The notes under the pieces: generated by a model
Databases searched by the model: none
What the model was told of the DNA's origin: nothing
Seen by the model: the letters and a program-made list of their open reading frames with translations, nothing else
Source of the DNA: an uncultured Porphyromonadaceae bacterium
Lineage (GTDB): Bacteria > Bacteroidota > Bacteroidia > Bacteroidales > Paludibacteraceae
Length of the DNA: 64,000 bases
Direction of reading: 5' to 3'
Assembly (NCBI GenBank): GCA_949285425.1
Contig: CASEAJ010000044.1
Location: 1 to 64,000, forward strand
Position numbers and translations under genes: made by a program
Shown here: piece by piece, positions 1-64,000 of the stretch
Numbering within the stretch: position 1 is the stretch's first letter
Layout of the letters: each line of letters begins with the position of its first letter

Positions 1-213
1 GTCGGCGGTTGTTCCTGTCATGTAATAATAGCCATCTTCTCCGAGTGTGACCCATGTATCGCGCATCCAATGGTCGAATGCCGGTTTTACACTTGTCGGA
101 ATTTTCGTTTTCGGGTCGTTTGTGTCTGCTGCACCATAAGGTTGTTGTTCTTTTTTACATTGAGAGATAAGGATATAGCTTAGTAAAATTAAGATAAGAT
201 TTGTTTGTTTCAT
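1..213 (-). CDS. Lipoprotein, N-terminal fragment (gene runs off the window start)
   Basis: The minus strand reads from an ATG at 213 through 71 open codons to the window edge, so only the N-terminus is visible. It starts MKQTNLILILLSY and reaches a cysteine at residue 19 (LISQC) followed by KKEQQ, which fits a signal peptide with a loose lipobox. Residues 48-71 contain DHWMRDTWVTLGEDGYYYMTG, reminiscent of the start of five-bladed propeller glycoside hydrolases of the GH43 type, where an opening line states that the product was observed. That assignment is only a resemblance; the catalytic part lies outside. A TACTTTTG -7 box lies upstream at 239-246. Confidence 0.6.
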   Translation of the reverse strand, partial: MKQTNLILILLSYILISQCKKEQQPYGAADTNDPKTKIPTSVKPAFDHWMRDTWVTLGEDGYYYMTGTTAD

Positions 214-238
214 GTTTATTATGAATTTTATTTTTTGA

Positions 239-246
239 CAAAAGTA
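239..246 (-). promoter_or_regulatory. Bacteroidetes -7 box for the lipoprotein at 1-213
   Basis: Minus-strand TACTTTTG matches TAnnTTTG and lies 26 bp before the ATG. No good -33 TTTG is seen at the usual distance. Confidence 0.45.
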
Positions 247-532
247 TTTTATTTAATTTCATGGAAAATGGTGGAAATGTTTAAATATACAGGTAAGAAT
301 GTTTTTAACGCGAATTTGGAATAAAGGATTTAAGGATAAGATTAAGATACAGTATGTCAAATAAATGACAGATTTATTAAGCTCACAATTACATGCTACT
401 ATGGATTAAGTTTATATTAATTTTTCTTGTGATTTTATGTTGTTTTAGATTTTGTTGCCAGAACTTGTAAAATGCGTATGGGAAAGAAAGTGGATGGGCT
501 TCTGAATAATCGGGCCGAAAACTGCGTTTTCA

Positions 533-564
533 TTTGTTTCTCCACTCACCTTTCACTATTTTTG
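533..564 (+). promoter_or_regulatory. Promoter for the OmpA-like gene
   Basis: TTTG at 533-536 and TATTTTTG at 557-564 with 20 bp between fit the Bacteroidetes sigma-70 consensus. The surrounding block (about 515-566) is repeated with few changes at 29352-29405. Confidence 0.7.
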
Positions 565-607
565 TCTGCAAGTTTCTTGTATTCTGTAATTTTTAATGAG
601 TCAGCAT

Positions 608-1273
608 ATGAAAAAAGATTTGTTTGTCATTGTGTCGTTTTCGTTGGGATTGTTGGTTTCGGGATGCCGCACGGTGAGCCACAGCGTAAAGGGAACGCCG
701 TCTGAAACCGAGAAGAGCGAAACCGTAGAGACCGGAGCGGTACTGAAACCGCTGGTTATTGGCGAGCCTGGAGTGACGGGTCTTACAGCCGGAGCCAGTG
801 CTGCCATCAGCCGTCGGATGGATGGTGTGGCTGCCCGAATGGCAGTACTTGATGGGGCGCAGGTCGACAGTTTTACTGATGCCAACGGACTGAAGGCCTT
901 GCGGGTGATGTTACCGTCCGATGTCTTGTTCGAGGCAGGCAAGGATGTGCTTCGTGCGGATGCCGGGCAATTGCTGGCCGCTTTGGCCGAAGTGTTGAGG
1001 CAATATCCGGAAGTGAACATCATGGTGTTCGGTCATACGGATAATGTGGGAACACTTCAGGCCAACCAGAAAGTGTCGGGCGAACGTGCTGCGGCTGTAG
1101 TGCGCACGTTGCTTGCACAGGGAATTGAAGAAGGACGCATTACCGCCTCGGGCGGACGCAATTTTGCCGACCCGGTAGCGAGCAACGACACGGCGGACGG
1201 ACAGGCGCAGAACCGTAGGGTCGACCTGTATTTGTATGCCGGCAAACGGATGATACAGACTGTGCAGCAATGA
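608..1273 (+). CDS. OmpA-family outer membrane lipoprotein
   Basis: The 221-residue product has a lipoprotein signal peptide (MKKDLFVIVSFSLGLLVSGC, lipobox VSGC) and a C-terminal OmpA-like peptidoglycan-binding domain from about residue 100. Visible OmpA features are the FEAGKDVL start, the GHTDNVG loop and the NRRVDLYL end, the segment that binds diaminopimelate in this family. It should tether the outer membrane to peptidoglycan from the periplasmic side. I chose the ATG at 608 because it opens the signal peptide; an in-frame ATG at 596 would add MSQH. The stop overlaps the start of the next gene by 4 bp (ATGA), so the two are probably cotranslated. The middle region (20-95) is unremarkable. 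Confidence 0.9.
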   Translation: MKKDLFVIVSFSLGLLVSGCRTVSHSVKGTPSETEKSETVETGAVLKPLVIGEPGVTGLTAGASAAISRRMDGVAARMAVLDGAQVDSFTDANGLKALRVMLPSDVLFEAGKDVLRADAGQLLAALAEVLRQYPEVNIMVFGHTDNVGTLQANQKVSGERAAAVVRTLLAQGIEEGRITASGGRNFADPVASNDTADGQAQNRRVDLYLYAGKRMIQTVQQ

Positions 1274-2775
1274 AAATACTGCTCGGAACACACATAAAGG
1301 AAGCCGACCGTTTTACCATGCTTTCGGAACCGATTGAGTCGGTCGCTCTGATGGAGCGGGCTTCCGAAGCCATAGCCTCGTGGCTGTGCCGCCGGGTGGA
1401 CAGGCAACGTCCTTTGCTGTTTCTTATAGGCAAGGGCAACAACGGCGGCGATGGGCTGGCCGTGGCACGCATGATGAGTAAAAGAGGCTATCGGTGTGCT
1501 GTGTGTCTTTTTTGCGAGCCGCAGCACATGACAGAGGAGAGCCGTATTAACCTGTCCCGCCTGCCGCAGCAGGTAGAACGCATGACTCCTGACCGTTTGA
1601 AGCACATTGATGCCGGCATACTGCTTGTCGACGCTTTGCTGGGTACCGGAGTCAGTGGCAGGTTGAAAGAGCCTTTGGCAACGCTTGTGCAGCAGTTGAA
1701 TGCTATGCCCAACCGGGTAGTTTCCATAGACATCCCCTCAGGCATGAAGACGGAGTGGGAGAATGATCCCAGCCAGGTGGTGCATGCCGATGTTACCTTG
1801 GCATTGGAGTTTCCCAAACTGTCCATGTTGTTGCCCGAAGCGGGTGGATGCTGTGGTGAACTGTGTGTGCTGCCCATTGGACTGTCGGCCGAATATCCCG
1901 GTTTCAGTGAAACTCCCTACAGTTTTCTCACGGCGGACGATGTACGTCCCATGTTGAAGTCGCGCGACAGTTTTTCCCATAAAGGTCATTACGGACATGC
2001 CTTGCTCGTGTGTGGCAGCAAGAACATGATGGGGGCCGCCCTGCTGGCTGCCGGAGGGGCGTTGCGCTCGGGCTGTGCGCTGGTCACGGCCCATGTACCG
2101 GCCGAAGGGGCAGTGGCATTGAACGTGTCGTGTCCGTCGGCCATGCTCAGTCCCGATTTGTCGGACTGTTTTTCTTCTGTGCCTGCCCGGCTCGACCGGT
2201 ATAACGCGATAGGCATAGGGTGCGGGTTGGGTACCAGCGATGAAACCATGACTGCGTTTGCGCAGCTGTTGCAGGCGGTTTCCGTGCCTTTGGTGCTCGA
2301 TGCCGATGCGTTGAACCTGCTTTCGCGCCGGCACGATTTGTGGCATTGTGTTCCGCCCGGTTCGGTGCTTACGCCCCACATAGGCGAATTGCGCCGGCTG
2401 ACAGGCGCATGGAACGGAGAAGAGGACAAACTGGACCGGGTGCGCGAACTGGCCCGCCGCTTGCAGTCGGTTGTGGTGGTGAAAGGAGCGCATACCATGG
2501 TGATGATGCCCGACGGACGTGCCGTGTTCAACTCGACGGGAAATGCCGGCATGGCCAAAGGAGGATGCGGCGATGTGCTTACCGGGCTTGTTGCCGGGCT
2601 GCTTGCACGCGGATACACGGCCGAACAGGCCGCTTTGCTGGGCGTTTATTTCCACGGACAGGCCGGCGATGCTGGCGCCCGGAAATTCGGTATGGAGAGC
2701 ATGAACAGCCGTGACCTGCTCGACCAGCTGGTTGTGGGGCGGTTACCGCTCACCGATGATGCTCGGTTGCTGTGA
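1270..2775 (+). CDS. nnr: Bifunctional NAD(P)H-hydrate epimerase / ADP-dependent dehydratase
   Basis: The 501-residue protein joins an epimerase domain (YjeF_N, about 1-215) to a dehydratase domain (about 225-495) and repairs NADH and NADPH hydrated by heat or enzymes. The N-half shows GKGNNGGDGLAVAR and DALLGTGVSG; the C-half shows DADALNLL and the nucleotide-binding NAGMAKGGCGDVLTG motif typical of YjeF_C. Length fits the fused bacterial form. It overlaps the OmpA-like gene by 4 bp at its start and the opposite-strand acetyltransferase gene by 26 bp at its end, so there is no room for an intergenic terminator. Confidence 0.95.
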   Translation: MKILLGTHIKEADRFTMLSEPIESVALMERASEAIASWLCRRVDRQRPLLFLIGKGNNGGDGLAVARMMSKRGYRCAVCLFCEPQHMTEESRINLSRLPQQVERMTPDRLKHIDAGILLVDALLGTGVSGRLKEPLATLVQQLNAMPNRVVSIDIPSGMKTEWENDPSQVVHADVTLALEFPKLSMLLPEAGGCCGELCVLPIGLSAEYPGFSETPYSFLTADDVRPMLKSRDSFSHKGHYGHALLVCGSKNMMGAALLAAGGALRSGCALVTAHVPAEGAVALNVSCPSAMLSPDLSDCFSSVPARLDRYNAIGIGCGLGTSDETMTAFAQLLQAVSVPLVLDADALNLLSRRHDLWHCVPPGSVLTPHIGELRRLTGAWNGEEDKLDRVRELARRLQSVVVVKGAHTMVMMPDGRAVFNSTGNAGMAKGGCGDVLTGLVAGLLARGYTAEQAALLGVYFHGQAGDAGARKFGMESMNSRDLLDQLVVGRLPLTDDARLL

Positions 2776-3259
2776 CGAGCACGACGTCAAGATACTGCCC
2801 TTCGCGTCTGATCCAGTCCTTTAGCGTGGCCACCGTTTCGAAGCCGGCATTTTCAAACGCCCGCAGGCTTGCGGTGTTTGTGGCGGCAATGTGCGCATAG
2901 AGCTGGTGCAGTTGCAGGTGGCGGAAAGCGTAGGTCTGCAGGGCCCGGAGGCTTTCCGAGGCCAGTCCGGCTCCCTGGTAGGGCTTGTCAATCAGTATGC
3001 CCACGCCGGCCCGGCCGTTGAGCGGGTCGAAGTCGAACAGGTCGACGGCACCTACAGCCGCTCCGTCGCTTGTCCTTTCAATCATGAGGCGCATTTGGCG
3101 GCTTTCGTATATGTCTTGTCCCGATGCAAGGATGAACTGCTTCAGGGCGAAGCGCGAGTAGGGGGTGCGCAGTTCGCCGGCACACCAATAGTCGGCGTTG
3201 TTCTCCCAACGGTAGAGCAGCTCCAGGTCTTCGGGTTCGCAGGCACGCAGTCGTATCAT
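2750..3259 (-). CDS. GNAT-family N-acetyltransferase
   Basis: A 169-residue single GNAT domain of the RimJ/RimL/SpeG kind. Motif A is visible as GVGILIDKPYQGAGLASESL, where QGAGLA is the acetyl-CoA pyrophosphate loop, followed by the usual NTASLRAFENAGFE motif B region. The acceptor substrate cannot be told from sequence; protein N-termini and polyamines are both known in this subfamily. It runs opposite to nnr and overlaps its 3-prime end by 26 bp. The next minus-strand gene upstream begins 64 bp away, so it may be read from the same transcript as the HAD gene at 3323. Confidence 0.88.
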   Translation of the reverse strand: MIRLRACEPEDLELLYRWENNADYWCAGELRTPYSRFALKQFILASGQDIYESRQMRLMIERTSDGAAVGAVDLFDFDPLNGRAGVGILIDKPYQGAGLASESLRALQTYAFRHLQLHQLYAHIAATNTASLRAFENAGFETVATLKDWIRREGQYLDVVLVTATEHHR

Positions 3260-3322
3260 AGGTCATACAGTTAAAGGCACGCAGTTCCGCGGTTCATGTG
3301 CTGCGGCGGACTGCGGCGGGGG

Positions 3323-3742
3323 TTACTTAAACCGTCCGAACAATCCTTTTTTCTTTTTCGGATACCCGCCGGTGAGGTCGCTGTCGGGCTGTTCGAAGCA
3401 TTTTTTTTCAGCTATCATACGGTAGATGACGCCCCAGTCGGGCAGTCCGCCCAGGTTGCGGTCGTCGATGAAGAGGTCGGCATTGACCTTGCGCGACATG
3501 CCCGGCTCGAACTCTTCTTCGGGGTAGCTGGCGTTGACGGCATAGAACTCCAGTCCGCGGGCGCGACAGAACTCCACGGCTTCGTCGAGCTCTTTGCCGT
3601 CGCGCATGGTCCACAGGATGAGCTGGTGGTGAAACTCGCTTTGCAGGCGTTTCAACGTGTCGATGGCAAACGGTATTTCCTTTCCTATTTTCGGGTATTC
3701 GTGCGTGACGATGGTCCCGTCAAAATCTACGGCAATCAGCAT
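3323..3742 (-). CDS. Small HAD-like hydrolase (BT0820 type)
   Basis: This 139-residue protein is a minimal HAD-fold phosphatase without a large cap. Motif I is DFDGTI at residues 6-11, with the nucleophile and acid/base aspartates; the threonine motif is in ILWTMRDG; motif III/IV is FIDDRNLGG. It matches the small Mg-dependent hydrolase family known in Bacteroides from the BT0820 structure. The C-terminal tail is rich in lysine (PKKKKGLFGRFK). Substrate unknown. An intergenic hairpin lies just upstream at 3760-3817. Confidence 0.85.
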   Translation of the reverse strand: MLIAVDFDGTIVTHEYPKIGKEIPFAIDTLKRLQSEFHHQLILWTMRDGKELDEAVEFCRARGLEFYAVNASYPEEEFEPGMSRKVNADLFIDDRNLGGLPDWGVIYRMIAEKKCFEQPDSDLTGGYPKKKKGLFGRFK

Positions 3743-3759
3743 GGTGTGACAATGAATGA

Positions 3760-3817
3760 GCCCCGACGGTTGGGTGTCCTTTTCCCAAGGGGGCGGACGC
3801 TTTGCCGCCGTCGGGGC
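3760..3817. terminator. Long hairpin between minus-strand genes
   Basis: Perfect 10-bp arms GCCCCGACGG and CCGTCGGGGC enclose 38 bp that hold a smaller GGCGG/CCGCC hairpin. It sits between the membrane-protein gene at 3843 and the HAD gene, so it could end transcription of the former or fold in the leader of the latter. There is no long T-run, so factor-independent termination is not assured. Confidence 0.45.
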
Positions 3818-3842
3818 GTATGGTGAATAATCGGTTGTTTTC

Positions 3843-4304
3843 TCAGCGGTCGGCCCGGGTTGTCGGGTCGTCGGGTGCGGCCAGTTCGCGTTCGGCCCTC
3901 ACTTCGCCCGGCTTACAGAACACGAGGGCGATGGCGGCGATGGCAGCGCAGAAAATCATGGACTGCGACCCCATGAGGTAGAACAGCGTGATGCCAATGA
4001 GCAGGTTGGCGCCTATGACCACGAGCCGCCATACGGACAGCCGCATGTAGGCCTGTTCCTTTGCTTCGGCATCGGTGACGGCGGCCAGTTTCTTCACTTT
4101 GATGTTGAACAGTTTGAGGGCGAGCGGTATGCTTGCCACGAGGAGCACGATGTAGGCCGAGCTCAGCGCGATGCCGGCCGATGACTGTGCGTCAATCAGT
4201 GTCTGGCTTCCGGCCAGGAAACGGTATCCGCAGGCGGCCAGCGCAATGGCCAGCAGGTAGAATCCGTAGTACACGAGCGTCAGTCGGTTGATAATCTTTC
4301 TCAT
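3843..4304 (-). CDS. Inner membrane protein of unknown function, four TM segments
   Basis: The 153-residue protein has four hydrophobic stretches at about 8-28, 42-62, 92-108 and 112-130, with a positively charged loop (KLFNIKVKKL) between the second and third and a charged tail (ERELAAPDDPTTRADR). I do not recognise a catalytic motif or a named family. It lies between recR and the HAD gene in the same direction, 155 bp downstream of recR, with a REP-like element in that gap, so joint transcription with recR is uncertain. Confidence 0.75.
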   Translation of the reverse strand: MRKIINRLTLVYYGFYLLAIALAACGYRFLAGSQTLIDAQSSAGIALSSAYIVLLVASIPLALKLFNIKVKKLAAVTDAEAKEQAYMRLSVWRLVVIGANLLIGITLFYLMGSQSMIFCAAIAAIALVFCKPGEVRAERELAAPDDPTTRADR

Positions 4305-4359
4305 TTTTCTGTCTTATGTTTCCGTAAAATGTTTCCCGTTTTCCATTTTCCATTTACAT

Positions 4360-4406
4360 CGTAGGGCCGATGCCCTACGCTATGGGCTTGCGGCCCTTCA
4401 GGCCTT
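4360..4406 (-). repeat. REP-like intergenic element, copy 1
   Basis: A 47-bp segment whose reverse complement matches 55840-55884 and 61946-61991: GGCCTGAAGG, CTGCAAGCTCA, a GC hairpin GGGC...GCCC and CTACG. This copy is inverted and diverged (for example CTATGGGC where the others give the complement of CACAGCG). Confidence 0.7.
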
Positions 4407-4459
4407 GAAAAGGTCATTGTTCCTTGTTTTCCATTTTCAACTTTCAACTTTCCATTCTT

Positions 4460-5083
4460 CTATTGCTTGAACGAGCTGGTGAAGTCGACCCGGTTGAGGA
4501 TGGACCGTCCGAGCGTGATTTCATCCGCATACTCCAGTTCGTCGCCAATGGCCACTCCGCGGGCGATGGTGGTGATGCGTATGTTGAGCGGCGCCAGCTT
4601 GCGGAAGATGTAGAAGTTGGTGGTGTCGCCCTCCATGGTGGTGCTCAGTGCGAGGATGACTTCCTTGACGTGTTCGCGGCTCACGCGTTCCACCAGGCTC
4701 TCTATTTCGAGGTCTTTCGGGCCCACGCCGTCCATGGGCGAGATGACTCCGCCCAACACGTGGTACAATCCGCGATACTGTTGCGTGTTTTCCACCGACA
4801 TCACGTCCTTCACGTTCTCCACCACGCACACCGTCTCGCGGTCGCGTCCCGGGTTGGCGCATATGTGACACACCTCCGTGTCGGATATGTTGTGGCACAC
4901 CTTGCAGTAGCGTATGTCGCGGCGCAGCTGTATGCACGTGTTGCCGAACAGTTCCACGTCCTCTTCGGGCTGTTTGAGCAGGTGCAGCACCAGCCGCAGG
5001 GCCGTCTTCCGGCCGATGCCCGGCAGCTTGGCGAACTCGTTGACCGCATTTTCGAGCAGGGTGGATGAAAATTGTTGTTGCAT
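4460..5083 (-). CDS. recR: Recombination protein RecR
   Basis: The 207-residue protein has every RecR landmark in order: helix-hairpin-helix ([12 protein letters not shown], residues 19-30), a four-cysteine zinc finger ([23 protein letters not shown]60 to C75), and a Toprim domain with [19 protein letters not shown] and the [15 protein letters not shown] motif. RecR works with RecO and RecF in loading RecA at gaps. The length is normal. A well-formed promoter lies at 5101-5131, close to the ATG, so the leader is very short. Confidence 0.97.
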
Positions 5084-5100
5084 ATCGATATTCGTTCCTG

Positions 5101-5131
5101 CAAATGTACAAAAAACTATTTACCGGACAAA
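5101..5131 (-). promoter_or_regulatory. recR promoter
   Basis: On the minus strand TTTG (5128-5131) and TACATTTG (5101-5108) are 19 bp apart, a textbook Bacteroidetes promoter ending 17 bp before the recR ATG. Confidence 0.75.
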
Positions 5132-5294
5132 TCGGCCTGCCGTCTGTTTGGGAAGCGGTGTGCAGGCAGTCAGCAGGCCGTTTTTGAGGGGCATTTGGGC
5201 AAAAAACAATGCTGACATTTTCTTTGATAAAACACATACGTTTGTATTTATGCTACATACGTGTGTAGTGAAAATGCATACGCATGTGGAGAAA

Positions 5295-5404
5295 AAACGG
5301 CCCGCGTACGGAGTTTCAACGGCGTGCGCACGGAGTTGAAATTCCGCACGCACGGAGTTAAAAATGCGCGCGCACGCCGTTGGAACTCCGTGCGCACGCA
5401 TTTT
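5295..5404. repeat. 22-bp periodic inverted-repeat array A (five units)
   Basis: Five abutting 22-bp units start at 5295, 5317, 5339, 5361 and 5383. Each is a 9-bp arm, a 4-bp core (GCGT, GCGC, ACGC, GCGC, GCGC) and a 9-bp inverted arm. Right arms are ACGGAGTTT, ACGGAGTTG, ACGGAGTTA, ACGCCGTTG, ACGCATTTT. The unit-4 right arm is the exact complement of the unit-2 left arm (CAACGGCGT). A related series of CATACG boxes precedes it at 5235, 5256 and 5277, spaced 21 bp. The gap 5084-5500 between divergent recR and the symporter otherwise holds only their promoters. Confidence 0.85.
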
Positions 5405-5474
5405 TTACAAACATATTACAGTATTTTCGGAAGGCCCAGCAGGCGGGGCCGACGGACCTGTCGGGCAAGTTTGC

Positions 5475-5482
5475 TATCTTTG
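5475..5482 (+). promoter_or_regulatory. -7 box for the symporter gene
   Basis: TATCTTTG matches TAnnTTTG and lies 19 bp before the ATG at 5501. A matching -33 TTTG is not evident. Array A lies about 70 bp upstream. Confidence 0.6.
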
Positions 5483-5500
5483 CAGGAAAAATGGAATGAC

Positions 5501-6967
5501 ATGTCAGCGTATATCGTCTTGCTCGTTATAGGAGTTTATTTTTCGCTGCTTCTCGGCATATCGTTTGTGGCCGGGCGCCGCAACACGGACAACGATGCCT
5601 TTTTCCTTGCCAACCGTCGTTCGCCCTGGTGGGTGGTGGCCATCGGCATGGTGGGTTCGTCGCTGTCGGGGGTCAGCTTCGTGTCGGTGCCGGGCATGGT
5701 GCGTGACCTGGGTTTTACGTACATGCAGACCGTGCTCGGATTCTTCTTCGGCTACATGGTCATAGCGCATGTGCTGCTGCCGCTCTATTACCGGCGGCGG
5801 TTCACCACCATATATACTTATCTGGAGGAACGTTTCGGGCGTGTGTCGTACAAGACGGGGGCGGCTTTCTTCCTGGTGTCGAAAACGCTGGGGGCGGCGG
5901 CGCGCCTCTATGTGGTCGCGCTCATCCTGCAGTCGTTCGTGTTCGACTCGCTCGGGGTGCCCTTCGTGGCCACCGTGTGCGGCATCGTGGGGCTGATATG
6001 GCTCTATACGTTCCGCAGCGGCATACGGACGATTGTGTGGACGGACACGTTGCAGACGGTGGTCATGCTCGCCACCCTCGTGCTGATGATGGTGCAGACG
6101 GCCCGCCATCTGCACATGGACGCGGCCGAGCTGTCCGACGCCTTGTGGCACAGCGACCTTACGCGCCTGTTTGTGTTCGATGACTGGCACACGAAACAGA
6201 ACTTCTTCAAGCAGTTTTTCAGCGGCATATTTATCGTCATTGTCATGACGGGGCTCGACCAGGACATGATGCAGAAGAACCTGACGTGCCGCAACCTGCG
6301 CGATGCGCAGAAGAACATGTATTGGTACGGCCTGTCGTTCATTCCGGTCAACCTGCTGTTCCTCGTGCTGGGGGCCATGCTGCTGTTGTTGGCCGGGCGC
6401 GAGGGACTGGCGCTTCCGGCGGCTTCGGACGACATTCTGCCGGTGTTTGCGGCCTCTCACTTGGGGCGGTCGGTGCTGGTGCTGTTTACCGTGGGCCTGG
6501 TGGCGGCGGCCTTCTCGAGTGCCGATTCGGCCCTGGCGGCCCTTACCACCTCGTTTGCGGTCGACATACTCGACATTGAACGTCTCCGTCCCGAACGTGC
6601 AAAACGGGCTCGGCTCATGATTCACCTGTGCCTGTCGGTGGTCTTTGTGGGGGTTATCCTGCTGTTCCGCGCGCTGAACAACACGAGTGTCATCGACGCC
6701 ATCTTTACCATGGTGTCCTACACCTACGGTCCGCTGCTGGGGCTGTTTGCGTTCGGGCTGTTCACCCGCTGGCAGACGAACGACCGGGCTGTGCCCTGGG
6801 TAGCGGTTGCCGCTCCGCTTGTCTGTGCCGCCCTCAGTTGGACAAGCCGGCACTTCTGGGGCTATGCCTTCGGCTACGAACTGCTCATGCTTAACGGCCT
6901 GCTGACGTTTGCGGGGCTGTGGGGTTTCAGATGTCGGAATGCTTCAGCGGGGTTGAGTCGTCGGTGA
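5501..6967 (+). CDS. Sodium:solute symporter (SSS family)
   Basis: The 488-residue product is an SSS-family transporter with about 13 membrane helices: MSAYIVLLVIGVYFSLLLGI opens TM1, then AGRRNTDNDAFFLANRR, the family loop after TM1, and the GMVGSSLSGVSFVSVPG segment that lines the sodium/substrate path. FSSADSALAALTTSF in the middle is the second conserved SSS segment with sodium-site serines. The solute cannot be predicted. The start is the ATG at 5501; upstream codons in frame run through array A and are not protein-like. The gene ends inside the 3-prime end of the opposite ligase gene (41-bp overlap). Confidence 0.92.
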   Translation: MSAYIVLLVIGVYFSLLLGISFVAGRRNTDNDAFFLANRRSPWWVVAIGMVGSSLSGVSFVSVPGMVRDLGFTYMQTVLGFFFGYMVIAHVLLPLYYRRRFTTIYTYLEERFGRVSYKTGAAFFLVSKTLGAAARLYVVALILQSFVFDSLGVPFVATVCGIVGLIWLYTFRSGIRTIVWTDTLQTVVMLATLVLMMVQTARHLHMDAAELSDALWHSDLTRLFVFDDWHTKQNFFKQFFSGIFIVIVMTGLDQDMMQKNLTCRNLRDAQKNMYWYGLSFIPVNLLFLVLGAMLLLLAGREGLALPAASDDILPVFAASHLGRSVLVLFTVGLVAAAFSSADSALAALTTSFAVDILDIERLRPERAKRARLMIHLCLSVVFVGVILLFRALNNTSVIDAIFTMVSYTYGPLLGLFAFGLFTRWQTNDRAVPWVAVAAPLVCAALSWTSRHFWGYAFGYELLMLNGLLTFAGLWGFRCRNASAGLSRR

Positions 6968-8198
6968 TGGCCGGCTGCCCATGCTGTTGCCTGGCTGTGT
7001 GGTCGATGTTGTTGGGAACTACGAGCAGCAACAAAGTGAGGAAACAGAACAGAAAACAGAATTGCCCGGTGATGAACATGTCGAATATCGACTGGTAGGC
7101 ACTGAGACAGAGTATGAATAGCGCGAGCAGTTTCCGTTGGTTGTCGACAATGAAGCCGGGATATATGAGCAGGAACAGGAGCAGGCCTATTCCAAGTATG
7201 CCGAATTCCATAGTAATCTGCAGATATTGGTTATGACAGTCGATGAATCTTACTCGATGTACATCGTGCCACAGATATTTGAATTCGGGCGTTTCGTGCT
7301 CGTTGCGGCAGATATCATATTTTTCCTGTGCCCGGCTCATTCCGTTGCCTAAGGGTGAGCTGTTTTCTATCACTTCCACGGCGGCTTCCCACAAAAACAG
7401 ACGGGGTTCGTTCTTTACCTGTTCTTCGGACAGGCGTTTATGCCCGCTTGCCAGGGCGACAAAAACAAAGGGTATCATGAGGGCCAGCATGAGCCCGAGG
7501 GTCTTTTTCCGTTTCCATATTTCAAAAAATATGAATGCGCACATGAGCATGATGCTGGCAAGGAATCCGCTCCGACCTTCCGATAGGTAGAGAATGAAGA
7601 AGATGAGAGTCATGGCTCCTATGTAAAGATACCGGTTCATGGTTCTTGTCTGTCGCCACGAACGTGAAATCATATACCAGATGCTTATGAGTGCAAGGTT
7701 CAGGTAGAAATTGAACATCATGTGGCTGTTGATGTGTTCTATTCTTTGGATTGTAAACAGGTAATCGCGTGTTGGACTGGTGATGAACTCACTCACTCCT
7801 ACTTTGAACACAATCAGATACAGGATGGACAGGACGGAGGATATGATGATTGTGTTGAGGAAATAGTTCAGTTTGTATTTGCCGTTGACTCCGAGCAATC
7901 CGATGATGCCGATGCCGAGCAGGGGATAACGTTTTTCAAACAGGAGCTTGAAATAGGTGTCAGTGTCGAACGGACGGTACAACAGCGGTAGCAAGAAGAA
8001 CAGCAACATACCGGTATAGTACAGGTTCTTTTTGTTCCATTGAAAGTTATTCCATCTTTTTTCAAGCACAATCTCCAGTATGTAGGAGGTGAAGAAAACA
8101 TAATAACCTATTTCATGCACTCTGAAGTTATGGAAAATGGCGGTAAACACCAGGAACAGTGCACTGGCAAGATTTATATAGTTAACGATGGTTTTCAT
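6927..8198 (-). CDS. O-antigen ligase-family membrane protein (WaaL/Wzy_C type)
   Basis: This 423-residue protein has about ten to twelve TM helices and a large periplasmic loop near residues 255-330. The family motifs are visible: LSEGRSGFLASI (conserved arginine-serine pair) and, in the loop end, DCHNQYLQITMEFGILG, where the histidine-asparagine is typical of O-antigen ligases and polymerases. It probably transfers or polymerises glycan on undecaprenyl carrier at the periplasmic face. It is the last gene of a minus-strand cluster of glycosyltransferases and overlaps the preceding gene by 4 bp. Ligase and polymerase cannot be separated from sequence alone. Confidence 0.85.
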   Translation of the reverse strand: MKTIVNYINLASALFLVFTAIFHNFRVHEIGYYVFFTSYILEIVLEKRWNNFQWNKKNLYYTGMLLFFLLPLLYRPFDTDTYFKLLFEKRYPLLGIGIIGLLGVNGKYKLNYFLNTIIISSVLSILYLIVFKVGVSEFITSPTRDYLFTIQRIEHINSHMMFNFYLNLALISIWYMISRSWRQTRTMNRYLYIGAMTLIFFILYLSEGRSGFLASIMLMCAFIFFEIWKRKKTLGLMLALMIPFVFVALASGHKRLSEEQVKNEPRLFLWEAAVEVIENSSPLGNGMSRAQEKYDICRNEHETPEFKYLWHDVHRVRFIDCHNQYLQITMEFGILGIGLLLFLLIYPGFIVDNQRKLLALFILCLSAYQSIFDMFITGQFCFLFCFLTLLLLVVPNNIDHTARQQHGQPAITDDSTPLKHSDI

Positions 8199-8956
8199 GA
8201 TGAAGCCTTTTTTTGCATGATTCGTGCTAACTTGTATTTTAGGAATGACGATTTGGCCAAAGTGGTTGCGATAATCCAGCCGTAGTATCCATCGAGTATT
8301 CCTAATTTGAGTATATATGCCCTGAAGAAACGGAATCCGCCTTTTATGTAGGGTGTAATCGGTGCGATGAATGATTTCTTACGGGCAACAATTTCCGCAT
8401 TCAACGTTGCATATTTTTTTTCTTTTATTTGATGTTCTTGTATGGTGGTACAAGTATAATGGTGCAATTCTCCTTTTAGTCGTTTGGGTTTTTCGTCGGG
8501 AATTAATTTTATGGATTCATGTACACTGCGAGGAATCCAATTTGTCTTTTCCTTGTTAAACAGGCGAATGTGTCTGTCCGGATACCATTCTCCATGTTTA
8601 ATAGGTTTCCCGCAATAGATGTTCAGGATGTTTATGATATAATATGAACTGCAGAATTTATCCTGCTTTAGTTTCATTATGCTGTCATGCAGTTCTTTGG
8701 AAACTTCTTCATCGGCATCCAGCGAAAGGATATAGTCGTATTGCGCTTGTAGAGCGGCATACAATTTCTGTTCTCCGTACCCGTTGAAAGGATGTTGGAG
8801 GATACGTGCATGATATTTTTTACAAATATCTATTGTATTGTCGGTAGAAAACGAATCAACGATGAGAATCTCATCGGCTATACCATCAACCGAGCGTAAG
8901 CAACGTTCTATGTTACGCTCTTCATTATAAGTTATTATTGTAACAGATAGTTTCAA
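8195..8956 (-). CDS. GT2 glycosyltransferase, WaaE/KdtX type
   Basis: The 253-residue protein starts with the GT2 nucleotide-sugar fold SVTIITYNEERNIERCLRS, shows DEILIVDSFSTDNT and the metal-binding LSLDADEEV, and ends with a short amphipathic region (GGFRFFRAYILKLGILDG) typical of lipopolysaccharide core glucosyltransferases of the WaaE family. The only plausible start is a TTG at 8954-8956, 6 bp after the stop of the gene upstream; the next in-frame ATG would remove the catalytic fold. It overlaps the ligase gene by 4 bp. The sugar is unknown. Confidence 0.88.
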   Translation of the reverse strand: MKLSVTIITYNEERNIERCLRSVDGIADEILIVDSFSTDNTIDICKKYHARILQHPFNGYGEQKLYAALQAQYDYILSLDADEEVSKELHDSIMKLKQDKFCSSYYIINILNIYCGKPIKHGEWYPDRHIRLFNKEKTNWIPRSVHESIKLIPDEKPKRLKGELHHYTCTTIQEHQIKEKKYATLNAEIVARKKSFIAPITPYIKGGFRFFRAYILKLGILDGYYGWIIATTLAKSSFLKYKLARIMQKKASS

Positions 8957-8962
8957 GGTGCT

Positions 8963-9838
8963 TTATTTTAAAAAAGTTTTTGTTAAAGGGCCTGTTATTC
9001 CTTTTCTATAATCCGAGATTCCTTTTAGCATGAACCTCAGTTTGACCCACTTGTTTCTGTTATCGTACAAAATTACTCTTTTAAATTGCTTTCGGAAACG
9101 GTGTCGGAATAATTTTTTGTATTTCGGATACAATTGAGCCATGTAGAGGGTATTGCGTGCAATATAATATCGCCGGATGGGATTGTGATCATCAAATGTT
9201 TTCTTTAGTCCGAGAATTCTTACAGGAACACAGGCATCGCCCAAATAGTGGTTCAGCAGGACTGTATTGACCATGACCACCAAAAAACCTTTTTCGTTGG
9301 CACGATAGCAGAATTCATCATCTACAAGGTCAATGAAAAATTCATCCCTGAACCGTCCGATTTGACGGTAAGCATCGAGCGAAAGCAGGTTGCCCGAGGT
9401 CATGACACTGTTTTCTTGTGTGTAATCTCCCTTCCATTTGCGTTTGTTCTTTGCTTCATTGTCATAATGATGCAGGGGTGAGAAGATGGCGGTTTTGTCA
9501 AAAAACTCATATGAATTTGCTTTTTCAACCAGTTCCGACACCCCGTTTTCGTTGAAATGACTGTCTTGGTCCATGGTCAGAACCCATTCGGCACCGTTTT
9601 CAATGGCAGATAAGCAACCTTGATTCAAGGCCGTGGCGATGCCCAGGTTTTTTTTGTTGGGCAAGTAAAGAATGTCGGCAGATGGAAAATGGCTCAACAA
9701 ATGTGAATTGTCGGCGGAAGAATTGTCCACAATAATCAGTTTCTCAACCTCATAGATGTAGCTTTTGGTTGCATTTATGTTCTCTTGTGTCGGGTTGTAC
9801 CACACAACGATGCCAAAGAGTTTTTCTTTTCGAATCAT
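8963..9838 (-). CDS. GT2 glycosyltransferase, rhamnosyltransferase-like
   Basis: The 291-residue GT2 enzyme opens with FGIVVWYNPTQENI and IIVDNSSADN, has GIATALNQGC and the metal site VLTMDQDSHF, and continues with the FFIDLVDDEFCYRANEKG acceptor motif seen in rhamnosyltransferases such as WbbL and RfbF-like proteins. The C-terminal part is basic (RHRFRKQFKR) and probably lies on the inner membrane. It is 6 bp upstream of the WaaE-like gene and 5 bp downstream of the GT4 gene. dTDP-rhamnose could be supplied by the rfb genes at 51.6-55.8 kb, which is inference. Confidence 0.87.
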   Translation of the reverse strand: MIRKEKLFGIVVWYNPTQENINATKSYIYEVEKLIIVDNSSADNSHLLSHFPSADILYLPNKKNLGIATALNQGCLSAIENGAEWVLTMDQDSHFNENGVSELVEKANSYEFFDKTAIFSPLHHYDNEAKNKRKWKGDYTQENSVMTSGNLLSLDAYRQIGRFRDEFFIDLVDDEFCYRANEKGFLVVMVNTVLLNHYLGDACVPVRILGLKKTFDDHNPIRRYYIARNTLYMAQLYPKYKKLFRHRFRKQFKRVILYDNRNKWVKLRFMLKGISDYRKGITGPLTKTFLK

Positions 9839-9843
9839 AGTGA

Positions 9844-10956
9844 CTATTTTAAATAGATTTTCATGAGATGATTCATGATTTTCTCATCAGTAAAATTATC
9901 TGCAAAGTTCTTTCCTTGCGATATCATATGTTCTCTCAGTGCGGTATCTGTCAGGGTTCTTTTCAGTGCAGAGGCCAATTCTTCCGCATTTTGCGGGTTT
10001 ACGTACAAAGAGTCGGGGCCGCCTGCTTCCCGGAAACAACTGCCGGAGGAGGTGATGACGGGAGTCCCGACACACAGAGCTTCTAAAATGGGAATTCCGA
10101 ATCCTTCAAATATCGAAGGGTAGACAAAAACCGACGCCATGCTGTATATGGCGGGCAGGTCACAACTTGGGGCGTTGTGAATGAACAGAATCTGTTGGTT
10201 CAACTTCCATTTGTCTATGAGCGATTCCAGTTCTTTCTTGTAGTCGGTGGGAGAACCTATGATTACGAGAGGCATGTCAATGTTTCCGATGTGGAGTGCC
10301 TCGATGATTCTCCCTGCATTTTTCCGTTTCTCTATGGCTCCGACATTGAGTATGAAATTTTCCGGAAGCCGGTATTTGCTACGGACTTCTTCCTTTTGTT
10401 CTTGGCTGACGGGGTCTCTGAATATCTGGTTGCAGCCTTGATATACGATATCTATTTTCTGTTCATCCGCATGGAAGAACTCGACCAGGTCTTCCTTTGT
10501 CTGCCGGCTTATGGCGATAATTTTATCGGCGGTTTTGCAAGCATGGATGTTTTTCCGGATGAAAATGCTGCGGTAGGTTTTTGAATACAGTTGCGGATAG
10601 CGCATGAAGATGGCATCGTGCATGGTGACAATGCGCTGGACTTGGGTCTTTTCTATTCCCCAGGGCAGTTCTTGGCTCAGACCATGGTAAATGTCTATGT
10701 TCAGCGATTTTATTTCGGCACACATTCCGCGGCTTCTCCAAAGACTGGGGAAAAGCTTTCCGGCAAGACTGCGGGGAGTGACTTCGAGGTTGTTTGGCTG
10801 CATCGGGAACGCGATGTTGTTCCTGCTCTGCGGATTGAACAGGAAGTAGTTGTGTTCTGGATGGAACGTGTTGAACAGGCGGATGACATCGCGGCTGTAG
10901 TTCCCCAGTCCGCGGCTGTTGTGAAAGGCCCTTTTGGCATCAAAAGCGATATTCAT
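9844..10956 (-). CDS. GT4-family glycosyltransferase
   Basis: The 370-residue protein has the two Rossmann-like halves of a GT-B enzyme. The N-half carries FDAKRAFHNSRGLGNYSRDV, the glycine-rich acceptor loop; the C-half carries LNVGAIEKRKN and FEGFGIPILEALCVGTPVI, the retaining GT4 donor-binding motif with the EX7E-like acid pair. Mannosyl- and galactosyltransferases of core and O-chain synthesis look like this. Spacing to neighbours is 3-5 bp on both sides, so it is certainly part of the cluster operon. Confidence 0.9.
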   Translation of the reverse strand: MNIAFDAKRAFHNSRGLGNYSRDVIRLFNTFHPEHNYFLFNPQSRNNIAFPMQPNNLEVTPRSLAGKLFPSLWRSRGMCAEIKSLNIDIYHGLSQELPWGIEKTQVQRIVTMHDAIFMRYPQLYSKTYRSIFIRKNIHACKTADKIIAISRQTKEDLVEFFHADEQKIDIVYQGCNQIFRDPVSQEQKEEVRSKYRLPENFILNVGAIEKRKNAGRIIEALHIGNIDMPLVIIGSPTDYKKELESLIDKWKLNQQILFIHNAPSCDLPAIYSMASVFVYPSIFEGFGIPILEALCVGTPVITSSGSCFREAGGPDSLYVNPQNAEELASALKRTLTDTALREHMISQGKNFADNFTDEKIMNHLMKIYLK

Positions 10957-10959
10957 CTC

Positions 10960-11793
10960 TTATTCGGTTATTTTGTTGATTCCATAAGGAGTGAATGCTC
11001 CGTCTCTTTTTTTGTTTTCTTCCACCAAGGCCATGTTGGGCTCGTACAGTGTGTCGAAGTGTTTGTGGAAGACGTGATATTGGGTGACCAGATGCTTTTT
11101 GCTGACGGGGTAAACACCCGTTTTTCTCAACCGGTTGTCCAAGTCGACATCTTCTCCGAATCCAGGATAGACGAAACGTTCGTCAAATCCGTTTACGGCC
11201 AGCAGGTCTTTCTTCCACAATGAAAAGTTGCATCCCCAAAACCCCCTTGTTTTGTCTTTGACAAACAGCCGGCGGATGATTTTGTTCCGTATGCGAATCA
11301 TGTTTTCAATGTGTGTGGGTTGTTTGTCGAACAGCGTTTCCTTCAATAGCGGGAAAAAAGCCCTGTGGTCGAGATATCCGTTTTTTATGGTGGTTTTGTT
11401 CAGTTTTTGTGAAACTTTTTGGGTCAGCATGACTCTTCGTCCGCTGATGACCTGTTTTTCCTTCCGGTTTTCCAGATGTTCCTGTATGAATTTCGGATGC
11501 GGAATGCAGTCTCCATCGATGAAAATGAGGTAGTCGCATTCGGAGGCGGTTACGGCTTTATTCAGGATGGCGTTTTTCCTCCATCCTTTGTCTTCGTGCC
11601 ACACATGTTTTATGGGGAACGGGTATTTCTCTTTCAGCTCGTTCAGTTTTGCGACGGTATCTTCGTTCGACCCGTCGTCCGCGACAATCACTTCAAAGTT
11701 TTTGCAGGTTTGCCGTTCCAGGGCTATGAAGATATATTCCAACAACTCTATTTTGTTGTAGAAGGATATGATGAGGCTGACGGTAGGCTTCAT
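10960..11793 (-). CDS. GT2 glycosyltransferase with galactosyltransferase-like C-terminal region
   Basis: A 277-residue enzyme with the GT2 start TVSLIISFYNKIELLEYIF, VIVADDGSNEDT, the metal motif IFIDGDCIPH and the acceptor motif GFWGCNFSLWKKDLLAVNGFDE, in which the tryptophan-glycine-cysteine-asparagine run and FGEDVDLDNRL resemble chondroitin synthase or GT27-like C-terminal domains. I chose the ATG at 11793, which overlaps the upstream stop as TAATG; an ATG at 11802 is the alternative and adds three residues. Donor sugar unknown. Confidence 0.86.
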   Translation of the reverse strand: MKPTVSLIISFYNKIELLEYIFIALERQTCKNFEVIVADDGSNEDTVAKLNELKEKYPFPIKHVWHEDKGWRKNAILNKAVTASECDYLIFIDGDCIPHPKFIQEHLENRKEKQVISGRRVMLTQKVSQKLNKTTIKNGYLDHRAFFPLLKETLFDKQPTHIENMIRIRNKIIRRLFVKDKTRGFWGCNFSLWKKDLLAVNGFDERFVYPGFGEDVDLDNRLRKTGVYPVSKKHLVTQYHVFHKHFDTLYEPNMALVEENKKRDGAFTPYGINKITE

Positions 11794-12680
11794 TAAAAAC
11801 ATGATTTTATTCGTTTGACAAACTGGTTCAGTTTTTCTGTGCCCGACAATGTTTTTTCGGGAATTCTTTCGGTTGCCTCGCTACCGATGTTCAGGTACTT
11901 CTTCATGAATGTTTTGGCCGAGATACCCCATTTAAGGGTAAAAGTCTTGTAGCCTTTGTTCTTCTTTATCCGTCCTGTCGACTTGCAACCGAAATGATAG
12001 ACCAGACTGTCGCCCTTGCCCTTGAATATGCGGACACCCATTTCCCACAGTTTGCGCGATAGGTCCGGGTCCGAATACATGCCGGGCGAAAACTCAATGC
12101 TCATTCCTCCGACCAGGTCCCAGCAGTCCATGTGTACAATGTTGGGTGGCCAGGTGCTTCCGTTCCAGTCAGCCCGGAAAAGGGTGGAATAGTCTTTCAG
12201 CAGTTTGTCTTCCCGAAAACTTGACAGGTCGCTTCCGTAGTCGGCATGCACCACGGCCGGGTTGTTGCCGGCCGGTTCGACCATGGTCGCCGACAGCATG
12301 AATTCCTTGTGGCCGATTTTTTTTATTTCTTCCATGAGCGAACGGTCCCACCCGGGCAGGAAATACATGTCATCGTTGGCATAGACCATGTATTCGGTGT
12401 CTATCAACTTACGGCAGACATTCAGTGCGTAGCAGATGCCGATGTTTTTCGTTGAATGTACGTAGTCAATGTCCTGTTCGCCCGCGACCCATTCGGCGGT
12501 GCCATCGGTGCCTTCGTTGACGATGACGATAATCTGATGGCTGAAACTTGAATTCTGCCGTATGCTTTTAATGCAAAGCCGGAGATAATCCAGGTTGTTC
12601 CACGATGGGATAACTATGGAAAACTGGCGTTTTCGGTCAACGTCGGTGGTTCTTTTATGTGTACGGATACCTTCGAGCAT
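11793..12680 (-). CDS. GT2 glycosyltransferase
   Basis: The 295-residue protein has a leading basic stretch (about 1-18) and then the GT2 fold: FSIVIPSWNNLDYLRLCIKS, IIVIVNEGTDGT, KNIGICYALNVC and the metal site VYANDDMYFLPGW. A later DCWDLVGGMS and PGMYSDPDLSRKLWEMG form the acceptor half. It is coupled to the next gene through a TAATG overlap. The N-terminal extension before the fold is longer than in its neighbours. Donor and acceptor are not predictable. Confidence 0.86.
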   Translation of the reverse strand: MLEGIRTHKRTTDVDRKRQFSIVIPSWNNLDYLRLCIKSIRQNSSFSHQIIVIVNEGTDGTAEWVAGEQDIDYVHSTKNIGICYALNVCRKLIDTEYMVYANDDMYFLPGWDRSLMEEIKKIGHKEFMLSATMVEPAGNNPAVVHADYGSDLSSFREDKLLKDYSTLFRADWNGSTWPPNIVHMDCWDLVGGMSIEFSPGMYSDPDLSRKLWEMGVRIFKGKGDSLVYHFGCKSTGRIKKNKGYKTFTLKWGISAKTFMKKYLNIGSEATERIPEKTLSGTEKLNQFVKRIKSCF

Positions 12681-12704
12681 GGGTGTGTCTTGTTTCTTTT
12701 TGTT

Positions 12705-13433
12705 TTACAAACGGTAGTTTTTTGAAAAGCCGGCTATGTATTTTTCTATCTCGTGCAATACCTTGTCTTTGTCTTCGTGCATTGCCGAGGCATATTCTGC
12801 CGCCAGTCTGCCGATGATGTCCTTGTTTTCGGATATGCGTTTGAAGTTTCTGTACCTTTGCCGGGCCGACAGTTGTTTTGAAAACCGGGCCCTGTTGATG
12901 TCGACAAGCATGAATTTGTACTGTTCTCCTTCCTGTTTTGTCAGAATGTTGCCCGGCGACAGGTCTTTCTGCAGAATGCCCTTCTTGTGCAGGTCGGCTA
13001 CAAGCCGGGCGAGCGACCGGATAAAGACATCGTCCGCATCTTTGCCAAGCATTTGGCTGCGTATTTCAGAATAGTCCTTTTCGAAAATGGATACATAGTA
13101 CGAACGGTTCAGCAGTCCTCCCTCTTTCTCTTCGATGTATGCTACAGGTTCGGGTGTCGGAATGCCGTTCCCGAGCATTTTCAAGGCATGTTTGTAGGAC
13201 CGTTCGGCTTTGCTTGCCCGGAAGAATCCATAGATGATGCGGTTGATGAATATGGGTTTTCTGAAACTTTTCACTATAAGGTCCAGACCTTCCGTGTGGT
13301 AGGCTTTAAGTTCGTTGCGGGCTTTGTATATGGTTGTGCCCTGTCGTTCGAACACTTCCGGCAGGGAGCGTACGAACGGTTCGAGCGATTTGTACTTGTC
13401 TTGTATAACGTATGTGTGGTGTCCCGTCTGCAT
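12705..13433 (-). CDS. WaaP/Kdo-kinase-like lipopolysaccharide kinase
   Basis: The 242-residue protein is a small kinase-fold enzyme of the InaA/WaaP/KdkA class that phosphorylates inner-core sugars. A conserved lysine lies in LIVKSFRKP (about residue 60), and the catalytic loop reads LHKKGILQKDLSPGNIL, with catalytic aspartate and metal asparagine. The loop normally has histidine where this protein has glutamine (ILQKDL). LVDINRARF takes the place of DFG. It is the first gene of the minus-strand cluster, so core phosphorylation and sugar addition are probably coexpressed. The -7 box is at 13447-13454. Confidence 0.82.
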   Translation of the reverse strand: MQTGHHTYVIQDKYKSLEPFVRSLPEVFERQGTTIYKARNELKAYHTEGLDLIVKSFRKPIFINRIIYGFFRASKAERSYKHALKMLGNGIPTPEPVAYIEEKEGGLLNRSYYVSIFEKDYSEIRSQMLGKDADDVFIRSLARLVADLHKKGILQKDLSPGNILTKQEGEQYKFMLVDINRARFSKQLSARQRYRNFKRISENKDIIGRLAAEYASAMHEDKDKVLHEIEKYIAGFSKNYRL

Positions 13434-13446
13434 TGTATCTTTTTTG

Positions 13447-13454
13447 CAAACATA
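13447..13454 (-). promoter_or_regulatory. -7 box heading the lipopolysaccharide cluster
   Basis: Minus-strand TATGTTTG lies 13 bp before the kinase ATG; an imperfect -33 (CTTG) is 20 bp upstream. It would drive all seven genes from 13433 down to 6927. Confidence 0.55.
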
Positions 13455-13985
13455 CGCAAAAAAGGAGAAGTAAGCAAGAAAATGCTTCCGAACCCTTTCC
13501 GGCTGTCCGGCCGCTTGCGGAGGGGTCGTAATGAACGGATTTTTTCTCGGTCGTATGCTTTTGTTTCCCGTCTTTACCGTCAGGGAAAACGTATTATAAC
13601 ATGTGGCAATGAACGCTCAAAAGAACAAACGATAACTCCTGTTTCTCAATTGAATTGTTTGGCTAAGTGGCTCAATATAAGGTACATTTTTCTCCGCCTT
13701 TTCCGGTGAGCCGGAAAATCGGCCTGTAGAAGCCGCCCGAAGGCCTGTTGTGTGAGCGAAGCGAGTTCAGGCATTCAGGCTTCGCAAGGACGGGTTTTTC
13801 CGTGCGAAGCGGGCACAGCGGCGGCGTTCTTTGCTTCGTTTCTTTCGCTGCAGAAAGAAATGAAGTCGGGGTCGCAGGGGCGGACAGCCCCTTTGCAGTC
13901 TGCCTTATTCGTCAAAAGGTATGTTTTATGATGCGTTTTCCCCGTCTTTACCGCACAGGTTTGTGTCTTTGGCAGCAGATGTTTT

Positions 13986-14073
13986 ACGACCCACGGTGGT
14001 GGGTTGTATAACTCACCACCGTGGGTTATATAACTCATGGTCTTGGGTCGTACGACTCACCACCGTGGGTCGT
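13986..14073. repeat. 22-bp periodic inverted-repeat array B (four units)
   Basis: Four exactly abutting 22-bp units start at 13986, 14008, 14030 and 14052. Left arms are ACGACCCAC, ATAACTCAC, ATAACTCAT, ACGACTCAC; cores are GGTG, CACC, GGTC, CACC; right arms are GTGGGTTGT, GTGGGTTAT, TTGGGTCGT, GTGGGTCGT. Arms within a unit are near-complementary, and arms that meet at a junction also match (TTAT with ATAA, TCGT with ACGA). It lies about 100 bp past the end of rodA. Confidence 0.9.
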
Positions 14074-14174
14074 AGAATTTGTGCGGGAAAAAAGCAAAAC
14101 ATGCGCTTGCGGAATGGTGAAATATTCCGCAAATGCAGAAAAAACAGGTTGAAGGTTACCGCAGGAGGGTGTGT

Positions 14175-15653
14175 TCAGCGCAGCCGGTCGCCTCGCGAGG
14201 CATCCAGGCGCAGCAGGATGAACAGCAGCACCGTGAAGGCCCAAAGCGATGAGCCTCCATAGCTGAAGAACGGCAGCGGAATGCCGATGACAGGCATCAG
14301 CCCGATGACCATGCCGATGTTGACCATGAGGTGGAAAAAGAAGATGGAGACGACGCAGTAGCCGTAAATGCGGTTGAACGCATCGCGCTGACGTTCGGCA
14401 ATGTGTATGAGCCTTAGCAGCAGGGTGGCATACAGGCACAGCAGTCCGGCCGCTCCCACAAATCCGAACTCCTCGCCCACGGTGCAGAAAATGAAGTCGG
14501 TGTCTTGTTCGGGCACGTATTTCAGTTTCGTCTGTGTGCCGTTGAGGAATCCTTTGCCGGCAAATCCTCCCGAGCCGATGGCTATTTTTGACTGGGCTAC
14601 GTTGTAGCCGGCTCCGCTAGGGTCGTCCTCCATGTTCAGCACGATTTTGATGCGGGTTTGCTGGTGTGGTTTCAGCACGGCGTTGAACAGGTAGTCGGCC
14701 GCGAAGCAGAACATCAGTGCCGCGGCGATGAACAGGGTTATGTTGCGCGTTATCTTCGAATGGCGTATATAGGCGATGATCGCCCAGTACACACAGCTTG
14801 CAGCGACGAATGCGCCCAGCACGTAGTTGTAGCTCACCGTCTTCCACAGGTTGATGGCGAATGTGCCCAGTGCGGTGACGGCCAGTGCGGCAAGGAACCA
14901 GAGCGTCTCTCGCTTGAACTTGCGGAGGAAGAAGGCATGGTACAGCTCGATGAGCAGCAGGATGGTCAGTGCCGTGAGCATGCCCAGGTCGCTGGCACCC
15001 TCTTGCAGGGGCACCGTGCCGAAGCGGACGATGATGATGAACAGCAGTACGGCCAGCACGCCCGAAAGCAGTACCAGCCCGCTCATGCCTTCGCGGTAGA
15101 ACACCAGCAGGAAGGCGGCGAACACCAGTGCCGAGCCGGTTTCCTTTTGCAGGATGATGAGGCAGAAGGGGACGAACAGCAGCAACATGGCCGGAATCAT
15201 GTCGCGTCCGTCGAAGGCTTTCCGGTGTACCGACAGGTAGCGCGACACGGCCAGCGCAGTGGCTATTTTGGCCAGTTCGGCCGGCTGGAAACTGACCGGT
15301 CCGAGCACAATCCACGACCGCGAGCCCTTGATGTCGGGCACGAAAGGCAGGTTGGCAATCCCCCCTACGATGGTGATGACCAGCAGCAGCATGACCGCTA
15401 TGTAGATGAAGTTGCTGATGAGGCTGTCGTATATCTTGTAGTCGGTCAGCAGAATGGTGCCGGCCAGCATGAACGCGGTGAGTATCCACACAAACTGTTT
15501 TCCGGCACGGTTGTCGAAGCTGAAAATGGATGACTGGTCGAAGTCGTAGCTGGCTCCGTATATGCTGAGCCAACCGCATATCACCAGTACGAGGTACATG
15601 ATGACGGCGGGCCAGTCAATGCCTTTGCGTATGTCAGTCTCTCTTGATAACAT
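14175..15653 (-). CDS. rodA: Rod-shape SEDS peptidoglycan polymerase RodA
   Basis: The 492-residue protein is a SEDS-family glycosyltransferase that makes glycan strands from lipid II with PBP2. SEDS marks are FQPAELAKIATALAVSRY, the ILQKETGSAL region and the closing NIGMVIGLMPVIGIPLPFFS with YGGSS. About ten TM helices are visible. It is longer than E. coli RodA (370) because of extra hydrophobic sequence around residues 205-325, common in Bacteroidetes homologues. It overlaps the mrdA 3-prime end by 20 bp and is last in the mre operon. Confidence 0.95.
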   Translation of the reverse strand: MLSRETDIRKGIDWPAVIMYLVLVICGWLSIYGASYDFDQSSIFSFDNRAGKQFVWILTAFMLAGTILLTDYKIYDSLISNFIYIAVMLLLVITIVGGIANLPFVPDIKGSRSWIVLGPVSFQPAELAKIATALAVSRYLSVHRKAFDGRDMIPAMLLLFVPFCLIILQKETGSALVFAAFLLVFYREGMSGLVLLSGVLAVLLFIIIVRFGTVPLQEGASDLGMLTALTILLLIELYHAFFLRKFKRETLWFLAALAVTALGTFAINLWKTVSYNYVLGAFVAASCVYWAIIAYIRHSKITRNITLFIAAALMFCFAADYLFNAVLKPHQQTRIKIVLNMEDDPSGAGYNVAQSKIAIGSGGFAGKGFLNGTQTKLKYVPEQDTDFIFCTVGEEFGFVGAAGLLCLYATLLLRLIHIAERQRDAFNRIYGYCVVSIFFFHLMVNIGMVIGLMPVIGIPLPFFSYGGSSLWAFTVLLFILLRLDASRGDRLR

Positions 15654-17475
15654 CTTGGTTGGTGACGGTATTGACCACGTGGTCGAACAGGGTTGTCCGC
15701 TTTATGGTGTTGAATAAGTATTGTTCTGTCATAAGTGTGGCTATGGGCATGGCGTAGCTTGCTCCGAAGCCTGCGTTTTCCACGACCACGGCAATGGCTA
15801 TCTGCGGGTTTTCAAGGGGTGCGAAGCCGAAAAACAGTGCGTGGTCCTTGCCGTGCGGGTTTTGCACCGTTCCTGTCTTGCCGCCCATTTCAAGTTCGGG
15901 CACCCGGTAGTATTTTCCGGTGACCGTGTTTTCGAGCACCCGCTTCATGCCCTCTTTCACCACGGGGAAATGTTCGGGAGCCACATCCACCCGGTGTGTG
16001 CGCAGGGCCAGCGAGTCGGCCTTGTTCAGGTGGGGGGTGACGTAGTATCCTTCGTTGGCAATGGTTGCGGCCACATTGGCCAGCTGCAGGGGAGTGACCA
16101 GCAGTTCGCCTTGTCCGATGGAGAGCGAGCGGACGGTGAGTGCCCTCCAGCTGTCTTTCCCGTATATTTTGTTGTAAAGGCCTTGCGAGGGAACATATCC
16201 GCTCAGTTGTTCGTAAATGTCGGTGTCGGGTATTTTGCTGCCCAGACCGAAGCTGCGCACCTTGTTTTCCCACGTGCTGTATTTCTGCTTGAACGTTTCG
16301 TTGTTTGCTCCGTATCCGTCCAGCTCGAGTGTGTTGCGGTAGGCTTGCCAGAAGTAGGGATTGCAGCTTTGCTCTATGGCATCGTACACATCGGCAGGGC
16401 TTTTGTGGGTGTGCGTGCACTTGATGGGACGCGATTCGCGCCCCTGGCATGAGAACAGGGTGTGCGGGGTGATGCCTCCCATGTCCAGGCAAATGAGGGC
16501 CTGTATGATTTTGAAGGTCGACCCCGGTGAGTATTGTGCTTGTGTGGCCCGGTTGAGCAGAGGTTTCAGGGTGTCGCCTGCCAGTTGCGAATAGCTTTTC
16601 GAGCGTTCGCGTCCGACCAGCAGGCCGGGGTCGAAGGTCGGGCTCGACACCATGGCCAGTATTTCGCCGGTTGCGGGTTCTATGGCTACGATGCTGCCCA
16701 TTTTGCCGGTCATTAGGGTTTCTCCCAGCCTTTGCAGGTTGATGTCGAGCGAGAGGGTAATGTTCTTTCCGGCTTTGGGGGCAATGTCCTTTTCCCCATC
16801 TTCGTATTTCCCTTTGATGCGTCCGCGTGCATCGCGCAGCAGAATTTCAGTTCCTTTTTCTCCCCGCAGTTCTTTTTCGTAGACGTATTCAATGCCGTCG
16901 CGTCCGGAATAATCTCCCTGCTTGTAGAAATTGTCTTCTTCCAGCTGCCGTGCCGACACTTCGCCGATGCTGCCCAGCACGTGTGCCGCGTTCGGGTAGG
17001 TGTATTCGCGGAGGGTGCGGTTTTGTACGTAGAATCCAGGGAACTTATAGCTTGACTGCATGAACGAGGCCACATCCTGCATTTCGAGTTGCGACATGAA
17101 CGTTTGCGGCGTGTATGAGGAATATCCCCGGTTCTTGCGCCGGTTTTTTATGTCTTTCATGCGTGTGTCGAAATAGGCTTTGTCAATGCCCAGCGTGCGG
17201 CACAGTTCGAGGGTGTCGAGTTGTCTCACTTCGCGCATGATGACCGTAATGTCGTATGCCGGCTTGTTGTATACGAGCAGCTGGCCGTTGCGGTCGTATA
17301 TGAGTCCGCGTGGAGCAAAAAGCGTTTTGCGCAGCAGGGCGTTGTTTTCGGCCCCTTCCTTGTATTTTGTTTCAATGACCTGCAGTGAAAACAGCCGGAT
17401 GATGTAGATGAATATGATGGCAACCACAATGGCTCCAACGACATATTTTCTGTTTTGATACGGATCGTTCAGCAT
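15634..17475 (-). CDS. mrdA: Penicillin-binding protein 2 (elongation transpeptidase)
   Basis: This 613-residue class B PBP has one N-terminal membrane anchor (residues 11-28), a dimerisation/pedestal domain, and a transpeptidase domain with SXXK at SPGSTFKI (acyl-serine), SXN at EQSCNPYF and KTG at GGKTGTVQNPHG. It cross-links peptidoglycan in the lateral wall together with RodA, next door. Length is ordinary. It follows mreD by 6 bp and overlaps rodA by 20 bp, so expression is tightly coupled. Confidence 0.96.
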   Translation of the reverse strand: MLNDPYQNRKYVVGAIVVAIIFIYIIRLFSLQVIETKYKEGAENNALLRKTLFAPRGLIYDRNGQLLVYNKPAYDITVIMREVRQLDTLELCRTLGIDKAYFDTRMKDIKNRRKNRGYSSYTPQTFMSQLEMQDVASFMQSSYKFPGFYVQNRTLREYTYPNAAHVLGSIGEVSARQLEEDNFYKQGDYSGRDGIEYVYEKELRGEKGTEILLRDARGRIKGKYEDGEKDIAPKAGKNITLSLDINLQRLGETLMTGKMGSIVAIEPATGEILAMVSSPTFDPGLLVGRERSKSYSQLAGDTLKPLLNRATQAQYSPGSTFKIIQALICLDMGGITPHTLFSCQGRESRPIKCTHTHKSPADVYDAIEQSCNPYFWQAYRNTLELDGYGANNETFKQKYSTWENKVRSFGLGSKIPDTDIYEQLSGYVPSQGLYNKIYGKDSWRALTVRSLSIGQGELLVTPLQLANVAATIANEGYYVTPHLNKADSLALRTHRVDVAPEHFPVVKEGMKRVLENTVTGKYYRVPELEMGGKTGTVQNPHGKDHALFFGFAPLENPQIAIAVVVENAGFGASYAMPIATLMTEQYLFNTIKRTTLFDHVVNTVTNQDVIKRD

Positions 17476-17481
17476 GTTTTC

Positions 17482-17982
17482 TCAGTGTTTTTTTAGCAGT
17501 TGTATGCCGAGTATGAACAGGGTGCTGATGGCAGTGCTGGCAACGGCACGGAACAGCGTACCTGTAAAGTTAGTGAAACTGAACGCATCAAAAAAGAATA
17601 TGGTCATGTGGTGCACCAGCGTGAGCATGACGACATATTTCACGTACATGCTTGCTCCGAAGGTGGTAAATGAAGGTGTGGCACCTGGGTTTTCTTCTGT
17701 TGCGGAAAGCAATTTGATGAGCGGATCGCGCAGGAACCCTGTCAGCACGCAGGCAAAAGCATGCAGGCCCAGGGTGTCGGCAAACGAATCGACCGTGATT
17801 CCCAAAGCAAACGAAAGCAGCAGTATAATCCAGCGGTCTGTCTTTACCGGCAGGGAAAGAATGAACAGGATATATATGTAGGGGTTGATGAATCCGAGAA
17901 ACTGGATGTGGTTCAGCACCAGTACTTGCACAAGCACCAGTACGATGAAGCGGATAATGTTTTGAATGATGGTCTGCAGCAT
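17482..17982 (-). CDS. mreD: Rod shape-determining membrane protein MreD
   Basis: The 166-residue hydrophobic protein has about five TM helices, the usual MreD size. The loop LPVKTDRWIILLLSFALGITVDSFADTLGLHAFA contains the small conserved aspartate-rich segment found in MreD between TM helices. Assignment rests mainly on its place between mreC and mrdA in the same orientation, supported by size and topology. It should bridge MreC to the elongation complex at the inner membrane. Confidence 0.88.
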   Translation of the reverse strand: MLQTIIQNIIRFIVLVLVQVLVLNHIQFLGFINPYIYILFILSLPVKTDRWIILLLSFALGITVDSFADTLGLHAFACVLTGFLRDPLIKLLSATEENPGATPSFTTFGASMYVKYVVMLTLVHHMTIFFFDAFSFTNFTGTLFRAVASTAISTLFILGIQLLKKH

Positions 17983-18034
17983 GTTCTTTACAGTTTGTTG
18001 TCCCCCGGCTGATGGTCGGTTGCCGTTGGAAACG

Positions 18035-18886
18035 CTATCTTGTTTCGTCTGATTCGTTCAGGTTCTCCAGCATACGCTGTTCATCACGGTTTTTGTAGTT
18101 GATAATGTTGACATTCGAAATGCTTCGGAAGTCAGTTGCCAGTTTCACCTGTATGGAGTAGAACGCATCTCCTTCGTTCAGCATAAAATTTTCAATGACC
18201 CCTACCGGTATTCCTTCGGGAAATGTGGTGGTCAGTCCGCTGGTCACTATGGTGTCGCCTATATACAGGCTGACGTGGCGGGGTATGTCGGTGAGCTGTG
18301 CATAGCGGTAGTCTTTGCCGTTCCAGCGAAGCAGTCCGTTGTAGTTGTTTCGTTTGATTTTGCAGTTCACCTGCATAATCGGGTTCAGCAGGGAAATGAC
18401 CGTGGAGAAACGTTCGGACGTGCTTCTCACTATACCTACCACACCTTGCGGCCCTACCACACCCATGTCGGGGCGTATGCCGTCCGATGCACCACGGTTG
18501 AGCGTAATGTAATTGCGCATCCGGTTGGTAGTGTTGTGGATGATGCGTGCGGAAACGAAGGTCGTTTCTTTTTCTGGATTGACAAAACGCGTTGTATCTG
18601 CCAGTCCGGCCTGTTCAAGTGCCAGCCGGTTTTCCAATAGGGTGATGCGGTTTTTCAGCCGCGCGTTTTCTTCGCAGAGTTCCTGGTTGTTCGAGCGTAG
18701 TTTGAAAAAGTCGGTAACGTGGCTGCTTATGCTGTACAGACCCGAAATGACGGCATTGCCCGATGAGAAGAAAACGCTTTTCGGATATCGCTCGTTACCC
18801 ACAAATAAAGCAAAGGAGACTATTTCCAAAAGCAGAAACAGTCCCACTATGCTGTAACGGGTAAGGAATATGAGCAGTTTGCGCAT
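18035..18886 (-). CDS. mreC: Rod shape-determining protein MreC
   Basis: The 283-residue protein has an N-terminal TM helix (8-28), a coiled coil (about 62-90, ELCEENARLKNRITLLENRLA) and the MreC beta domain (about 105-265) with GASDGIRPDMGVVGPQGVVG and VNCKIKRNNYNG. It lies in the periplasm and activates PBP2. The ATG at 18886 opens the TM helix; longer versions need a TTG at 18925 and add a non-conserved stretch, so I rejected them. MreB is 124 bp upstream, mreD 52 bp downstream. Confidence 0.93.
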   Translation of the reverse strand: MRKLLIFLTRYSIVGLFLLLEIVSFALFVGNERYPKSVFFSSGNAVISGLYSISSHVTDFFKLRSNNQELCEENARLKNRITLLENRLALEQAGLADTTRFVNPEKETTFVSARIIHNTTNRMRNYITLNRGASDGIRPDMGVVGPQGVVGIVRSTSERFSTVISLLNPIMQVNCKIKRNNYNGLLRWNGKDYRYAQLTDIPRHVSLYIGDTIVTSGLTTTFPEGIPVGVIENFMLNEGDAFYSIQVKLATDFRSISNVNIINYKNRDEQRMLENLNESDETR

Positions 18887-19010
18887 ATGTGCGGTCAAAA
18901 GAAGAGTAGGTGTGGCATGATGCAAGATTACCCCATTGGCACATGTGCCCCAAACCGGAAGGCAAAGGCACCGATGGCCTGTTATGACACACCGTATCCG
19001 TAACTGAAAA

Positions 19011-20033
19011 TTATCTTATCAGGAATGAATACTTGTCGACATTCTTCAATGCAATACCGGTGCCTCGGGCTACGGCATGCAAAGGATCCTCGGCAATGTG
19101 GAACTGGATGTTCAGCTTGTTGCTCAACCGCTTGTCCAGTCCGCGGAGCAGTGCCCCACCGCCGGCCAGATAGATACCTCGTTGTACAATATCGCTGTAC
19201 AGTTCGGGAGGTGTCTGTTCCAATGCGCTCAAAATGGCGGTTTCTATTTTGGAAATGGACTTTTCAAGGCAATGGGCTATTTCCTGGTAGGATACCGGAA
19301 CCTCCATGGGGAGAGCCGTCATTCGGTTGGGTCCCCGCACGATGTATTCATCCGGAGCATCATCTTCCAGATCTGTCAAAGCCGATCCGACGTTTATTTT
19401 TATCAGTTCGGCTGTGCGTTCGCCTACTTTGATGTTGTGCATGTGTCCCATGTACTCCATAATGTCCTGAGTGAGGTCGTCGCCTGCAATGCGGATGGAC
19501 TTGTTAGAAACAATGCCACCCAGTGAGATGACGGCGATTTCGGTCGTGCCCCCTCCTATGTCAACAATCATGCAGCCTGCGGGTGCCTCCACATCGATGC
19601 CGATGCCGATGGCTGCCGCCATGGGTTCGTAAATCATGTACACTTCGCGTCCTCCGGCATGTTCCGACGAGTCGCGCACGGCACGGATTTCAACTTCCGT
19701 ACTGCCCGAGGGGATACATACCACCATTTTCAGGCTTGGCATGAACAGGCGGTTCTTGTTCGGAATCATTTTTATCATGCCGCGTATCATCAGTTCAGCC
19801 GCATAAAAGTCGGCAATCACCCCATCGCGCAACGGACGAACGGTGCGAATGCCTTCGTTTTCTTTCCCCTGCATTTGGCGTGCCTTTTCGCCGATGGCAA
19901 GCAGTTTGTCGGAACGTCTGTCAAGGGCGACTACCGATGGTTCGTCAACGACTATTTTGCCATTGTGTATGATAATCGTGTTGGCCGTGCCTAAGTCAAT
20001 GGCTATTTCTTGTGTGAAGGAAAACAATCCCAT
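19011..20033 (-). CDS. mreB: Actin-like rod-shape protein MreB
   Basis: The 340-residue protein is a full-length MreB with the actin-fold nucleotide motifs: phosphate-1 IDLGTANTII (residues 12-21), the connect-1 region, phosphate-2 IVDIGGGTTEIAVI and the adenosine motif LAGGGALLRGLD. The membrane-binding N-terminus (MGLFSFTQE) is present. It forms membrane filaments that guide PBP2/RodA synthesis. It is 63 bp downstream of purH, likely on one transcript. Confidence 0.97.
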   Translation of the reverse strand: MGLFSFTQEIAIDLGTANTIIIHNGKIVVDEPSVVALDRRSDKLLAIGEKARQMQGKENEGIRTVRPLRDGVIADFYAAELMIRGMIKMIPNKNRLFMPSLKMVVCIPSGSTEVEIRAVRDSSEHAGGREVYMIYEPMAAAIGIGIDVEAPAGCMIVDIGGGTTEIAVISLGGIVSNKSIRIAGDDLTQDIMEYMGHMHNIKVGERTAELIKINVGSALTDLEDDAPDEYIVRGPNRMTALPMEVPVSYQEIAHCLEKSISKIETAILSALEQTPPELYSDIVQRGIYLAGGGALLRGLDKRLSNKLNIQFHIAEDPLHAVARGTGIALKNVDKYSFLIR

Positions 20034-20096
20034 GAGAAATATACTTTGGCCGCCCCGACGCCTTTTTGGAAAGCGTTGGAGCGGCAGGTTGTTTTT

Positions 20097-21617
20097 TTAG
20101 TGTTTGAAATGTCTGAATCCGGTAGAAACCATGGCTACACCGTTTTTGTTGCAGCAGTCAACCGATTCCTGGTCCTTGATGGAACCGCCCGGTTGAATGA
20201 CGGCGGTAATGCCGGCTTCGTGGGCAATCTGTACACAGTCGGGGAACGGGAAGAACGCATCCGATGCCATGACAGCCCCTTGCAGGTCGAAGTCGAACGA
20301 ACGGGCTTTCTCTATGGCATGTTCCAATGCGTCTACACGCGAGGTTTGCCCTACACCGCTGGCACACATCTGTTTGTTCTTGGCCAGGACGATGGCATTT
20401 GACTTGCTGTGTTTTACAATCTTGTTGGCAAACAACAGGTCTTCCACTTCGCGTTCTGTCGGCGTCTTTTCCGTCATGGCTTTCAGTTCGGCAGGTACTT
20501 CGGTGTGCAGGTCTCTGTCTTGTACCAGTACGCCGTTGAGCAACGAACGGAACTGTACCTTTCTGACTTTGTTTTCTTTCAATATCAGGATAATGCGGTT
20601 CTTCTTCTGTCCGAGTATTTCCAGAGCGTCCACGTCGTAGTCCGGAGCAATGATGACTTCGAAGAATATCTTGGTTATTTCTTCGGCAGCAGCCTTGTCA
20701 ATAACGGCATTGGTCACCAGCACTCCTCCGAATGCCGATACCGGGTCGCCGGCCAGTGCATCTTTCCATGCTTCCAGCACAGTGGGGCGCGAAGCGATGC
20801 CGCAGGCATTGTTGTGCTTCAGAATGGCGAACGTAATGTCATCGAAGTCGTTGATCAGATTGATGGCGGCATCAATGTCGAGCAGGTTGTTGTAGGATAT
20901 TTCCTTTCCTTGTATTTGTTCGAACATGTCGTTGAAGCGTCCGAAGAAGAAACCGCGTTGGTGCGGGTTTTCGCCGTAACGCAACACCTTGGCGTTGTTT
21001 TCGCTGCAACGGAATGCGCTTGGGTTTTCACCGTCGAAATAGTTGAATATGGCGCTGTCGTAGTGCGATGATACGGCAAAGGCTTCTTTGGCAAACCAGC
21101 GGCGTTCTTCCAGCGTGCTTTCTGCACCTTTTTCGTTGAGCAGGTTGAGCAAAGGCTCATACTGCGCCTGCGATGCCACGATGATGACATCGTTGTAGTT
21201 TTTCGCGGCGGCGCGGATGAGCGAAATGCCGCCTATATCTATTTTTTCTATAATATCAGCTTCACAGGCACCCGAGGCTACTGTTTCTTCAAAAGGATAC
21301 AGGTCGACAATGACGAGGTCTATGCCCGGTATTTCGTATTGGGCGGTCTGTGCCTGGTCCTGTTCGTTTTCGCGGCGGTTCAGTATGCCTCCGAAAATCT
21401 TCGGGTGCAAGGTTTTGACCCGTCCGCCCAAAATGGAGGGATAGCCTGTGAGGTCTTCCACCGCTTCGCACGGAATGCCGAGCGATTCAATGAACGATTT
21501 TGTACCTCCGGTAGAGATGAACTCTACTCCTTCTGCATGCAGTTTTCGAATGATTTCGTCTAATTTTTCCTTGTGATAGACTGATACTAAAGCTTTTCTG
21601 ATTTGTTTTTTGTCCAT
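20097..21617 (-). CDS. purH: Bifunctional AICAR transformylase / IMP cyclohydrolase
   Basis: The 506-residue enzyme performs the last two steps of purine synthesis. The N-terminal MGS-fold cyclohydrolase (1-195) shows ALVSVYHKEKLDEI, STGGTKSFIES and GGRVKTLHPKIFGGIL; the C-terminal transformylase shows the KHNNACGIA motif with the catalytic lysine-histidine and ends ATGFRHFKH-like (VSTGFRHFKH). The length is usual for the family. purH directly precedes mreB, an arrangement well known in Bacteroidetes. Confidence 0.97.
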   Translation of the reverse strand: MDKKQIRKALVSVYHKEKLDEIIRKLHAEGVEFISTGGTKSFIESLGIPCEAVEDLTGYPSILGGRVKTLHPKIFGGILNRRENEQDQAQTAQYEIPGIDLVIVDLYPFEETVASGACEADIIEKIDIGGISLIRAAAKNYNDVIIVASQAQYEPLLNLLNEKGAESTLEERRWFAKEAFAVSSHYDSAIFNYFDGENPSAFRCSENNAKVLRYGENPHQRGFFFGRFNDMFEQIQGKEISYNNLLDIDAAINLINDFDDITFAILKHNNACGIASRPTVLEAWKDALAGDPVSAFGGVLVTNAVIDKAAAEEITKIFFEVIIAPDYDVDALEILGQKKNRIILILKENKVRKVQFRSLLNGVLVQDRDLHTEVPAELKAMTEKTPTEREVEDLLFANKIVKHSKSNAIVLAKNKQMCASGVGQTSRVDALEHAIEKARSFDFDLQGAVMASDAFFPFPDCVQIAHEAGITAVIQPGGSIKDQESVDCCNKNGVAMVSTGFRHFKH

Positions 21618-21642
21618 AACTCCCCTGTTGTTTTAAGATTTG

Positions 21643-21650
21643 CAAATGTA
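21643..21650 (-). promoter_or_regulatory. -7 box for purH-mre operon
   Basis: Minus-strand TACATTTG lies 26 bp before the purH ATG; the -33 region is only weakly matched. It would start the whole purH-rodA unit. Confidence 0.5.
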
Positions 21651-21897
21651 AAAAAAACAATTCGTTTATCAATGTGTTTCAGTCATTTTATGTGTGAGTT
21701 TGATATAAGAATATAAGCATGTCATCGGATATGAATAGCGTAACGATAAACTGTCGGATGTATGCTGATACATTCATGTGAATGCATACAGAGAAAATTC
21801 ACCAGCAGTCTGGTATCTGGCCGGAAACAAGTTCAAGGAAAAGGGCCATGTCATCGGTCCGTCTGCATGATGTCGTGTGTTTATGCCTTTAAAGTTC

Positions 21898-21985
21898 TCT
21901 TTTCACCTATGTGAAAAGAACGTCTCACGTATGTGATACACGTGTTCCATATACGTGATACACGTGTATCACCTATGTGAGACGA
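21898..21985. repeat. 22-bp periodic inverted-repeat array C (four units)
   Basis: Units start at 21898, 21920, 21942 and 21964. Arms: TCTTTTCAC with GTGAAAAGA (a perfect pair) in unit 1, ACGTCTCAC with GTGATACAC, GTGTTCCAT with GTGATACAC, GTGTATCAC with GTGAGACGA. Cores are CTAT, GTAT, ATAC, CTAT. The half-site GTGATACAC occurs three times counting the inverted unit-4 left arm, and GTGAGACG twice. The array lies in the 535-bp divergent gap 21618-22152 between purH and trmD, which otherwise holds only promoters. Confidence 0.9.
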
Positions 21986-22098
21986 TAACTTTGACGGCAT
22001 AAAAAGGAAACATCATATTGCAGACTGCACAAAACCTTTATTCCGCATTCGTGTATTTTATAAAAACAGGAGACGTTTCGGCATAAAATTCAAGCAAG

Positions 22099-22132
22099 TT
22101 TGATTTTCTGCGCTCGACTTTCATTATTTTTG
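22099..22132 (+). promoter_or_regulatory. trmD promoter on a duplicated segment
   Basis: TTTG at 22099-22102 and TATTTTTG at 22125-22132, spacer 22 bp. The 56-bp block 22080-22135 recurs nearly unchanged at 23199-23254 before the EamA exporter gene. Confidence 0.7.
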
Positions 22133-22152
22133 CACCAAACTTATGTGATGTT

Positions 22153-22836
22153 ATGCGAATAGATATCATTTCAGCCGTACCCGAACTGCTTGACAGTCCG
22201 TTGAACCATTCCATTGTGAAGCGCGCCAGAGACAAGGGACTGGTCGAAGTTGTCGTGCACAACTTGCGCGACTATTCCACCGACAAGCATCGTCACGTGG
22301 ATGATTATGCGTTTGGTTTCAGTGCGGGCATGGTGCTTCAGATAGAACCGGTCGACAGGGTCATTACCTTGTTGCGTTCGCAACGTGACTATGATGAGGT
22401 CATTTACACTTCACCCGATGGTGAGCGCTTCAATCAGCGTATGGCCAACCGTTATTCCATGTACGAGAATCTCATCATCCTGTGCGGTCACTACAAGGGA
22501 ATAGACCACCGCATACGCGAGCATTTCATCACGAAGGAAATTTCCATCGGCGATTTTGTGCTTACGGGAGGAGAACTCCCCGCGGCCATGATGGCCGATG
22601 CCATCGTGCGGCTTATACCGGGGGCTATCGGCGATGAAACATCGGCCCTTTCCGACTCCTTTCAGGACAATCTGCTTGCACCGCCCGTATACACCCGTCC
22701 GGCCGACTATAAAGGTTGGAAGGTACCCGATATCCTGCTTTCCGGTCATCAGGCCAAAATAGAGGAATGGCTTCACCAGCAGTCGCTGGAACGGACCCGG
22801 CTGTTGCGTCCCGATTTGCTCGATGAACAGGAATAG
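22153..22836 (+). CDS. trmD: tRNA (guanine-N1)-methyltransferase TrmD
   Basis: The 227-residue protein methylates G37 of tRNAs and belongs to the trefoil-knot SPOUT class. The knot motifs are visible: [31 protein letters not shown], then [22 protein letters not shown] in the C-terminal domain, with the R-rich tRNA-contacting end. The start [13 protein letters not shown] is the typical TrmD start. The next gene begins 11 bp after the stop. Confidence 0.97.
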
Positions 22837-22847
22837 CTTGTAGGTAC

Positions 22848-23126
22848 ATGCAGTCATACTGGTTCTTGTTCTATCTGTTGTTCATCAATCTGGCCGGTGC
22901 TTGTGTGTTTGTGGCCGACAAACGTTTGGCCAGGCAGGGCCGCGAGCGGGTCGCCGAACGTACGCTGCATCTGCTCGAAGCGCTCGGAGGCTGTTTCTCC
23001 ATCCTTCCGTTGGTCTATATCATCCGTCACAAGAACCGCAAGCCCTCTTATTTTCTTTGGACGTGGGCTTTTGCTTTCATGTATGTCGCGGTGCTGTACT
23101 GGTTGCTCAAAACTGTCGAACAGTAG
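22848..23126 (+). CDS. DUF1294 small membrane protein
   Basis: A 92-residue protein with two or three hydrophobic segments (4-22, 42-56, 66-86). The family mark is VFVADKRLARQGRERVAERTLH followed by LEALGG, in which the K-A/R-R-I/VPE-like basic stretch leads into the second helix. The family has no known function and is often found fused to cold-shock domains in other bacteria; no such domain is here. It follows trmD by 11 bp. Confidence 0.8.
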   Translation: MQSYWFLFYLLFINLAGACVFVADKRLARQGRERVAERTLHLLEALGGCFSILPLVYIIRHKNRKPSYFLWTWAFAFMYVAVLYWLLKTVEQ

Positions 23127-23217
23127 GTCCGTTCCGCTTTTGAATCATTTATTGTGTACTTACCTTTCACTGTTTTTAGATAAAATAGGCTGCGTCTTAG
23201 CATAAAATTCAAACAAG

Positions 23218-23251
23218 TTTGATTTTCTGCTTTCGACTTTCACTATTTTTG
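23218..23251 (+). promoter_or_regulatory. Promoter for the EamA exporter on a duplicated segment
   Basis: TTTG at 23218-23221 and TATTTTTG at 23244-23251 with a 22-bp spacer, the same geometry and nearly the same sequence as 22099-22132. A decayed TTTCACTGTTTTTAG piece lies just upstream at about 23165-23178. Confidence 0.7.
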
Positions 23252-23286
23252 CACGCTGAAAAAGAAATAAAACAAACTTAGTAAAA

Positions 23287-24204
23287 ATGAAAAATGTGAA
23301 GACTCCCGGACACATTGCGCTTTTTGCAGCCAATGTCATATTCGGGTTCAATACGCCTATTTCCCGGTCGTTGATACCGGATGTGGTCGACCCGCTTGTG
23401 CTCACGTATTTCCGCATGGGAGGGGCCATGGTGCTGTTCTGGTGCGTGTCTTTGTTTACAAAGAAGGAGCATGTGCCGGCAAAGGATGTGCTGATGCTTT
23501 TCTTTGCCTCGGTGTTTGCACTGGTGCTGAACCAGATGCCGTTCATTTCGGGACTGGCCATGACATCGCCTATCGATGCGTCCATTGTCATCACCTTGCT
23601 GCCTATCGTGAGCATGTTCCTGGCCGCGCTCATCATCAAGGAACCGATTACACTGAAGAAAGTGCTCGGGGTGATTGTGGGGGCTTCGGGCGCCCTGCTC
23701 CTCATTTTGAGTCATGCCAGGGGTGCCAACGGCGAAAGCAACCTGTGGGGCAATCTCATTGTTTTTGTGGGGGTAGTTTCCTATTCGCTTTACCTCACGT
23801 TGTTCAAGGATCTGATTTCACGCTATACGCCGGTGACGCTGATGAAATGGATGTTTCTTTTTGCCAGTATCCTTTGTTTGCCGGTGTGCTATTCCTCCAT
23901 TGCCGCAACCGACTTTGCATCGCTTGAGTTCAACGCTTGGCTGCGTATAGCCTATGTGGTTTGTATGGCCACCTTCACAACCTATCTGCTGATTCCCATC
24001 GGGCAGAAAGTGTTGCGTCCGACAACCATCAGCATGTACAATTATGTCCAGCCGGTGGTGGCTGCACTGGTGGCCGTTGCTTTGGGGCAGGACACGTTCG
24101 GCTGGCAGAACATTTTGTCGGCTTTGCTTGTGTTTGTCGGGGTTTATCTGGTGACCATCAGCAAGTCGAAAGCGCAACTCGATGCCGAGAAGGCCCGTTC
24201 GTAG
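23287..24204 (+). CDS. EamA/DMT-family metabolite exporter
   Basis: The 305-residue protein has ten TM helices in two homologous EamA halves (about 10-140 and 155-290). ALFAANVIFGFNTPISRSLI and PLVLTYFRMGGAM open the first half; VGVVSYSLYLTLFKDLISRYTP opens the second, and YNYVQPVVAALVAVALGQ with ILSALLVFVGVYLVT is the typical end. Substrate unknown; DMT members export amino acids, nucleotide bases or drugs. It has its own promoter and a palindrome follows the gene. Confidence 0.9.
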   Translation: MKNVKTPGHIALFAANVIFGFNTPISRSLIPDVVDPLVLTYFRMGGAMVLFWCVSLFTKKEHVPAKDVLMLFFASVFALVLNQMPFISGLAMTSPIDASIVITLLPIVSMFLAALIIKEPITLKKVLGVIVGASGALLLILSHARGANGESNLWGNLIVFVGVVSYSLYLTLFKDLISRYTPVTLMKWMFLFASILCLPVCYSSIAATDFASLEFNAWLRIAYVVCMATFTTYLLIPIGQKVLRPTTISMYNYVQPVVAALVAVALGQDTFGWQNILSALLVFVGVYLVTISKSKAQLDAEKARS

Positions 24205-24315
24205 TCTTTGTCTTATTTAGGGAGTCAGTTCCAGTGCCTTGCATTTTACCTGTTCCGGTACACTTTGCCGGAAAATGAGGTATGATGCATTTTTATAACC
24301 CATCCAGTTACAATG

Positions 24316-24367
24316 TAGAAACAGCTTTGATTTTTTCGCCGCGGCGAAAAAATCAAAGCTGTTTCTA
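24316..24367. terminator. Perfect 52-bp palindrome between convergent genes
   Basis: Arms of 26 bp (24316-24341 and 24342-24367) are exact complements with no loop: TAGAAACAGCTTTGATTTTT then CGCCG at the centre CGCCG/CGGCG. It lies between the ends of the plus-strand exporter and the minus-strand lipoprotein gene and can act as a terminator in both directions, because each strand carries a T-run inside the stem. Length and perfection exceed an ordinary terminator. Confidence 0.75.
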
Positions 24368-24398
24368 ACAAGTTGTTTGTAAAAATCAAGTCCGTTTC

Positions 24399-26864
24399 TT
24401 ATTCATACACCAGCCAGGTTGTGGCTTGGGTGTCGGTATCTGTACTGAAACGTATCCAGCGGGCCTGGAACGGTTTTTCGAACATGAATGCCGAACGTTC
24501 TCCGGGTTCGACGGTGACGTGGGTGTATGTTTGCCATTTCCCGTTTCCGGTGGGGTCAATCTCTATGGTGAAAGTCACAGCCTTGTCTGCCGAATGAGAC
24601 AGGAACAGTGTTTTCCGGTCATAGAACCCGATGAGGTAAGGGTCTGATTTTTCGCCGGCCTTGACAGCGGTTTCTTTCCAGGGGCCACCTTGGCCTGTCG
24701 GTTTGCCCATGTGCCACAAATCGTCTATGGTACCGGCCCACACGGCCGCTTTCCCGTCATCCGATACGATGATATGTTCATTGTCATCGATTTCTGTCGT
24801 GTCTATGCCGGTCATAATCAGCATGCCCCGATACGATGCGTAATCGTTGATGCGGAAACGGTGTGAGGCAACGGGACGGATTTTTGCGTATCCATCGGCA
24901 TTTTCGGCCGGCAGTTCATAGAACGTCCCGTGACAGTTGAACAAGTCGCGTTCGGTCACCACTTCCCTGCAGATGCGCAGCATGTTTTTGTTTGTCAGTC
25001 CGGTATAGGTATCGTCGCCCAGCGGCAGACGCCAGCGGCGGTGCTGGTCGTCGACCATCAATACGGACGAAGCGTCGATGGTAACAACCTGGTGTGGTAT
25101 CGCCATTTTTTCGCGGATGAAATCGGCGGTTTCACCCCATTCCTTGCGTACGAGTGTCAGGCTGTCGTACATTTCATAATAGCCGTTTTCAGTCATTTCG
25201 TCGTTTTCATTCAGGGTGAAGGACAGCAGTCCCATGGCGTGGCGGTCCTGGCCCAGTCCGTATATAAGACCACCCAGGCTGTTTCTGTCGCAAACATCAG
25301 ACAAGCCGCTAAACATGGCGTCTGGCGAGCAGGGACGGTCATCGGCTCCGGTATAGACGAAGCTGGCGGAAAAAATGCCGCTCTTGTCTGCTTTTATACG
25401 AATCCATTCGCCCTTTTCATCGGCGGAAAAAGGAACATAAAGCGACTGGCCGGGCGCGGTCGTTTTTGTGGTCAGCGTTTCCCAGTTTCCGTTGCCGTTC
25501 CGGTCCACTTCGAAGGTGAAGTCCACGTTTTCCGGTCCATCGTTCTGCAACCAGCAGCAACGTTCTTCCCATCCTGCAAACAGGTAGGGTTCAGAACAGG
25601 TGCCGGCGGGCACCGCTTCTTTTTGCCACACGGCTCCATCGGCCGTTGTCGGTCCCAGTTCATCGGGCTTTTCGAGTGTTGTGAACCATAGGTTCGAGTT
25701 CGACTGTCCGGGTCCGACGATATCGCCTTTGGCCTTCCGTTTGTTCAGAAACTCTTTTTGTGCGGAGTCATCGCAGCCGAACACCAGGCGGTTGTTCCAG
25801 CGGCAGAAATCGCCGATGACTTTCAGGTAGCTGCTGCGGGGCCGTATGCCGGCCGTCTGTCCGACCGCGAACGTTTCGGGAAAATGCCAGAACATGCCGT
25901 GCATGGTCATCAGGTATTCGGGTTCCTGCTGTGTGCCTACATTGCGTATGCGCGGCCATTCGGTGTTCCAGCCGTGTGCACCGTCGTAGCTGTGGCTGGC
26001 TTTGGGCAGGCGGTAGAAGCTCCAGCCTTTTTCCGTGTCGCGCACTCCGAGCAGCACCGACTTGTGGTCCCATCCGGTAGCCCAAATGGGGTCGGTTTCC
26101 GGTTGTGGGTTTCCTTCGATGCCGCCGGGGCCGGTGACTTCCGTAAACTGGTTGCGGCGTATCACCTTCCAGTCCGTCCCGTTCCATTCGGCCAATACGC
26201 CGGCCTGTATGTCGAACCGTTCCAAGGCTTCATCCGTACCTTCGCCGTTGTTGCTGAACACCAGTACGCCTTGTCCCGAATACAGCCCCTTGCCGTGCAC
26301 GCCGGGCAGCATGTTACCGGTAGGGGCATATCCTTCGGTGGTTTTCTTTTGCATGTTGCCGTCTTTGTACAGTTCTTTTACGGCCAGGGTGTTCACATCC
26401 ACTTCATAAATGCCTTCCTCCATGGTGCCGTAATACAGTTTGTCGGCGGGTTCGGTCAGGTGCCGTGCATTGCCGGTGTGTCTTCCCGGCATGACGGAGT
26501 AGGGGATGGTCCGTACACTTCCTGTGTGGTCTATTGCGTAGGGACCGATGAAAAGCTGGTTGCTCTCCTTGTGTATCATGCGGTTGGCCGGTGTTCCGCC
26601 GATGCTTTCGCTTCGCACGATTTGTCGGTAGTCGGGGGTTATTTCATACAGTTTGTCGGAAGAGCCGAGGGGCAGGTGGGGGCCGTAGGTGATGACCCAC
26701 AGGCGGCCGGCCCAAGGCACGACGGCTCCGGTGCCGCATTCTCCCTCATGGTTGTAATAGGCCAGTTGCGGATAAATGCCCGAAATGCAGTTCTCGGTTT
26801 CCTGCCGTGATGTGCTGCAGGCCGTGAGCGCAAGCATCAGCAGGGCTGTGTATAAAGTTTTCAT
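24399..26864 (-). CDS. Large secreted lipoprotein with a duplicated C-terminal module
   Basis: The 821-residue protein has a lipoprotein signal peptide (MKTLYTALLMLALTAC, lipobox LTAC). Residues about 30-400 are rich in GW/WxVxR repeats such as EWNGTDWKVI and look like a beta-propeller. A module of about 95 residues at 410-508 (WQKEAVPAG, DVDRNGNGNWETLTT, GEWIRIKAD) is repeated at 725-821 (WKETAVKAG, EIDPTGNGKWQTYTH, ARWIRFSTD), separated by a second propeller-like stretch. I do not recognise a named family. It lies between a palindrome and the esterase gene, both minus, suggesting a role in glycan use. Confidence 0.72.
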   Translation of the reverse strand: MKTLYTALLMLALTACSTSRQETENCISGIYPQLAYYNHEGECGTGAVVPWAGRLWVITYGPHLPLGSSDKLYEITPDYRQIVRSESIGGTPANRMIHKESNQLFIGPYAIDHTGSVRTIPYSVMPGRHTGNARHLTEPADKLYYGTMEEGIYEVDVNTLAVKELYKDGNMQKKTTEGYAPTGNMLPGVHGKGLYSGQGVLVFSNNGEGTDEALERFDIQAGVLAEWNGTDWKVIRRNQFTEVTGPGGIEGNPQPETDPIWATGWDHKSVLLGVRDTEKGWSFYRLPKASHSYDGAHGWNTEWPRIRNVGTQQEPEYLMTMHGMFWHFPETFAVGQTAGIRPRSSYLKVIGDFCRWNNRLVFGCDDSAQKEFLNKRKAKGDIVGPGQSNSNLWFTTLEKPDELGPTTADGAVWQKEAVPAGTCSEPYLFAGWEERCCWLQNDGPENVDFTFEVDRNGNGNWETLTTKTTAPGQSLYVPFSADEKGEWIRIKADKSGIFSASFVYTGADDRPCSPDAMFSGLSDVCDRNSLGGLIYGLGQDRHAMGLLSFTLNENDEMTENGYYEMYDSLTLVRKEWGETADFIREKMAIPHQVVTIDASSVLMVDDQHRRWRLPLGDDTYTGLTNKNMLRICREVVTERDLFNCHGTFYELPAENADGYAKIRPVASHRFRINDYASYRGMLIMTGIDTTEIDDNEHIIVSDDGKAAVWAGTIDDLWHMGKPTGQGGPWKETAVKAGEKSDPYLIGFYDRKTLFLSHSADKAVTFTIEIDPTGNGKWQTYTHVTVEPGERSAFMFEKPFQARWIRFSTDTDTQATTWLVYE

Positions 26865-26929
26865 GTTCTGTTTTCGGTTTATGTGTATGATAAAGGGTGC
26901 ATAGTGTACTATTGCTCATTTTCCGGCAA

Positions 26930-27048
26930 GGTGTGTCAGAATGGGTAAGATGCAAGGCGCTGAGACTGAGGCTAAGGAAACATACTGACGTATGTGACCG
27001 AAGCCGAATGTCGAAAGCAACACAGCAGATTACCCATTCTGATACACC
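26930..27048. mobile_element. MITE-like element, full copy
   Basis: A 119-bp element between the lipoprotein and esterase genes. Its ends are inverted: GGTGTGTCAGAATGGGTAA at the left and TTACCCATTCTGATACACC at the right. The interior contains AAGATGCAAGGCGCTGA, a CATACTGACGTATGTGA palindrome and CGAAAGCAACACAGCAGA. Two other forms lie at 43274-43420 and 62101-62148. No transposase is encoded; it may move in trans or spread as a REP-like element. Confidence 0.7.
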
Positions 27049-27067
27049 GTTTTCTTTGTTTGGGTAT

Positions 27068-28351
27068 TTATTTGCCGCATTTCTCTTTCAGCCATGCGAT
27101 GTGGGCTGCCCATTGTTCGGGATAGGTCCAGTGTCCTGTTTCGAGGAACAGGTGCAGTTCTTTTTCGCCCGGCATGACGTTGTATGCAGCATAAGTGGAT
27201 GTAGGTGCGCAGGTCACGTCATTGTATCCCCAAGAGTACCAGCCCGGCACGTTGACTCGACGGGCGAAGTTCACCACATCGAAATAGGCCAGTGTTTCCA
27301 CTTCGTTCGGGCCCGGTTTGGCGTTGCGGAAATAATGCGGCCAGCCACCGGCACGTCCGTGAATGTAGCCTGCATAGTCGCACAAGGCCGGATAGAAAGC
27401 CGCCAGAAATTTGATGCGTTTGTCCAGTCCGGCAGTCACGATGGAGAGTGCGCCTCCCTGGCTTCCTCCGGTGACACCGATGGTTTCGCCGTCAAATTCG
27501 GGCAGGGTGAACAGAAAGTCAACGGCACGCACGCAGCCGACATACACCCGTTTGTAGTAGTGGCGGTCGCGGTCGTCCTTATTGATAAAGTAGTAGTCGC
27601 GCAAGGCTCCGTTCAGCAGGTTGTCATACAGTTCCTGTGGCAGATTGACCGGTATGCCGTGTATGCCGATTTGCAGACTGATGATGTCATCGGCCACTTG
27701 TGTACCTCCATACGGTCGCACGCCGGCTCCCGGCACGTGCAGTATGGCAGGATATTTGCCGGCCTTTTTCGGTACGGTGAGCATGCCGTATATGCGCGAA
27801 CCCCATTCCCGGTCGTTGCGGAAGCTGACATGATACACGTTCTGCGTAGCCGTGCATTTTCCCGGAACCAGCGTCATGTGCGGGTCGAGCGACACTTTGC
27901 GTGCTTCGGCTATGGCGTTGCTCCAGAATGCATCGAAGTCTTTCGGCTCGGCGGTCATGGGTTGTATTTTGTCCACGTCAAAGCCGGCGGTAGCCATGCC
28001 TTCATAGCGGCGGCCATCCACTTTGGCCGTGACTTTGCAGCGCAGGAATCCCGGCTCTTTCAGCGAGGCTTTCAGTGTGGTTTTGCCGTTGGAAAGCACC
28101 ACATCTTTCTTGATGACAGTAGGAAAGGCTTCGGGCCCCAGTTCATAGTCTACGGTCACATCCTTCAACAGGTTCTCGTTCTTCAGCACCTGCACGGTGA
28201 AGGTCACTTCTTCCTTGGCCTTGTACTGCCAGTCGGTGCGGTCGGGCGATACGATAACGGTGACTAACTTTTGTGCCGGTTGTGCGGCCACATACACATT
28301 GCCTCCCCACAACGAAGTGAGGAAAAGGGTAAGAAACAATAATTTCTTCAT
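27068..28351 (-). CDS. Acetyl xylan esterase / cephalosporin-C deacetylase-like hydrolase
   Basis: The 427-residue secreted alpha/beta hydrolase has a signal peptide (about 1-25, ending WGGNVYVAA), an N-terminal beta-sandwich (about 30-130) and an AXE1-type catalytic domain (140-425). The nucleophile serine is in GVTGGSQGGALS, the acid lies before it in FPALCDY region, and the histidine is in LFLETGHWTYPEQ. It should remove acetyl groups from xylan-like or host glycans in the periplasm. A MITE-like element separates it from the downstream lipoprotein gene. Confidence 0.88.
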   Translation of the reverse strand: MKKLLFLTLFLTSLWGGNVYVAAQPAQKLVTVIVSPDRTDWQYKAKEEVTFTVQVLKNENLLKDVTVDYELGPEAFPTVIKKDVVLSNGKTTLKASLKEPGFLRCKVTAKVDGRRYEGMATAGFDVDKIQPMTAEPKDFDAFWSNAIAEARKVSLDPHMTLVPGKCTATQNVYHVSFRNDREWGSRIYGMLTVPKKAGKYPAILHVPGAGVRPYGGTQVADDIISLQIGIHGIPVNLPQELYDNLLNGALRDYYFINKDDRDRHYYKRVYVGCVRAVDFLFTLPEFDGETIGVTGGSQGGALSIVTAGLDKRIKFLAAFYPALCDYAGYIHGRAGGWPHYFRNAKPGPNEVETLAYFDVVNFARRVNVPGWYSWGYNDVTCAPTSTYAAYNVMPGEKELHLFLETGHWTYPEQWAAHIAWLKEKCGK

Positions 28352-28390
28352 GATAGAATAAAAAAATAGTTAGCAGTTAATAGTTAGTAG

Positions 28391-28453
28391 TGACAAGTGA
28401 CAAGTGACAAGTGACAAGTGACAAGTAACAAGTAACAAGTGACAAATGACACT
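28391..28453. repeat. Tandem heptamer array TGACAAG, nine units
   Basis: Nine 7-bp units: five exact TGACAAG, two TAACAAG, one TGACAAA, one TGACACT. It is followed by AT-rich TTAATCATTAATAATTAATC text. The same two kinds of text, in scattered form, fill most of the capsule-locus spacers after 45 kb. Confidence 0.85.
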
Positions 28454-28505
28454 TAATCATTAATAATTAATCATTGAACATTAAATTCGCTCTCCCGTCC
28501 GGCTT

Positions 28506-29117
28506 CTAAATTTGTGTGATGCTTGTCAGCCGTCCGTTTTCGAACATGATACTTGACCTCGGGATATCTTTTTTGTAATCACGGTCATAGGTCCAGTTTT
28601 CATGTGTGACACCTCCCATGGGCAATACGCTTACGGCATCCGGTTTCCCCATGAGCTGTTCCACCGATTCCTTGTCCATACCCATGTATAGCGTGACCGT
28701 TCCCTTTCTGCTTTTTATTTCGAAACGTTGGGAGCGGTCAAGGTCCTGTTCTTTTGTTTCGGAGCGTGTTTTGCGCTGGGTTTGTGTGGCGGTGGGGGCA
28801 GTCGTTTGGGAACTTGTGGCCGGCCGGCCGACGGCATCCTTGACTTGCTGCATGTCCTTTCTCAGCTGTTCGATGAGGGTGTTCATCCGCCGCAATTCCT
28901 TTTCTGTCTGCAACTGGTTGGATGTGCCTGTTGCGGGATTGGCTTTCGGGCTGTCTGTTTCTTCGTATATATATACGGTGTCGGCCATATATACGGTATC
29001 GGCAGGGAGCGCTTCTTCAGGTTTTGTCTTGCCCAGGTCGGTGATGTCGATTCCGTATGCAGCGTAGAGCAGCATCATGCCCAAGGCGCCTGTAATGAGA
29101 CCGGCTAAAAATTTCAT
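28506..29117 (-). CDS. Membrane-anchored protein with BamE/SmpA-like C-terminus
   Basis: The 203-residue protein has an N-terminal TM or uncleaved signal (MKFLAGLITGALGMMLLYAA), a low-complexity middle with a possible coiled coil (about 70-95, LRRMNTLIEQLRKDMQQVKD) and a polar T/Q-rich linker. The last 60 residues contain LYMGMDKESVEQLMGKPDAV and HENWTYDRDYKKDIPRSSIMFENGRLTSI, the pattern of SmpA/OmlA-like beta domains. The location is periplasmic facing; function unknown. A -7 box lies at 29146-29153. It stands alone between repeat tracts. Confidence 0.65.
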   Translation of the reverse strand: MKFLAGLITGALGMMLLYAAYGIDITDLGKTKPEEALPADTVYMADTVYIYEETDSPKANPATGTSNQLQTEKELRRMNTLIEQLRKDMQQVKDAVGRPATSSQTTAPTATQTQRKTRSETKEQDLDRSQRFEIKSRKGTVTLYMGMDKESVEQLMGKPDAVSVLPMGGVTHENWTYDRDYKKDIPRSSIMFENGRLTSITQI

Positions 29118-29145
29118 GATGTTTGTCTTTTAATGGTTTGTCGGA

Positions 29146-29153
29146 CAAAGGTA
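29146..29153 (-). promoter_or_regulatory. -7 box for the BamE-like gene
   Basis: Minus-strand TACCTTTG lies 28 bp before the ATG at 29117. Confidence 0.5.
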
Positions 29154-29371
29154 TATAATATTTCTTGGATGATGTGCGCGCACACCCTTTCGCTTGCCGA
29201 CTCCGTCTCTGTGTTTTATGAAAAATTAACGGGTGACGGAAGGAGGTTCGGGTTAATGTTAAGTAGTGAGGAGCGAGAAGCGGGTAGACCATTCGGATTA
29301 CCCCGTAGTTAATGTTTAATGATTAGCTGTCAACTGTCACTTGTCACTATTAACTGAAAACTGCGTTTTCA

Positions 29372-29403
29372 TTTGCTTTTCCGCTCATCATTCACTACTT
29401 TTG
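29372..29403 (+). promoter_or_regulatory. Orphan promoter upstream of array D
   Basis: TTTG at 29372-29375 and TACTTTTG at 29396-29403, spacer 20 bp. It duplicates the segment at 513-570. The nearest downstream plus-strand gene, argC, is 430 bp away and has its own -7 box. Confidence 0.6.
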
Positions 29404-29475
29404 TGGTACCGTTGCATGCGGTTTTTCCCCGGTCGGTTTTCCTTTGTTTTTTCCTCTCCCTCTCAAGCGAAATGA

Positions 29476-29674
29476 TACACTTCCTATAGTTTCTTGTCCC
29501 ACTTCCTATAGCAGATTCTTTAACACTTGTTCTTTTTGTCTTCTTATGTGCTGTCGTTCAGTGTACTATCTGTTACACTGAATGGCAAAACCAACTATAG
29601 TACGTTGGGCAACTACCTATAGTTAGTTGGACCACTTCCTATAGTTAGTTGGATGACTTCCTATAGGTGGTTGG
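29476..29674. repeat. 22-bp periodic inverted-repeat array D (two plus four units)
   Basis: The word CTATAG recurs at 29484 and 29506, then at 29595, 29617, 29639 and 29661: exactly 22 bp within each block. With the same 9-4-9 frame the core is always TATA. Right arms are GTTTCTTGT, GCAGATTCT, GTACGTTGG, GTTAGTTGG, GTTAGTTGG and GGTGGTTGG; left arms end ACTTCC or ACTACC. The 66-bp stretch between the blocks contains the hairpin TTCAGTGTA/TACACTGAA. Arm complementarity is weaker than in arrays A-C. Confidence 0.85.
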
Positions 29675-29795
29675 CGAATGCTGAAAGCAACGAGCAGATG
29701 GCTTGTTGTGATACATCTTTTGGTTCTGTGCCGGCAGGGAAGTGTGCAATATGCATTCTGTGTTCGTTTTATGCGGTCATTTCATTGATTTTCCT

Positions 29796-29803
29796 TAAGT
29801 TTG
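29796..29803 (+). promoter_or_regulatory. argC -7 box
   Basis: TAAGTTTG lies 30 bp before the argC ATG at 29833. Confidence 0.5.
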
Positions 29804-29832
29804 CAAGCGTAATTCATTCAAACAGATGGTTT

Positions 29833-30807
29833 ATGTCGAAAATAAAAGTAGGAGTTATCGGAGGGGCCGGTTACACGGCCGGTGAATTGTTGCGCATTCT
29901 GGTTTTTCATCCGCAGGTTGAGGTGGTGTTTGTCAACAGCACGAGCAACGCGGGCAATGCGGTGGGCGATGTGCATGAAGGCTTGTGGGGTGATACCGAT
30001 TTGCGGTTTACCGATGCGTTGCCGTTTGATGCGGTCGATGTGCTGTTTCTTTGTTCGGCACATGGCGACAGCCGCAAGTTTATGGAGTCGCACGATGTGC
30101 CCGAACGGTTGAAAATCGTCGACCTGTCCACCGACTACCGGGCCAAGAGTGCCGAGCACACGTTTGTGTATGGTTTGCCCGAACTGAACCGGGAAGCCAT
30201 CCGCCGGGCTTCGCGCATAGCCAACCCCGGATGTTTCGCCACCGCCATACAGCTGGCCCTGTTGCCACTCGCAGCCAAGGGACTGCTGACCGACGAGGTA
30301 CATGTGAATGCCATTACCGGTTCGACCGGAGCCGGCGTGAAGCCGTCGGCCACGTCACATTTCAGCTGGCGCAACAACAACCTGTCGGTGTACAAGGTGT
30401 TTTCCCATCAGCATTTGCAGGAAATAGGCCAGTCGCTCCGTCAGCTGCAGCCGGGGTTTGACCGGGCGGTGAACTTCATCCCCGTGCGGGGCGATTTTGC
30501 ACGCGGCATATTTGCCACGGCCTATACCGCTTGTCCGTTGTCGGGCGAAGAGGCGGTTGCTCTGTATCGTGACTATTATAAGGATGCCGCGTTTACGCAC
30601 GTGGTCGACGGAAACCCGGACATGAAGCAGGTGGTCAACACGAACAAGGCCATTCTTCATGTGGAAAAACACGGCGACAAGCTGTTCGTCGTTTCCACCA
30701 TCGACAACCTGCTGAAAGGGGCTTCCGGCCAGGCGGTGCAGAACATGAACCTCATGTTCGGACTTGACGAGGCTGAGGGCTTGCGCCTGAAACCGGTAGG
30801 ATTTTAA
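29833..30807 (+). CDS. argC: N-acetyl-gamma-glutamyl-phosphate reductase
   Basis: The 324-residue enzyme makes N-acetylglutamate semialdehyde in arginine synthesis. The N-terminal NADP-binding glycine loop VGVIGGAGYTAGELLRIL and the catalytic cysteine in IANPGCFATAIQLALLPL are present, and the C-terminal half has VNFIPVRGDFARGIFATAYT and the KGASGQAVQNMNLMFG end. Start at 29833 removes 60 upstream codons that lack any family resemblance. No other arg genes are near except argS at 43.4 kb. Confidence 0.95.
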   Translation: MSKIKVGVIGGAGYTAGELLRILVFHPQVEVVFVNSTSNAGNAVGDVHEGLWGDTDLRFTDALPFDAVDVLFLCSAHGDSRKFMESHDVPERLKIVDLSTDYRAKSAEHTFVYGLPELNREAIRRASRIANPGCFATAIQLALLPLAAKGLLTDEVHVNAITGSTGAGVKPSATSHFSWRNNNLSVYKVFSHQHLQEIGQSLRQLQPGFDRAVNFIPVRGDFARGIFATAYTACPLSGEEAVALYRDYYKDAAFTHVVDGNPDMKQVVNTNKAILHVEKHGDKLFVVSTIDNLLKGASGQAVQNMNLMFGLDEAEGLRLKPVGF

Positions 30808-30851
30808 AACCTGCCCATGAAAAGATGAATCGAAGACCAACAAGCAATACA

Positions 30852-32489
30852 ATGAAAAAGAAATGGTATGTGTGGAGTGTGGCGGCCGTGTTGCTGGCCA
30901 CAGCCTGCTCCGATACGAAGCGGAGTTCGGCTTGCAGTGAGTCCCGCCCGGTGACTCCTCCCGTCATGGGATGGAGTTCGTGGAACGCTTTCCGGGTGAA
31001 TATTGACGAGGAACTGGTGAAACGGCAGGCCGACTTGCTGGTGGAACTGGGCTTGAAAGATGCGGGATACCGCAACATCCACATAGACGATGGCTTCTTT
31101 GGCGGACGGGATGCCGCCGGGAACATGCAACCTCACCCGCAACGCTTCCCCAACGGTCTGAAGCCGGTGGTGGAGCACATCCACGGCCTGGGCCTGAATG
31201 CGGGCATTTACAGCGATGCGGGCAACAACACCTGCGGCTCGATGTGGGATGCCGATGAGGCCGGAATCGGTTCGGGACTCTATGGACACGAACGGCAGGA
31301 TGCGCAGCTTTATTTCGGTGAATGGGATTTTGACTTCATCAAGATAGACTATTGCGGAGGCGACTACCTCGGTCTGGACGAATGTGAACGTTATACGTAC
31401 ATTCGGCAGTGCATCGATTCGGTGAAACCGGGTGTGTCGCTCAATATATGCCGTTGGGCTTTTCCCGGCACATGGGCCGCTGATGTGGCCACCTCGTGGA
31501 GAATCAGCGGAGACATCAGTGCCAGCTGGAACTCGTTGAAATATGTGGTGCGGAAAAACCTCTATCTCTCGGCTTATGCCCGGAACGGTCGTTACAACGA
31601 CATGGACATGATGGTCATTGGCTTTGACAAGCACAACAGCCGGGTAGGCGGCGAGGGGCTTACACCTGACGAAGAATTGGCTCATTTCGGGCTGTGGTGC
31701 ATTATGAGTTCGCCTTTGCTCATAGGATGCAACTTGGAAGAAATGCCCGAATCATCGCTCGAATTGTTGAAAAACCGTGAACTCATAGCCTTGAACCAGG
31801 ACCCCCTGGGACTGCAGGCCTATGTGGCGCAGCATGTGAATGACGGATATGTGCTGGTGAAGGATGTGGAACAGAAGCGCGGACGGGTGCGGGCCGTGGC
31901 ATTGTACAATCCGGCCGACACGGCATGCCGCTTTTCGGTGCCTTTCGAGTCGCTGGAACTGGCCGGACAGGTGAACGTGCGTGACCTGGCGGAACGGGCC
32001 GATTTGGGTTGTTTCACCGGCCGCTTTGAACGGGAACTGCCGGCACACAGTGCCATGTTTCTGCGCATGGAGGCGGAAACACGCATGGAACCCGTGCTGT
32101 ATGAGGCCGAATGGGCCTATCTGCCCATGTTCAATGATTTGGGAAAAAATCCCAAGAACGTGACTTACATGGCCGATGAACAGGCTTCCGGTAAAATGAA
32201 GGTGGGCTACCTGGGAGGCCGTTCCGGAAACTATGCCGAATGGACCGAAGTGTACAGCGAGCGGGGAGGCGACTACGACCTCACCGTGCATTATTCATAC
32301 GGCAAAGGGCGGCAGCTGGAACTGACGGTCAACGGCCTCACGGTGCGCATTGACAAGCTGGTCGTTGATGACGGACCGGGCCGCGTCACCGTGCCTGTAA
32401 CGTTGCAGCCCGGCTACAACGTGGTGCGTATGGGCAACAGCCACAATTGGGCTCCCGACATAGATTGTTTTACTTTAAAGATGAAATGA
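30852..32489 (+). CDS. GH27 alpha-galactosidase-like lipoprotein with C-terminal CBM35-like domain
   Basis: The 545-residue protein has a lipoprotein signal (MKKKWYVWSVAAVLLATAC, lipobox ATAC), a GH27 TIM barrel (about 35-320) and a beta-sandwich plus CBM35-like module (about 410-545). Family marks are MGWSSWNAF, IHIDDGFF, the nucleophile segment DFIKIDYCGG and the acid/base segment SWRISGDISASW. It probably removes terminal alpha-galactosyl or alpha-N-acetylgalactosaminyl units at the cell surface. An in-frame start 27 bp earlier only adds a non-signal stretch. Overlaps the next gene by 4 bp. Confidence 0.88.
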   Translation: MKKKWYVWSVAAVLLATACSDTKRSSACSESRPVTPPVMGWSSWNAFRVNIDEELVKRQADLLVELGLKDAGYRNIHIDDGFFGGRDAAGNMQPHPQRFPNGLKPVVEHIHGLGLNAGIYSDAGNNTCGSMWDADEAGIGSGLYGHERQDAQLYFGEWDFDFIKIDYCGGDYLGLDECERYTYIRQCIDSVKPGVSLNICRWAFPGTWAADVATSWRISGDISASWNSLKYVVRKNLYLSAYARNGRYNDMDMMVIGFDKHNSRVGGEGLTPDEELAHFGLWCIMSSPLLIGCNLEEMPESSLELLKNRELIALNQDPLGLQAYVAQHVNDGYVLVKDVEQKRGRVRAVALYNPADTACRFSVPFESLELAGQVNVRDLAERADLGCFTGRFERELPAHSAMFLRMEAETRMEPVLYEAEWAYLPMFNDLGKNPKNVTYMADEQASGKMKVGYLGGRSGNYAEWTEVYSERGGDYDLTVHYSYGKGRQLELTVNGLTVRIDKLVVDDGPGRVTVPVTLQPGYNVVRMGNSHNWAPDIDCFTLKMK

Positions 32490-33019
32490 TGCAAAAAGCC
32501 GGATACATACTCCTCTGCTTTTCCCTTGTGTCCGGACTGTGGACGGCGCAGGCTTCCTTGCACGACGGGGAAACCGTGACCGACAGCATAGCCCCGGTCA
32601 GAATAGAACAGGTGTTTTATGATGCCGACAGTGTGCCGCTGGGTACCTATTATTATACGAATACGGCCCTTGACTCGACCGTTTACTTCCGGCCGAACGG
32701 CAGACGGATGGCTGTGCGTTTTGAAATGCCCGAATACGAAGGAGGATATGATTCCCTGCGGGTTTTCTTTGATGAGAAGTTCAGTCAGATTGAGGGGAAA
32801 GCCGAGAATATGAATGCCCTTGCACTGGTGTACATATTGCTGGAAAACGGAAAAGTTACCCGTGTCCATATCGGCGACCGCATAGCCTACAATAATCGTG
32901 AACTGAACTATGACCGGGAGATAAAGAAGATTTTGTTTCAGACGAAGGACAAGTGGATTGTGCCGGAAGAGGATAAGTCCGAACCGCGCTTGTTTGTCTA
33001 TCTTTTCACGCTCAATTAA
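32486..33019 (+). CDS. Small exported protein with TonB C-terminal-like domain
   Basis: The 177-residue product has an N-terminal signal peptide (MMQKAGYILLCFSLVSGLWTAQA). The C-terminal 90 residues (FEMPEYEGGYDSLRVFFDEKF, then ALALVYILLENGKVTRVHIGD) resemble the PEFPGG...L..F...N / V.F.V...G.....V pattern of TonB C-terminal domains in Bacteroidetes. There is no TM anchor apart from the signal, so it would be a periplasmic TonB-C-like protein. I do not recognise a closer family. It is translationally coupled with the GH27 gene (ATGATG start inside the stop region). Confidence 0.6.
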   Translation: MMQKAGYILLCFSLVSGLWTAQASLHDGETVTDSIAPVRIEQVFYDADSVPLGTYYYTNTALDSTVYFRPNGRRMAVRFEMPEYEGGYDSLRVFFDEKFSQIEGKAENMNALALVYILLENGKVTRVHIGDRIAYNNRELNYDREIKKILFQTKDKWIVPEEDKSEPRLFVYLFTLN

Positions 33020-33064
33020 GCCTTCCGTGTTTATGCTTTTTAATTCCGAACCGTCGACTGTTGC

Positions 33065-33487
33065 ATGATGAAACGGATGTCAGTGCTGCCCTATTGGAAG
33101 TCGCTTCTGGTGACAATGGTTATCCTGTTGCTTTCGTTTGCCCCGTCATCGGCGTTTCATTCGGTTCCGGTGGTACCTCATGCCGACAAACTGGTACATG
33201 CCGCCATGTATTTCGGGCTGACTGTCGTGTTGTTGCATGAGTATGTCTGCCGGCATCGGGAGTTTCGTTTCCGTTTTCGTATTGTATTGTTGTGTCTGCT
33301 CTATCCGGCCGTGCTGGGTGGAGGGGTCGAAATCATGCAAGGTCTGTTCTTCAAGCCGCGTACGGCCGACTGGTTCGACTGGCTGGCCGATGTGGCGGGG
33401 GTGTTGCTTGCCTGGATTCTTGTGTGCGGGTGGAGAAGGAGAATGAAAAACATAACCTGCTCGCCGGAAAAGCAACATCACCGATAA
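33065..33487 (+). CDS. VanZ-family membrane protein
   Basis: The 140-residue protein has four hydrophobic helices at about 10-28, 38-58, 70-90 and 105-122. The VanZ pattern is visible as VVPHADKLVHAAMYFGLTVVL (helix 2 with the conserved D-K-x-x-H) and GGGVEIMQGLFFKPRTADWFDWLADVAGVLLAW (E-x-x-Q, then R-x-x-D-x-x-D near the last helix). Function in Bacteroidetes unknown; the founder protein is associated with teicoplanin resistance. It lies 45 bp after the previous gene and 35 bp before dprA. Confidence 0.85.
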   Translation: MMKRMSVLPYWKSLLVTMVILLLSFAPSSAFHSVPVVPHADKLVHAAMYFGLTVVLLHEYVCRHREFRFRFRIVLLCLLYPAVLGGGVEIMQGLFFKPRTADWFDWLADVAGVLLAWILVCGWRRRMKNITCSPEKQHHR

Positions 33488-33522
33488 AGCATTTTGTAGA
33501 ACCCACCTAAAAAAAGGAATGT

Positions 33523-34653
33523 ATGACAGATAACGGGTTGTTATATAAAATAGGGATTACCTGCATAAAAGGCATTGGACCAATGCTGGCCAAGAACCTG
33601 ATTGCCTATACGGGTTCGCCCGAAAACATTTTCAAGGAAAAACGCGGCGTGCTGGAGCGGATACCCGGTATCGGTACCGTGCTGGCGGAAGAGATTGTGA
33701 AACAACGCGACGAGGCTTTGAAGCGTGCCTCACAGGAACTGGAGTTTATCGACCGTCAGGGCATACGGACCTGCTATTTTACCGACAAAGATTACCCTTA
33801 CCGTTTGAAAGAGTGTGCCGATGCTCCCTTGGTGCTGTTTGGAAAAGGGATGCCCGACCTGAATGCTGCCCGTTTCATTGCTGTGGTAGGTACCCGCAAG
33901 GCCACCGATGCCGGGCGTGAAAACTGCCGCAGGCTGATAGAGGACATCGCCCGTGCCTTGCCTGGTGCGGTCATTGTCAGCGGCCTGGCCTACGGCATCG
34001 ATGTGTGTGCCCATAAGGCGGCTTTGGAGTTTGGACTGCCTACGGTTGCTGTGCTGGCTCATGGTCTGGACATGATATACCCGGCCTTGCATCGTTCGGT
34101 GGCGGGAAATATCCTGGCTCACGGTGGCGGATTACTGACCGAGTACATGAGTGCGACAAGGCCCGACAAACCCAATTTTGTACAGCGCAACCGCATTGTG
34201 GCCGGCATGTGCGATGCGTTGGTTGTGGTGGAGTCGGCCCGCAAGGGTGGGGCGTTGATTACCGCTCACCTGGCCTGTGATTATAACCGGGATGTGTTTG
34301 CCTTTCCCGGCCGTGTGACAGATGAAACTTCGGCCGGTTGCCATGAACTGATAAAATGCAACCTGGCGGCACTCATTGAGTCGGCCGATGACTTGCTTGA
34401 TGCCATGAACTGGTTGCCGAAGGAAAAAAATGCTGCGGAACATCCGCTTCAACAGACACTTTTTGATGTATGCCCGGAGGAAGAAGATGACTTCTTGCGG
34501 ATGTTGCGTACCCATCCGGACGGTTTGTCGGCCAACGAATTGGTGGAACTCACCATGCAACCCTTCAGTCAGGTTTCTTCGCGGTTGCTTGAGATGGAAC
34601 TGAACGGGTTGGTCAAGCGCATGCCCGGCAATGTGTATAAGATGAAAAAGTGA
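33523..34653 (+). CDS. dprA: DNA processing protein DprA
   Basis: The 376-residue protein loads RecA on incoming single-stranded DNA. A helix-hairpin-helix start (GIGPMLAKNLIAYTG, LERIPGIGTVLAEEI) is followed by the Rossmann DprA domain with VGTRKATDAGRENCRRL, VSGLAYGIDVCAHKAAL and NRIVAGMCDALVVVESARKGGALIT. The C-terminal winged-helix (about 318-376, DGLSANELVELTMQPFSQVSSRLLEMELNG) is complete. dprA is widespread and does not prove competence. Start at 33523 agrees with homologues. Confidence 0.95.
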   Translation: MTDNGLLYKIGITCIKGIGPMLAKNLIAYTGSPENIFKEKRGVLERIPGIGTVLAEEIVKQRDEALKRASQELEFIDRQGIRTCYFTDKDYPYRLKECADAPLVLFGKGMPDLNAARFIAVVGTRKATDAGRENCRRLIEDIARALPGAVIVSGLAYGIDVCAHKAALEFGLPTVAVLAHGLDMIYPALHRSVAGNILAHGGGLLTEYMSATRPDKPNFVQRNRIVAGMCDALVVVESARKGGALITAHLACDYNRDVFAFPGRVTDETSAGCHELIKCNLAALIESADDLLDAMNWLPKEKNAAEHPLQQTLFDVCPEEEDDFLRMLRTHPDGLSANELVELTMQPFSQVSSRLLEMELNGLVKRMPGNVYKMKK

Positions 34654-34721
34654 ACAAAAGCCTCCTTTTAAATGTTTATTGAATAACAGGCCGATTATTA
34701 CAGAAACACTGGTCACCGTAT

Positions 34722-35171
34722 ATGTACAGCAAAGAAGAATTGCGACAATTGAAAAAAGAGTTTTGGGAAGGTTATGGCAGCTTTTGCCGTGATTTGCCTG
34801 AAATGGCAGGACGCAAAGACAATTTCCTGCTCAATACGAAAATGAAAGGAGTGGAATTCAAATACGATGCCACACGCGAAGGCGCGGCAGTCATCCTGGA
34901 AATCAATTTGCGCGATGAAAACGAGCGTTTTCGCAAGTATGAACAGTTTGAACGCTACAAAGCCATTATGGAGGCGGGCTTCCCCGATGGACTGGTATGG
35001 GATTTTGCCTATGTGCGCGAATGTGGTACCGAGGTGTGCCGCATTTATTCGCAACACAAGGGAATTGACATACACCGCCGCAGCGACTGGCTTGCCTTTT
35101 ACCGTTTCATGTCCACCGAAATGCTGAAGTTGGAAGAGGCTTTTCTCGATGTGCGTGATGCGATAGAGTAA
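34722..35171 (+). CDS. DUF4268-family protein
   Basis: This 149-residue soluble protein is acidic-basic mixed with no signal or TM segment. The start MYSKEELRQLKKEFWEGYG and the centre FKYDATREGAAVILEINLRDENERFRKYEQFERYKAIMEAGF match DUF4268 proteins, whose role is unknown and which often lie near restriction or nucleic-acid genes. Here it follows dprA by 68 bp. No nuclease signature is clear from sequence. Confidence 0.72.
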   Translation: MYSKEELRQLKKEFWEGYGSFCRDLPEMAGRKDNFLLNTKMKGVEFKYDATREGAAVILEINLRDENERFRKYEQFERYKAIMEAGFPDGLVWDFAYVRECGTEVCRIYSQHKGIDIHRRSDWLAFYRFMSTEMLKLEEAFLDVRDAIE

Positions 35172-35205
35172 TCATGGACCTGACTTGACAGTTTAACTTT
35201 ATAAA

Positions 35206-36852
35206 ATGAAAACAATGAAAAAGACAACAAAAATTTTAAGCCTTGCATGCACATTATTCCTGATGACAGGTGCTGCTTTGCAGGCACAGACAGTGAATGG
35301 TGTATGGAACGGTTCCATAGCCGAATCTTTTGCCGCTGGCAGTGGAACGGTGGATGACCCTTATCAAATCAGCAACGGCGCCGAACTTGCCAAATTGGCT
35401 CAGGATGTGAACGGCGGGACAAATTATGCGGGCAATTACTTCAAACTTACCGCCAATATTGTTTTAAATGATACGGCCAACTGGACAAGTTGGGATGAGC
35501 ATACTGCAGGATTGAACGTCTGGACACCGATAGGTAATTTCAACGAATCATTTGCCGGTATCTTGGACGGGCAAGGACATGTAGTATGTGGTATTTATGT
35601 CAGCAACAATAATGGTCATCAAGGTCTGGTGGGGTATCTCGACAAAGGAGGAGCTATATAGAACCTTGGGGTGGAGGCAAGCTACATCAAAGGTATGTGG
35701 TATATTGGCGGCGTGTGCGGATTCAACTACGGCATGGTGACGAACTGTTATAACACCGGAAGCGTGGCAGGCATAAACTATGTTGGCGGCGTGTGCGGAA
35801 CTAGTTATGACAGAATCAGCGGCTGTTACAACACCGGTAACATAACAGGCAGTGATTATGTTGGCGGGTTGTGTGGATTTAACGCAAGTACTTTGAGTAA
35901 TAATTATAATACCGGCAAAGTGACAGGTCGCGATAGTGTTGGCGGTCTATGTGGATTTAACGGAGGTACTTTGACTAATAATTATAATGTCGGTGACGTA
36001 ATTGCTAACGATGGTGTTGGAGGCGTATGTGGATTCAACGGAAGCATTTTGACTAACAATTATAATGTCGGTGATGTAACCGCTAACGATGGTGTTGGAG
36101 GTGTCTGCGGATTCAATGGAAGTGTTCTGAGTGACAGTTATAATGTCGGTATGGTAACGGGTAACAGCTATATTGGCGGTGTAATCGGTGAAAACGGCAC
36201 AAGTGATGTAAATGATGAAAATCAAGTCTCTGTGACTAATTGTTATTACCTGGCGGAAACTGCGGCTGGTGGCATAAACGGCAATGATGTCGCCGGGCAG
36301 GCAGAAGTCAAAACCGAAGCCCAGTTCAAGGGTGGCAACGTAGCCTGGTTGTTGCAAAACGGACAGGAAGAAGATGTATGGGGACAGACCATTGACATGG
36401 ATAACGCCCCTATATGGCAAACCGGAGCAAATAAAATATATAAAATCTCACTTCAAATTGAAGGAGAAGAAACAAATGAAATTTATGCCAATAGCGGAGC
36501 ATTCAGTTTACCTGTGCCGGCAGACCGCGAAGGTTATACTTTTGTAGGTTGGTTCACAGCCCAGACAGAGGGTGAACAGATAGAAGACAATGCCGTTCTG
36601 ACTGCCGACATGATGCTGTATGCACAGTGGAAAGAGAATGATGCGACAGGTTTTTCTATGCAGGAAAACGCATCATGGCAGGTTTATTGTAAAGATGGCG
36701 TGTTGCACATTGTAGGTACGGATGCTGAAACTTCGTTCTATGACCTGTCCGGTTCATTAATCTATCGAGGCAATGCCCGCATGATTTATCTGCCAGCCGG
36801 TGTGTATATCGCCAACGCAGAAGGACAGGTACAGAAAGTTGTAGTGAGATAA
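35206..36852 (+). pseudogene. GLUG-repeat surface protein interrupted by one in-frame amber codon
   Basis: Read through the TAG at 35659-35661, this is a 548-residue secreted protein: signal peptide (MKKTTKILSLACTLFLMTGAALQA; start ATG 35206 or 35215), a beta-helix-like GLUG region, six 26-residue GLUG repeats at 35707-36174, a Listeria-Bacteroides repeat (YTFVGWFTAQTEGEQIE, near residue 445) and a C-terminal sorting-like tail (FYDLSGSLIYRG...YIANAEGQVQKVVVR). Both sides of the stop are in one frame and both keep protein-like sequence, so a single base change explains it. The downstream part could restart at a GTG (35671), but would lack a signal peptide. It may be a sequencing error, phase, or true decay. 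Confidence 0.7.
35707..36174 (+). repeat. Six 78-bp coding repeats (26-residue GLUG units)
   Basis: Six units start with GGVCG, GGVCG, GGLCG, GGLCG, GGVCG, GGVCG and contain YNTG or YNVG at position 15-18. Units 4 and 5 are nearly identical in DNA, pointing to recent duplication. Confidence 0.85.
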
Positions 36853-36960
36853 AAACAGTCGGTTATGTCCATTCTCAATGAAACAAGATCTACTCGCTTG
36901 AAAAGCAAAATGCCGATAAAGCTATTAATAGAATCCATTTATAATATGAAATAAAGGACA

Positions 36961-37005
36961 AAAGGCCAACCCAAAGGTCATTTTGAGCTGGCCTTTTTCT
37001 TTTTT
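36961..37005. terminator. Bidirectional terminator between convergent surface-protein genes
   Basis: AAAGGCCA (36961-36968) pairs with TGGCCTTT (36989-36996) followed by T-rich sequence to 37005 for the GLUG gene; on the other strand the hairpin precedes TTTTGTCC for the BspA-like gene. Confidence 0.65.
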
Positions 37006-37053
37006 CAAATCAGAAAATCCTGTTGGAATTTTAAAAGGAAGTTATTCCAATTC

Positions 37054-39075
37054 TTATTGTTTGATTGTTTTAAAGGTGTGTGAAACTCCGTCTTGGCTGA
37101 TGCGAATGAGCAATAACCCTTCAACCGGTGTGTTGATGGAAACATTGCCGCATGCATTTGGTTTGCTCAAGAGCTGGCGTCCCATGCTGTCGTAGACTTT
37201 TATGTCACATCCCGTTAGTGAACCAAGTTGTACTTCCACCTGATTTCCTTTTGTCAGTATCATGCAGTTGTCGGTGATGATGTTGCAAATACCGGTTTCT
37301 TTGCTCTTGCCTGTGAAGTGAAGCACGATTTTCTCGTTTTTCGCTCCGGAAGCATTTTGGAACGTTCCGGCCGGAATGATAAAGCTATAGTCTTGTCCGG
37401 GTTCGAGGGTGAAAGGTTGGTTGAATCCATCATAGTCTTGTCCTACAATGCCAACCGTATTCGCTTCTTCTTCGAATGCAAGCCAATGGCTGTCGGGTTC
37501 AATCGGTTCGCCGGTGAGCTCGTTACCTTTGAACAGTTGGGCTGCCGGTTGGTTATTAATAATGGTTACGGCTTCGGGGAATGTGATCAGCACTTTTTCA
37601 AGAACTTCCAATGTGGCTCCATCTGCCGGGTTGAATGATGTTGGTACGAACACTGCAGCTTCATTGTCTACTATGGAACTGAAATAATCCGTCCAACCGG
37701 CTTCACTTTCATAGGCATCTATGGTACCTTGTGGTACGCTGAGTACGGCTTCGCTGCTGATGCCGTAGAACGGATGGTCGTATCCTTCATAATAGTTGAG
37801 CACAGGGGGTACGCTTCCTAAGCAGTGTACATTCGTCAGGGCCGAACAATTGTTGAATGCATAGTAGTCTATGTCTGTTACAGAACTCGGTATGGTGACC
37901 GATACAAGTTTTTTACAACCGGCCAAGAGTCCTTCGCTGATGAGAGTCAGGTTTTCCGGCAATACCACTTCTGTCAGTTGTGTGGCAGACAGGGCTTGCG
38001 GTCCCATGAATACCAAAGAAGAGGGGAAGTTGATTTCGCTTAATTGCGATTCGCTGAATGCAAACTGGTCGAATGCACGCATACCTTCGGGTAATTTCAC
38101 TTTTTGAACGTTGCTGCCGTTGAAAGCCCCGCCGCTAATACCTCTACAACCTTCGGCAACCGTTAGTTCGGTCGTGGCTGATTTTGGAGGGAAGGCATAG
38201 AGCAATACTTTGTCTGCGCTGTACACTGCTTCGTTGATGATGGTCAGTTTTGTGTTTCCTGCGGCCAGTTTGAAAGAGGATACATTGGTTTTGCCGAAAG
38301 CGGCATTGCCTATGCTCTCTACATTTTGAGGCAGAGTAATTTCGCCTGAAAGGGCAGTTTCCAAAAACAGATAGGTAGGCAATGTTTTCAGTTGTTGTGC
38401 ATCGCTCAGGTTGACATCGGTCAACTTATGGCATTCGCGGAACACGCCTTCGCCAAGTATACGGATAGCTGGATTGAGCACCACCTTTTGCAAGCCTTCG
38501 CAACTTTGGAACACGTTGTTTCCTGTGCTGTCGCAAGCAGCCGGAAACGAGAATTCTGTCAGTTTGTCGCAACCGTAAAAGGCACCGCTTCCAATGGTCT
38601 GAGCCGTTGAGGGAATATTAACGGATTCCAACGATATGCAGGAGGCAAAGCAACTGGCAGGTATTTGTGTAATACCTTCCGGTAAAGTTATAGTTTTAAG
38701 ACTGTCGCAATAGGCGAAAGCAAAATCGCCGAGCGTGCGCAGGTTTTCTGACACAACGATTTCTTTTACGGCTTCTGCTCCATACATTCCAGAATATTCA
38801 ATTTCAGTGATGGTACTGGGCATTACAACTCGTGTGGTAGAGTCGTTCCAATTGAAGGCATCTTCCAGAATGCTGGTAACCGTATAGTTTTTACTTTCGT
38901 AGGATACGTTTTCCGGAATGTTGGCTTCCAGTGCGGCTACTTTGCTCAGTCCGACCGTTGTTTCGCTTGTGACGGTAAATTCCAGTCCGTCTTGCATGAA
39001 TACAATGGGATCTGTTTGTGCGTTCGCACAGAAAAATGCTGCCGAAGCAAGCACAATAAGTAACATTTTTCTCAT
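37054..39075 (-). CDS. BspA-like leucine-rich repeat (LRR_5) surface protein
   Basis: The 673-residue secreted protein has a signal peptide (MRKMLLIVLASAAFFCANA) and, from about residue 85 to 460, BspA-type 23-residue LRR_5 units such as LKTITLPEGITQIPASCFASC and LESVNIPSTAQTIGSGAFYGC. The C-terminal part holds an Ig-like or adhesin-like domain (about 490-600) and a sorting-like tail (VYDSMGRQLLSKPN...SHTFKTIKQ). It may bind host or bacterial surfaces. The start is the ATG at 39075: 36 further in-frame residues upstream precede the signal peptide and are rejected. Strong promoter 39111-39143. Confidence 0.88.
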   Translation of the reverse strand: MRKMLLIVLASAAFFCANAQTDPIVFMQDGLEFTVTSETTVGLSKVAALEANIPENVSYESKNYTVTSILEDAFNWNDSTTRVVMPSTITEIEYSGMYGAEAVKEIVVSENLRTLGDFAFAYCDSLKTITLPEGITQIPASCFASCISLESVNIPSTAQTIGSGAFYGCDKLTEFSFPAACDSTGNNVFQSCEGLQKVVLNPAIRILGEGVFRECHKLTDVNLSDAQQLKTLPTYLFLETALSGEITLPQNVESIGNAAFGKTNVSSFKLAAGNTKLTIINEAVYSADKVLLYAFPPKSATTELTVAEGCRGISGGAFNGSNVQKVKLPEGMRAFDQFAFSESQLSEINFPSSLVFMGPQALSATQLTEVVLPENLTLISEGLLAGCKKLVSVTIPSSVTDIDYYAFNNCSALTNVHCLGSVPPVLNYYEGYDHPFYGISSEAVLSVPQGTIDAYESEAGWTDYFSSIVDNEAAVFVPTSFNPADGATLEVLEKVLITFPEAVTIINNQPAAQLFKGNELTGEPIEPDSHWLAFEEEANTVGIVGQDYDGFNQPFTLEPGQDYSFIIPAGTFQNASGAKNEKIVLHFTGKSKETGICNIITDNCMILTKGNQVEVQLGSLTGCDIKVYDSMGRQLLSKPNACGNVSINTPVEGLLLIRISQDGVSHTFKTIKQ

Positions 39076-39110
39076 AATAAAACTTTTTTGATGAATTAAT
39101 TTTGAGTTTG

Positions 39111-39143
39111 CAAATATATTGCAAAATTTTTGATAGAAACAAA
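39111..39143 (-). promoter_or_regulatory. Promoter of the BspA-like gene
   Basis: Minus-strand TTTG (39140-39143) and TATATTTG (39111-39118), 21 bp apart, end 35 bp before the ATG. Confidence 0.7.
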
Positions 39144-39184
39144 AAGCCCTTTTCAACTTGTTTTCAAAAAGGGATATTTTCAAT

Positions 39185-40102
39185 TCATAAGTTCAGTTTG
39201 GTCAGCCACCGGTTCATTTCTTCTGTTGTTTTGCCGCGTCTGCGGGCATAGTCTTCCACTTGGCAAACATCCGCTTTCCCTACCATGAAATATCGGGAGA
39301 GCGGATGGGCAAAGTACAGGCCACAGACCGATGAAGCGGGTTTCATGGCCCCGTTTTCGGTCAGTGTTATTCCTATTTCATCAAGTTTCATAATGGCGTT
39401 GAGGTCGAAAATGATGGATTGGTCGGGCAGCGAAGGATAGCCAACGGCCGGACGTATGCCGGGGTAGGCTCCGCGGCGCAGATTGTCCGGGTCGAACGGT
39501 TCATGAGGGTGGTATCCCCAATACCGGGTGCGTGTCTGGTAGTGCAGCCATTCCGATGCGGCTTCAGCCAGCCGGTCAGCCAGAGTTTGTACCAGCATGG
39601 CACCGTATGGGTCATTTTCCTTATGCAAACGTAGCACCCGTTGTTCGGCACCTTGTACTGAACAGGCAAAAATGCCGATGAAATCGCCTTTTGGATTAAT
39701 GAAATCGGCCAGGGAGTAACAACACCCGTCGGCGGCAGGCTGCTGTTGCCGTAACATGGGCAGTACCGTTTCTTTTCCTTGTTGGATTATCACTATATCT
39801 TCTCCCGTAGAACGGGCCGGGAATATCTGCACCATTGCACGGATGTTGAGTGCCTTTTCGTCGCGGAACGAGCGGAGCATGGCTTGTGCATCGCGAAAAA
39901 GAGTCAGTGCTTCTTCGGCTTTGCGGCGTTCATCGTTTGAAAACCGCTGGAGCCAGACGCTCCGACAGGCCGTGCAATCGCAAGTAGTTTCGATTCCATC
40001 GTATTTTCCGGACATTTTCCAGGCACGGAAAAAATAAGTCCAGTTGATAAGCGGCAATACCTCTTCAAACTTGATGTCTATGATTGTTTTTCCTTGCTGC
40101 AT
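39185..40102 (-). CDS. Stand-alone methionine synthase activation (AdoMet-binding) domain protein
   Basis: The 305-residue protein looks like the C-terminal activation domain of cobalamin-dependent MetH, which uses AdoMet and flavodoxin to revive oxidised B12. Signatures are GIRPAVGYPSLPDQS (residues about 216-230), ITLTENGAMKPASSVCG and FAHPLSRYFMVGK. The methylation and B12 domains are absent, so it would work on a MetH encoded elsewhere or on another corrinoid protein. ATG at 40102 is used; the longer reading needs TTG. It follows zupT (50 bp), with no B12 riboswitch in that gap. Confidence 0.85.
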   Translation of the reverse strand: MQQGKTIIDIKFEEVLPLINWTYFFRAWKMSGKYDGIETTCDCTACRSVWLQRFSNDERRKAEEALTLFRDAQAMLRSFRDEKALNIRAMVQIFPARSTGEDIVIIQQGKETVLPMLRQQQPAADGCCYSLADFINPKGDFIGIFACSVQGAEQRVLRLHKENDPYGAMLVQTLADRLAEAASEWLHYQTRTRYWGYHPHEPFDPDNLRRGAYPGIRPAVGYPSLPDQSIIFDLNAIMKLDEIGITLTENGAMKPASSVCGLYFAHPLSRYFMVGKADVCQVEDYARRRGKTTEEMNRWLTKLNL

Positions 40103-40152
40103 GTTCTTTTCCAAAGAAGGTGCATCACGTGCAATTTGATATCCCCCACATT

Positions 40153-40947
40153 TTAAATGACCAGCAGGCTCACGGCCATGACTGCCATTCCTCCCACAAA
40201 TCCGGCTATAGAGTAGTGATGCTCGCCATAATGTTCGGCTGCAGGAATCAGTTCGTCAACCGAAATAAACACCATGATACCCGCAACTGCCGCCAACACC
40301 AGTCCCAGGGAGAACGGAGTGATAAACGGCATCAGCAGGAAGTAGCCGACCAGTCCTCCTACCGGCTCGGCCATACCCGATGAAAGCGAGTACCAGAAGG
40401 ATTTTTTCCGGTTTCCCGTTGCATAGAATATGGGGATGGAAACGGCAATTCCTTCCGGGATGTTGTGGATGGCAATGGCCACCGCAATAGGAATGGCAAT
40501 GGTTGGGTCGATATACGCAGTGGTAAAGGTGGCTATGCCTTCGGGAAAGTTGTGAATGCCAATGGCCAAAGCCATGAGTATGCCGGTCCGTTTCAAGCGG
40601 TGCATGTGATTGCCGTCTTTCATTTCTTCTACCCGGTGCATTTCGTGAGGATTCTCTGCCGATGGTATTACCATGTCTATGAAGAAGATGAAAGCGATGC
40701 CGACGAAAAATGCCAGCACGACACTCAGTTCGGGCATGCTTGCACCACCTGCTGCAACTTGTTCAAGTGCTTGTGGAAACAGTTCGACAAACGATACGTA
40801 AATCATCACCCCCGCCGAAAAACCCAGTGCAGTGGAAAGCATCTTGGTATTGGTACGGCGGGCAAAAACGGCGATGGCGCTCCCTATGCCGGTACTCAGT
40901 CCGGCGAGCAGGGTCAGTATAAGTGCTAATGTGAAGTTTGATTCCAT
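40153..40947 (-). CDS. zupT: ZIP-family zinc transporter ZupT
   Basis: The 264-residue membrane protein has eight TM helices and the ZIP metal motifs: HNFPEGIATF in TM4 and HNIPEGIAVSIP in TM5 (the HNxPEG pair is the transport site), then SGMAEPVGGL. A short histidine-containing loop (NPHEMHRVEEMKDGNHMHRL) lies between TM3 and TM4. It should import zinc and other divalent metals. The ATG at 40947 starts at the conserved N-terminus; a second ATG three codons upstream is the alternative. Confidence 0.95.
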   Translation of the reverse strand: MESNFTLALILTLLAGLSTGIGSAIAVFARRTNTKMLSTALGFSAGVMIYVSFVELFPQALEQVAAGGASMPELSVVLAFFVGIAFIFFIDMVIPSAENPHEMHRVEEMKDGNHMHRLKRTGILMALAIGIHNFPEGIATFTTAYIDPTIAIPIAVAIAIHNIPEGIAVSIPIFYATGNRKKSFWYSLSSGMAEPVGGLVGYFLLMPFITPFSLGLVLAAVAGIMVFISVDELIPAAEHYGEHHYSIAGFVGGMAVMAVSLLVI

Positions 40948-41006
40948 ATTTGTCAAATGATTTTTGGCGGCTAACTGATAAATCTGCCTTGTGTTTTTTT
41001 ACAACA

Positions 41007-41014
41007 CAAAAATA
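41007..41014 (-). promoter_or_regulatory. zupT -7 box
   Basis: Minus-strand TATTTTTG lies 60 bp before the start. The -33 region is not clear. Confidence 0.45.
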
Positions 41015-41096
41015 GTTCGAATTGTTTAGTGGACATTCCCTTTGAACAGGTATTTTTTTTCTGATTGTTTTCGAAAGTCCGTTCTGTGCAGGGTAC

Positions 41097-41135
41097 AAAA
41101 AAGAGGTTATGCCGCGGTAAAAGCGGCATAACCTC
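41097..41135 (-). terminator. Intrinsic terminator of the FAD oxidoreductase gene
   Basis: Perfect 13-bp stem GAGGTTATGCCGC/GCGGCATAACCTC (41103-41115 and 41123-41135) with a 7-nt loop, followed on the minus strand by six T. It ends the gene whose stop is at 41181. Confidence 0.85.
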
Positions 41136-41180
41136 ATATCATGGACTTGTTTTATGTTACTTGCAGATTTGCTGCAATTA

Positions 41181-43196
41181 TTATCTTGTCGGAATCAGCA
41201 ATACGGCATCGGCCACGCTTGGGTGTTCCCCTTGCGTACTGGCAATTTCAATGTAGCCCTGTTTCCCGGTGCTGAGGTCATATTTTCCTAAAAAGACCCA
41301 TTCGCCTGATGTCTGTCCTTCCACCCGGATGTCTTCGGGGGCAATGGTGAGTTCGTGTTCCTGCTCGCCATCAAACACGGTCACTTGTACCCGTCCGTTT
41401 CCTTCTTTCAACAAGGGGCGGTAGGTGTATATGTCATACGTTCCGTCTTGACTCAGTTGTGGGGTATATCTGACCGTTTTGGGTTGTTTTCCGTTCGAGC
41501 GGTCGGCCAGGAATGTGGCTCCATAGGCAGCCCGTGAGTTTGGCACTTCTTCCCATTCACCTTTCGTGCTCACTTGGGTGGGGTGGTCGTTGTCAATCAG
41601 TATTTCGGGTTGGCTGCCATCGGCCAGCGGGTTTTCGGCCAGTTCTTTTTGCAGTTGGGCTACATCGACATCCTGCACACATGCCTTTCCGTCGATAGCC
41701 ATGCAGGCAGCGACTGCGGCCGACTGTGCCAGCACCATGAACACCGGTTCCATTCGGATGGAGCCATAGGCTATGTGCGAGGCCGACAGACATACGGGTA
41801 CCAGCAGGTTGGTTGCTTCGGCACGTTTGGGAACAATGGACCGGTAGGAGATGGGATAAGGTGGAAATCCGCCAATTTCCACGTTGCCTTCGTTTTTCAC
41901 CATGCCGTTTATGACGTGGCGGTCGCAGTTGTGCGAGTCCATGGTGTAGGCAGCCCAGCCAATTGCGTCGGAAACCACTTCTTCGCCCTGGCAGTGGTGC
42001 TGTGTCATCACCACATCGCTCACCATGCGGCGCGATTCGCGTATGTACAGTTGGGGTGTCCAGTGATTGTTGTCAACGTATTCATCTTTCGGATATCCCC
42101 AGCGCAGCATTTCCGTTCGGATGAATTCGGGGATACGTGTGTCGTGTCCTATGAAATAGAGCAGTCCTTTGGTGTAGTCCTCGTGTGCCTTTATGATGCG
42201 GGCCCGTTCGTCATAGTCGGCTTCGGGGTAGTTCCAGTTCATGCCAATCATGTCTGTCGAGAATCCTCCACGGTTGTTTATGTCGGTTTTCCGGTTGGGC
42301 ATCATGCTCCATATGAACACGTCCGACAGCGATTTCCACGGTGCCTTTTCTTTCAGACGTATCAGCAGTTCGTATCGGCTCGGGTCGTAATTTTCCGGTT
42401 GGGTTATTTCGATGCGGTTGGCCGGGTCGTCGGTCAGGCATATGCGGTAGTTGTAGGCCTGCACTTTGAGGTCTCCGCTTCCGTTGGCTTCCGGAGCTTC
42501 CGGCGAAATGCCCCACAGCAGTCCGCTTTCAGGCACTCCCTTTTCCACATACGGGTCGATTCCATCGGGGAACTGGTGTCCTTTCATCACCTGCACACCA
42601 TTGTAGTCTTCCCCGTATTGGTCGTTGGATTCCCGCCCTACCGTGTAGCTTACACCTGCTTTTGCCATCAGGTCTCCTTCGTAGGTACAGTCAATGAACA
42701 TGCCGGCCTTTACTGTGTGGCGTTCAGTTGTTCCGGGCCGGTTGTCTTCCACCGTGATGCTTTTGATGTGTGCGCCCTGCTTTTCTACTGCCGACAGTTG
42801 TTTCCGGTACCACACTTCAATTTTTCCCCGTTCTATATACAGGTTGAACACCGAGTCGGCTACCGAGGGTTCGAAAATCCATTGTTCCAGTTTTCCGTAG
42901 TGGTTGCCCAGCCGGCGATAGAAATCCCTGGCCAGTCCGGTCACCACGTATTTGTTTCCTATGTCGGTATACCCCAGTCCGCCGGTAGTCATACCGCCCG
43001 TATGTTGGCTCGGTTCAATGAGCAATACCTTTTTCCCCGACATGCTGGCCGTGTATGCGGCAATGATTCCGGCCGATGTTCCGCCGTAAATGCACACGTC
43101 GACGGTCTTTTCCGGTTTTGGTTGGCACGATGTAAATATGCAGCTGGCTATAATGAACCAGTGCATCATGAACTTGTGGATTCTTGTTCTTTTCAT
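41181..43196 (-). CDS. Secreted FAD-dependent oxidoreductase (FAD_oxidored type) with golvesin-like C-terminal domain
   Basis: The 671-residue protein has a lipoprotein-like signal (about 1-24, ending FTSC) and an FAD-binding domain opening VDVCIYGGTSAGIIAAYTAS and LIEPSQHTGGMTTGGLGYTD. FIDCTYEGDLMAKAGV and RIPEFIRTEMLRWGYP are typical of FAD_oxidored (PF12831) proteins found near glycan-utilisation genes. The last 130 residues (from about 540) resemble golvesin-like/xanthan-lyase sandwich domains. Substrate unknown; sugar oxidation on the outer membrane is an inference. An intrinsic terminator follows and a MITE-like copy precedes it. Confidence 0.85.
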   Translation of the reverse strand: MKRTRIHKFMMHWFIIASCIFTSCQPKPEKTVDVCIYGGTSAGIIAAYTASMSGKKVLLIEPSQHTGGMTTGGLGYTDIGNKYVVTGLARDFYRRLGNHYGKLEQWIFEPSVADSVFNLYIERGKIEVWYRKQLSAVEKQGAHIKSITVEDNRPGTTERHTVKAGMFIDCTYEGDLMAKAGVSYTVGRESNDQYGEDYNGVQVMKGHQFPDGIDPYVEKGVPESGLLWGISPEAPEANGSGDLKVQAYNYRICLTDDPANRIEITQPENYDPSRYELLIRLKEKAPWKSLSDVFIWSMMPNRKTDINNRGGFSTDMIGMNWNYPEADYDERARIIKAHEDYTKGLLYFIGHDTRIPEFIRTEMLRWGYPKDEYVDNNHWTPQLYIRESRRMVSDVVMTQHHCQGEEVVSDAIGWAAYTMDSHNCDRHVINGMVKNEGNVEIGGFPPYPISYRSIVPKRAEATNLLVPVCLSASHIAYGSIRMEPVFMVLAQSAAVAACMAIDGKACVQDVDVAQLQKELAENPLADGSQPEILIDNDHPTQVSTKGEWEEVPNSRAAYGATFLADRSNGKQPKTVRYTPQLSQDGTYDIYTYRPLLKEGNGRVQVTVFDGEQEHELTIAPEDIRVEGQTSGEWVFLGKYDLSTGKQGYIEIASTQGEHPSVADAVLLIPTR

Positions 43197-43273
43197 GAAT
43201 CTTATTTTTATGGTTTGTATTTGTAGTTGTTTGGGAATGTGTCAAAATGCGATTTTCGTCCATTCCTCTACAA

Positions 43274-43420
43274 GGTGCGTCAGAATGGGCAAGATGCCAG
43301 GCGCTGATACGGCCTCCCCAGCCCCTCCCAGGGAGGGGCTTAGTCTCCCCTTTTGGGGGAGGTTGGAGGGGGCTTCCGAATGTCAAAAGCAACGCAGCAG
43401 ATTGCCTGTTCTGACACACC
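43274..43420. mobile_element. MITE-like element, copy with nested insertion
   Basis: Ends GGTGCGTCAGAATGGG and ACAGGCAATCTGCTGCG-type right end (CTGACACACC) match the element at 26930-27048. The central palindrome is replaced by a CCTCCCC / GGGGAGG-rich segment (43310-43376), a purine/pyrimidine hairpin-rich sequence that is unlike the full copy. Confidence 0.65.
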
Positions 43421-43434
43421 GCCTTTGTAGGCGG

Positions 43435-45228
43435 TTACATCCTTTCCGGCACCTCAATACCGAGCAGTCCCATACCGGTTTTCACCACACGGGCAATGGT
43501 TTCCGAAAGGGCGAGGCGGAAGCGTTTCAAGGCTTCGTTTTCTTCGCGCAGGATGGAGTAGTCGTGGTAGAACTGGTTGTATTCTTTCACCAGGTCATAC
43601 ACATAGTTGGCTATCAGTGCCGGGCTGAAAGCTTCTCCCGCTTCTTTCACCACTCCTTCAAAGTCGGCCAGCAACTGTATCAGTGCGCTTTCCTTGTCGG
43701 ATATTTCCAGATGTGTGTCAAGTGCCGAGTGGAAGTCAATGCCCTGTTCGTCGGCCTTGCGCAGTACCGACTTGATACGGGCATGCGTATATTGTATGAA
43801 AGGTCCGGTATTACCGTTGAAATCGATGGATTCTTTCGGGTTGAACAGCATGTTTTTGCGCGGGTCCACTTTCAGTATGAAGTATTTCAAGGCCCCCAGT
43901 CCCACGATGCGTGCCACCTCTTCCAGTTCGCCGGGGTTGTTTTCATCGACCTTGCCCAGTTCAATGGCCGTTTCACGGGCCGTGGCAATCATTTCGGCCA
44001 CCAGGTCATCGGCATCAACCACCGTGCCTTCGCGGCTTTTCATTTTTCCTTCGGGCAGTTCCACCATGCCGTACGAGAAGTGTACCAGGCTCTTGCCCCA
44101 TTCAAATCCCAGTCGGTCGAGCAGGATGGAGAGTACCTGGAAGTGGTAGTTTTGTTCGTTGCCTACTACGTACACCATTTTGTTGATGGGGTAATCGTCA
44201 TAACGCAGTTTGGCAGTACCTATGTCTTGTGTCATGTACACCGAAGTTCCGTCTGTACGCAGCAACAGTTTTTCGTCGAGTCCATCTTTGGTGAGGTCGG
44301 CCCATACCGAGCCATCCGCACGCCGGTAGAACACCCCTTTGGCCAGACCTTCCTCTACTTTGGCCTTGCCTTCGAGGTACGTTTCCGATTCGTAGTAAAT
44401 TTTGTCGAAGTCCACGCCCAGTTTCCGGTAGGTTTCGTCAAACCCGGCATAGACCCATCCGTTCATCGTAGCCCACAGCTTGCGCACTTCCGGGTCGTTG
44501 TTTTCCCAGGCCAGCAACATGCGCTGTGCTTCCTGTATGAGGGGGGCGTTGCGTTTTGCGTCTTCTTCGCTCATGCCCTGTGCCATGAGTTCTTTCACTT
44601 CGGCCTTGTAGTGCTGGTCGAATATGACGTAGTATTTTCCCACCAGGTGGTCGCCTTTCATGCCCGAGCTTTCGGGGGTTTCACCGTTTCCGAAGCGTTT
44701 CCATGCCAGCATCGATTTGCAGATGTGAATGCCCCGGTCGTTGACAATGTTCGTTTTGATGACTTTCCATCCGCAGGCTTTCTGTATTTCCGAAATGCTG
44801 TATCCCAGCAGGTTGTTGCGTATATGTCCCAGGTGCAGGGGCTTGTTGGTATTGGGCGATGAATATTCAATCATCATCAGCGGGGCATCTTCACCGGCCG
44901 GTGTGATGCCGTAGTTGACATCGGCGTGCATGCGGTTCAGTTCGCCAATCCAGTATCCCTTGTCTATGACGAGGTTGAGAAATCCCTTGATTACGTTGAA
45001 TGAGGCAATGAACGTGTGGTTTGCCTGCAGATATTCGCCTATTTCCGCACCGGTTTGTTCGGGCGACTTGCGTGCAGCTTTTACAAAGGGGAACACGACG
45101 ACGGTGAGGTCGCCTTCAAATTCTTTTTTCGTTTTCTGTACCTGTACCTGTGCCGCTTCGGTGTCCTGTCCGTAGAGTTTCTTTACAGCTTCGGCAACTG
45201 CAGTTCCAATGGTTAAGTCGATATTCAT
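43435..45228 (-). CDS. argS: Arginyl-tRNA synthetase
   Basis: The 597-residue class I synthetase has the N-terminal Arg-tRNA domain (1-110), the HIGH-like motif as SSPNTNKPLHLGHIRNN, the catalytic domain with VDADDLVAEMIATA and VVDADD, and the DALR anticodon-binding helical domain (about 480-597, ending MGLLGIEVPERM). KSREGTVV is the KMSK-like region (KMKSREG). Length agrees with the family. The ATG at 45228 is chosen; the longer reading would need a TTG and adds two residues. Confidence 0.96.
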   Translation of the reverse strand: MNIDLTIGTAVAEAVKKLYGQDTEAAQVQVQKTKKEFEGDLTVVVFPFVKAARKSPEQTGAEIGEYLQANHTFIASFNVIKGFLNLVIDKGYWIGELNRMHADVNYGITPAGEDAPLMMIEYSSPNTNKPLHLGHIRNNLLGYSISEIQKACGWKVIKTNIVNDRGIHICKSMLAWKRFGNGETPESSGMKGDHLVGKYYVIFDQHYKAEVKELMAQGMSEEDAKRNAPLIQEAQRMLLAWENNDPEVRKLWATMNGWVYAGFDETYRKLGVDFDKIYYESETYLEGKAKVEEGLAKGVFYRRADGSVWADLTKDGLDEKLLLRTDGTSVYMTQDIGTAKLRYDDYPINKMVYVVGNEQNYHFQVLSILLDRLGFEWGKSLVHFSYGMVELPEGKMKSREGTVVDADDLVAEMIATARETAIELGKVDENNPGELEEVARIVGLGALKYFILKVDPRKNMLFNPKESIDFNGNTGPFIQYTHARIKSVLRKADEQGIDFHSALDTHLEISDKESALIQLLADFEGVVKEAGEAFSPALIANYVYDLVKEYNQFYHDYSILREENEALKRFRLALSETIARVVKTGMGLLGIEVPERM

Positions 45229-45254
45229 TTTCAACGGATTTATGTTTTAAAGTG

Positions 45255-45262
45255 CAAAGATA
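45255..45262 (-). promoter_or_regulatory. argS -7 box on a repeated promoter segment
   Basis: Minus-strand TATCTTTG, 27 bp before the start. Upstream AATTCAAGCAAGCTTGAT repeats the start of the duplicated segments before trmD and the EamA gene, at the same distance from the -7 box. Confidence 0.55.
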
Positions 45263-45515
45263 ATGCAAATGAGTGCAAAACCATCAAGCTTGCTTGAATT
45301 GTTTTGCCGAGTGCAGCTTATTTAATATTAATAGTAGCGGGGAGAGCGTCGTTAATGATTAATGTTAAGGAGCGAGTAGGTCATTCGGATTACTCCGTAG
45401 TTAATGATTAACTGTCAACTGTCAACTGTCACTTGTCACTTTCAATTCTCCATTTTCAACTAAGCCGTTACTCGTCATTCTCAACATGCATCGTGCATGC
45501 AACAGCAAGTTTTTC

Positions 45516-45603
45516 TTTTTTCACATAGGTGAAACATATTTTTCACATAGGTGAAACGTATTTTTCACATAGGTGAAAAAAGCTTTTCACATAGGTGAAA
45601 AAA
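45516..45603. repeat. 22-bp periodic inverted-repeat array E (four units)
   Basis: TTCACATAGGTGAA occurs at 45520, 45542, 45564 and 45586, exactly 22 bp apart and identical. In the 9-4-9 frame the core is ATAG; left arms TTTTTTCAC, ATTTTTCAC, ATTTTTCAC, GCTTTTCAC; right arms GTGAAACAT, GTGAAACGT, GTGAAAAAA, GTGAAAAAA. The 14-bp word is the exact reverse complement of TTCACCTATGTGAA in array C. About 430 bp upstream of the capsule promoter. Confidence 0.93.
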
Positions 45604-46029
45604 GAAAAGTAACGGTCATGATGCACGACATTACGGGCTTGAGTCAATGACGGATACTTTTTCCCCTTTTCAAAAGATATTTCAATTTTCATCTGCCTGA
45701 CTTGAATTGATTTTCGCGAGTTGCTTGGAACTCATGTTTTTGTTACTTCATTTGCATCGCATTGGTTCTTCCCTTTGCAATTTTTTTGAAATATAATAGC
45801 TCAATCACTGTCCGAATCACCACCTCGGAAAATGAAGCGGGCTATCTGCAATTCCTGTTGGGAGATGCGTTATTGGCGCAGACTTTCCCATAAGGAATTG
45901 TGGCTTGTGGTGAGCCAGGACAGTGTATGGAGATGGTCTGTGCTTTTTTTTGTTTGTACGCGAAAATCTCTGTATGGGTTGCCTTGCACACATTGTTAAT
46001 TTTTTTTATCATATTTTTCGAAAAAGTAT

Positions 46030-46037
46030 TATATTTG
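46030..46037 (+). promoter_or_regulatory. Capsule locus promoter -7 box
   Basis: TATATTTG matches TAnnTTTG; a good -33 TTTG is not present 19-22 bp upstream (TTAT instead). It leaves a leader of about 150 nt before upxY. Confidence 0.5.
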
Positions 46038-46194
46038 CAGACTTTACCATTTGCAGCGTTTGCTTTTAATTTGCTGTAAATGTAAGCTTTTTGGAATCTG
46101 TTAATTCAATGTAAGTTTTTGTAACTGCTTAAAACATTGTGTTTTACGTGTGTTTTAAGGAGCCATAGATGTACCCGTCAGATTGGTTTTCAGT

Positions 46195-46764
46195 ATGACA
46201 CAAGCGGAAATCAAAGAGCAGCAAGTGTGGTATGCCATGAGTGCCACCTACCGGAGGGAACTCAAGGCAAAGGCTTTGCTTGAAGCACAGGCGATAGCTT
46301 GTTTTGTGCCTATGCGTTATGCCGTTTGTTCTGTTGGCAGACAGCATGATTCCCGTCTGAAACTCGTTCCGGCCGTACATAATCTGATTTTCGTGCGGGC
46401 AACTCCTTCGGCACTCAAGCGTGCCAAGCAGACCATTCCCTACCTCCAGTACATCATGCAGACCTGTTCAGGCAAAAGAATGCCCGTCATTGTGCCCGAT
46501 GCCCAGATGAAGCGTTTCATCGATGTGTGCCAGACTTACGATGAGCATCTGCATTATTTCAAGGGCGATGATCTGAATCTGTCTCAAGGTGCCTATGTAC
46601 GCATACATGGAGGACCGTTTGATGGACAGGAAGGGGTGTTTGTGAAGGTGGCAGGCTATCGGAACAAGCGTGTCGTTGTCTTGATAAAGGGCATTGTGGC
46701 TGTGGCCATCACTCCTTCGGCCTCGTGTGTGATAGAAGAACTGGAAAAAGAATATAAACTGTAA
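46195..46764 (+). CDS. upxY: UpxY-family transcription antiterminator of the capsule locus
   Basis: The 189-residue protein is a NusG/RfaH-like specialised elongation factor. The NGN domain is at about 8-115 (QQVWYAMSATYRRELKAKALLEAQ, VPMRYAVC, LIFVRATPSALKRAKQ) and a KOW-type domain at about 130-185 (SQGAYVRIHGGPFDGQEGVFVKVAGYRNKRVVVLIKGIV). In Bacteroides such proteins read through leader terminators of their own capsule operon, and the gene opens this one. The ATG at 46195 is used (the longer reading needs TTG at 46183). The usual UpxZ partner, which cross-inhibits other loci, is missing here. Confidence 0.9.
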   Translation: MTQAEIKEQQVWYAMSATYRRELKAKALLEAQAIACFVPMRYAVCSVGRQHDSRLKLVPAVHNLIFVRATPSALKRAKQTIPYLQYIMQTCSGKRMPVIVPDAQMKRFIDVCQTYDEHLHYFKGDDLNLSQGAYVRIHGGPFDGQEGVFVKVAGYRNKRVVVLIKGIVAVAITPSASCVIEELEKEYKL

Positions 46765-46776
46765 ACTGATATACGT

Positions 46777-47898
46777 ATGACTTTTTGGACTTGGAACATT
46801 ACCCTTTCTTTTCTGATAAGTGTGGCATTTACGGGGGTCCTCATTCCTCAGATTCTGTTGATTTCGTTTCGTAAGGAACTGTTTGACAAACCCGATGCGC
46901 GTAAAATCCATCAAGGGGTGGTGCCCCGTTTGGGAGGCATTGCTTTCATGCCGGTCATAGTGTTTACCATCGGGTTGCTGCTCGGTGTGAGTTTGCTGTT
47001 GGGAAGAAGTGAAATTCATGACGGGTTGGACAGAGAGGTGCTCGAGTTTTCGTTGGGGTTGTGCAGCATCATTCTGCTCTATCTGGTGGGCATGGCCGAT
47101 GACCTCATCGGGGTGCAATACCGGGCCAAGTTCATGGTTCAGATTATTTGTGCTGTGTTCCTGGTTGCATCGGGTGTGTGGATTGACAACCTGTACGGTA
47201 TTTTCGGCATTCACGAACTGCCCCGGTTCATAGCCTGGCCGCTCACGGTGTTTGTGGTGGTGTTCATTATCAATGCCATCAACCTCATTGACGGCATCGA
47301 CGGATTGGCTTCGGGGCTGAGCGGGGTGGCCCTTATGTTCTACGGCTTTGTCTTCATAAGCATAGGGCGCTATATGCATGCCATGCTGGCATTTGTCACC
47401 TTGGGTGCGTTGGTTTCGTTTTTCTACTACAACGTGTTCGGCAATGCGGAAAAACACAAGAAAATCTTCATGGGCGATACCGGTTCGCTCACCATTGGCA
47501 TTATATTGAGTTTTCTGTGTGTTTCGCTGCTTCATGCCGGCAGCAGTGCTTCGGGGGCTCATTTGCAGGTACGTGCCATTGTGTTTGCCTTTGTGCCGCT
47601 CATTGTGCCTTGTTTCGATGTGGTGCGGGTGGTCATTCATCGCGGGCGCAACCATGCCCCGCTGTTCTTGCCCGACAAGAACCACATTCATCACAAACTG
47701 TTGCGGGCAGGCATTCCCCAGCGTCGGGCCATGATGTTGATATTGTTGTCCAGTGTTGTGCTTGTGGCCGGCAATGTGCTGTTGTGCCGGGTGGTGAACG
47801 TGAATGTGTTGTTGCTGGTCGATGTGGTGCTGTGGACTTCCGCCAACATGTTGCTTTCCCGTTTCATCCGGAAAAAGGAGAGCGGGGTGAACAGTTGA
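46777..47898 (+). CDS. Undecaprenyl-phosphate sugar-1-phosphate transferase (WecA/MraY family)
   Basis: The 373-residue membrane protein has about ten TM helices and the family motifs: VPRLGGIAF in the first cytosolic loop, VGMADDLIG (Mg-binding DD), INLIDGIDGLASG, MGDTGSL and the C-terminal loop LPDKNHIHHKLL. It starts the glycan on undecaprenyl phosphate; the sugar is likely an N-acetylhexosamine phosphate but cannot be fixed from sequence. It follows upxY by 12 bp, the normal position for capsule-initiating enzymes. Confidence 0.92.
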   Translation: MTFWTWNITLSFLISVAFTGVLIPQILLISFRKELFDKPDARKIHQGVVPRLGGIAFMPVIVFTIGLLLGVSLLLGRSEIHDGLDREVLEFSLGLCSIILLYLVGMADDLIGVQYRAKFMVQIICAVFLVASGVWIDNLYGIFGIHELPRFIAWPLTVFVVVFIINAINLIDGIDGLASGLSGVALMFYGFVFISIGRYMHAMLAFVTLGALVSFFYYNVFGNAEKHKKIFMGDTGSLTIGIILSFLCVSLLHAGSSASGAHLQVRAIVFAFVPLIVPCFDVVRVVIHRGRNHAPLFLPDKNHIHHKLLRAGIPQRRAMMLILLSSVVLVAGNVLLCRVVNVNVLLLVDVVLWTSANMLLSRFIRKKESGVNS

Positions 47899-48141
47899 CA
47901 GTGATGAGTGACAAGTTAACAGCTAACAATGGAAAATTGAAAACGGCTGATAATTAATAATTAACAATTGATAATTGGTTTCGTACTCCAACTTCACCTC
48001 TTCCCCTTCTCCCCGGGGCGAGGGGGAAGGTCGGAAAATACGAAATATTTTTTGTAGGGGTATGAAAAAGACAAAGAAAAGAGATATGTTTGGATACGCT
48101 GAATAGTGTATTTTCACTGATAACAACAATATAATATTGAT

Positions 48142-48957
48142 ATGCATAGAAAAAGACAGGCGATGTGGTTTGCCGTGCTTTCGTTTTTGTTGGCATCGTG
48201 CGGCACAGCCAAACAGGTTACCTATTTTCAGGACATCAGGCCCGGAAGCGACGATACCATCCGGGTTGTTTCCGAAATGCGTCTCATGCCCGACGACAAA
48301 CTCTCGATTGTGGTGAGCAGCAAGAACCAGGAACTGGCTCTGCTGTTCAATTTGCCTACGGTGAGCTACCGCATGGGGCAGGCCAGTACTACCAGTACCA
48401 ACACGAACGGACAAGTGTCGGCCTATACCGTCGATTCGGACGGTGAAATCGATTTCCCCGTGTTGGGCAAAATCAAGGTGGCAGGCATGACCCGTGAAGA
48501 AGTGGCCCGTTATGTGAAGGGCGAACTGATCAGCAACAACCTGCTGAAAGATCCGGTGGTTACGGTCGATTTTCTCAACCTCTATGTTTCGGTGCTGGGC
48601 GAAGTGAGCCGTCCGGGGCGTTATGCGCTCGACCGCGACAAGATGACGGTGCTCGATGTGTTGAGCCTGGCCGGCGACCTCACCATCCAGGGGCAGCGCG
48701 AACATGTGTATGTGTTGCGCGGGCAGGGCGGCAAACAAACCAGTTACGAACTGAATCTCTGTTCGCTGGAAGAACTCTATGCCTCGCCGGTCTACTACAT
48801 GCAGCAGGGCGATGTAGTCTATGTGAGTCCTATCCCCATGCGTAAACGGCAGACCACGGTAAACGGCAACAACGTGCTTTCCATCTCGTTCTGGATGTCG
48901 GTAGCATCGCTGGCCATGTCCGTGGCCACATTCCTGGGATTACGGTATGCCAATTGA
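48142..48957 (+). CDS. Wza-type polysaccharide export lipoprotein
   Basis: The 271-residue protein has a lipoprotein signal (lipobox SFLLASCG) and the polysaccharide biosynthesis/export fold: SLBB-like and Poly_export domains with DKLSIVVSSKNQELALLF, YTVDSDGEIDFPVLGKIKVAGMTREEV and VSVLGEVSRPGRYALDRDKMTVLDVL. A C-terminal TM helix (248-266, SFWMSVASLAMSVATFLG) is present. It forms the outer-membrane exit for capsule. A low-complexity spacer with GGGGCGAGGGGGAAGG hairpin (47899-48141) separates it from the initiating transferase. Confidence 0.92.
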   Translation: MHRKRQAMWFAVLSFLLASCGTAKQVTYFQDIRPGSDDTIRVVSEMRLMPDDKLSIVVSSKNQELALLFNLPTVSYRMGQASTTSTNTNGQVSAYTVDSDGEIDFPVLGKIKVAGMTREEVARYVKGELISNNLLKDPVVTVDFLNLYVSVLGEVSRPGRYALDRDKMTVLDVLSLAGDLTIQGQREHVYVLRGQGGKQTSYELNLCSLEELYASPVYYMQQGDVVYVSPIPMRKRQTTVNGNNVLSISFWMSVASLAMSVATFLGLRYAN

Positions 48958-49056
48958 ACCGCAAACCGATGGCAGCCTTTCTCTTTTTATTAAATACAGC
49001 ACATAAGTAACCATTTTTACGATTTACTTATTGATCGTTCTTTGATTTTTCACGCT

Positions 49057-51411
49057 ATGACAAGCAAAGTAAAACCGACAGAAGATTTCATGCGGATACA
49101 GGATCTTGTGCAATTGTGTCTCGCCAAGTGGTATTGGTTTCCGGTGTCCTTAGCCATTACGTTGGGTGTAGCCATGCTTTATGTCAAACGCACCCCTTCC
49201 GTGTACACCCGCACCGCTTCCATCCTGGTAAAAGATGAAAGCAGCGGCAAATCCCTTTCTTCCGAAGGGGCTTCCCTATCGGAGTTCGGCCTGTTTCAGA
49301 CCAACACCAATGTGAACAACGAAATCATTACGTTGCAGTCGCCGGCCCTCATGCAGCATGTGGTCAAGCGGCTGCATCTCGATGTCGACTACAGGGTAGA
49401 AGGCCGCCTGCACGAGGTGGTGTTGTACGGCAATACGCTGCCGGTTCATGTTTCTTTCCCCGATTTGGGCGATGAGGGCAGTGCCGCACTCACAGTCCGT
49501 CTGCTGGCCGACCGTCGGGTCGAACTGTCCGCCTTCTCCGGCATGGAGTTGCCCGAACAGGCTGTCACGGCGCAGCTTGGCGACACGGTGCTCACTCCGG
49601 TCGGCCGGGTGGTGGTGACGCCCACAGCCATGTACCGGGGCGAGTACACTTTCCCCATTGTGGTCAGCAAGTCATCGCTCTATGCGGTGGCTCGTGGTTA
49701 TGCCGGTTCGCTTACCATCGGTTTGCGCGATGAGAAAGCCTCGGTCATCGACCTTTCCATCAGCGACGTGTCCACCCAGCGGGCCGAAGATGTGCTCAAT
49801 ACCCTTATCGCCGTGTACAATGACAATTGGATTCGCGAAAAGAACGCGGTTACGGCCAGCACCTCCATGCTCATCGATGAACGGCTGGAAGTCATTGAAC
49901 GGGAACTGAGTCACATTGACGAGGACATATCTTCCTACAAAAGCGAGAACCTGTTGCCCGATGTGCAGGCTGCCTCAAGCATGTACATGGCCCAGTCGGC
50001 CGAGGCGGAAGGTAACATACAGTCGCTCAACAACCAGCTCTACATAGCACGCTACATACGTAACTATCTGGTCAGTTTTTCCTCTTCCAACACACTTCTT
50101 CCTGTCAATTCGGGTGTCGAGAGCGGCAGCATCGAAAGCCAGATAGCCGAATACAACGCCCTGCAACTCCAGCGCAACAACCTGATTGCCAACAGCAGTG
50201 CCGACAATCCTTTCATTCGCGATTTGGACCATTCCCTGACCTCCATCCGCGAATCCATCCTGGTTTCGCTCGACAACCTCATCAACACCCTCGGCGTGCA
50301 GATAGACCTCATGAAGCGCAACGAGCAGGAAACGAAAGAACTCATTGCGGCCGGTCCGGCCCAGGCCAAATACCTCTTGTCGGTTGAACGCCAACAGAAG
50401 GTCAAGGAAGCACTTTACCTCTTCCTGTTGCAGAAACGCGAAGAAAACGAGTTGTCGCAAACCTTCACCGCTTACAACACACGGGTCATCAATCCTCCTT
50501 CCGGCAGTCCGTTGCCTACCGAGCCGAAGAAAGGCAGCATTCTGCTCATGGCCTTGGCCATAGGCCTGTTCCTGCCGGTGGTGGTGCTGTTCCTCATCGA
50601 AATGATGGACACCACCGTGCGCAGCCGGAAAGACCTGGAAGAACTGAGCATTCCTTTTGTCGGTGAAATACCCCTGTGCGAGTCAAAGAAGAAACTGTCC
50701 CACACTTCTTCTACCGATTTGGTGGTCAGGGAGAAAGGGCGCGATGTGGTGAACGAAGCTTTCCGCATTGTACGTACCAATCTTGAATTTATGGATGGCG
50801 GCAAGGAGCGCGGACGTACCATACTTATAACGTCCATGAATCCCGGTAGCGGAAAAACCTTCGTGTCGTTGAACCTGGCCCTGTCGTTTGCCATCAAGGG
50901 CAAGAAGGTGCTGCTCATTGACCTTGACATGCGTCGGAAATCATTGAGCGACCATGTCGACAAACGGGTACGGACCGGCATTTCCAATTATCTGGCCGAA
51001 CAGATAGACGATTTGGACAGCATCATTCTGCATGCACCTCTCCATGCCAATCTCGATGTGATACCCGTCGGCACCGTTCCGCCCAATCCCACCGAACTGC
51101 TCTTCAGCGGCCGTCTGAAACTTATGTTGGCCGAACTGCGTAAGGAGTATGACCTCATTTTCATTGACTGTCCGCCGTCTGAAATCGTAGCCGATGTGGC
51201 CATTGTCAACGAGTATGCCCACATGATGCTGTTCATTGTCCGTGCCGGACTGTTCGAACGCAGCATGTTGCCCGACCTGGACAATCTGTATACGTCTCAC
51301 AAATACAAGAACATGTCGCTTGTACTTAACGGTACCAAGTCGCGCCATGCCCGTCAGTATTACGGTAAATATTACGGCAAGTACTACGGTAAATACTATT
51401 ATAGCAAATAG
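49057..51411 (+). CDS. Wzc-type polysaccharide co-polymerase / BY-kinase
   Basis: The 784-residue protein combines a Wzz domain between two TM helices (about 31-48 and 500-520) with long coiled coils (about 270-460), and a cytosolic BY-kinase domain. Walker A is ITSMNPGSGKTFVSLNLALS, Walker A' is KVLLIDLDMRRKSL and Walker B is LIFIDCPPSE. The tail is tyrosine-rich (YYGKYYGKYYGKYYYSK), the autophosphorylation cluster. It controls chain length and export with Wza. The ATG at 49057 is preferred; the longer frame begins with TTG. Confidence 0.94.
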   Translation: MTSKVKPTEDFMRIQDLVQLCLAKWYWFPVSLAITLGVAMLYVKRTPSVYTRTASILVKDESSGKSLSSEGASLSEFGLFQTNTNVNNEIITLQSPALMQHVVKRLHLDVDYRVEGRLHEVVLYGNTLPVHVSFPDLGDEGSAALTVRLLADRRVELSAFSGMELPEQAVTAQLGDTVLTPVGRVVVTPTAMYRGEYTFPIVVSKSSLYAVARGYAGSLTIGLRDEKASVIDLSISDVSTQRAEDVLNTLIAVYNDNWIREKNAVTASTSMLIDERLEVIERELSHIDEDISSYKSENLLPDVQAASSMYMAQSAEAEGNIQSLNNQLYIARYIRNYLVSFSSSNTLLPVNSGVESGSIESQIAEYNALQLQRNNLIANSSADNPFIRDLDHSLTSIRESILVSLDNLINTLGVQIDLMKRNEQETKELIAAGPAQAKYLLSVERQQKVKEALYLFLLQKREENELSQTFTAYNTRVINPPSGSPLPTEPKKGSILLMALAIGLFLPVVVLFLIEMMDTTVRSRKDLEELSIPFVGEIPLCESKKKLSHTSSTDLVVREKGRDVVNEAFRIVRTNLEFMDGGKERGRTILITSMNPGSGKTFVSLNLALSFAIKGKKVLLIDLDMRRKSLSDHVDKRVRTGISNYLAEQIDDLDSIILHAPLHANLDVIPVGTVPPNPTELLFSGRLKLMLAELRKEYDLIFIDCPPSEIVADVAIVNEYAHMMLFIVRAGLFERSMLPDLDNLYTSHKYKNMSLVLNGTKSRHARQYYGKYYGKYYGKYYYSK

Positions 51412-51584
51412 AGGGCAATGAACAATTAACAATGAACAATTGAAAATGAGGAGCGGGTAGTGGAGAGAATTATTAATTGTTAATGATTAGCTGTCACTCT
51501 CTACTGTCTACTGTCAACTGTCAACTGTCACTTGTAACTCGTCACTCGTCACTATCAACAAAAACAACTCATAACAGAATAAAT
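51412..51584. repeat. Low-complexity capsule spacer
   Basis: Spacer built from AACAATTAACAATG-type and CTGTCACTTGTCAACTG-type text, of the same character as 45345-45470, 47899-47985, 52470-52526, 52899-52985, 53553-53697, 55798-56028, 57993-58110 and 61905-62035. No hairpin terminator is evident. Confidence 0.65.
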
Positions 51585-52469
51585 ATGAAAGGAATCGTAT
51601 TGGCAGGGGGTAGCGGAACCCGTCTTTATCCGATAACCAAAGGAGTAAGCAAACAGCTGTTGCCGGTTTATGACAAACCGATGGTCTATTATCCGGTGTC
51701 GGTCCTGATGTTGGCTGGCATTCGCGACATTCTCATTATTTCGACGCCGGCCGATCTTCCCGGCTTCAAACGTCTGTTGGGCGATGGTTCCGACTATGGA
51801 GTACACTTTGAGTATGCCGAGCAACCCTCGCCCGACGGTCTGGCCCAGGCATTCATCATTGGTGAACAGTTCATCGGCAACGATTCGGTATGTCTGGTGC
51901 TGGGCGACAACATTTTCCATGGTGTCGGTTTCTCGCAACTGCTGAAGGAAGCCGTGCACAATGTCGACGTGGATCATAAGGCCACGGTGTTCGGTTATTG
52001 GGTCGATGACCCCCAGCGTTACGGTGTGGCCGAGTTCGACGGCGAAGGCAACTGCCTTTCCATCGAAGAAAAGCCCGAACACCCTAAGTCCAACTATGCC
52101 GTGGTGGGACTTTATTTTTATCCCAACAAAGTGGTGCAGATAGCCAAATCCATCAAGCCGTCGGCTCGTGGCGAACTCGAAATCACCACTGTCAATCAGG
52201 AATTTTTGCAGGTTGGCGAACTGAAGGTGCAGACTTTGGGACGCGGCTTTGCCTGGCTCGATACCGGCACGCACGACTCGCTGGCCGAAGCCTCCATTTT
52301 TGTAGAGGTCATTGAAAAGCGGCAGGGCTTGAAGATTGCCTGCCTCGAAGGCATTGCCTACCGTCAGGGTTGGATTACCGAAGAACGCATGCGTGCCCTG
52401 GCCCAACCCATGATCAAGAACCAGTACGGCCAATACCTGCTCAAAGTCATTGACGAACTGAACCGGTGA
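51585..52469 (+). CDS. rfbA: Glucose-1-phosphate thymidylyltransferase
   Basis: The 294-residue RmlA makes dTDP-glucose, the first step to dTDP-rhamnose. It opens [37 protein letters not shown], the nucleotidyltransferase signature, and shows VLGDNIFHG, with the DNI metal site, and [12 protein letters not shown]. Length is standard. The ATG at 51585 matches the conserved start; frames upstream run through the low-complexity spacer and are not coding. Order here is A, C, D, B with one foreign gene between A and C. Confidence 0.96.
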
Positions 52470-52526
52470 TGGATTTTTTAGTGATGAGTGACAAGTGACG
52501 AGTGACAAGTTTTTTAGTGGCAAGTA

Positions 52527-52898
52527 ATGAACACACATAAAGACTTATTGGTTTGGCAAAGGAGTATAGACTTGGTTGTGATGATATACGAAGTAACAAG
52601 GTCGTTTCCTCAAAGCGAATTATTTGCCTTGACAAGTCAGATACGGCGTAGTGCCACATCTATTCCAGCGAATATTGCCGAAGGTGCTGGACGTATGAGC
52701 CAAAACGAATGGAATTATTTTTTGCATATAGCTTTAGGGTCTGCCACTGAACTGGAAACCCATTTAATCATAGCAGAAAGATTAAAATATATAGAAGGAG
52801 AGCTCTTTAATGAATTACATGCTAGTCTGACAGAAATAATCAGAATGCTTTCAGGGCTGATAAAATCATTAAAAAAATCCAAACCTCTCCAAGACTAA
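52527..52898 (+). CDS. Four-helix-bundle protein (S23/IVP family) inserted between rfbA and rfbC
   Basis: The 123-residue protein is the S23-type four-helix bundle also found in intervening sequences of 23S rRNA. The mark is DLLVWQRSIDLVVMIYEVTRSFP, then RRSATSIPANIAEGAGR with NEWNYFLHIALGSATELETHLI. Its codon use is more AT-rich than the flanking rfb genes. It is bounded by GTGACAAG text on the left and its complement (CTTGTCAC) on the right. Its function is unknown; nothing ties it to rhamnose synthesis. Confidence 0.88.
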   Translation: MNTHKDLLVWQRSIDLVVMIYEVTRSFPQSELFALTSQIRRSATSIPANIAEGAGRMSQNEWNYFLHIALGSATELETHLIIAERLKYIEGELFNELHASLTEIIRMLSGLIKSLKKSKPLQD

Positions 52899-52985
52899 AT
52901 AATTTGTCATTCGTCAACTGTCACTTGTCACTCGTCACTCGTTAACTGTCAACTATTAACTCTCAACCACTAACAACAAACTTTT

Positions 52986-53552
52986 ATGAACGTTATAAAA
53001 ACAGCCATTGAAGGGGTGGTCATCATCGAACCCCGTATTTTCAAGGATGACCGTGGTTATTTTTTCGAAAGTTTCTCGCAACGCGAGTTTGAAGAAAAAG
53101 TACGTAAAATCACTTTTGTACAAGACAACGAAAGCATGTCCTCCTATGGAGTGATGCGCGGCTTGCATTTCCAGCGTCCGCCCTTTGCCCAGAGCAAGCT
53201 CGTGCGTTGTGTCAAGGGGGCCGTGCTCGATGTGGCGGTCGACATCCGCAAAGGTTCGCCCACCTACGGGCAATACGTAGCCGTCGAACTCACCGAAGAC
53301 AACCACCGTCAGTTTTTCATTCCTCAGGGCTTTGCCCACGGCTTTGCCGTGTTGAGCGATGTGGCCGTGTTCCAGTACAAGTGCGACAATTTCTATCACC
53401 CCGAAGCCGACGGAGGTATCAGCATTCTCGACAACAGCCTCGGCATCGACTGGCACATTCCCACCGACAAGGCCATTCTCAGCGAAAAAGACTTGAAACA
53501 CGCCGTGCTGGCCGATTTCGACTCACCGTTCGAATATGAATGTTTCAAGTAG
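52986..53552 (+). CDS. rfbC: dTDP-4-dehydrorhamnose 3,5-epimerase
   Basis: The 188-residue RmlC is a cupin-fold epimerase. It shows the PRIFKDDRGYFFESFSQREF start, MRGLHFQRPPFAQSKLVRC (catalytic histidine), RKGSPTYGQYVAVEL and FFIPQGFAHGFAVLSD with a conserved aspartate partner. Length is usual. It follows a low-complexity spacer rather than rfbA directly, because of the S23-type gene. Confidence 0.96.
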   Translation: MNVIKTAIEGVVIIEPRIFKDDRGYFFESFSQREFEEKVRKITFVQDNESMSSYGVMRGLHFQRPPFAQSKLVRCVKGAVLDVAVDIRKGSPTYGQYVAVELTEDNHRQFFIPQGFAHGFAVLSDVAVFQYKCDNFYHPEADGGISILDNSLGIDWHIPTDKAILSEKDLKHAVLADFDSPFEYECFK

Positions 53553-53697
53553 TGACGAGTGACAGTGACGAGTTACAAGTGACAGTTGACAGTGGAGAGT
53601 GACAGCTAATCATTAACAATTAATAATCCTCCCCGCTCCTCGCTATTTAACACTAAACATTGAACATTAAACATTAATAATTAATCATTGATCATTA

Positions 53698-54609
53698 ATG
53701 AACGTATTGGTAACCGGAGCCAACGGACAACTTGGCAATGAAATGCGCCTCATCGCACCGAACACACCGTTTCATTATGTGTTTACCGATGTGGTGCCGG
53801 CCGAAGGGCACGAAACGCTGATGCTCGACATCACCGACCTCGAGGCTGTGCGTGAAACAGTAAAAAAGTATGACATAGACTGCATAGTGAACTGTGCGGC
53901 CTATACCAATGTCGACAAGGCCGAAACCGACGAGGATTTTTGCCGGCTGCTCAATGCCGCCGCACCCGAAAACCTGGCGGTTGCCATGAAGGAAGTGAAC
54001 GGACTTCTGGTGCATGTCTCCACCGACTACGTGTTTGGAGGCGACCCATACAACCTGCCTTGCCGCGAAACCCAGCAGGGCACACCTACCGGAGTGTACG
54101 GACGCACCAAACTCGAAGGCGAGCAGCGCATCAGGGCTGTAGCTTGCAAGCACGTCATTCTGCGTACCGCATGGCTCTATTCCGAGTTCGGCAAGAACTT
54201 TGTGAAAACCATGCTTCAGCTCACTGCCACCAAGCCCCAGCTCAAGGTGGTGTTCGACCAGGCCGGCACACCCACCTATGCCTACGACCTGGCTTTGGCC
54301 ATTCAGACCGTGCTGGCCGACTATGCCGCCCAACCCGAAGGCGACACTTACGTCCGCACCGGCATCTACCACTTCAGCAACGAAGGCGTGTGCTCGTGGT
54401 ACGATTTCACCAAGACCATCGCCTCACTGGCCGGCCACACCTCCTGCGACATCCAGCCCTGCCACAGCGACGAGTTCCCCAGTCCGGTGAAGCGTCCGGC
54501 CTATTCCGTGCTCGACAAAACCAAAATCAAGGAAACCTTCGGCCTGCACATTCCCTATTGGGTCGACTCGCTGAAGGTCTGCATGCAGCGCATGTCCGCC
54601 CACGCATGA
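53698..54609 (+). CDS. rfbD: dTDP-4-dehydrorhamnose reductase
   Basis: The 303-residue RmlD is an NAD(P)-dependent SDR-type reductase that finishes dTDP-L-rhamnose. The start MNVLVTGANGQLGNEM carries the GxxGxxG loop, STDYVFGG and TGVYGRTKLEGE hold the YxxxK catalytic pair, and the tail RPAYSVLDKTKIKETFGL is characteristic. Spacer upstream is low-complexity (53553-53697); rfbB follows 42 bp later. Confidence 0.95.
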   Translation: MNVLVTGANGQLGNEMRLIAPNTPFHYVFTDVVPAEGHETLMLDITDLEAVRETVKKYDIDCIVNCAAYTNVDKAETDEDFCRLLNAAAPENLAVAMKEVNGLLVHVSTDYVFGGDPYNLPCRETQQGTPTGVYGRTKLEGEQRIRAVACKHVILRTAWLYSEFGKNFVKTMLQLTATKPQLKVVFDQAGTPTYAYDLALAIQTVLADYAAQPEGDTYVRTGIYHFSNEGVCSWYDFTKTIASLAGHTSCDIQPCHSDEFPSPVKRPAYSVLDKTKIKETFGLHIPYWVDSLKVCMQRMSAHA

Positions 54610-54651
54610 CTATTTAATCATCTCAACGCATAACGATTAATCAACCGAACA

Positions 54652-55797
54652 ATGGATTTTAAACGTAACATCATCATCACCGGCGGTGCCGGCTTCATTG
54701 GCAGCCACGTGGTCCGCCTGTTTGTCAACAAGTATCCCGACTATCACATCATCAACCTCGACAAACTCACCTATGCCGGTAACCTGGCCAACCTCAAGGA
54801 CATCGAAGACCGCCCCAACTACACGTTTGTGAAGATGGACATTTGCGACTTCGACGCCTTCTACCTCCTCATGCAGCAACATCATGTCGATGGCATCATC
54901 CACCTGGCCGCCGAAAGCCATGTCGACCGCAGCATCAAGGACCCCTTCACCTTTGCCCGTACCAATGTCATGGGCACCCTGTCGCTGCTGCAGGCCGCCA
55001 AGCTCTATTGGGAAAGCCTGCCCGAAAAGTACGAAGGCAAACGCTTCTACCACATTTCTACCGACGAGGTGTACGGTGCCTTGCAGCTGAGCCACCCCGA
55101 AGGCATCGAGCCTCCGTTCACTACCACGGCCTCCTCTTCCGAACATCACCTGGCCTATGGCACCGACTTCTTCTACGAAGATACCAAATACAACCCCCAC
55201 AGTCCCTACAGTGCCTCCAAAGCCTCGTCCGACCATTTCGTACGTGCCTTCCACGACACCTACGGCATGCCCACCATCGTCACCAACTGTTCCAACAACT
55301 ACGGTCCCTACCAGTTCCCCGAAAAGCTCATACCGCTTTTCATTAACAACATCCGCCACCGCAAGCCTCTGCCCGTCTACGGCAAGGGCGAAAATGTGCG
55401 CGACTGGCTCTATGTCGAAGACCACGCACGTGCCATCGACCTCATTTTCCATCAGGGACAGATAGCCGAAACCTATAACATCGGCGGGTTCAACGAGTGG
55501 AAGAACATCGACATCGTCAAGGTGGTTATCCGCACCGTCGACCGTCTGCTGGGACGCCGCGAGGACGAGGACATGGACCTCATCACCTATGTCACCGACC
55601 GTGCCGGACATGACTTGCGCTATGCCATCGACAGCACCAAGCTGCAGAAGGAACTGGGCTGGGAACCGAGCCTCCAGTTCGAGGAAGGCATTGAGAAAAC
55701 CGTCCGCTGGTATCTTGACAACCAGGCCTGGATGGACCACATCACTTCCGGCGAATACGAAAAGTATTACGAGGAAATGTACGGAGATAGGAGCTAA
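54652..55797 (+). CDS. rfbB: dTDP-glucose 4,6-dehydratase
   Basis: The 381-residue RmlB is an extended SDR enzyme. Motifs are ITGGAGFIGSHVVRLF (NAD-binding), AAESHVDRSIKDPFTF, the STDEVYGA catalytic threonine-aspartate-glutamate and YSASKASSDHFVRA (YxxxK), then NNYGPYQFPEKLIPL. It is slightly longer than the E. coli enzyme, with a 25-residue insertion around 135-165 as is common in Bacteroides. Codon use favours C-ending codons, as in the neighbouring rfbC and rfbD. Confidence 0.96.
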   Translation: MDFKRNIIITGGAGFIGSHVVRLFVNKYPDYHIINLDKLTYAGNLANLKDIEDRPNYTFVKMDICDFDAFYLLMQQHHVDGIIHLAAESHVDRSIKDPFTFARTNVMGTLSLLQAAKLYWESLPEKYEGKRFYHISTDEVYGALQLSHPEGIEPPFTTTASSSEHHLAYGTDFFYEDTKYNPHSPYSASKASSDHFVRAFHDTYGMPTIVTNCSNNYGPYQFPEKLIPLFINNIRHRKPLPVYGKGENVRDWLYVEDHARAIDLIFHQGQIAETYNIGGFNEWKNIDIVKVVIRTVDRLLGRREDEDMDLITYVTDRAGHDLRYAIDSTKLQKELGWEPSLQFEEGIEKTVRWYLDNQAWMDHITSGEYEKYYEEMYGDRS

Positions 55798-55839
55798 GAG
55801 TGACGAGTGACAAGTTAACAGTCACTAGTGAGAAGTCCA

Positions 55840-55884
55840 AAGCCTGAAGGACTGCAAGCTCACAGCGTGGGGTAACGCCCTACG
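55840..55884 (+). repeat. REP-like intergenic element, copy 2
   Basis: AAAGCCTGAAGGACTGCAAG and CTCACAGCGTGGGG, GCCCTACGG: nearly the same as 61946-61991 and inverted relative to 4360-4406. Confidence 0.75.
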
Positions 55885-55910
55885 GCAGAGTGACGGGCGG
55901 GTAGTGAGTT

Positions 55911-55975
55911 GTGTCAGTAGCGACGTACCGTGGTGCGTCTGTGTCGGTAGTGACAAGTGACAGCTAATCATTAAT
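55911..55975 (+). repeat. Left 65-bp direct repeat flanking the AlbA_2 gene
   Basis: GTGTCAGTAGCGACGTACCG and the following 45 bp are repeated at 58017-58081 with one mismatch. The inner GACGTACC/GGTGCGTC arms form a hairpin. The two copies are 2,106 bp apart (start to start). Confidence 0.85.
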
Positions 55976-56028
55976 CATTAATCATTGATAATTGATAATT
56001 AATCATTAACCATTAACCACTAAACTAT

Positions 56029-56118
56029 CTTCCCGCTCCTTTAGAAATATCCTACGAGACCGGAAACGGGTGACTTCCCGCTCCTTTAGAAATATCCTAC
56101 GAGACCGGAAACGGGTGA
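56029..56118 (+). repeat. Perfect 45-bp tandem duplication before the AlbA_2 gene
   Basis: Copies 56029-56073 and 56074-56118 are identical, beginning CTTCCCGCTCC and ending GGAAACGGGTGA. The second copy ends 32 bp before the proposed start. Confidence 0.92.
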
Positions 56119-56150
56119 CGGTTGAACATAAAAGAACAGAAAATAGTCAA

Positions 56151-57992
56151 ATGGATACGCTTGACATAAAAGTATTGTTGCAGATAGGAGAACGTATTAC
56201 GTTTGAATGTAAGAAAGCTGAAACGCAAATTCCGAAATCGGTTTGGGAAACCTATTCTTCTTTTGCCAATACGGTTGGAGGAACTATTTTGTTGGGAGTA
56301 ACCGAACACCCGGAAGAAACTGAATTTGAAAAACGGTTTGAAATAACAGGAGTCGCCCATCCTCAGAAACTGAAAAAAGACTTTTTTGATACACTGAACA
56401 GTAATAAAGTAAGTCGTAACATTTTGACAGATGCGGATGTTGAAATAGTTCAGTATGGTAAACATTCCTTGCTGTCTATCCGTGTGCCTCAGGCGGATTA
56501 CCGCCAGCGTCCTGTTTATATCAATGGTAACATGATGAATGGCTCCTTTAAACGCAATTATGAAGGAGATTACCATTGTACGGAGGATGATGTAAAAGCC
56601 ATGATTCGTGATGCGAATGATAGTGGCAATGATTCATTGTTGTTGGAAAATTATACGTTGGACGACATCGATCTGAATACACTTGCTGCCTATAGAAACA
56701 GGTTCCGTACGGCGAATCCGGATCATGTGTGGAATAATTATTCGGACAAGGATTTTCTTTTGAATATGGGAGGTTACACCATTGACCGGAATACACGCAG
56801 GGAAGGGCTTACTTTGGCCGGGTTGTTGATGTTTGGAAAGGGCTTGCCTATAAGGGAACGTTTTGACAACATCCGTATGGACTATCTGGACATGACGAAT
56901 TTACAGCCGGATAGTCGTTGGAGTGACCGTCTTACGTATGATGGTCGTTGGGAAAACAATCTGTACAATTTCTTTACTCGTGTATTGTCAAAACTGGTGA
57001 GCGATTTGAAACGGCCTTTCAAGTTAGAAGGAATGGAACGGATTGATGATACTCCCGTTCATAAGGCGGTTCGTGAGGCATTGACCAATTTGGTTATTCA
57101 TTCCGATTATATGATTACGGGTATCCTTAGAGTTGAAAAGCACGATGATTGTTTTGTCTTTTCCAATCCGGGAACATTGAAAATACCGGTTATGGATATT
57201 TATGCAGGAGGACATTCGAAGGCCAGGAATCCGAACATGCAGGCCATGTTGCGGATGATAGGTTTTGGAGATAACATAGGGTCAGGTTTTCCAACTATTT
57301 TAGACGCATGGAAAAGGGAAAATTGGCGCAGGCCTGTTTTGGAAGAACGTTCCGAATTACATTTGGTGGAATTGACTCTTTCCATGACCTCGTTGATACC
57401 GGAAGAATGTCATGTCACTTTGCAGAGTATTTATGGCGATGAATATGCCGGACTTGACAAGGAGAGCCAGTTGGTCTTGGCAACAGCTGTTACAACGGGA
57501 AGCATTTCAAATTATCACACACAACAATTGCTTGGAAAGAACCCATTGGAGGCGGGTAAGATATTGTGTACATTGGTGGCTAAAGGAATGTTGCTCTCGA
57601 CAAACAAAGGTCGCTGGACTTCCTATTCAATCAATTACGATTATGGTCAGGGAGTAAAAGACCAGGAACAGAAAAGTCAAGGAGTAGAAAAGTCAAGGAG
57701 TAAAAGTCAAGGAGTAAAAGTCAAGGAGCAGAAAAGTCAAGGAGCAGAAAAGTCAGGAAGTAGAGGTAGGGGTATGCTGCAAAGGAAGCAAGATATAAAG
57801 AATTTGTTAATGGTTTATTGCCGGCAGCCACGTACATTGCGGGAAATAGCAGACTATTTAGGATATTCCGACAAGTATAGAATGAAGAAAGTATATATAG
57901 ATCCTATCCTTGGTGAACTGTTGAAAATGACTTCTTCCGAAAGCAAGAATAATCCCACGCAGAAATATGTGACGATGAATAGGGAGGAGTGA
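56151..57992 (+). CDS. AlbA_2/Schlafen-type ATP-binding protein, RecG-like relative
   Basis: The 613-residue protein starts with an AlbA_2 domain (about 8-130: GERITFECKKAETQIPKSVWETYSSFANTVGG, GGTILLGVTE), then a HATPase_c_4-like region (about 290-400) with HKAVREALTNLVIHSDYM and GFGDNIGSGFPTI. The C-terminus has winged-helix features. Residues 500-545 are a low-complexity run of EQKSQGVEK-type repeats whose DNA resembles nearby intergenic text. Such proteins are often annotated as regulators; the role is unknown. ATG at 56151 is chosen because 27 upstream codons are duplicated spacer. Confidence 0.85.
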   Translation: MDTLDIKVLLQIGERITFECKKAETQIPKSVWETYSSFANTVGGTILLGVTEHPEETEFEKRFEITGVAHPQKLKKDFFDTLNSNKVSRNILTDADVEIVQYGKHSLLSIRVPQADYRQRPVYINGNMMNGSFKRNYEGDYHCTEDDVKAMIRDANDSGNDSLLLENYTLDDIDLNTLAAYRNRFRTANPDHVWNNYSDKDFLLNMGGYTIDRNTRREGLTLAGLLMFGKGLPIRERFDNIRMDYLDMTNLQPDSRWSDRLTYDGRWENNLYNFFTRVLSKLVSDLKRPFKLEGMERIDDTPVHKAVREALTNLVIHSDYMITGILRVEKHDDCFVFSNPGTLKIPVMDIYAGGHSKARNPNMQAMLRMIGFGDNIGSGFPTILDAWKRENWRRPVLEERSELHLVELTLSMTSLIPEECHVTLQSIYGDEYAGLDKESQLVLATAVTTGSISNYHTQQLLGKNPLEAGKILCTLVAKGMLLSTNKGRWTSYSINYDYGQGVKDQEQKSQGVEKSRSKSQGVKVKEQKSQGAEKSGSRGRGMLQRKQDIKNLLMVYCRQPRTLREIADYLGYSDKYRMKKVYIDPILGELLKMTSSESKNNPTQKYVTMNREE

Positions 57993-58016
57993 CGAGCGAG
58001 TAGCGGGGAGCGGGTA

Positions 58017-58081
58017 GTGTCAGTAGCGACGTACCGTGGTGCGTCTGTGTCGGTAGAGACAAGTGACAGCTAATCATTAAT
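58017..58081 (+). repeat. Right 65-bp direct repeat flanking the AlbA_2 gene
   Basis: Copy of 55911-55975 with one mismatch, lying 24 bp after the AlbA_2 stop codon and 33 bp before the flippase gene. Confidence 0.85.
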
Positions 58082-58114
58082 AATTGATCATTGAACATTA
58101 ATCATTGATTACTT

Positions 58115-59650
58115 ATGTCCGAAGAAACCGGGAACAAACGGATAGCCAAAAATACGGCGGTGTTGTATGTGCGGATGTTGGTGATGATGGTCATCAGCTT
58201 CTTCACGGCCCGCATCACTCTCAACGCCTTGGGAGTCGACGATTACGGCATCAACAATGTCGTGGGCGGTCTGGTTTCCATGTTCTCCTTGTTGTCCGGT
58301 TCCCTTTCTTCCTCCACCAGCCGGTTCATGACCTTCGGGCTTGGGCAGGGCGACATGGACAAGCTGAAACGCATCTTCTCCACCTCCATCAACATCCATG
58401 TGGTGCTGGCCGTAGTCGTGGTGCTGGCCGTCGAAACCCTTGGCGTCTGGTTCCTCAACCATAAGATGAACATTCCCGCCGACCGTTTGCATGCCGCCAA
58501 CTGGGTGTTGCAGTGTTCCGTGGTGGTGTTTGCGGTGGGCTTGCTGTCCGTGCCCTACAATTCGGCCATCATCGCCCATGAAAAAATGTCGGCATTTGCC
58601 TACATGACCATTTTCGATGCCGTGTCCAGGTTGCTCATTGTGGCCGGCATCTATTACTATCGGGGCGACCGGCTCATTCTGCTGGCCGTGTTGGGCATGC
58701 TTCAGTCGCTGGTTCGCCAGGCCGTCTATTGGCTCTATTGCAGGCGCCAGTTCGAGGAGTGCACCTATCGTGCCGGTCACGACGCAGAACTGACCCGCAG
58801 CATCTTCAGTTTTGCCGGGTGGAACTTTATAGGCAGTTCTTCCGCTTTAATGAAGGACCAGGGCGTCAACATAGTCATCAACCTGTTTGCCGGTCCGGCT
58901 GTCAATGCCGCCCGTGGCATCGCCATGCAGGTCAATGGCATCATCAACCAGTTTACGGGCAATTTCATGATGGCCTTGAATCCTCAGATAACCAAAAGCT
59001 ATGCCATGGGTGAGTTGCAGCGCATGCATCAGCTGATTTATCAGGGCACCCGTTTGTCCTATTACCTGTTCATGTTTCTTTCCATACCGGTTTTTTTTGA
59101 AATCGAAGCCATTCTGCAACTCTGGTTGGGCCAGGTGCCTGAACACACGGTGCTTTTTGCCCGTCTTGTGCTGGTGCTCAGCCTTTCTGAAATCATATCG
59201 GGAACGCTCATTACCGCGCAGCTGGCCACCGGGCGCATTCGGAACTACCAGATAGTTGTCGGGGGACTTCAGATGCTGAATTTTCCGGTCTCCTACGTGC
59301 TGTTGCGTGCGGGATGCATGCCCGAAGTCACCCTTGTCGTGGCCATAGTCATTTCGCAGGTCTGCCTGTTTGCCCGTCTGTGGTTCTTGCGCAGCATGAT
59401 TCAGTTGTCCGCCCGGCAGTTTCTGCACCGGGTCTATTTCAATGTGCTGGGGGTGACCTCGCTGTCGCTTGTGCCCCCGTTGGTATGCTACCTGTCCCTG
59501 TCCCGGCCGGTGGTTCGTTTCGTTGCCGTGTGTGGGGTGTCGGCGCTTGCCTCGGCGGCAACCATCTATTTTGTAGGCTGCAATCGGGCCGAACGGATGC
59601 AGGTACAGGCATACATGGTGAAAATTAAAAATCGTTTTTTGAAACAATGA
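58115..59650 (+). CDS. Wzx-like oligosaccharide flippase
   Basis: The 511-residue protein has about 12-14 TM helices and belongs to the MOP superfamily (MATE/Wzx). The start KNTAVLYVRMLVMMVISFFTARITLNALGVDDYGINNVVGG is the family N-terminus; helix 7-8 region holds NLFAGPAVNAARGIAMQVNG, also typical. It should carry undecaprenyl-linked units across the inner membrane. It overlaps the following Fe-S gene by 4 bp (ATGA). A second flippase gene starts at 62869. Confidence 0.92.
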   Translation: MSEETGNKRIAKNTAVLYVRMLVMMVISFFTARITLNALGVDDYGINNVVGGLVSMFSLLSGSLSSSTSRFMTFGLGQGDMDKLKRIFSTSINIHVVLAVVVVLAVETLGVWFLNHKMNIPADRLHAANWVLQCSVVVFAVGLLSVPYNSAIIAHEKMSAFAYMTIFDAVSRLLIVAGIYYYRGDRLILLAVLGMLQSLVRQAVYWLYCRRQFEECTYRAGHDAELTRSIFSFAGWNFIGSSSALMKDQGVNIVINLFAGPAVNAARGIAMQVNGIINQFTGNFMMALNPQITKSYAMGELQRMHQLIYQGTRLSYYLFMFLSIPVFFEIEAILQLWLGQVPEHTVLFARLVLVLSLSEIISGTLITAQLATGRIRNYQIVVGGLQMLNFPVSYVLLRAGCMPEVTLVVAIVISQVCLFARLWFLRSMIQLSARQFLHRVYFNVLGVTSLSLVPPLVCYLSLSRPVVRFVAVCGVSALASAATIYFVGCNRAERMQVQAYMVKIKNRFLKQ

Positions 59651-60801
59651 TACGCATTGTCGATAAAAAAGATTGTTGCGGTTGCACGGCGTGTGCAAGT
59701 ATTTGTCCGCACGATGCCATTCTCATGCAGCCCGATGGACTGGGCTTTCTTTATCCGGTGGTCGATGAAACCAAGTGTGTGGATTGCCATTTGTGCGAAA
59801 AGGTGTGTGCGTTCAACGACCGTTACGACACTTCTTTGAACCTCTTGCAGCCCGAAGCCTACGGTGCCCGTCATAAGGACATGCACGAAATAGAGCAGAG
59901 TCGTAGCGGGGCGGTGTTTGTCGCCGTTTCCGATTGGGTGTTGGAGCAGGGAGGTGTCGTCTATGGAGCCGGCTATACAGACCATTTTCGGGTGGTGCAT
60001 AAAAGGGCCGCAAACAAGGCGGAACGCGATGAGTTCAGGGGTAGCAAATATGTGCAGAGCGATATGACCGGTGTCTTCCAGTCGGTAAAGGATGATTTGA
60101 AGGCAGGTCTGACCGTTCTGTTTTCCGGCACGCCTTGTCAAACGGCAGGTCTCAACAGTTACATTGGCCGTCAGTGGCGCGATCGCCTTTATCTGGTCGA
60201 TATTGTTTGCCACGGAGTGCCTGCTCCCTATCTGTGGCGCGACTTCCTTGCCTACATGGAGAAAAAGCAGGGCGATACCCTGTGTCGGGTCAATTTCAGG
60301 GACAAGCAGGAGTTTGGCTGGGCGGCACACAAGGAAACGTTTGGCTTTGAAAAAACAGAAGATAAGAAAACTTTTGCCGTTTCCTTTTACAAGCACATCA
60401 TGTTCCGCCATTCATGCGGAGTGTGCCCCTATACCAACACCCGGCGGCCGGGCGACCTGACGGTGGCCGATTTTTGGGGCTGGCAGAAAACCGACCCTGC
60501 GTTCAATGCCGACGACAAGGGGGTGTCGCTTGTCTTGCTGAATACGGAGCGGGGACGGAGCCTGTTCGCTCAGGTGCGCGACAGGCTACAGGTGATTCCT
60601 GTCCGTTTGGAAAATGCGTTGCAACCCAATCTGTGTCACCCCACTGCGATACATCCCCGGCGGATGGACTTTGAAAACGATTACCTCCGCAAAGGCTTTG
60701 AATACGTTCTGAAAAAATACGGAGAGCTGGGTTGGCGGCACCGTGTACAGGCATTCAGGCAAAGATTGAAGTTTCATATAAAAAGAATGCTACATAAATG
60801 A
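59647..60801 (+). CDS. Coenzyme F420 hydrogenase/dehydrogenase beta-subunit-like Fe-S protein
   Basis: The 384-residue protein has two 4Fe-4S motifs near the N-terminus: DCCGCTACASICPHDAI (CxxCxxCxxxCP) and KCVDCHLCEKVCAF. The rest is the FrhB-like fold with SRSGAVFVAVSDWVL, FRGSKYVQSDM, FSGTPCQTAGL and CPYTNTRRPGDLTVADFWG. Proteins like this accompany polysaccharide pyruvyltransferases in capsule loci and may provide reduction for sugar modification; true F420 is not expected here. Both neighbours overlap by 4 bp, so the three are one translation unit. Confidence 0.88.
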   Translation: MIRIVDKKDCCGCTACASICPHDAILMQPDGLGFLYPVVDETKCVDCHLCEKVCAFNDRYDTSLNLLQPEAYGARHKDMHEIEQSRSGAVFVAVSDWVLEQGGVVYGAGYTDHFRVVHKRAANKAERDEFRGSKYVQSDMTGVFQSVKDDLKAGLTVLFSGTPCQTAGLNSYIGRQWRDRLYLVDIVCHGVPAPYLWRDFLAYMEKKQGDTLCRVNFRDKQEFGWAAHKETFGFEKTEDKKTFAVSFYKHIMFRHSCGVCPYTNTRRPGDLTVADFWGWQKTDPAFNADDKGVSLVLLNTERGRSLFAQVRDRLQVIPVRLENALQPNLCHPTAIHPRRMDFENDYLRKGFEYVLKKYGELGWRHRVQAFRQRLKFHIKRMLHK

Positions 60802-61904
60802 AAATAGGGATACTGACTTTTCATTGTGCACATAACTATGGAGCCGTGTTGCAGGCCTATGCCTTGCAGCACTATCTGTTGTCCTTGGGGCACGATGTGG
60901 AGATCATCGATTACAGGCCCGAGTACCTGTTGCGTCCCTATCGTTTGAACATCACTTGGAGGCGTTTCTTCTCCAAAAAGCCTCTGAAGTGCGTTCAAAA
61001 GTTTTTCGGCGAACTGTTCTGCTTCCTGCCCGTGCGATGCATTCGCTACAGCAAGTTCAACCGCTTCATCGCACACCGTTTGCAACTCTCCCGGCGGGTG
61101 CAGGGCACGCACATTCCCGCTGGCTATGATGTCTATGTCGTAGGGAGCGACCAGATTTGGAACCCAAACATCACCGAGGGGATTGACGGCGTTTATTTTG
61201 CCCGTTTCGGTTTTGAAAAAGGCCGGCGGAAATACGTGTCGTATGCTGCCAGCATGGAAGCAGTCGCTCTGTCCGAAAGTGACAAGGCCCGTTACTCGTT
61301 GCTGTTGCGCGGGCTGGACAGCATAAGCGTACGTGAAAAGGTGCTGGTCGACTTGTTACAGCCGTTGACCGACAAAAAAATAGAACTGGTGCTGGACCCC
61401 ACCTTGCTGGTCGATGCCGATGTGTGGAACCGCCTGTCGCTATGCCCCTTCCCGCACAGGAGATATGTGCTGGTCTATGCGGTGAGAGGCAACGATGCCA
61501 TTTTGGACATGGCCGGACGTATGGCCCGGCAGCTGGGTGTCGGGGTGCTGAACCTGACGGCCTGGGTCACGGAGCAGAGAAACAAATATCAGACGGCTTC
61601 TCCCGAAGAATTTTTGGGAGCTATCAGGCATGCAGAACTGGTGCTCACCACCTCTTTCCATGGAACGGTTTTTTCCGTACTCTTCAACCGCCCCTTTTAT
61701 ACCGTAAAACTGGGTGCTGGAAACGACTCGAGGTCTGAATCGCTGTTGGAGATGCTTGACCTGAAGCAACGGATGATTCCTTTGACGGCGACAGACATAC
61801 ATCCGGACCGCTCGGTTGATTGGGAGATGGTGAACGGCTGCTTGCACGAGTACAGGCAGAAAAGCCGTGCCTTTTTGCAATCGGCACTTGGTAGTGGGGA
61901 GTGA
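60798..61904 (+). CDS. Polysaccharide pyruvyltransferase-family protein (CsaB/WcaK-like)
   Basis: The 368-residue protein matches the PS_pyruv_trans family: MKIGILTFHCAHNYGAVLQAYALQHYL start, VVGSDQIWNPNITEG, YVSYAASMEA, SISVREKVLVDLL and DPTLLVDADVWNRL, then AELVLTTSFHGTVFSVLFNRPF with the conserved SFHG. It should transfer pyruvate ketal from phosphoenolpyruvate to a sugar of the capsule repeat. It shares a 4-bp overlap with the Fe-S gene. A low-complexity spacer and REP-like copy follow. Confidence 0.9.
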   Translation: MKIGILTFHCAHNYGAVLQAYALQHYLLSLGHDVEIIDYRPEYLLRPYRLNITWRRFFSKKPLKCVQKFFGELFCFLPVRCIRYSKFNRFIAHRLQLSRRVQGTHIPAGYDVYVVGSDQIWNPNITEGIDGVYFARFGFEKGRRKYVSYAASMEAVALSESDKARYSLLLRGLDSISVREKVLVDLLQPLTDKKIELVLDPTLLVDADVWNRLSLCPFPHRRYVLVYAVRGNDAILDMAGRMARQLGVGVLNLTAWVTEQRNKYQTASPEEFLGAIRHAELVLTTSFHGTVFSVLFNRPFYTVKLGAGNDSRSESLLEMLDLKQRMIPLTATDIHPDRSVDWEMVNGCLHEYRQKSRAFLQSALGSGE

Positions 61905-61945
61905 CGGTGACGAGTGACAAGTGACAAGTGACTAGTGACAAGTTC

Positions 61946-61991
61946 AAGGCCTGAAGGGCTGCAAGCTCACAGCGTGGGGCAACGCCCTACG
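61946..61991 (+). repeat. REP-like intergenic element, copy 3
   Basis: AAGGCCTGAAGGGCTGCAAG then CTCACAGCGTGGGG and GCCCTACGG, close to 55840-55884 including the following GGCAGAGTGAC. Confidence 0.75.
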
Positions 61992-62049
61992 GCAGAGTGA
62001 CAAATCATTAATCATTCATAATTGAACATTTTATTGACGTGTTTTGCTG

Positions 62050-62089
62050 AAAAAAAAGAAAGAGGGTACATCAAAATGCACTCTCTTTC
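62050..62089 (-). terminator. Intrinsic terminator of the HU-like gene
   Basis: On the minus strand a stem GAAAGAG/CTCTTTC (62058-62064 with 62083-62089), partly extended by GTGCA/TGTAC, is followed by eight T. Confidence 0.7.
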
Positions 62090-62100
62090 ATATTTCGGAC

Positions 62101-62148
62101 GGTGCATCCGAATAGGTAAGATGCAAGGCGCTCCCATTCTGATACACC
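62101..62148. mobile_element. MITE-like element, internally deleted copy
   Basis: GGTGCATCCGAATAGGTAAG, ATGCAAGGCGCT, then CCCATTCTGATACACC: both ends of the 26930-27048 element with the interior gone (48 bp). Confidence 0.65.
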
Positions 62149-62177
62149 GTCCGGACGTGTTTTTCAGGTTCGGTCTG

Positions 62178-62609
62178 CTACGGCAGCACTTCTTCGTCTT
62201 CCGTAGCTGCTTTCAGCGCTTTCAGCGGCAGCACTTTTTCAAACTGCAGGGTCTTTTCCTGCGACGTGAAGGCATAACCCGGTTTGAATTGCAAGTTCAC
62301 TTTGGTGATGTTCGTCGATTTGAACTTGTCTTCGGTTTCGGCACCTTCGCTGCCTACCTGGTACTGTATTCTGCCGAAGTCGCCCAAGTCTACCAGGTCA
62401 CCGTCGGCCAGGTGTTCGGCTATCTTGTTACTCATTTCTGTGAGTACGTTCAACACATCCCCCGGCGTCAGCGAGCTGGAGTAGGCTATTTCTCTCGACA
62501 GCCGGCGCAGCGAAATGGTTTCGCGTACCTGGGCGCGGGCATAAAACTTACGGGGACCTTCAGGGTCTTGCGGATTACGTAACGAATTAACACTATACTT
62601 GATACTCAT
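62178..62609 (-). CDS. HU-like DNA-binding protein (Bacteroidales HU-HIG type)
   Basis: The 143-residue protein has an HU/IHF fold: REIAYSSSLTPGDVLNVLTEMSNKIAEHLADGDLVDLGDFGRIQYQVG is the dimerisation helix and beta-strand start, with the long beta arms in KSTNITKVNLQFKPGYAF. It is longer than HU (about 90) because of an N-terminal extension (MSIKYSVNSLRNPQDPEGPRKFYARAQV). It stands at the edge of capsule genes and points opposite; such genes often lie inside Bacteroides capsule loci. It likely bends local DNA. Confidence 0.88.
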   Translation of the reverse strand: MSIKYSVNSLRNPQDPEGPRKFYARAQVRETISLRRLSREIAYSSSLTPGDVLNVLTEMSNKIAEHLADGDLVDLGDFGRIQYQVGSEGAETEDKFKSTNITKVNLQFKPGYAFTSQEKTLQFEKVLPLKALKAATEDEEVLP

Positions 62610-62699
62610 GATAATAAAAATTTAAAAAGTTAAACATAATTGGGTTTTTCTTGAAACATGTTTTGGTACCAGCTGTCATTCTGTTTCTTAATGACAATG

Positions 62700-62707
62700 C
62701 AAAGATA
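62700..62707 (-). promoter_or_regulatory. -7 box of the HU-like gene
   Basis: Minus-strand TATCTTTG with an imperfect -33 (CTTG) 20 bp upstream; leader about 90 nt. Confidence 0.55.
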
Positions 62708-62868
62708 TAGTAAGATAATAACATGTGCAAGTATTTAGTATGTATTTAATAGATTTTAATAGATTGTTCGTGTAGGTATATATACAAGTGTTTGTATTGA
62801 TGGGGGGTGTGAAGTGGAGCATGGAATAAACAGTTGGACAGGAAAACGGATTTTTATTTGAATTGGAC

Positions 62869-64000
62869 ATGGCGAAAGAGTCAAGGGTAAAGAAAAGTTT
62901 TTTGAATGCACGGGTGAATCTCATTTGTTACATGGCTTCACTCGTAGTTGCCTTTTTCACGCGCAAGGTGTTTCTCGACCAACTGGGCACCGAGTTTATC
63001 GGCTTGACGGGCACGTTGCAAAGTTTGTTGGGCTTTTTGAATCTGGCCGAGTTGGGGGTTGGCACAGCTATCGGCTATGTGCTTTATAAACCGATATTCG
63101 ACGATGACCAGACAAAAATCAACGAAATCATTTCCGTGTTCGGCTATCTGTACCGTTGCATCGGTTTGGTCATTCTGGGGGCAGGTGTGGTTCTTTCTTT
63201 CTTTCTTCCGTTGATTTTCCCCGATACCTCGTTTTCCTGGGGGGTCATCTACTTAGGTTTCTATGCTTTTCTTGCCAGTTCCATGCTGGGCTATTTTGTC
63301 AATTATCGTCAAACCCTGCTTTCGGCAGATCAACGTAATTATGAAGTAACCGGATATTATCAAGCGGTGACAAGCAGCAAAATGTTGTTGCAAATGGTAT
63401 TGGCCATTTATGTGCAGAGTTTTGTGTTGTTTTTATGTATAGAAGTTCTATTTGGAATTATTTATTCAATAGTCCTTACTTATCGCATCAACAAGGTTTA
63501 CCCCTGGTTGGAGAGTGATATCAAGTTGGGAAAGCAGCTGTTCAAAAAATACCCCGAAATCGGGAAATATGTCAGGCAGCTATTTGTACATAAAATAGCT
63601 ACTTTCGTTCAATTTCAAACAATCCCTTTCCTCATTTATTCTTATGTGTCGTTGCCGGTTGTTGCTCTTTATACAAATTATACTTTGTTGACAACAAAAA
63701 TACAATCTTTATTAAATAGTATTTTGGATAGTACTGCAGCAGGTGTGGGTAACCTGATATCAGAAGGAGATGAAAATAAAATATGGAAAACGTATCAAGA
63801 GTTATTTACGATTCGTGCCTTTTTTGCCGGTATTGTGACATTCACAGCATATTATTTTTTATCTCCATTCATTCAACTTTGGCTTGGTTCTGAATATATA
63901 TTAGATGAGATGACAACTTTTCTTATTATTGCTCAACTTTATTTGCTTACAATGAGAGGAGTGACAGATCAATTCTTGTTTGGGTTTGGTTTGTTTTATG
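62869..64000 (+). CDS. Second polysaccharide flippase/MOP-family transporter (runs off the window end)
   Basis: ATG at 62869 opens 377 codons to the edge. The protein starts MAKESRVKKSFLNARVNLIC, with YMASLVVAFFTRKVFLDQLG and TEFIGLTGTLQSLLGFLNLAELGVGTAIGY, the MOP flippase N-terminus, and about nine TM helices are visible; ALYTNYTLLTTKIQSLLNSI lies in the middle. The first 160 codons are GC-rich like neighbours, but from about 63350 codons become markedly AT-rich. The C-terminus is not in the window. Confidence 0.88.
   Translation, partial: MAKESRVKKSFLNARVNLICYMASLVVAFFTRKVFLDQLGTEFIGLTGTLQSLLGFLNLAELGVGTAIGYVLYKPIFDDDQTKINEIISVFGYLYRCIGLVILGAGVVLSFFLPLIFPDTSFSWGVIYLGFYAFLASSMLGYFVNYRQTLLSADQRNYEVTGYYQAVTSSKMLLQMVLAIYVQSFVLFLCIEVLFGIIYSIVLTYRINKVYPWLESDIKLGKQLFKKYPEIGKYVRQLFVHKIATFVQFQTIPFLIYSYVSLPVVALYTNYTLLTTKIQSLLNSILDSTAAGVGNLISEGDENKIWKTYQELFTIRAFFAGIVTFTAYYFLSPFIQLWLGSEYILDEMTTFLIIAQLYLLTMRGVTDQFLFGFGLFY

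Follow-up and report, generated by a model that had tools for sequence, protein, structure and literature searches.

The gap between recR and a divergent sodium:solute symporter gene in the genome studied here (G000) contains five palindromic units (array A), and these belong to a genome-wide and order-wide class of intergenic repeats. A member of this class consists of 3-9 units (usually 4-5) of exactly 22 bp each, every unit being composed of two inverted half-sites, so that half-site orientation flips once per 11 bp, i.e. about once per helical turn. Judged from the sequences compared, we hold with moderate confidence that the arrays are interspersed REP/BIME-like intergenic repeats of Bacteroidales, which would form helically phased platforms for the binding of protein. 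Array A is therefore not the single-locus curiosity as which it had been introduced in a preliminary description; indeed, the window, i.e. the whole stretch of 64 kb that was analysed, harbours four further 22-bp arrays (Table 1).

Table 1. Array A, its surroundings and the other 22-bp arrays of the window (positions in the window).
Feature	Position	Strand	Remarks
recR	4460-5083	minus	neighbour of array A, divergent; RecR Pfam domains
-7-like element of recR, TACATTTG	5101-5108	minus	by eye
Array A0	5234-5290		three imperfect palindromes around CATACG (at 5235, 5256, 5277; step 21 bp)
Array A	5295-5404		recR-symporter gap; five 22-bp units = ten 11-bp half-sites, orientation alternating
Array A, unit 1	5295-5316		half-site types CCG / GGAG
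Array A, unit 2	5317-5338		half-site types CCG / GGAG
Array A, unit 3	5339-5360		half-site types GGAA / GGAG; the inverted repeat of the whole array has its axis at the centre of this unit, 5349/5350
Array A, unit 4	5361-5382		half-site types CAT / CCG
Array A, unit 5	5383-5404		half-site types GGAG / CAT
~24-bp inverted repeat of array A, left arm	5306-5329		partner 5370-5393
~24-bp inverted repeat of array A, right arm	5370-5393		partner 5306-5329
-7-like element of symporter gene, TATCTTTG	5475-5482	plus	by eye
Sodium:solute symporter gene	5502-6967	plus	neighbour of array A, divergent; Pfam SSF
22-bp array	13981-14074		family ACGACYCAC-N4-GTGGGT
22-bp array	21903-21983		families GTYYCAC-N4-GTGRRAC and TTTCACCTATGTGAAA
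22-bp array	29589-29674		CTATAG / GTTGG family
22-bp array	45517-45604		family I (TTTCACATAGGTGAAA); four units, all in one orientation

The half-sites of array A, read outward from the unit centres, are GCGGGCCGTTT, GTACGGAGTTT, GCACGCCGTTG, GCACGGAGTTG and GTGCGGAATTT (half-sites 1-5), followed by GCACGGAGTTA, GCGCGCATTTT, GCACGCCGTTG, GCACGGAGTTC and GCACGCATTTT (half-sites 6-10). These 11-mers are of three kinds, GGAG-like (n=5), CCG-like (n=3) and CAT-like (n=2), each of which is found both as left arm and as right arm, and four of the units are heterotypic (in a sample of five units only). Unit 5 recurs as the last unit of a related array on another contig (C47:68568-68649). Array A sits between two divergent putative promoters and overlaps neither of the -7-like elements, which fit what we take to be the Bacteroides -7 consensus, TAnnTTTG, and which pair with each other as an inverted repeat (I6). 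The CATACG series that had been reported ahead of array A is present in the sequence; the last centre of this array A0 lies 24 bp ahead of the first centre of array A, and the two, being out of register, are regarded as separate arrays.

The periodicity of array A is not due to chance, as its self-match score at lag 22 is 41 while the maximum in 500 dinucleotide shuffles of the gap is 14 (lags 15-40), and its consensus unit is palindromic beyond that of column-permuted arrays (0.63 versus 0.42, p 0.002). The complementarity between arms of different units, which first drew attention to this locus, is real: the right arm of unit 4 is the exact complement of the left arm of unit 2 (as half-sites the two are identical), and 8 of 9 positions are complementary both between the right arm of unit 5 and the left arm of unit 4 and between the left arm of unit 5 and the right arms of units 1-3. 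The matches between units 2 and 4 and between units 1 and 5 are, however, no independent events and form one contiguous inverted repeat of ~24 bp, with just two differences between its arms, both of them G-U compatible. Arm matches of this kind are to be expected wherever a small number of half-site types occur in alternating orientation, and permuted half-site orders match equally well. The preliminary description had proposed that a small set of half-sites was shuffled; of this, the part that survives is that the half-site, and not the 22-bp unit, is the module, while the matches in array A need no shuffling event. Mirror symmetry did not exceed that of arrays permuted within orientation classes, neither for the whole array (p 0.27) nor for the best nested axis (p 0.77), and the same held for fold energy (p 0.57) and for the longest inverted repeat (p 0.24). 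A special, mirror-like ordering of array A was thus rejected, and the order of its half-sites holds no message beyond what their composition carries.

Array A nevertheless folds far better than its shuffles (z -8.0), as it might if the arrays were RNA or cruciform structures, i.e. serial hairpins or one long hairpin that act as bidirectional terminators or as stabilisers of 3' ends. We regard this as unlikely. A strong fold is what alternating half-sites must give in any case, and the actual arrangement of half-sites gains hardly anything in folding over permuted ones (mean z -0.44). Selection on unit hairpins was not supported by the half-site permutation test on trimmed arrays. In the 42 trimmed arrays, complementarity between the two arms of a unit does not exceed that between arms taken from different units (z -1.4 and -1.5), and this absence of arm covariation disfavours pairing at the RNA level; mirror symmetry of whole arrays is weakly present in the same set (z 2.7), and a pure half-site model does not need it. 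Within the window, Rfam gave no match above the gathering score; the only matches to array A were sub-threshold ones to miRNA models, as any long hairpin would yield. Across arrays, the conserved module is the half-site, not the unit.

Outside the window, 400 kb of sampled stretches of the same genome contain 28 arrays at lag 22 versus 0-3 at each of the remaining lags (15 to 40); some few of these 28 are non-palindromic and perhaps something else. The density in this sample is ~1 array per 14 kb, from which we extrapolate an estimated total of roughly 200 arrays in the 3.04-Mb genome. In 23 of 34 G000 arrays, the palindromy of the 22-bp unit exceeds that obtained by permuting its columns (p <= 0.01). 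Distinct sequence families can be recognised, namely I (TTTCACATAGGTGAAA), II (GTYYCAC-N4-GTGRRAC), ACGACYCAC-N4-GTGGGT, CCTCCGTGCGGAGGTTATA, CTATAG/GTTGG, AGTACT-N8-AGTACT-N2 and the family of array A itself, with relatives at C47:68536-68651 and C73:18141-18198. Family I comprises 92 forward and 77 reverse sites at <=2 mismatches, the reversed control yielding none; at <=1 mismatch, 114 sites are found in this genome versus a single stray one among 60 relatives, of which three belong to the same genus. A fully palindromic variant of family I (TTTTCACCTAGGTGAAA) was observed near the ends of contigs C15, C36, C78 and C83 (position ~125-170), which suggests that the assembly is interrupted by the arrays or by repeats close to them. 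Where the neighbours of arrays were inspected, in a small number of cases, they proved to be ordinary genes (recR, the symporter gene, recQ, and that of a TPR protein).

The window also holds repeats of other kinds. A second, distinct class consists of many arrays with 7-bp units (AGTGACA/TGTCACT, TAATCAT), located at 28365-28484, 51416-51559, 52905-52974, 53551-53698, 55951-56023 and 61899-61943. Furthermore, a 45-bp sequence (CTTCCCGCTCCTTTAG...) is duplicated exactly in tandem at 56029-56119, and a coding-type tandem repeat of 78 bp, in about six copies, occupies positions 35701-36182 and probably belongs to a repeat-rich surface protein.

The class is not confined to this genome, and the composition of its units follows similar rules elsewhere. 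In Phocaeicola plebeius, 19 arrays were detected at lag 22, one at lag 23 and none at other lags, and the species is estimated to hold 50 or more five-unit arrays; of 20 arrays examined there, 16 have exactly five units. The P. plebeius unit is AAACGYAA joined to AAACGY(AC/CC/CT). Its stem pairs 0-4 match as often as independent half-sites predict, and its central pair avoids matching (2 of 102 units versus 36 expected), neither of which would suit a structure formed by RNA. Homotypic inner words are likewise rare in family I of G000 (5 versus 35.7 expected), in Phocaeicola (0 versus 9.2 expected) and, at one position, in the AGTACT family (0 versus 4.7 expected); family II, a set that mixes subfamilies, displays positive and not negative covariation at two positions. 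A unit of P. plebeius, of family I or of the AGTACT family thus systematically combines two different half-site types, so that like half-sites occur in other units, often inverted. The 22-bp units come with linkers of 4-6 bp, and CRISPR arrays, with identical repeats and unique spacers of repeat length, were rejected as a candidate on the basis of this layout.

The relative orientation of neighbouring units is random in P. plebeius (31 same, 29 opposite), whereas in family I it hardly varies (53 same versus 4 opposite in 57 pairs). The latter is what one would expect of plain tandem repeats, i.e. of slippage copies of one ancestral palindrome that drift by point mutation. As an account of the class this is very improbable, since it would leave unexplained the random orientation in P. 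plebeius, the unvarying 22-bp length across unrelated families and species, the heterotypic rule and the fixed number of units.

Judged by recR, the named records closest to G000 are Paludibacter-like MAGs. Among the sister species of G000, lag-22 arrays are present in G001 (9 in 110 kb) and G002 (9 in 200 kb), while G003 shows no excess at lag 22 above its background, which amounts to 4 for almost all lags and apparently reflects runs of N, and the sample from G004, which represents another genus of the family, has no lag-22 arrays. Two adjacent CTATAG-type arrays (L139 5166-5371 and L149 3849-4033) are seemingly orthologous between G001 and G002, with CTATAG cores retained and linkers altered. 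Palindromic 22-bp arrays of other sequences are found near recR in Bacteroides mediterraneensis, B. reticulotermitis and Bacteroides sp. 224, and also in a Tannerellaceae MAG and a Prevotella MAG. The double unit AAACGY-N4-RCGTTT-N6 has 258 matches in B. mediterraneensis, 203 in P. plebeius and 32 in P. coprophilus (reversed controls 0), while a set of 61 genomes from across the phylum yielded no match. Family II was recovered from 6 of 247 Bacteroidales genomes, which belong to five families of the order, that of G000 among them, with matches of the reversed control in G312 and G314 only, and one AGTACT-type array was found in P. plebeius. Some sequence families are hence expanded in one species and others common to several families of Bacteroidales. 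As far as these searches indicate, the array sequences are lineage-bound and patchy and the 22-bp ruler is common; with the ruler alone conserved, sequence searches would miss the class. Phage and plasmid records gave no match to array A. In IMG/VR, AAACGY-type 22-bp arrays were seen on two contigs classed as viral (L330 ~10090-10210, five units and P. plebeius-like; L329 ~11530-11750) and family I on none, so that phages are not obvious carriers.

The copies of family I share inverted flanking sequence ~35-40 bp out; the P. plebeius arrays have no common flanks by eye, and array A has only two relatives to compare. In P. plebeius, the order of spacers (10.1 versus 9.2 in shuffled arrays, sd 0.17) and that of core words (16.9 versus 15.9, sd 0.25) are shared beyond shuffled expectation, which indicates that whole arrays are copied. 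P. plebeius and B. mediterraneensis have both retained an orthologous array 3' of recR, and two of its six aligned units have core words of opposite sense (AAGG versus CCTT; ACTT versus AAGG). Point drift would not readily give such words, and the alignment, of one locus only, supports turnover or inversion of units. The corresponding region of P. coprophilus, which aligned without an array, has diverged too far to delimit an empty site. The arrays are inherited and turn over.

The placement of arrays relative to genes differs between species. The P. plebeius arrays lie just after stop codons, and none of 20 is located between divergent genes versus 24 of 90 background gaps; 10 of 25 G000 arrays lie between divergent genes (the counts are based on simple ORF calls, in stretches picked for containing arrays). 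One role may consequently not fit all. Termination or 3'-end stabilisation would agree with the post-stop location, and Fremin and Bhatt list palindromic candidate RNAs of 80-132 bp from human-gut Bacteroidetes (PMC8040213), which resemble the arrays in length, palindromic character and intergenic location. An RNA-level role is nevertheless difficult to reconcile with the G000 arrays between divergent genes, or with the orthologous recR locus, where the array is followed by a terminator-like hairpin of the ordinary kind, distinct from it. In the passages of PMC8040213 consulted, the candidates are read as RNA structures, most of them predicted terminators, and no 22-bp half-site geometry is reported; some of them may represent such arrays, with their ruler unnoticed.

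Alternatively, each sequence family could be an operator for one transcription factor that regulates the adjacent genes. Palindromic half-sites, helical phasing and several families each with a sequence of its own would be in line with this, as would the position of array A between divergent putative promoters. We judge it quite improbable because of the copy number (tens of near-identical arrays at scattered loci), the unrelated neighbours, and the post-stop location in P. plebeius, where promoter regions are avoided. Moreover, whole arrays are copied between loci together with their flanks, and the recR-symporter gap is without an array in the three sister species G001, G002 and G003 and in the outgroup G004. 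Protein sites repeated at helical-turn spacing are familiar from the 22-bp iterons of R6K, the 11-bp repeats of ParR/parC and the half-operators of Arc; these, however, are single-locus functional sites and mostly direct repeats, whereas the arrays are interspersed families.

Like the REP/BIME elements of enterobacteria with their GTAG- and CGTC-tagged REPs (PMC3733652), the arrays consist of interspersed, intergenic, imperfect palindromic units in many copies, with mosaic clusters, alternating orientation and families specific to species groups. They differ in their strict 22-bp unit of 11-bp half-sites, typically with 4-5 units, and in a mismatched distribution of the Y1 transposase. As to the tag (GTAG or CGTC at the foot of a 20-40-bp unit), family II has CGTC beside the palindrome and the half-sites of array A have none by eye. 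REPINs (PMC3116915) are similarly short, non-autonomous populations of palindromic sequences that persist in genomes, but they comprise two REPs each and depend on RAYT transposases, which were not found in two array-bearing species. That a RAYT (Y1 tyrosine) transposase mobilises the arrays as REP/REPIN elements seems scarcely credible to us, even though they are interspersed palindromic repeats of intergenic DNA and G000 has one Y1 transposase gene. This gene has no array at its flanks, a Y1 transposase was detected neither in G001 nor in G002 (87-89% complete genomes), and G003 has five with essentially no arrays; the distribution in these sister species disfavours RAYT mobilisation as a common cause. 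Finally, the BrickBuilt and 464/PgRS MITEs of Porphyromonas gingivalis (PMC4596501), with inverted ends and about 19 copies, are likewise dispersed intergenic elements of a member of the Bacteroidales with short units in tandem. These are direct repeats of 23 or 41 nt from one species, for which a palindromic half-site architecture is not described there, and the P. plebeius arrays have no leader and tail in common. Within open-access text, we found no description of 22-bp palindromic half-site arrays in Bacteroidetes.

If the arrays are REP/BIME-like repeats that serve as protein-binding platforms, the constant 22-bp ruler would correspond to the footprint of a putative DNA-binding protein, copies of which would line up next to each other along one face of the DNA and touch their neighbours via both dyads. 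The fixed helical phasing of half-sites that characterises a protein-binding array was found at lag 22 only, in G000 as well as in P. plebeius. Some families might be bound by a heterodimer or an asymmetric dimer. The arrays would spread as short non-autonomous elements via a putative copying enzyme, and could grow and rearrange by duplication and inversion of units, both of which self-complementarity would favour. Their role is likely structural, as a nucleoprotein block between transcription units of the type proposed for E. coli BIMEs, and we would prefer this to control of one adjacent gene. More tentatively, one may envisage an order-wide nucleoprotein system, in which fast-evolving putative protein(s) would recognise 11-bp half-sites as heterotypic pairs, with about ten half-sites making up an array of ~110 bp, and would both organise intergenic DNA and propagate the arrays that they bind, with lineage-specific dialects and an invariant 22-bp ruler.

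REP, BIME and REPIN sequences have been studied for decades, mainly in Proteobacteria, and the present class occurs in the dominant gut Bacteroidales. Its rigid architecture is retained while the sequences differ from one lineage or sequence family to the next, and the class does not follow the known REP transposase in its distribution. The platforms proposed here lead to a testable prediction, namely a phased, possibly heterodimeric binding protein; P. plebeius is a cultivable species.
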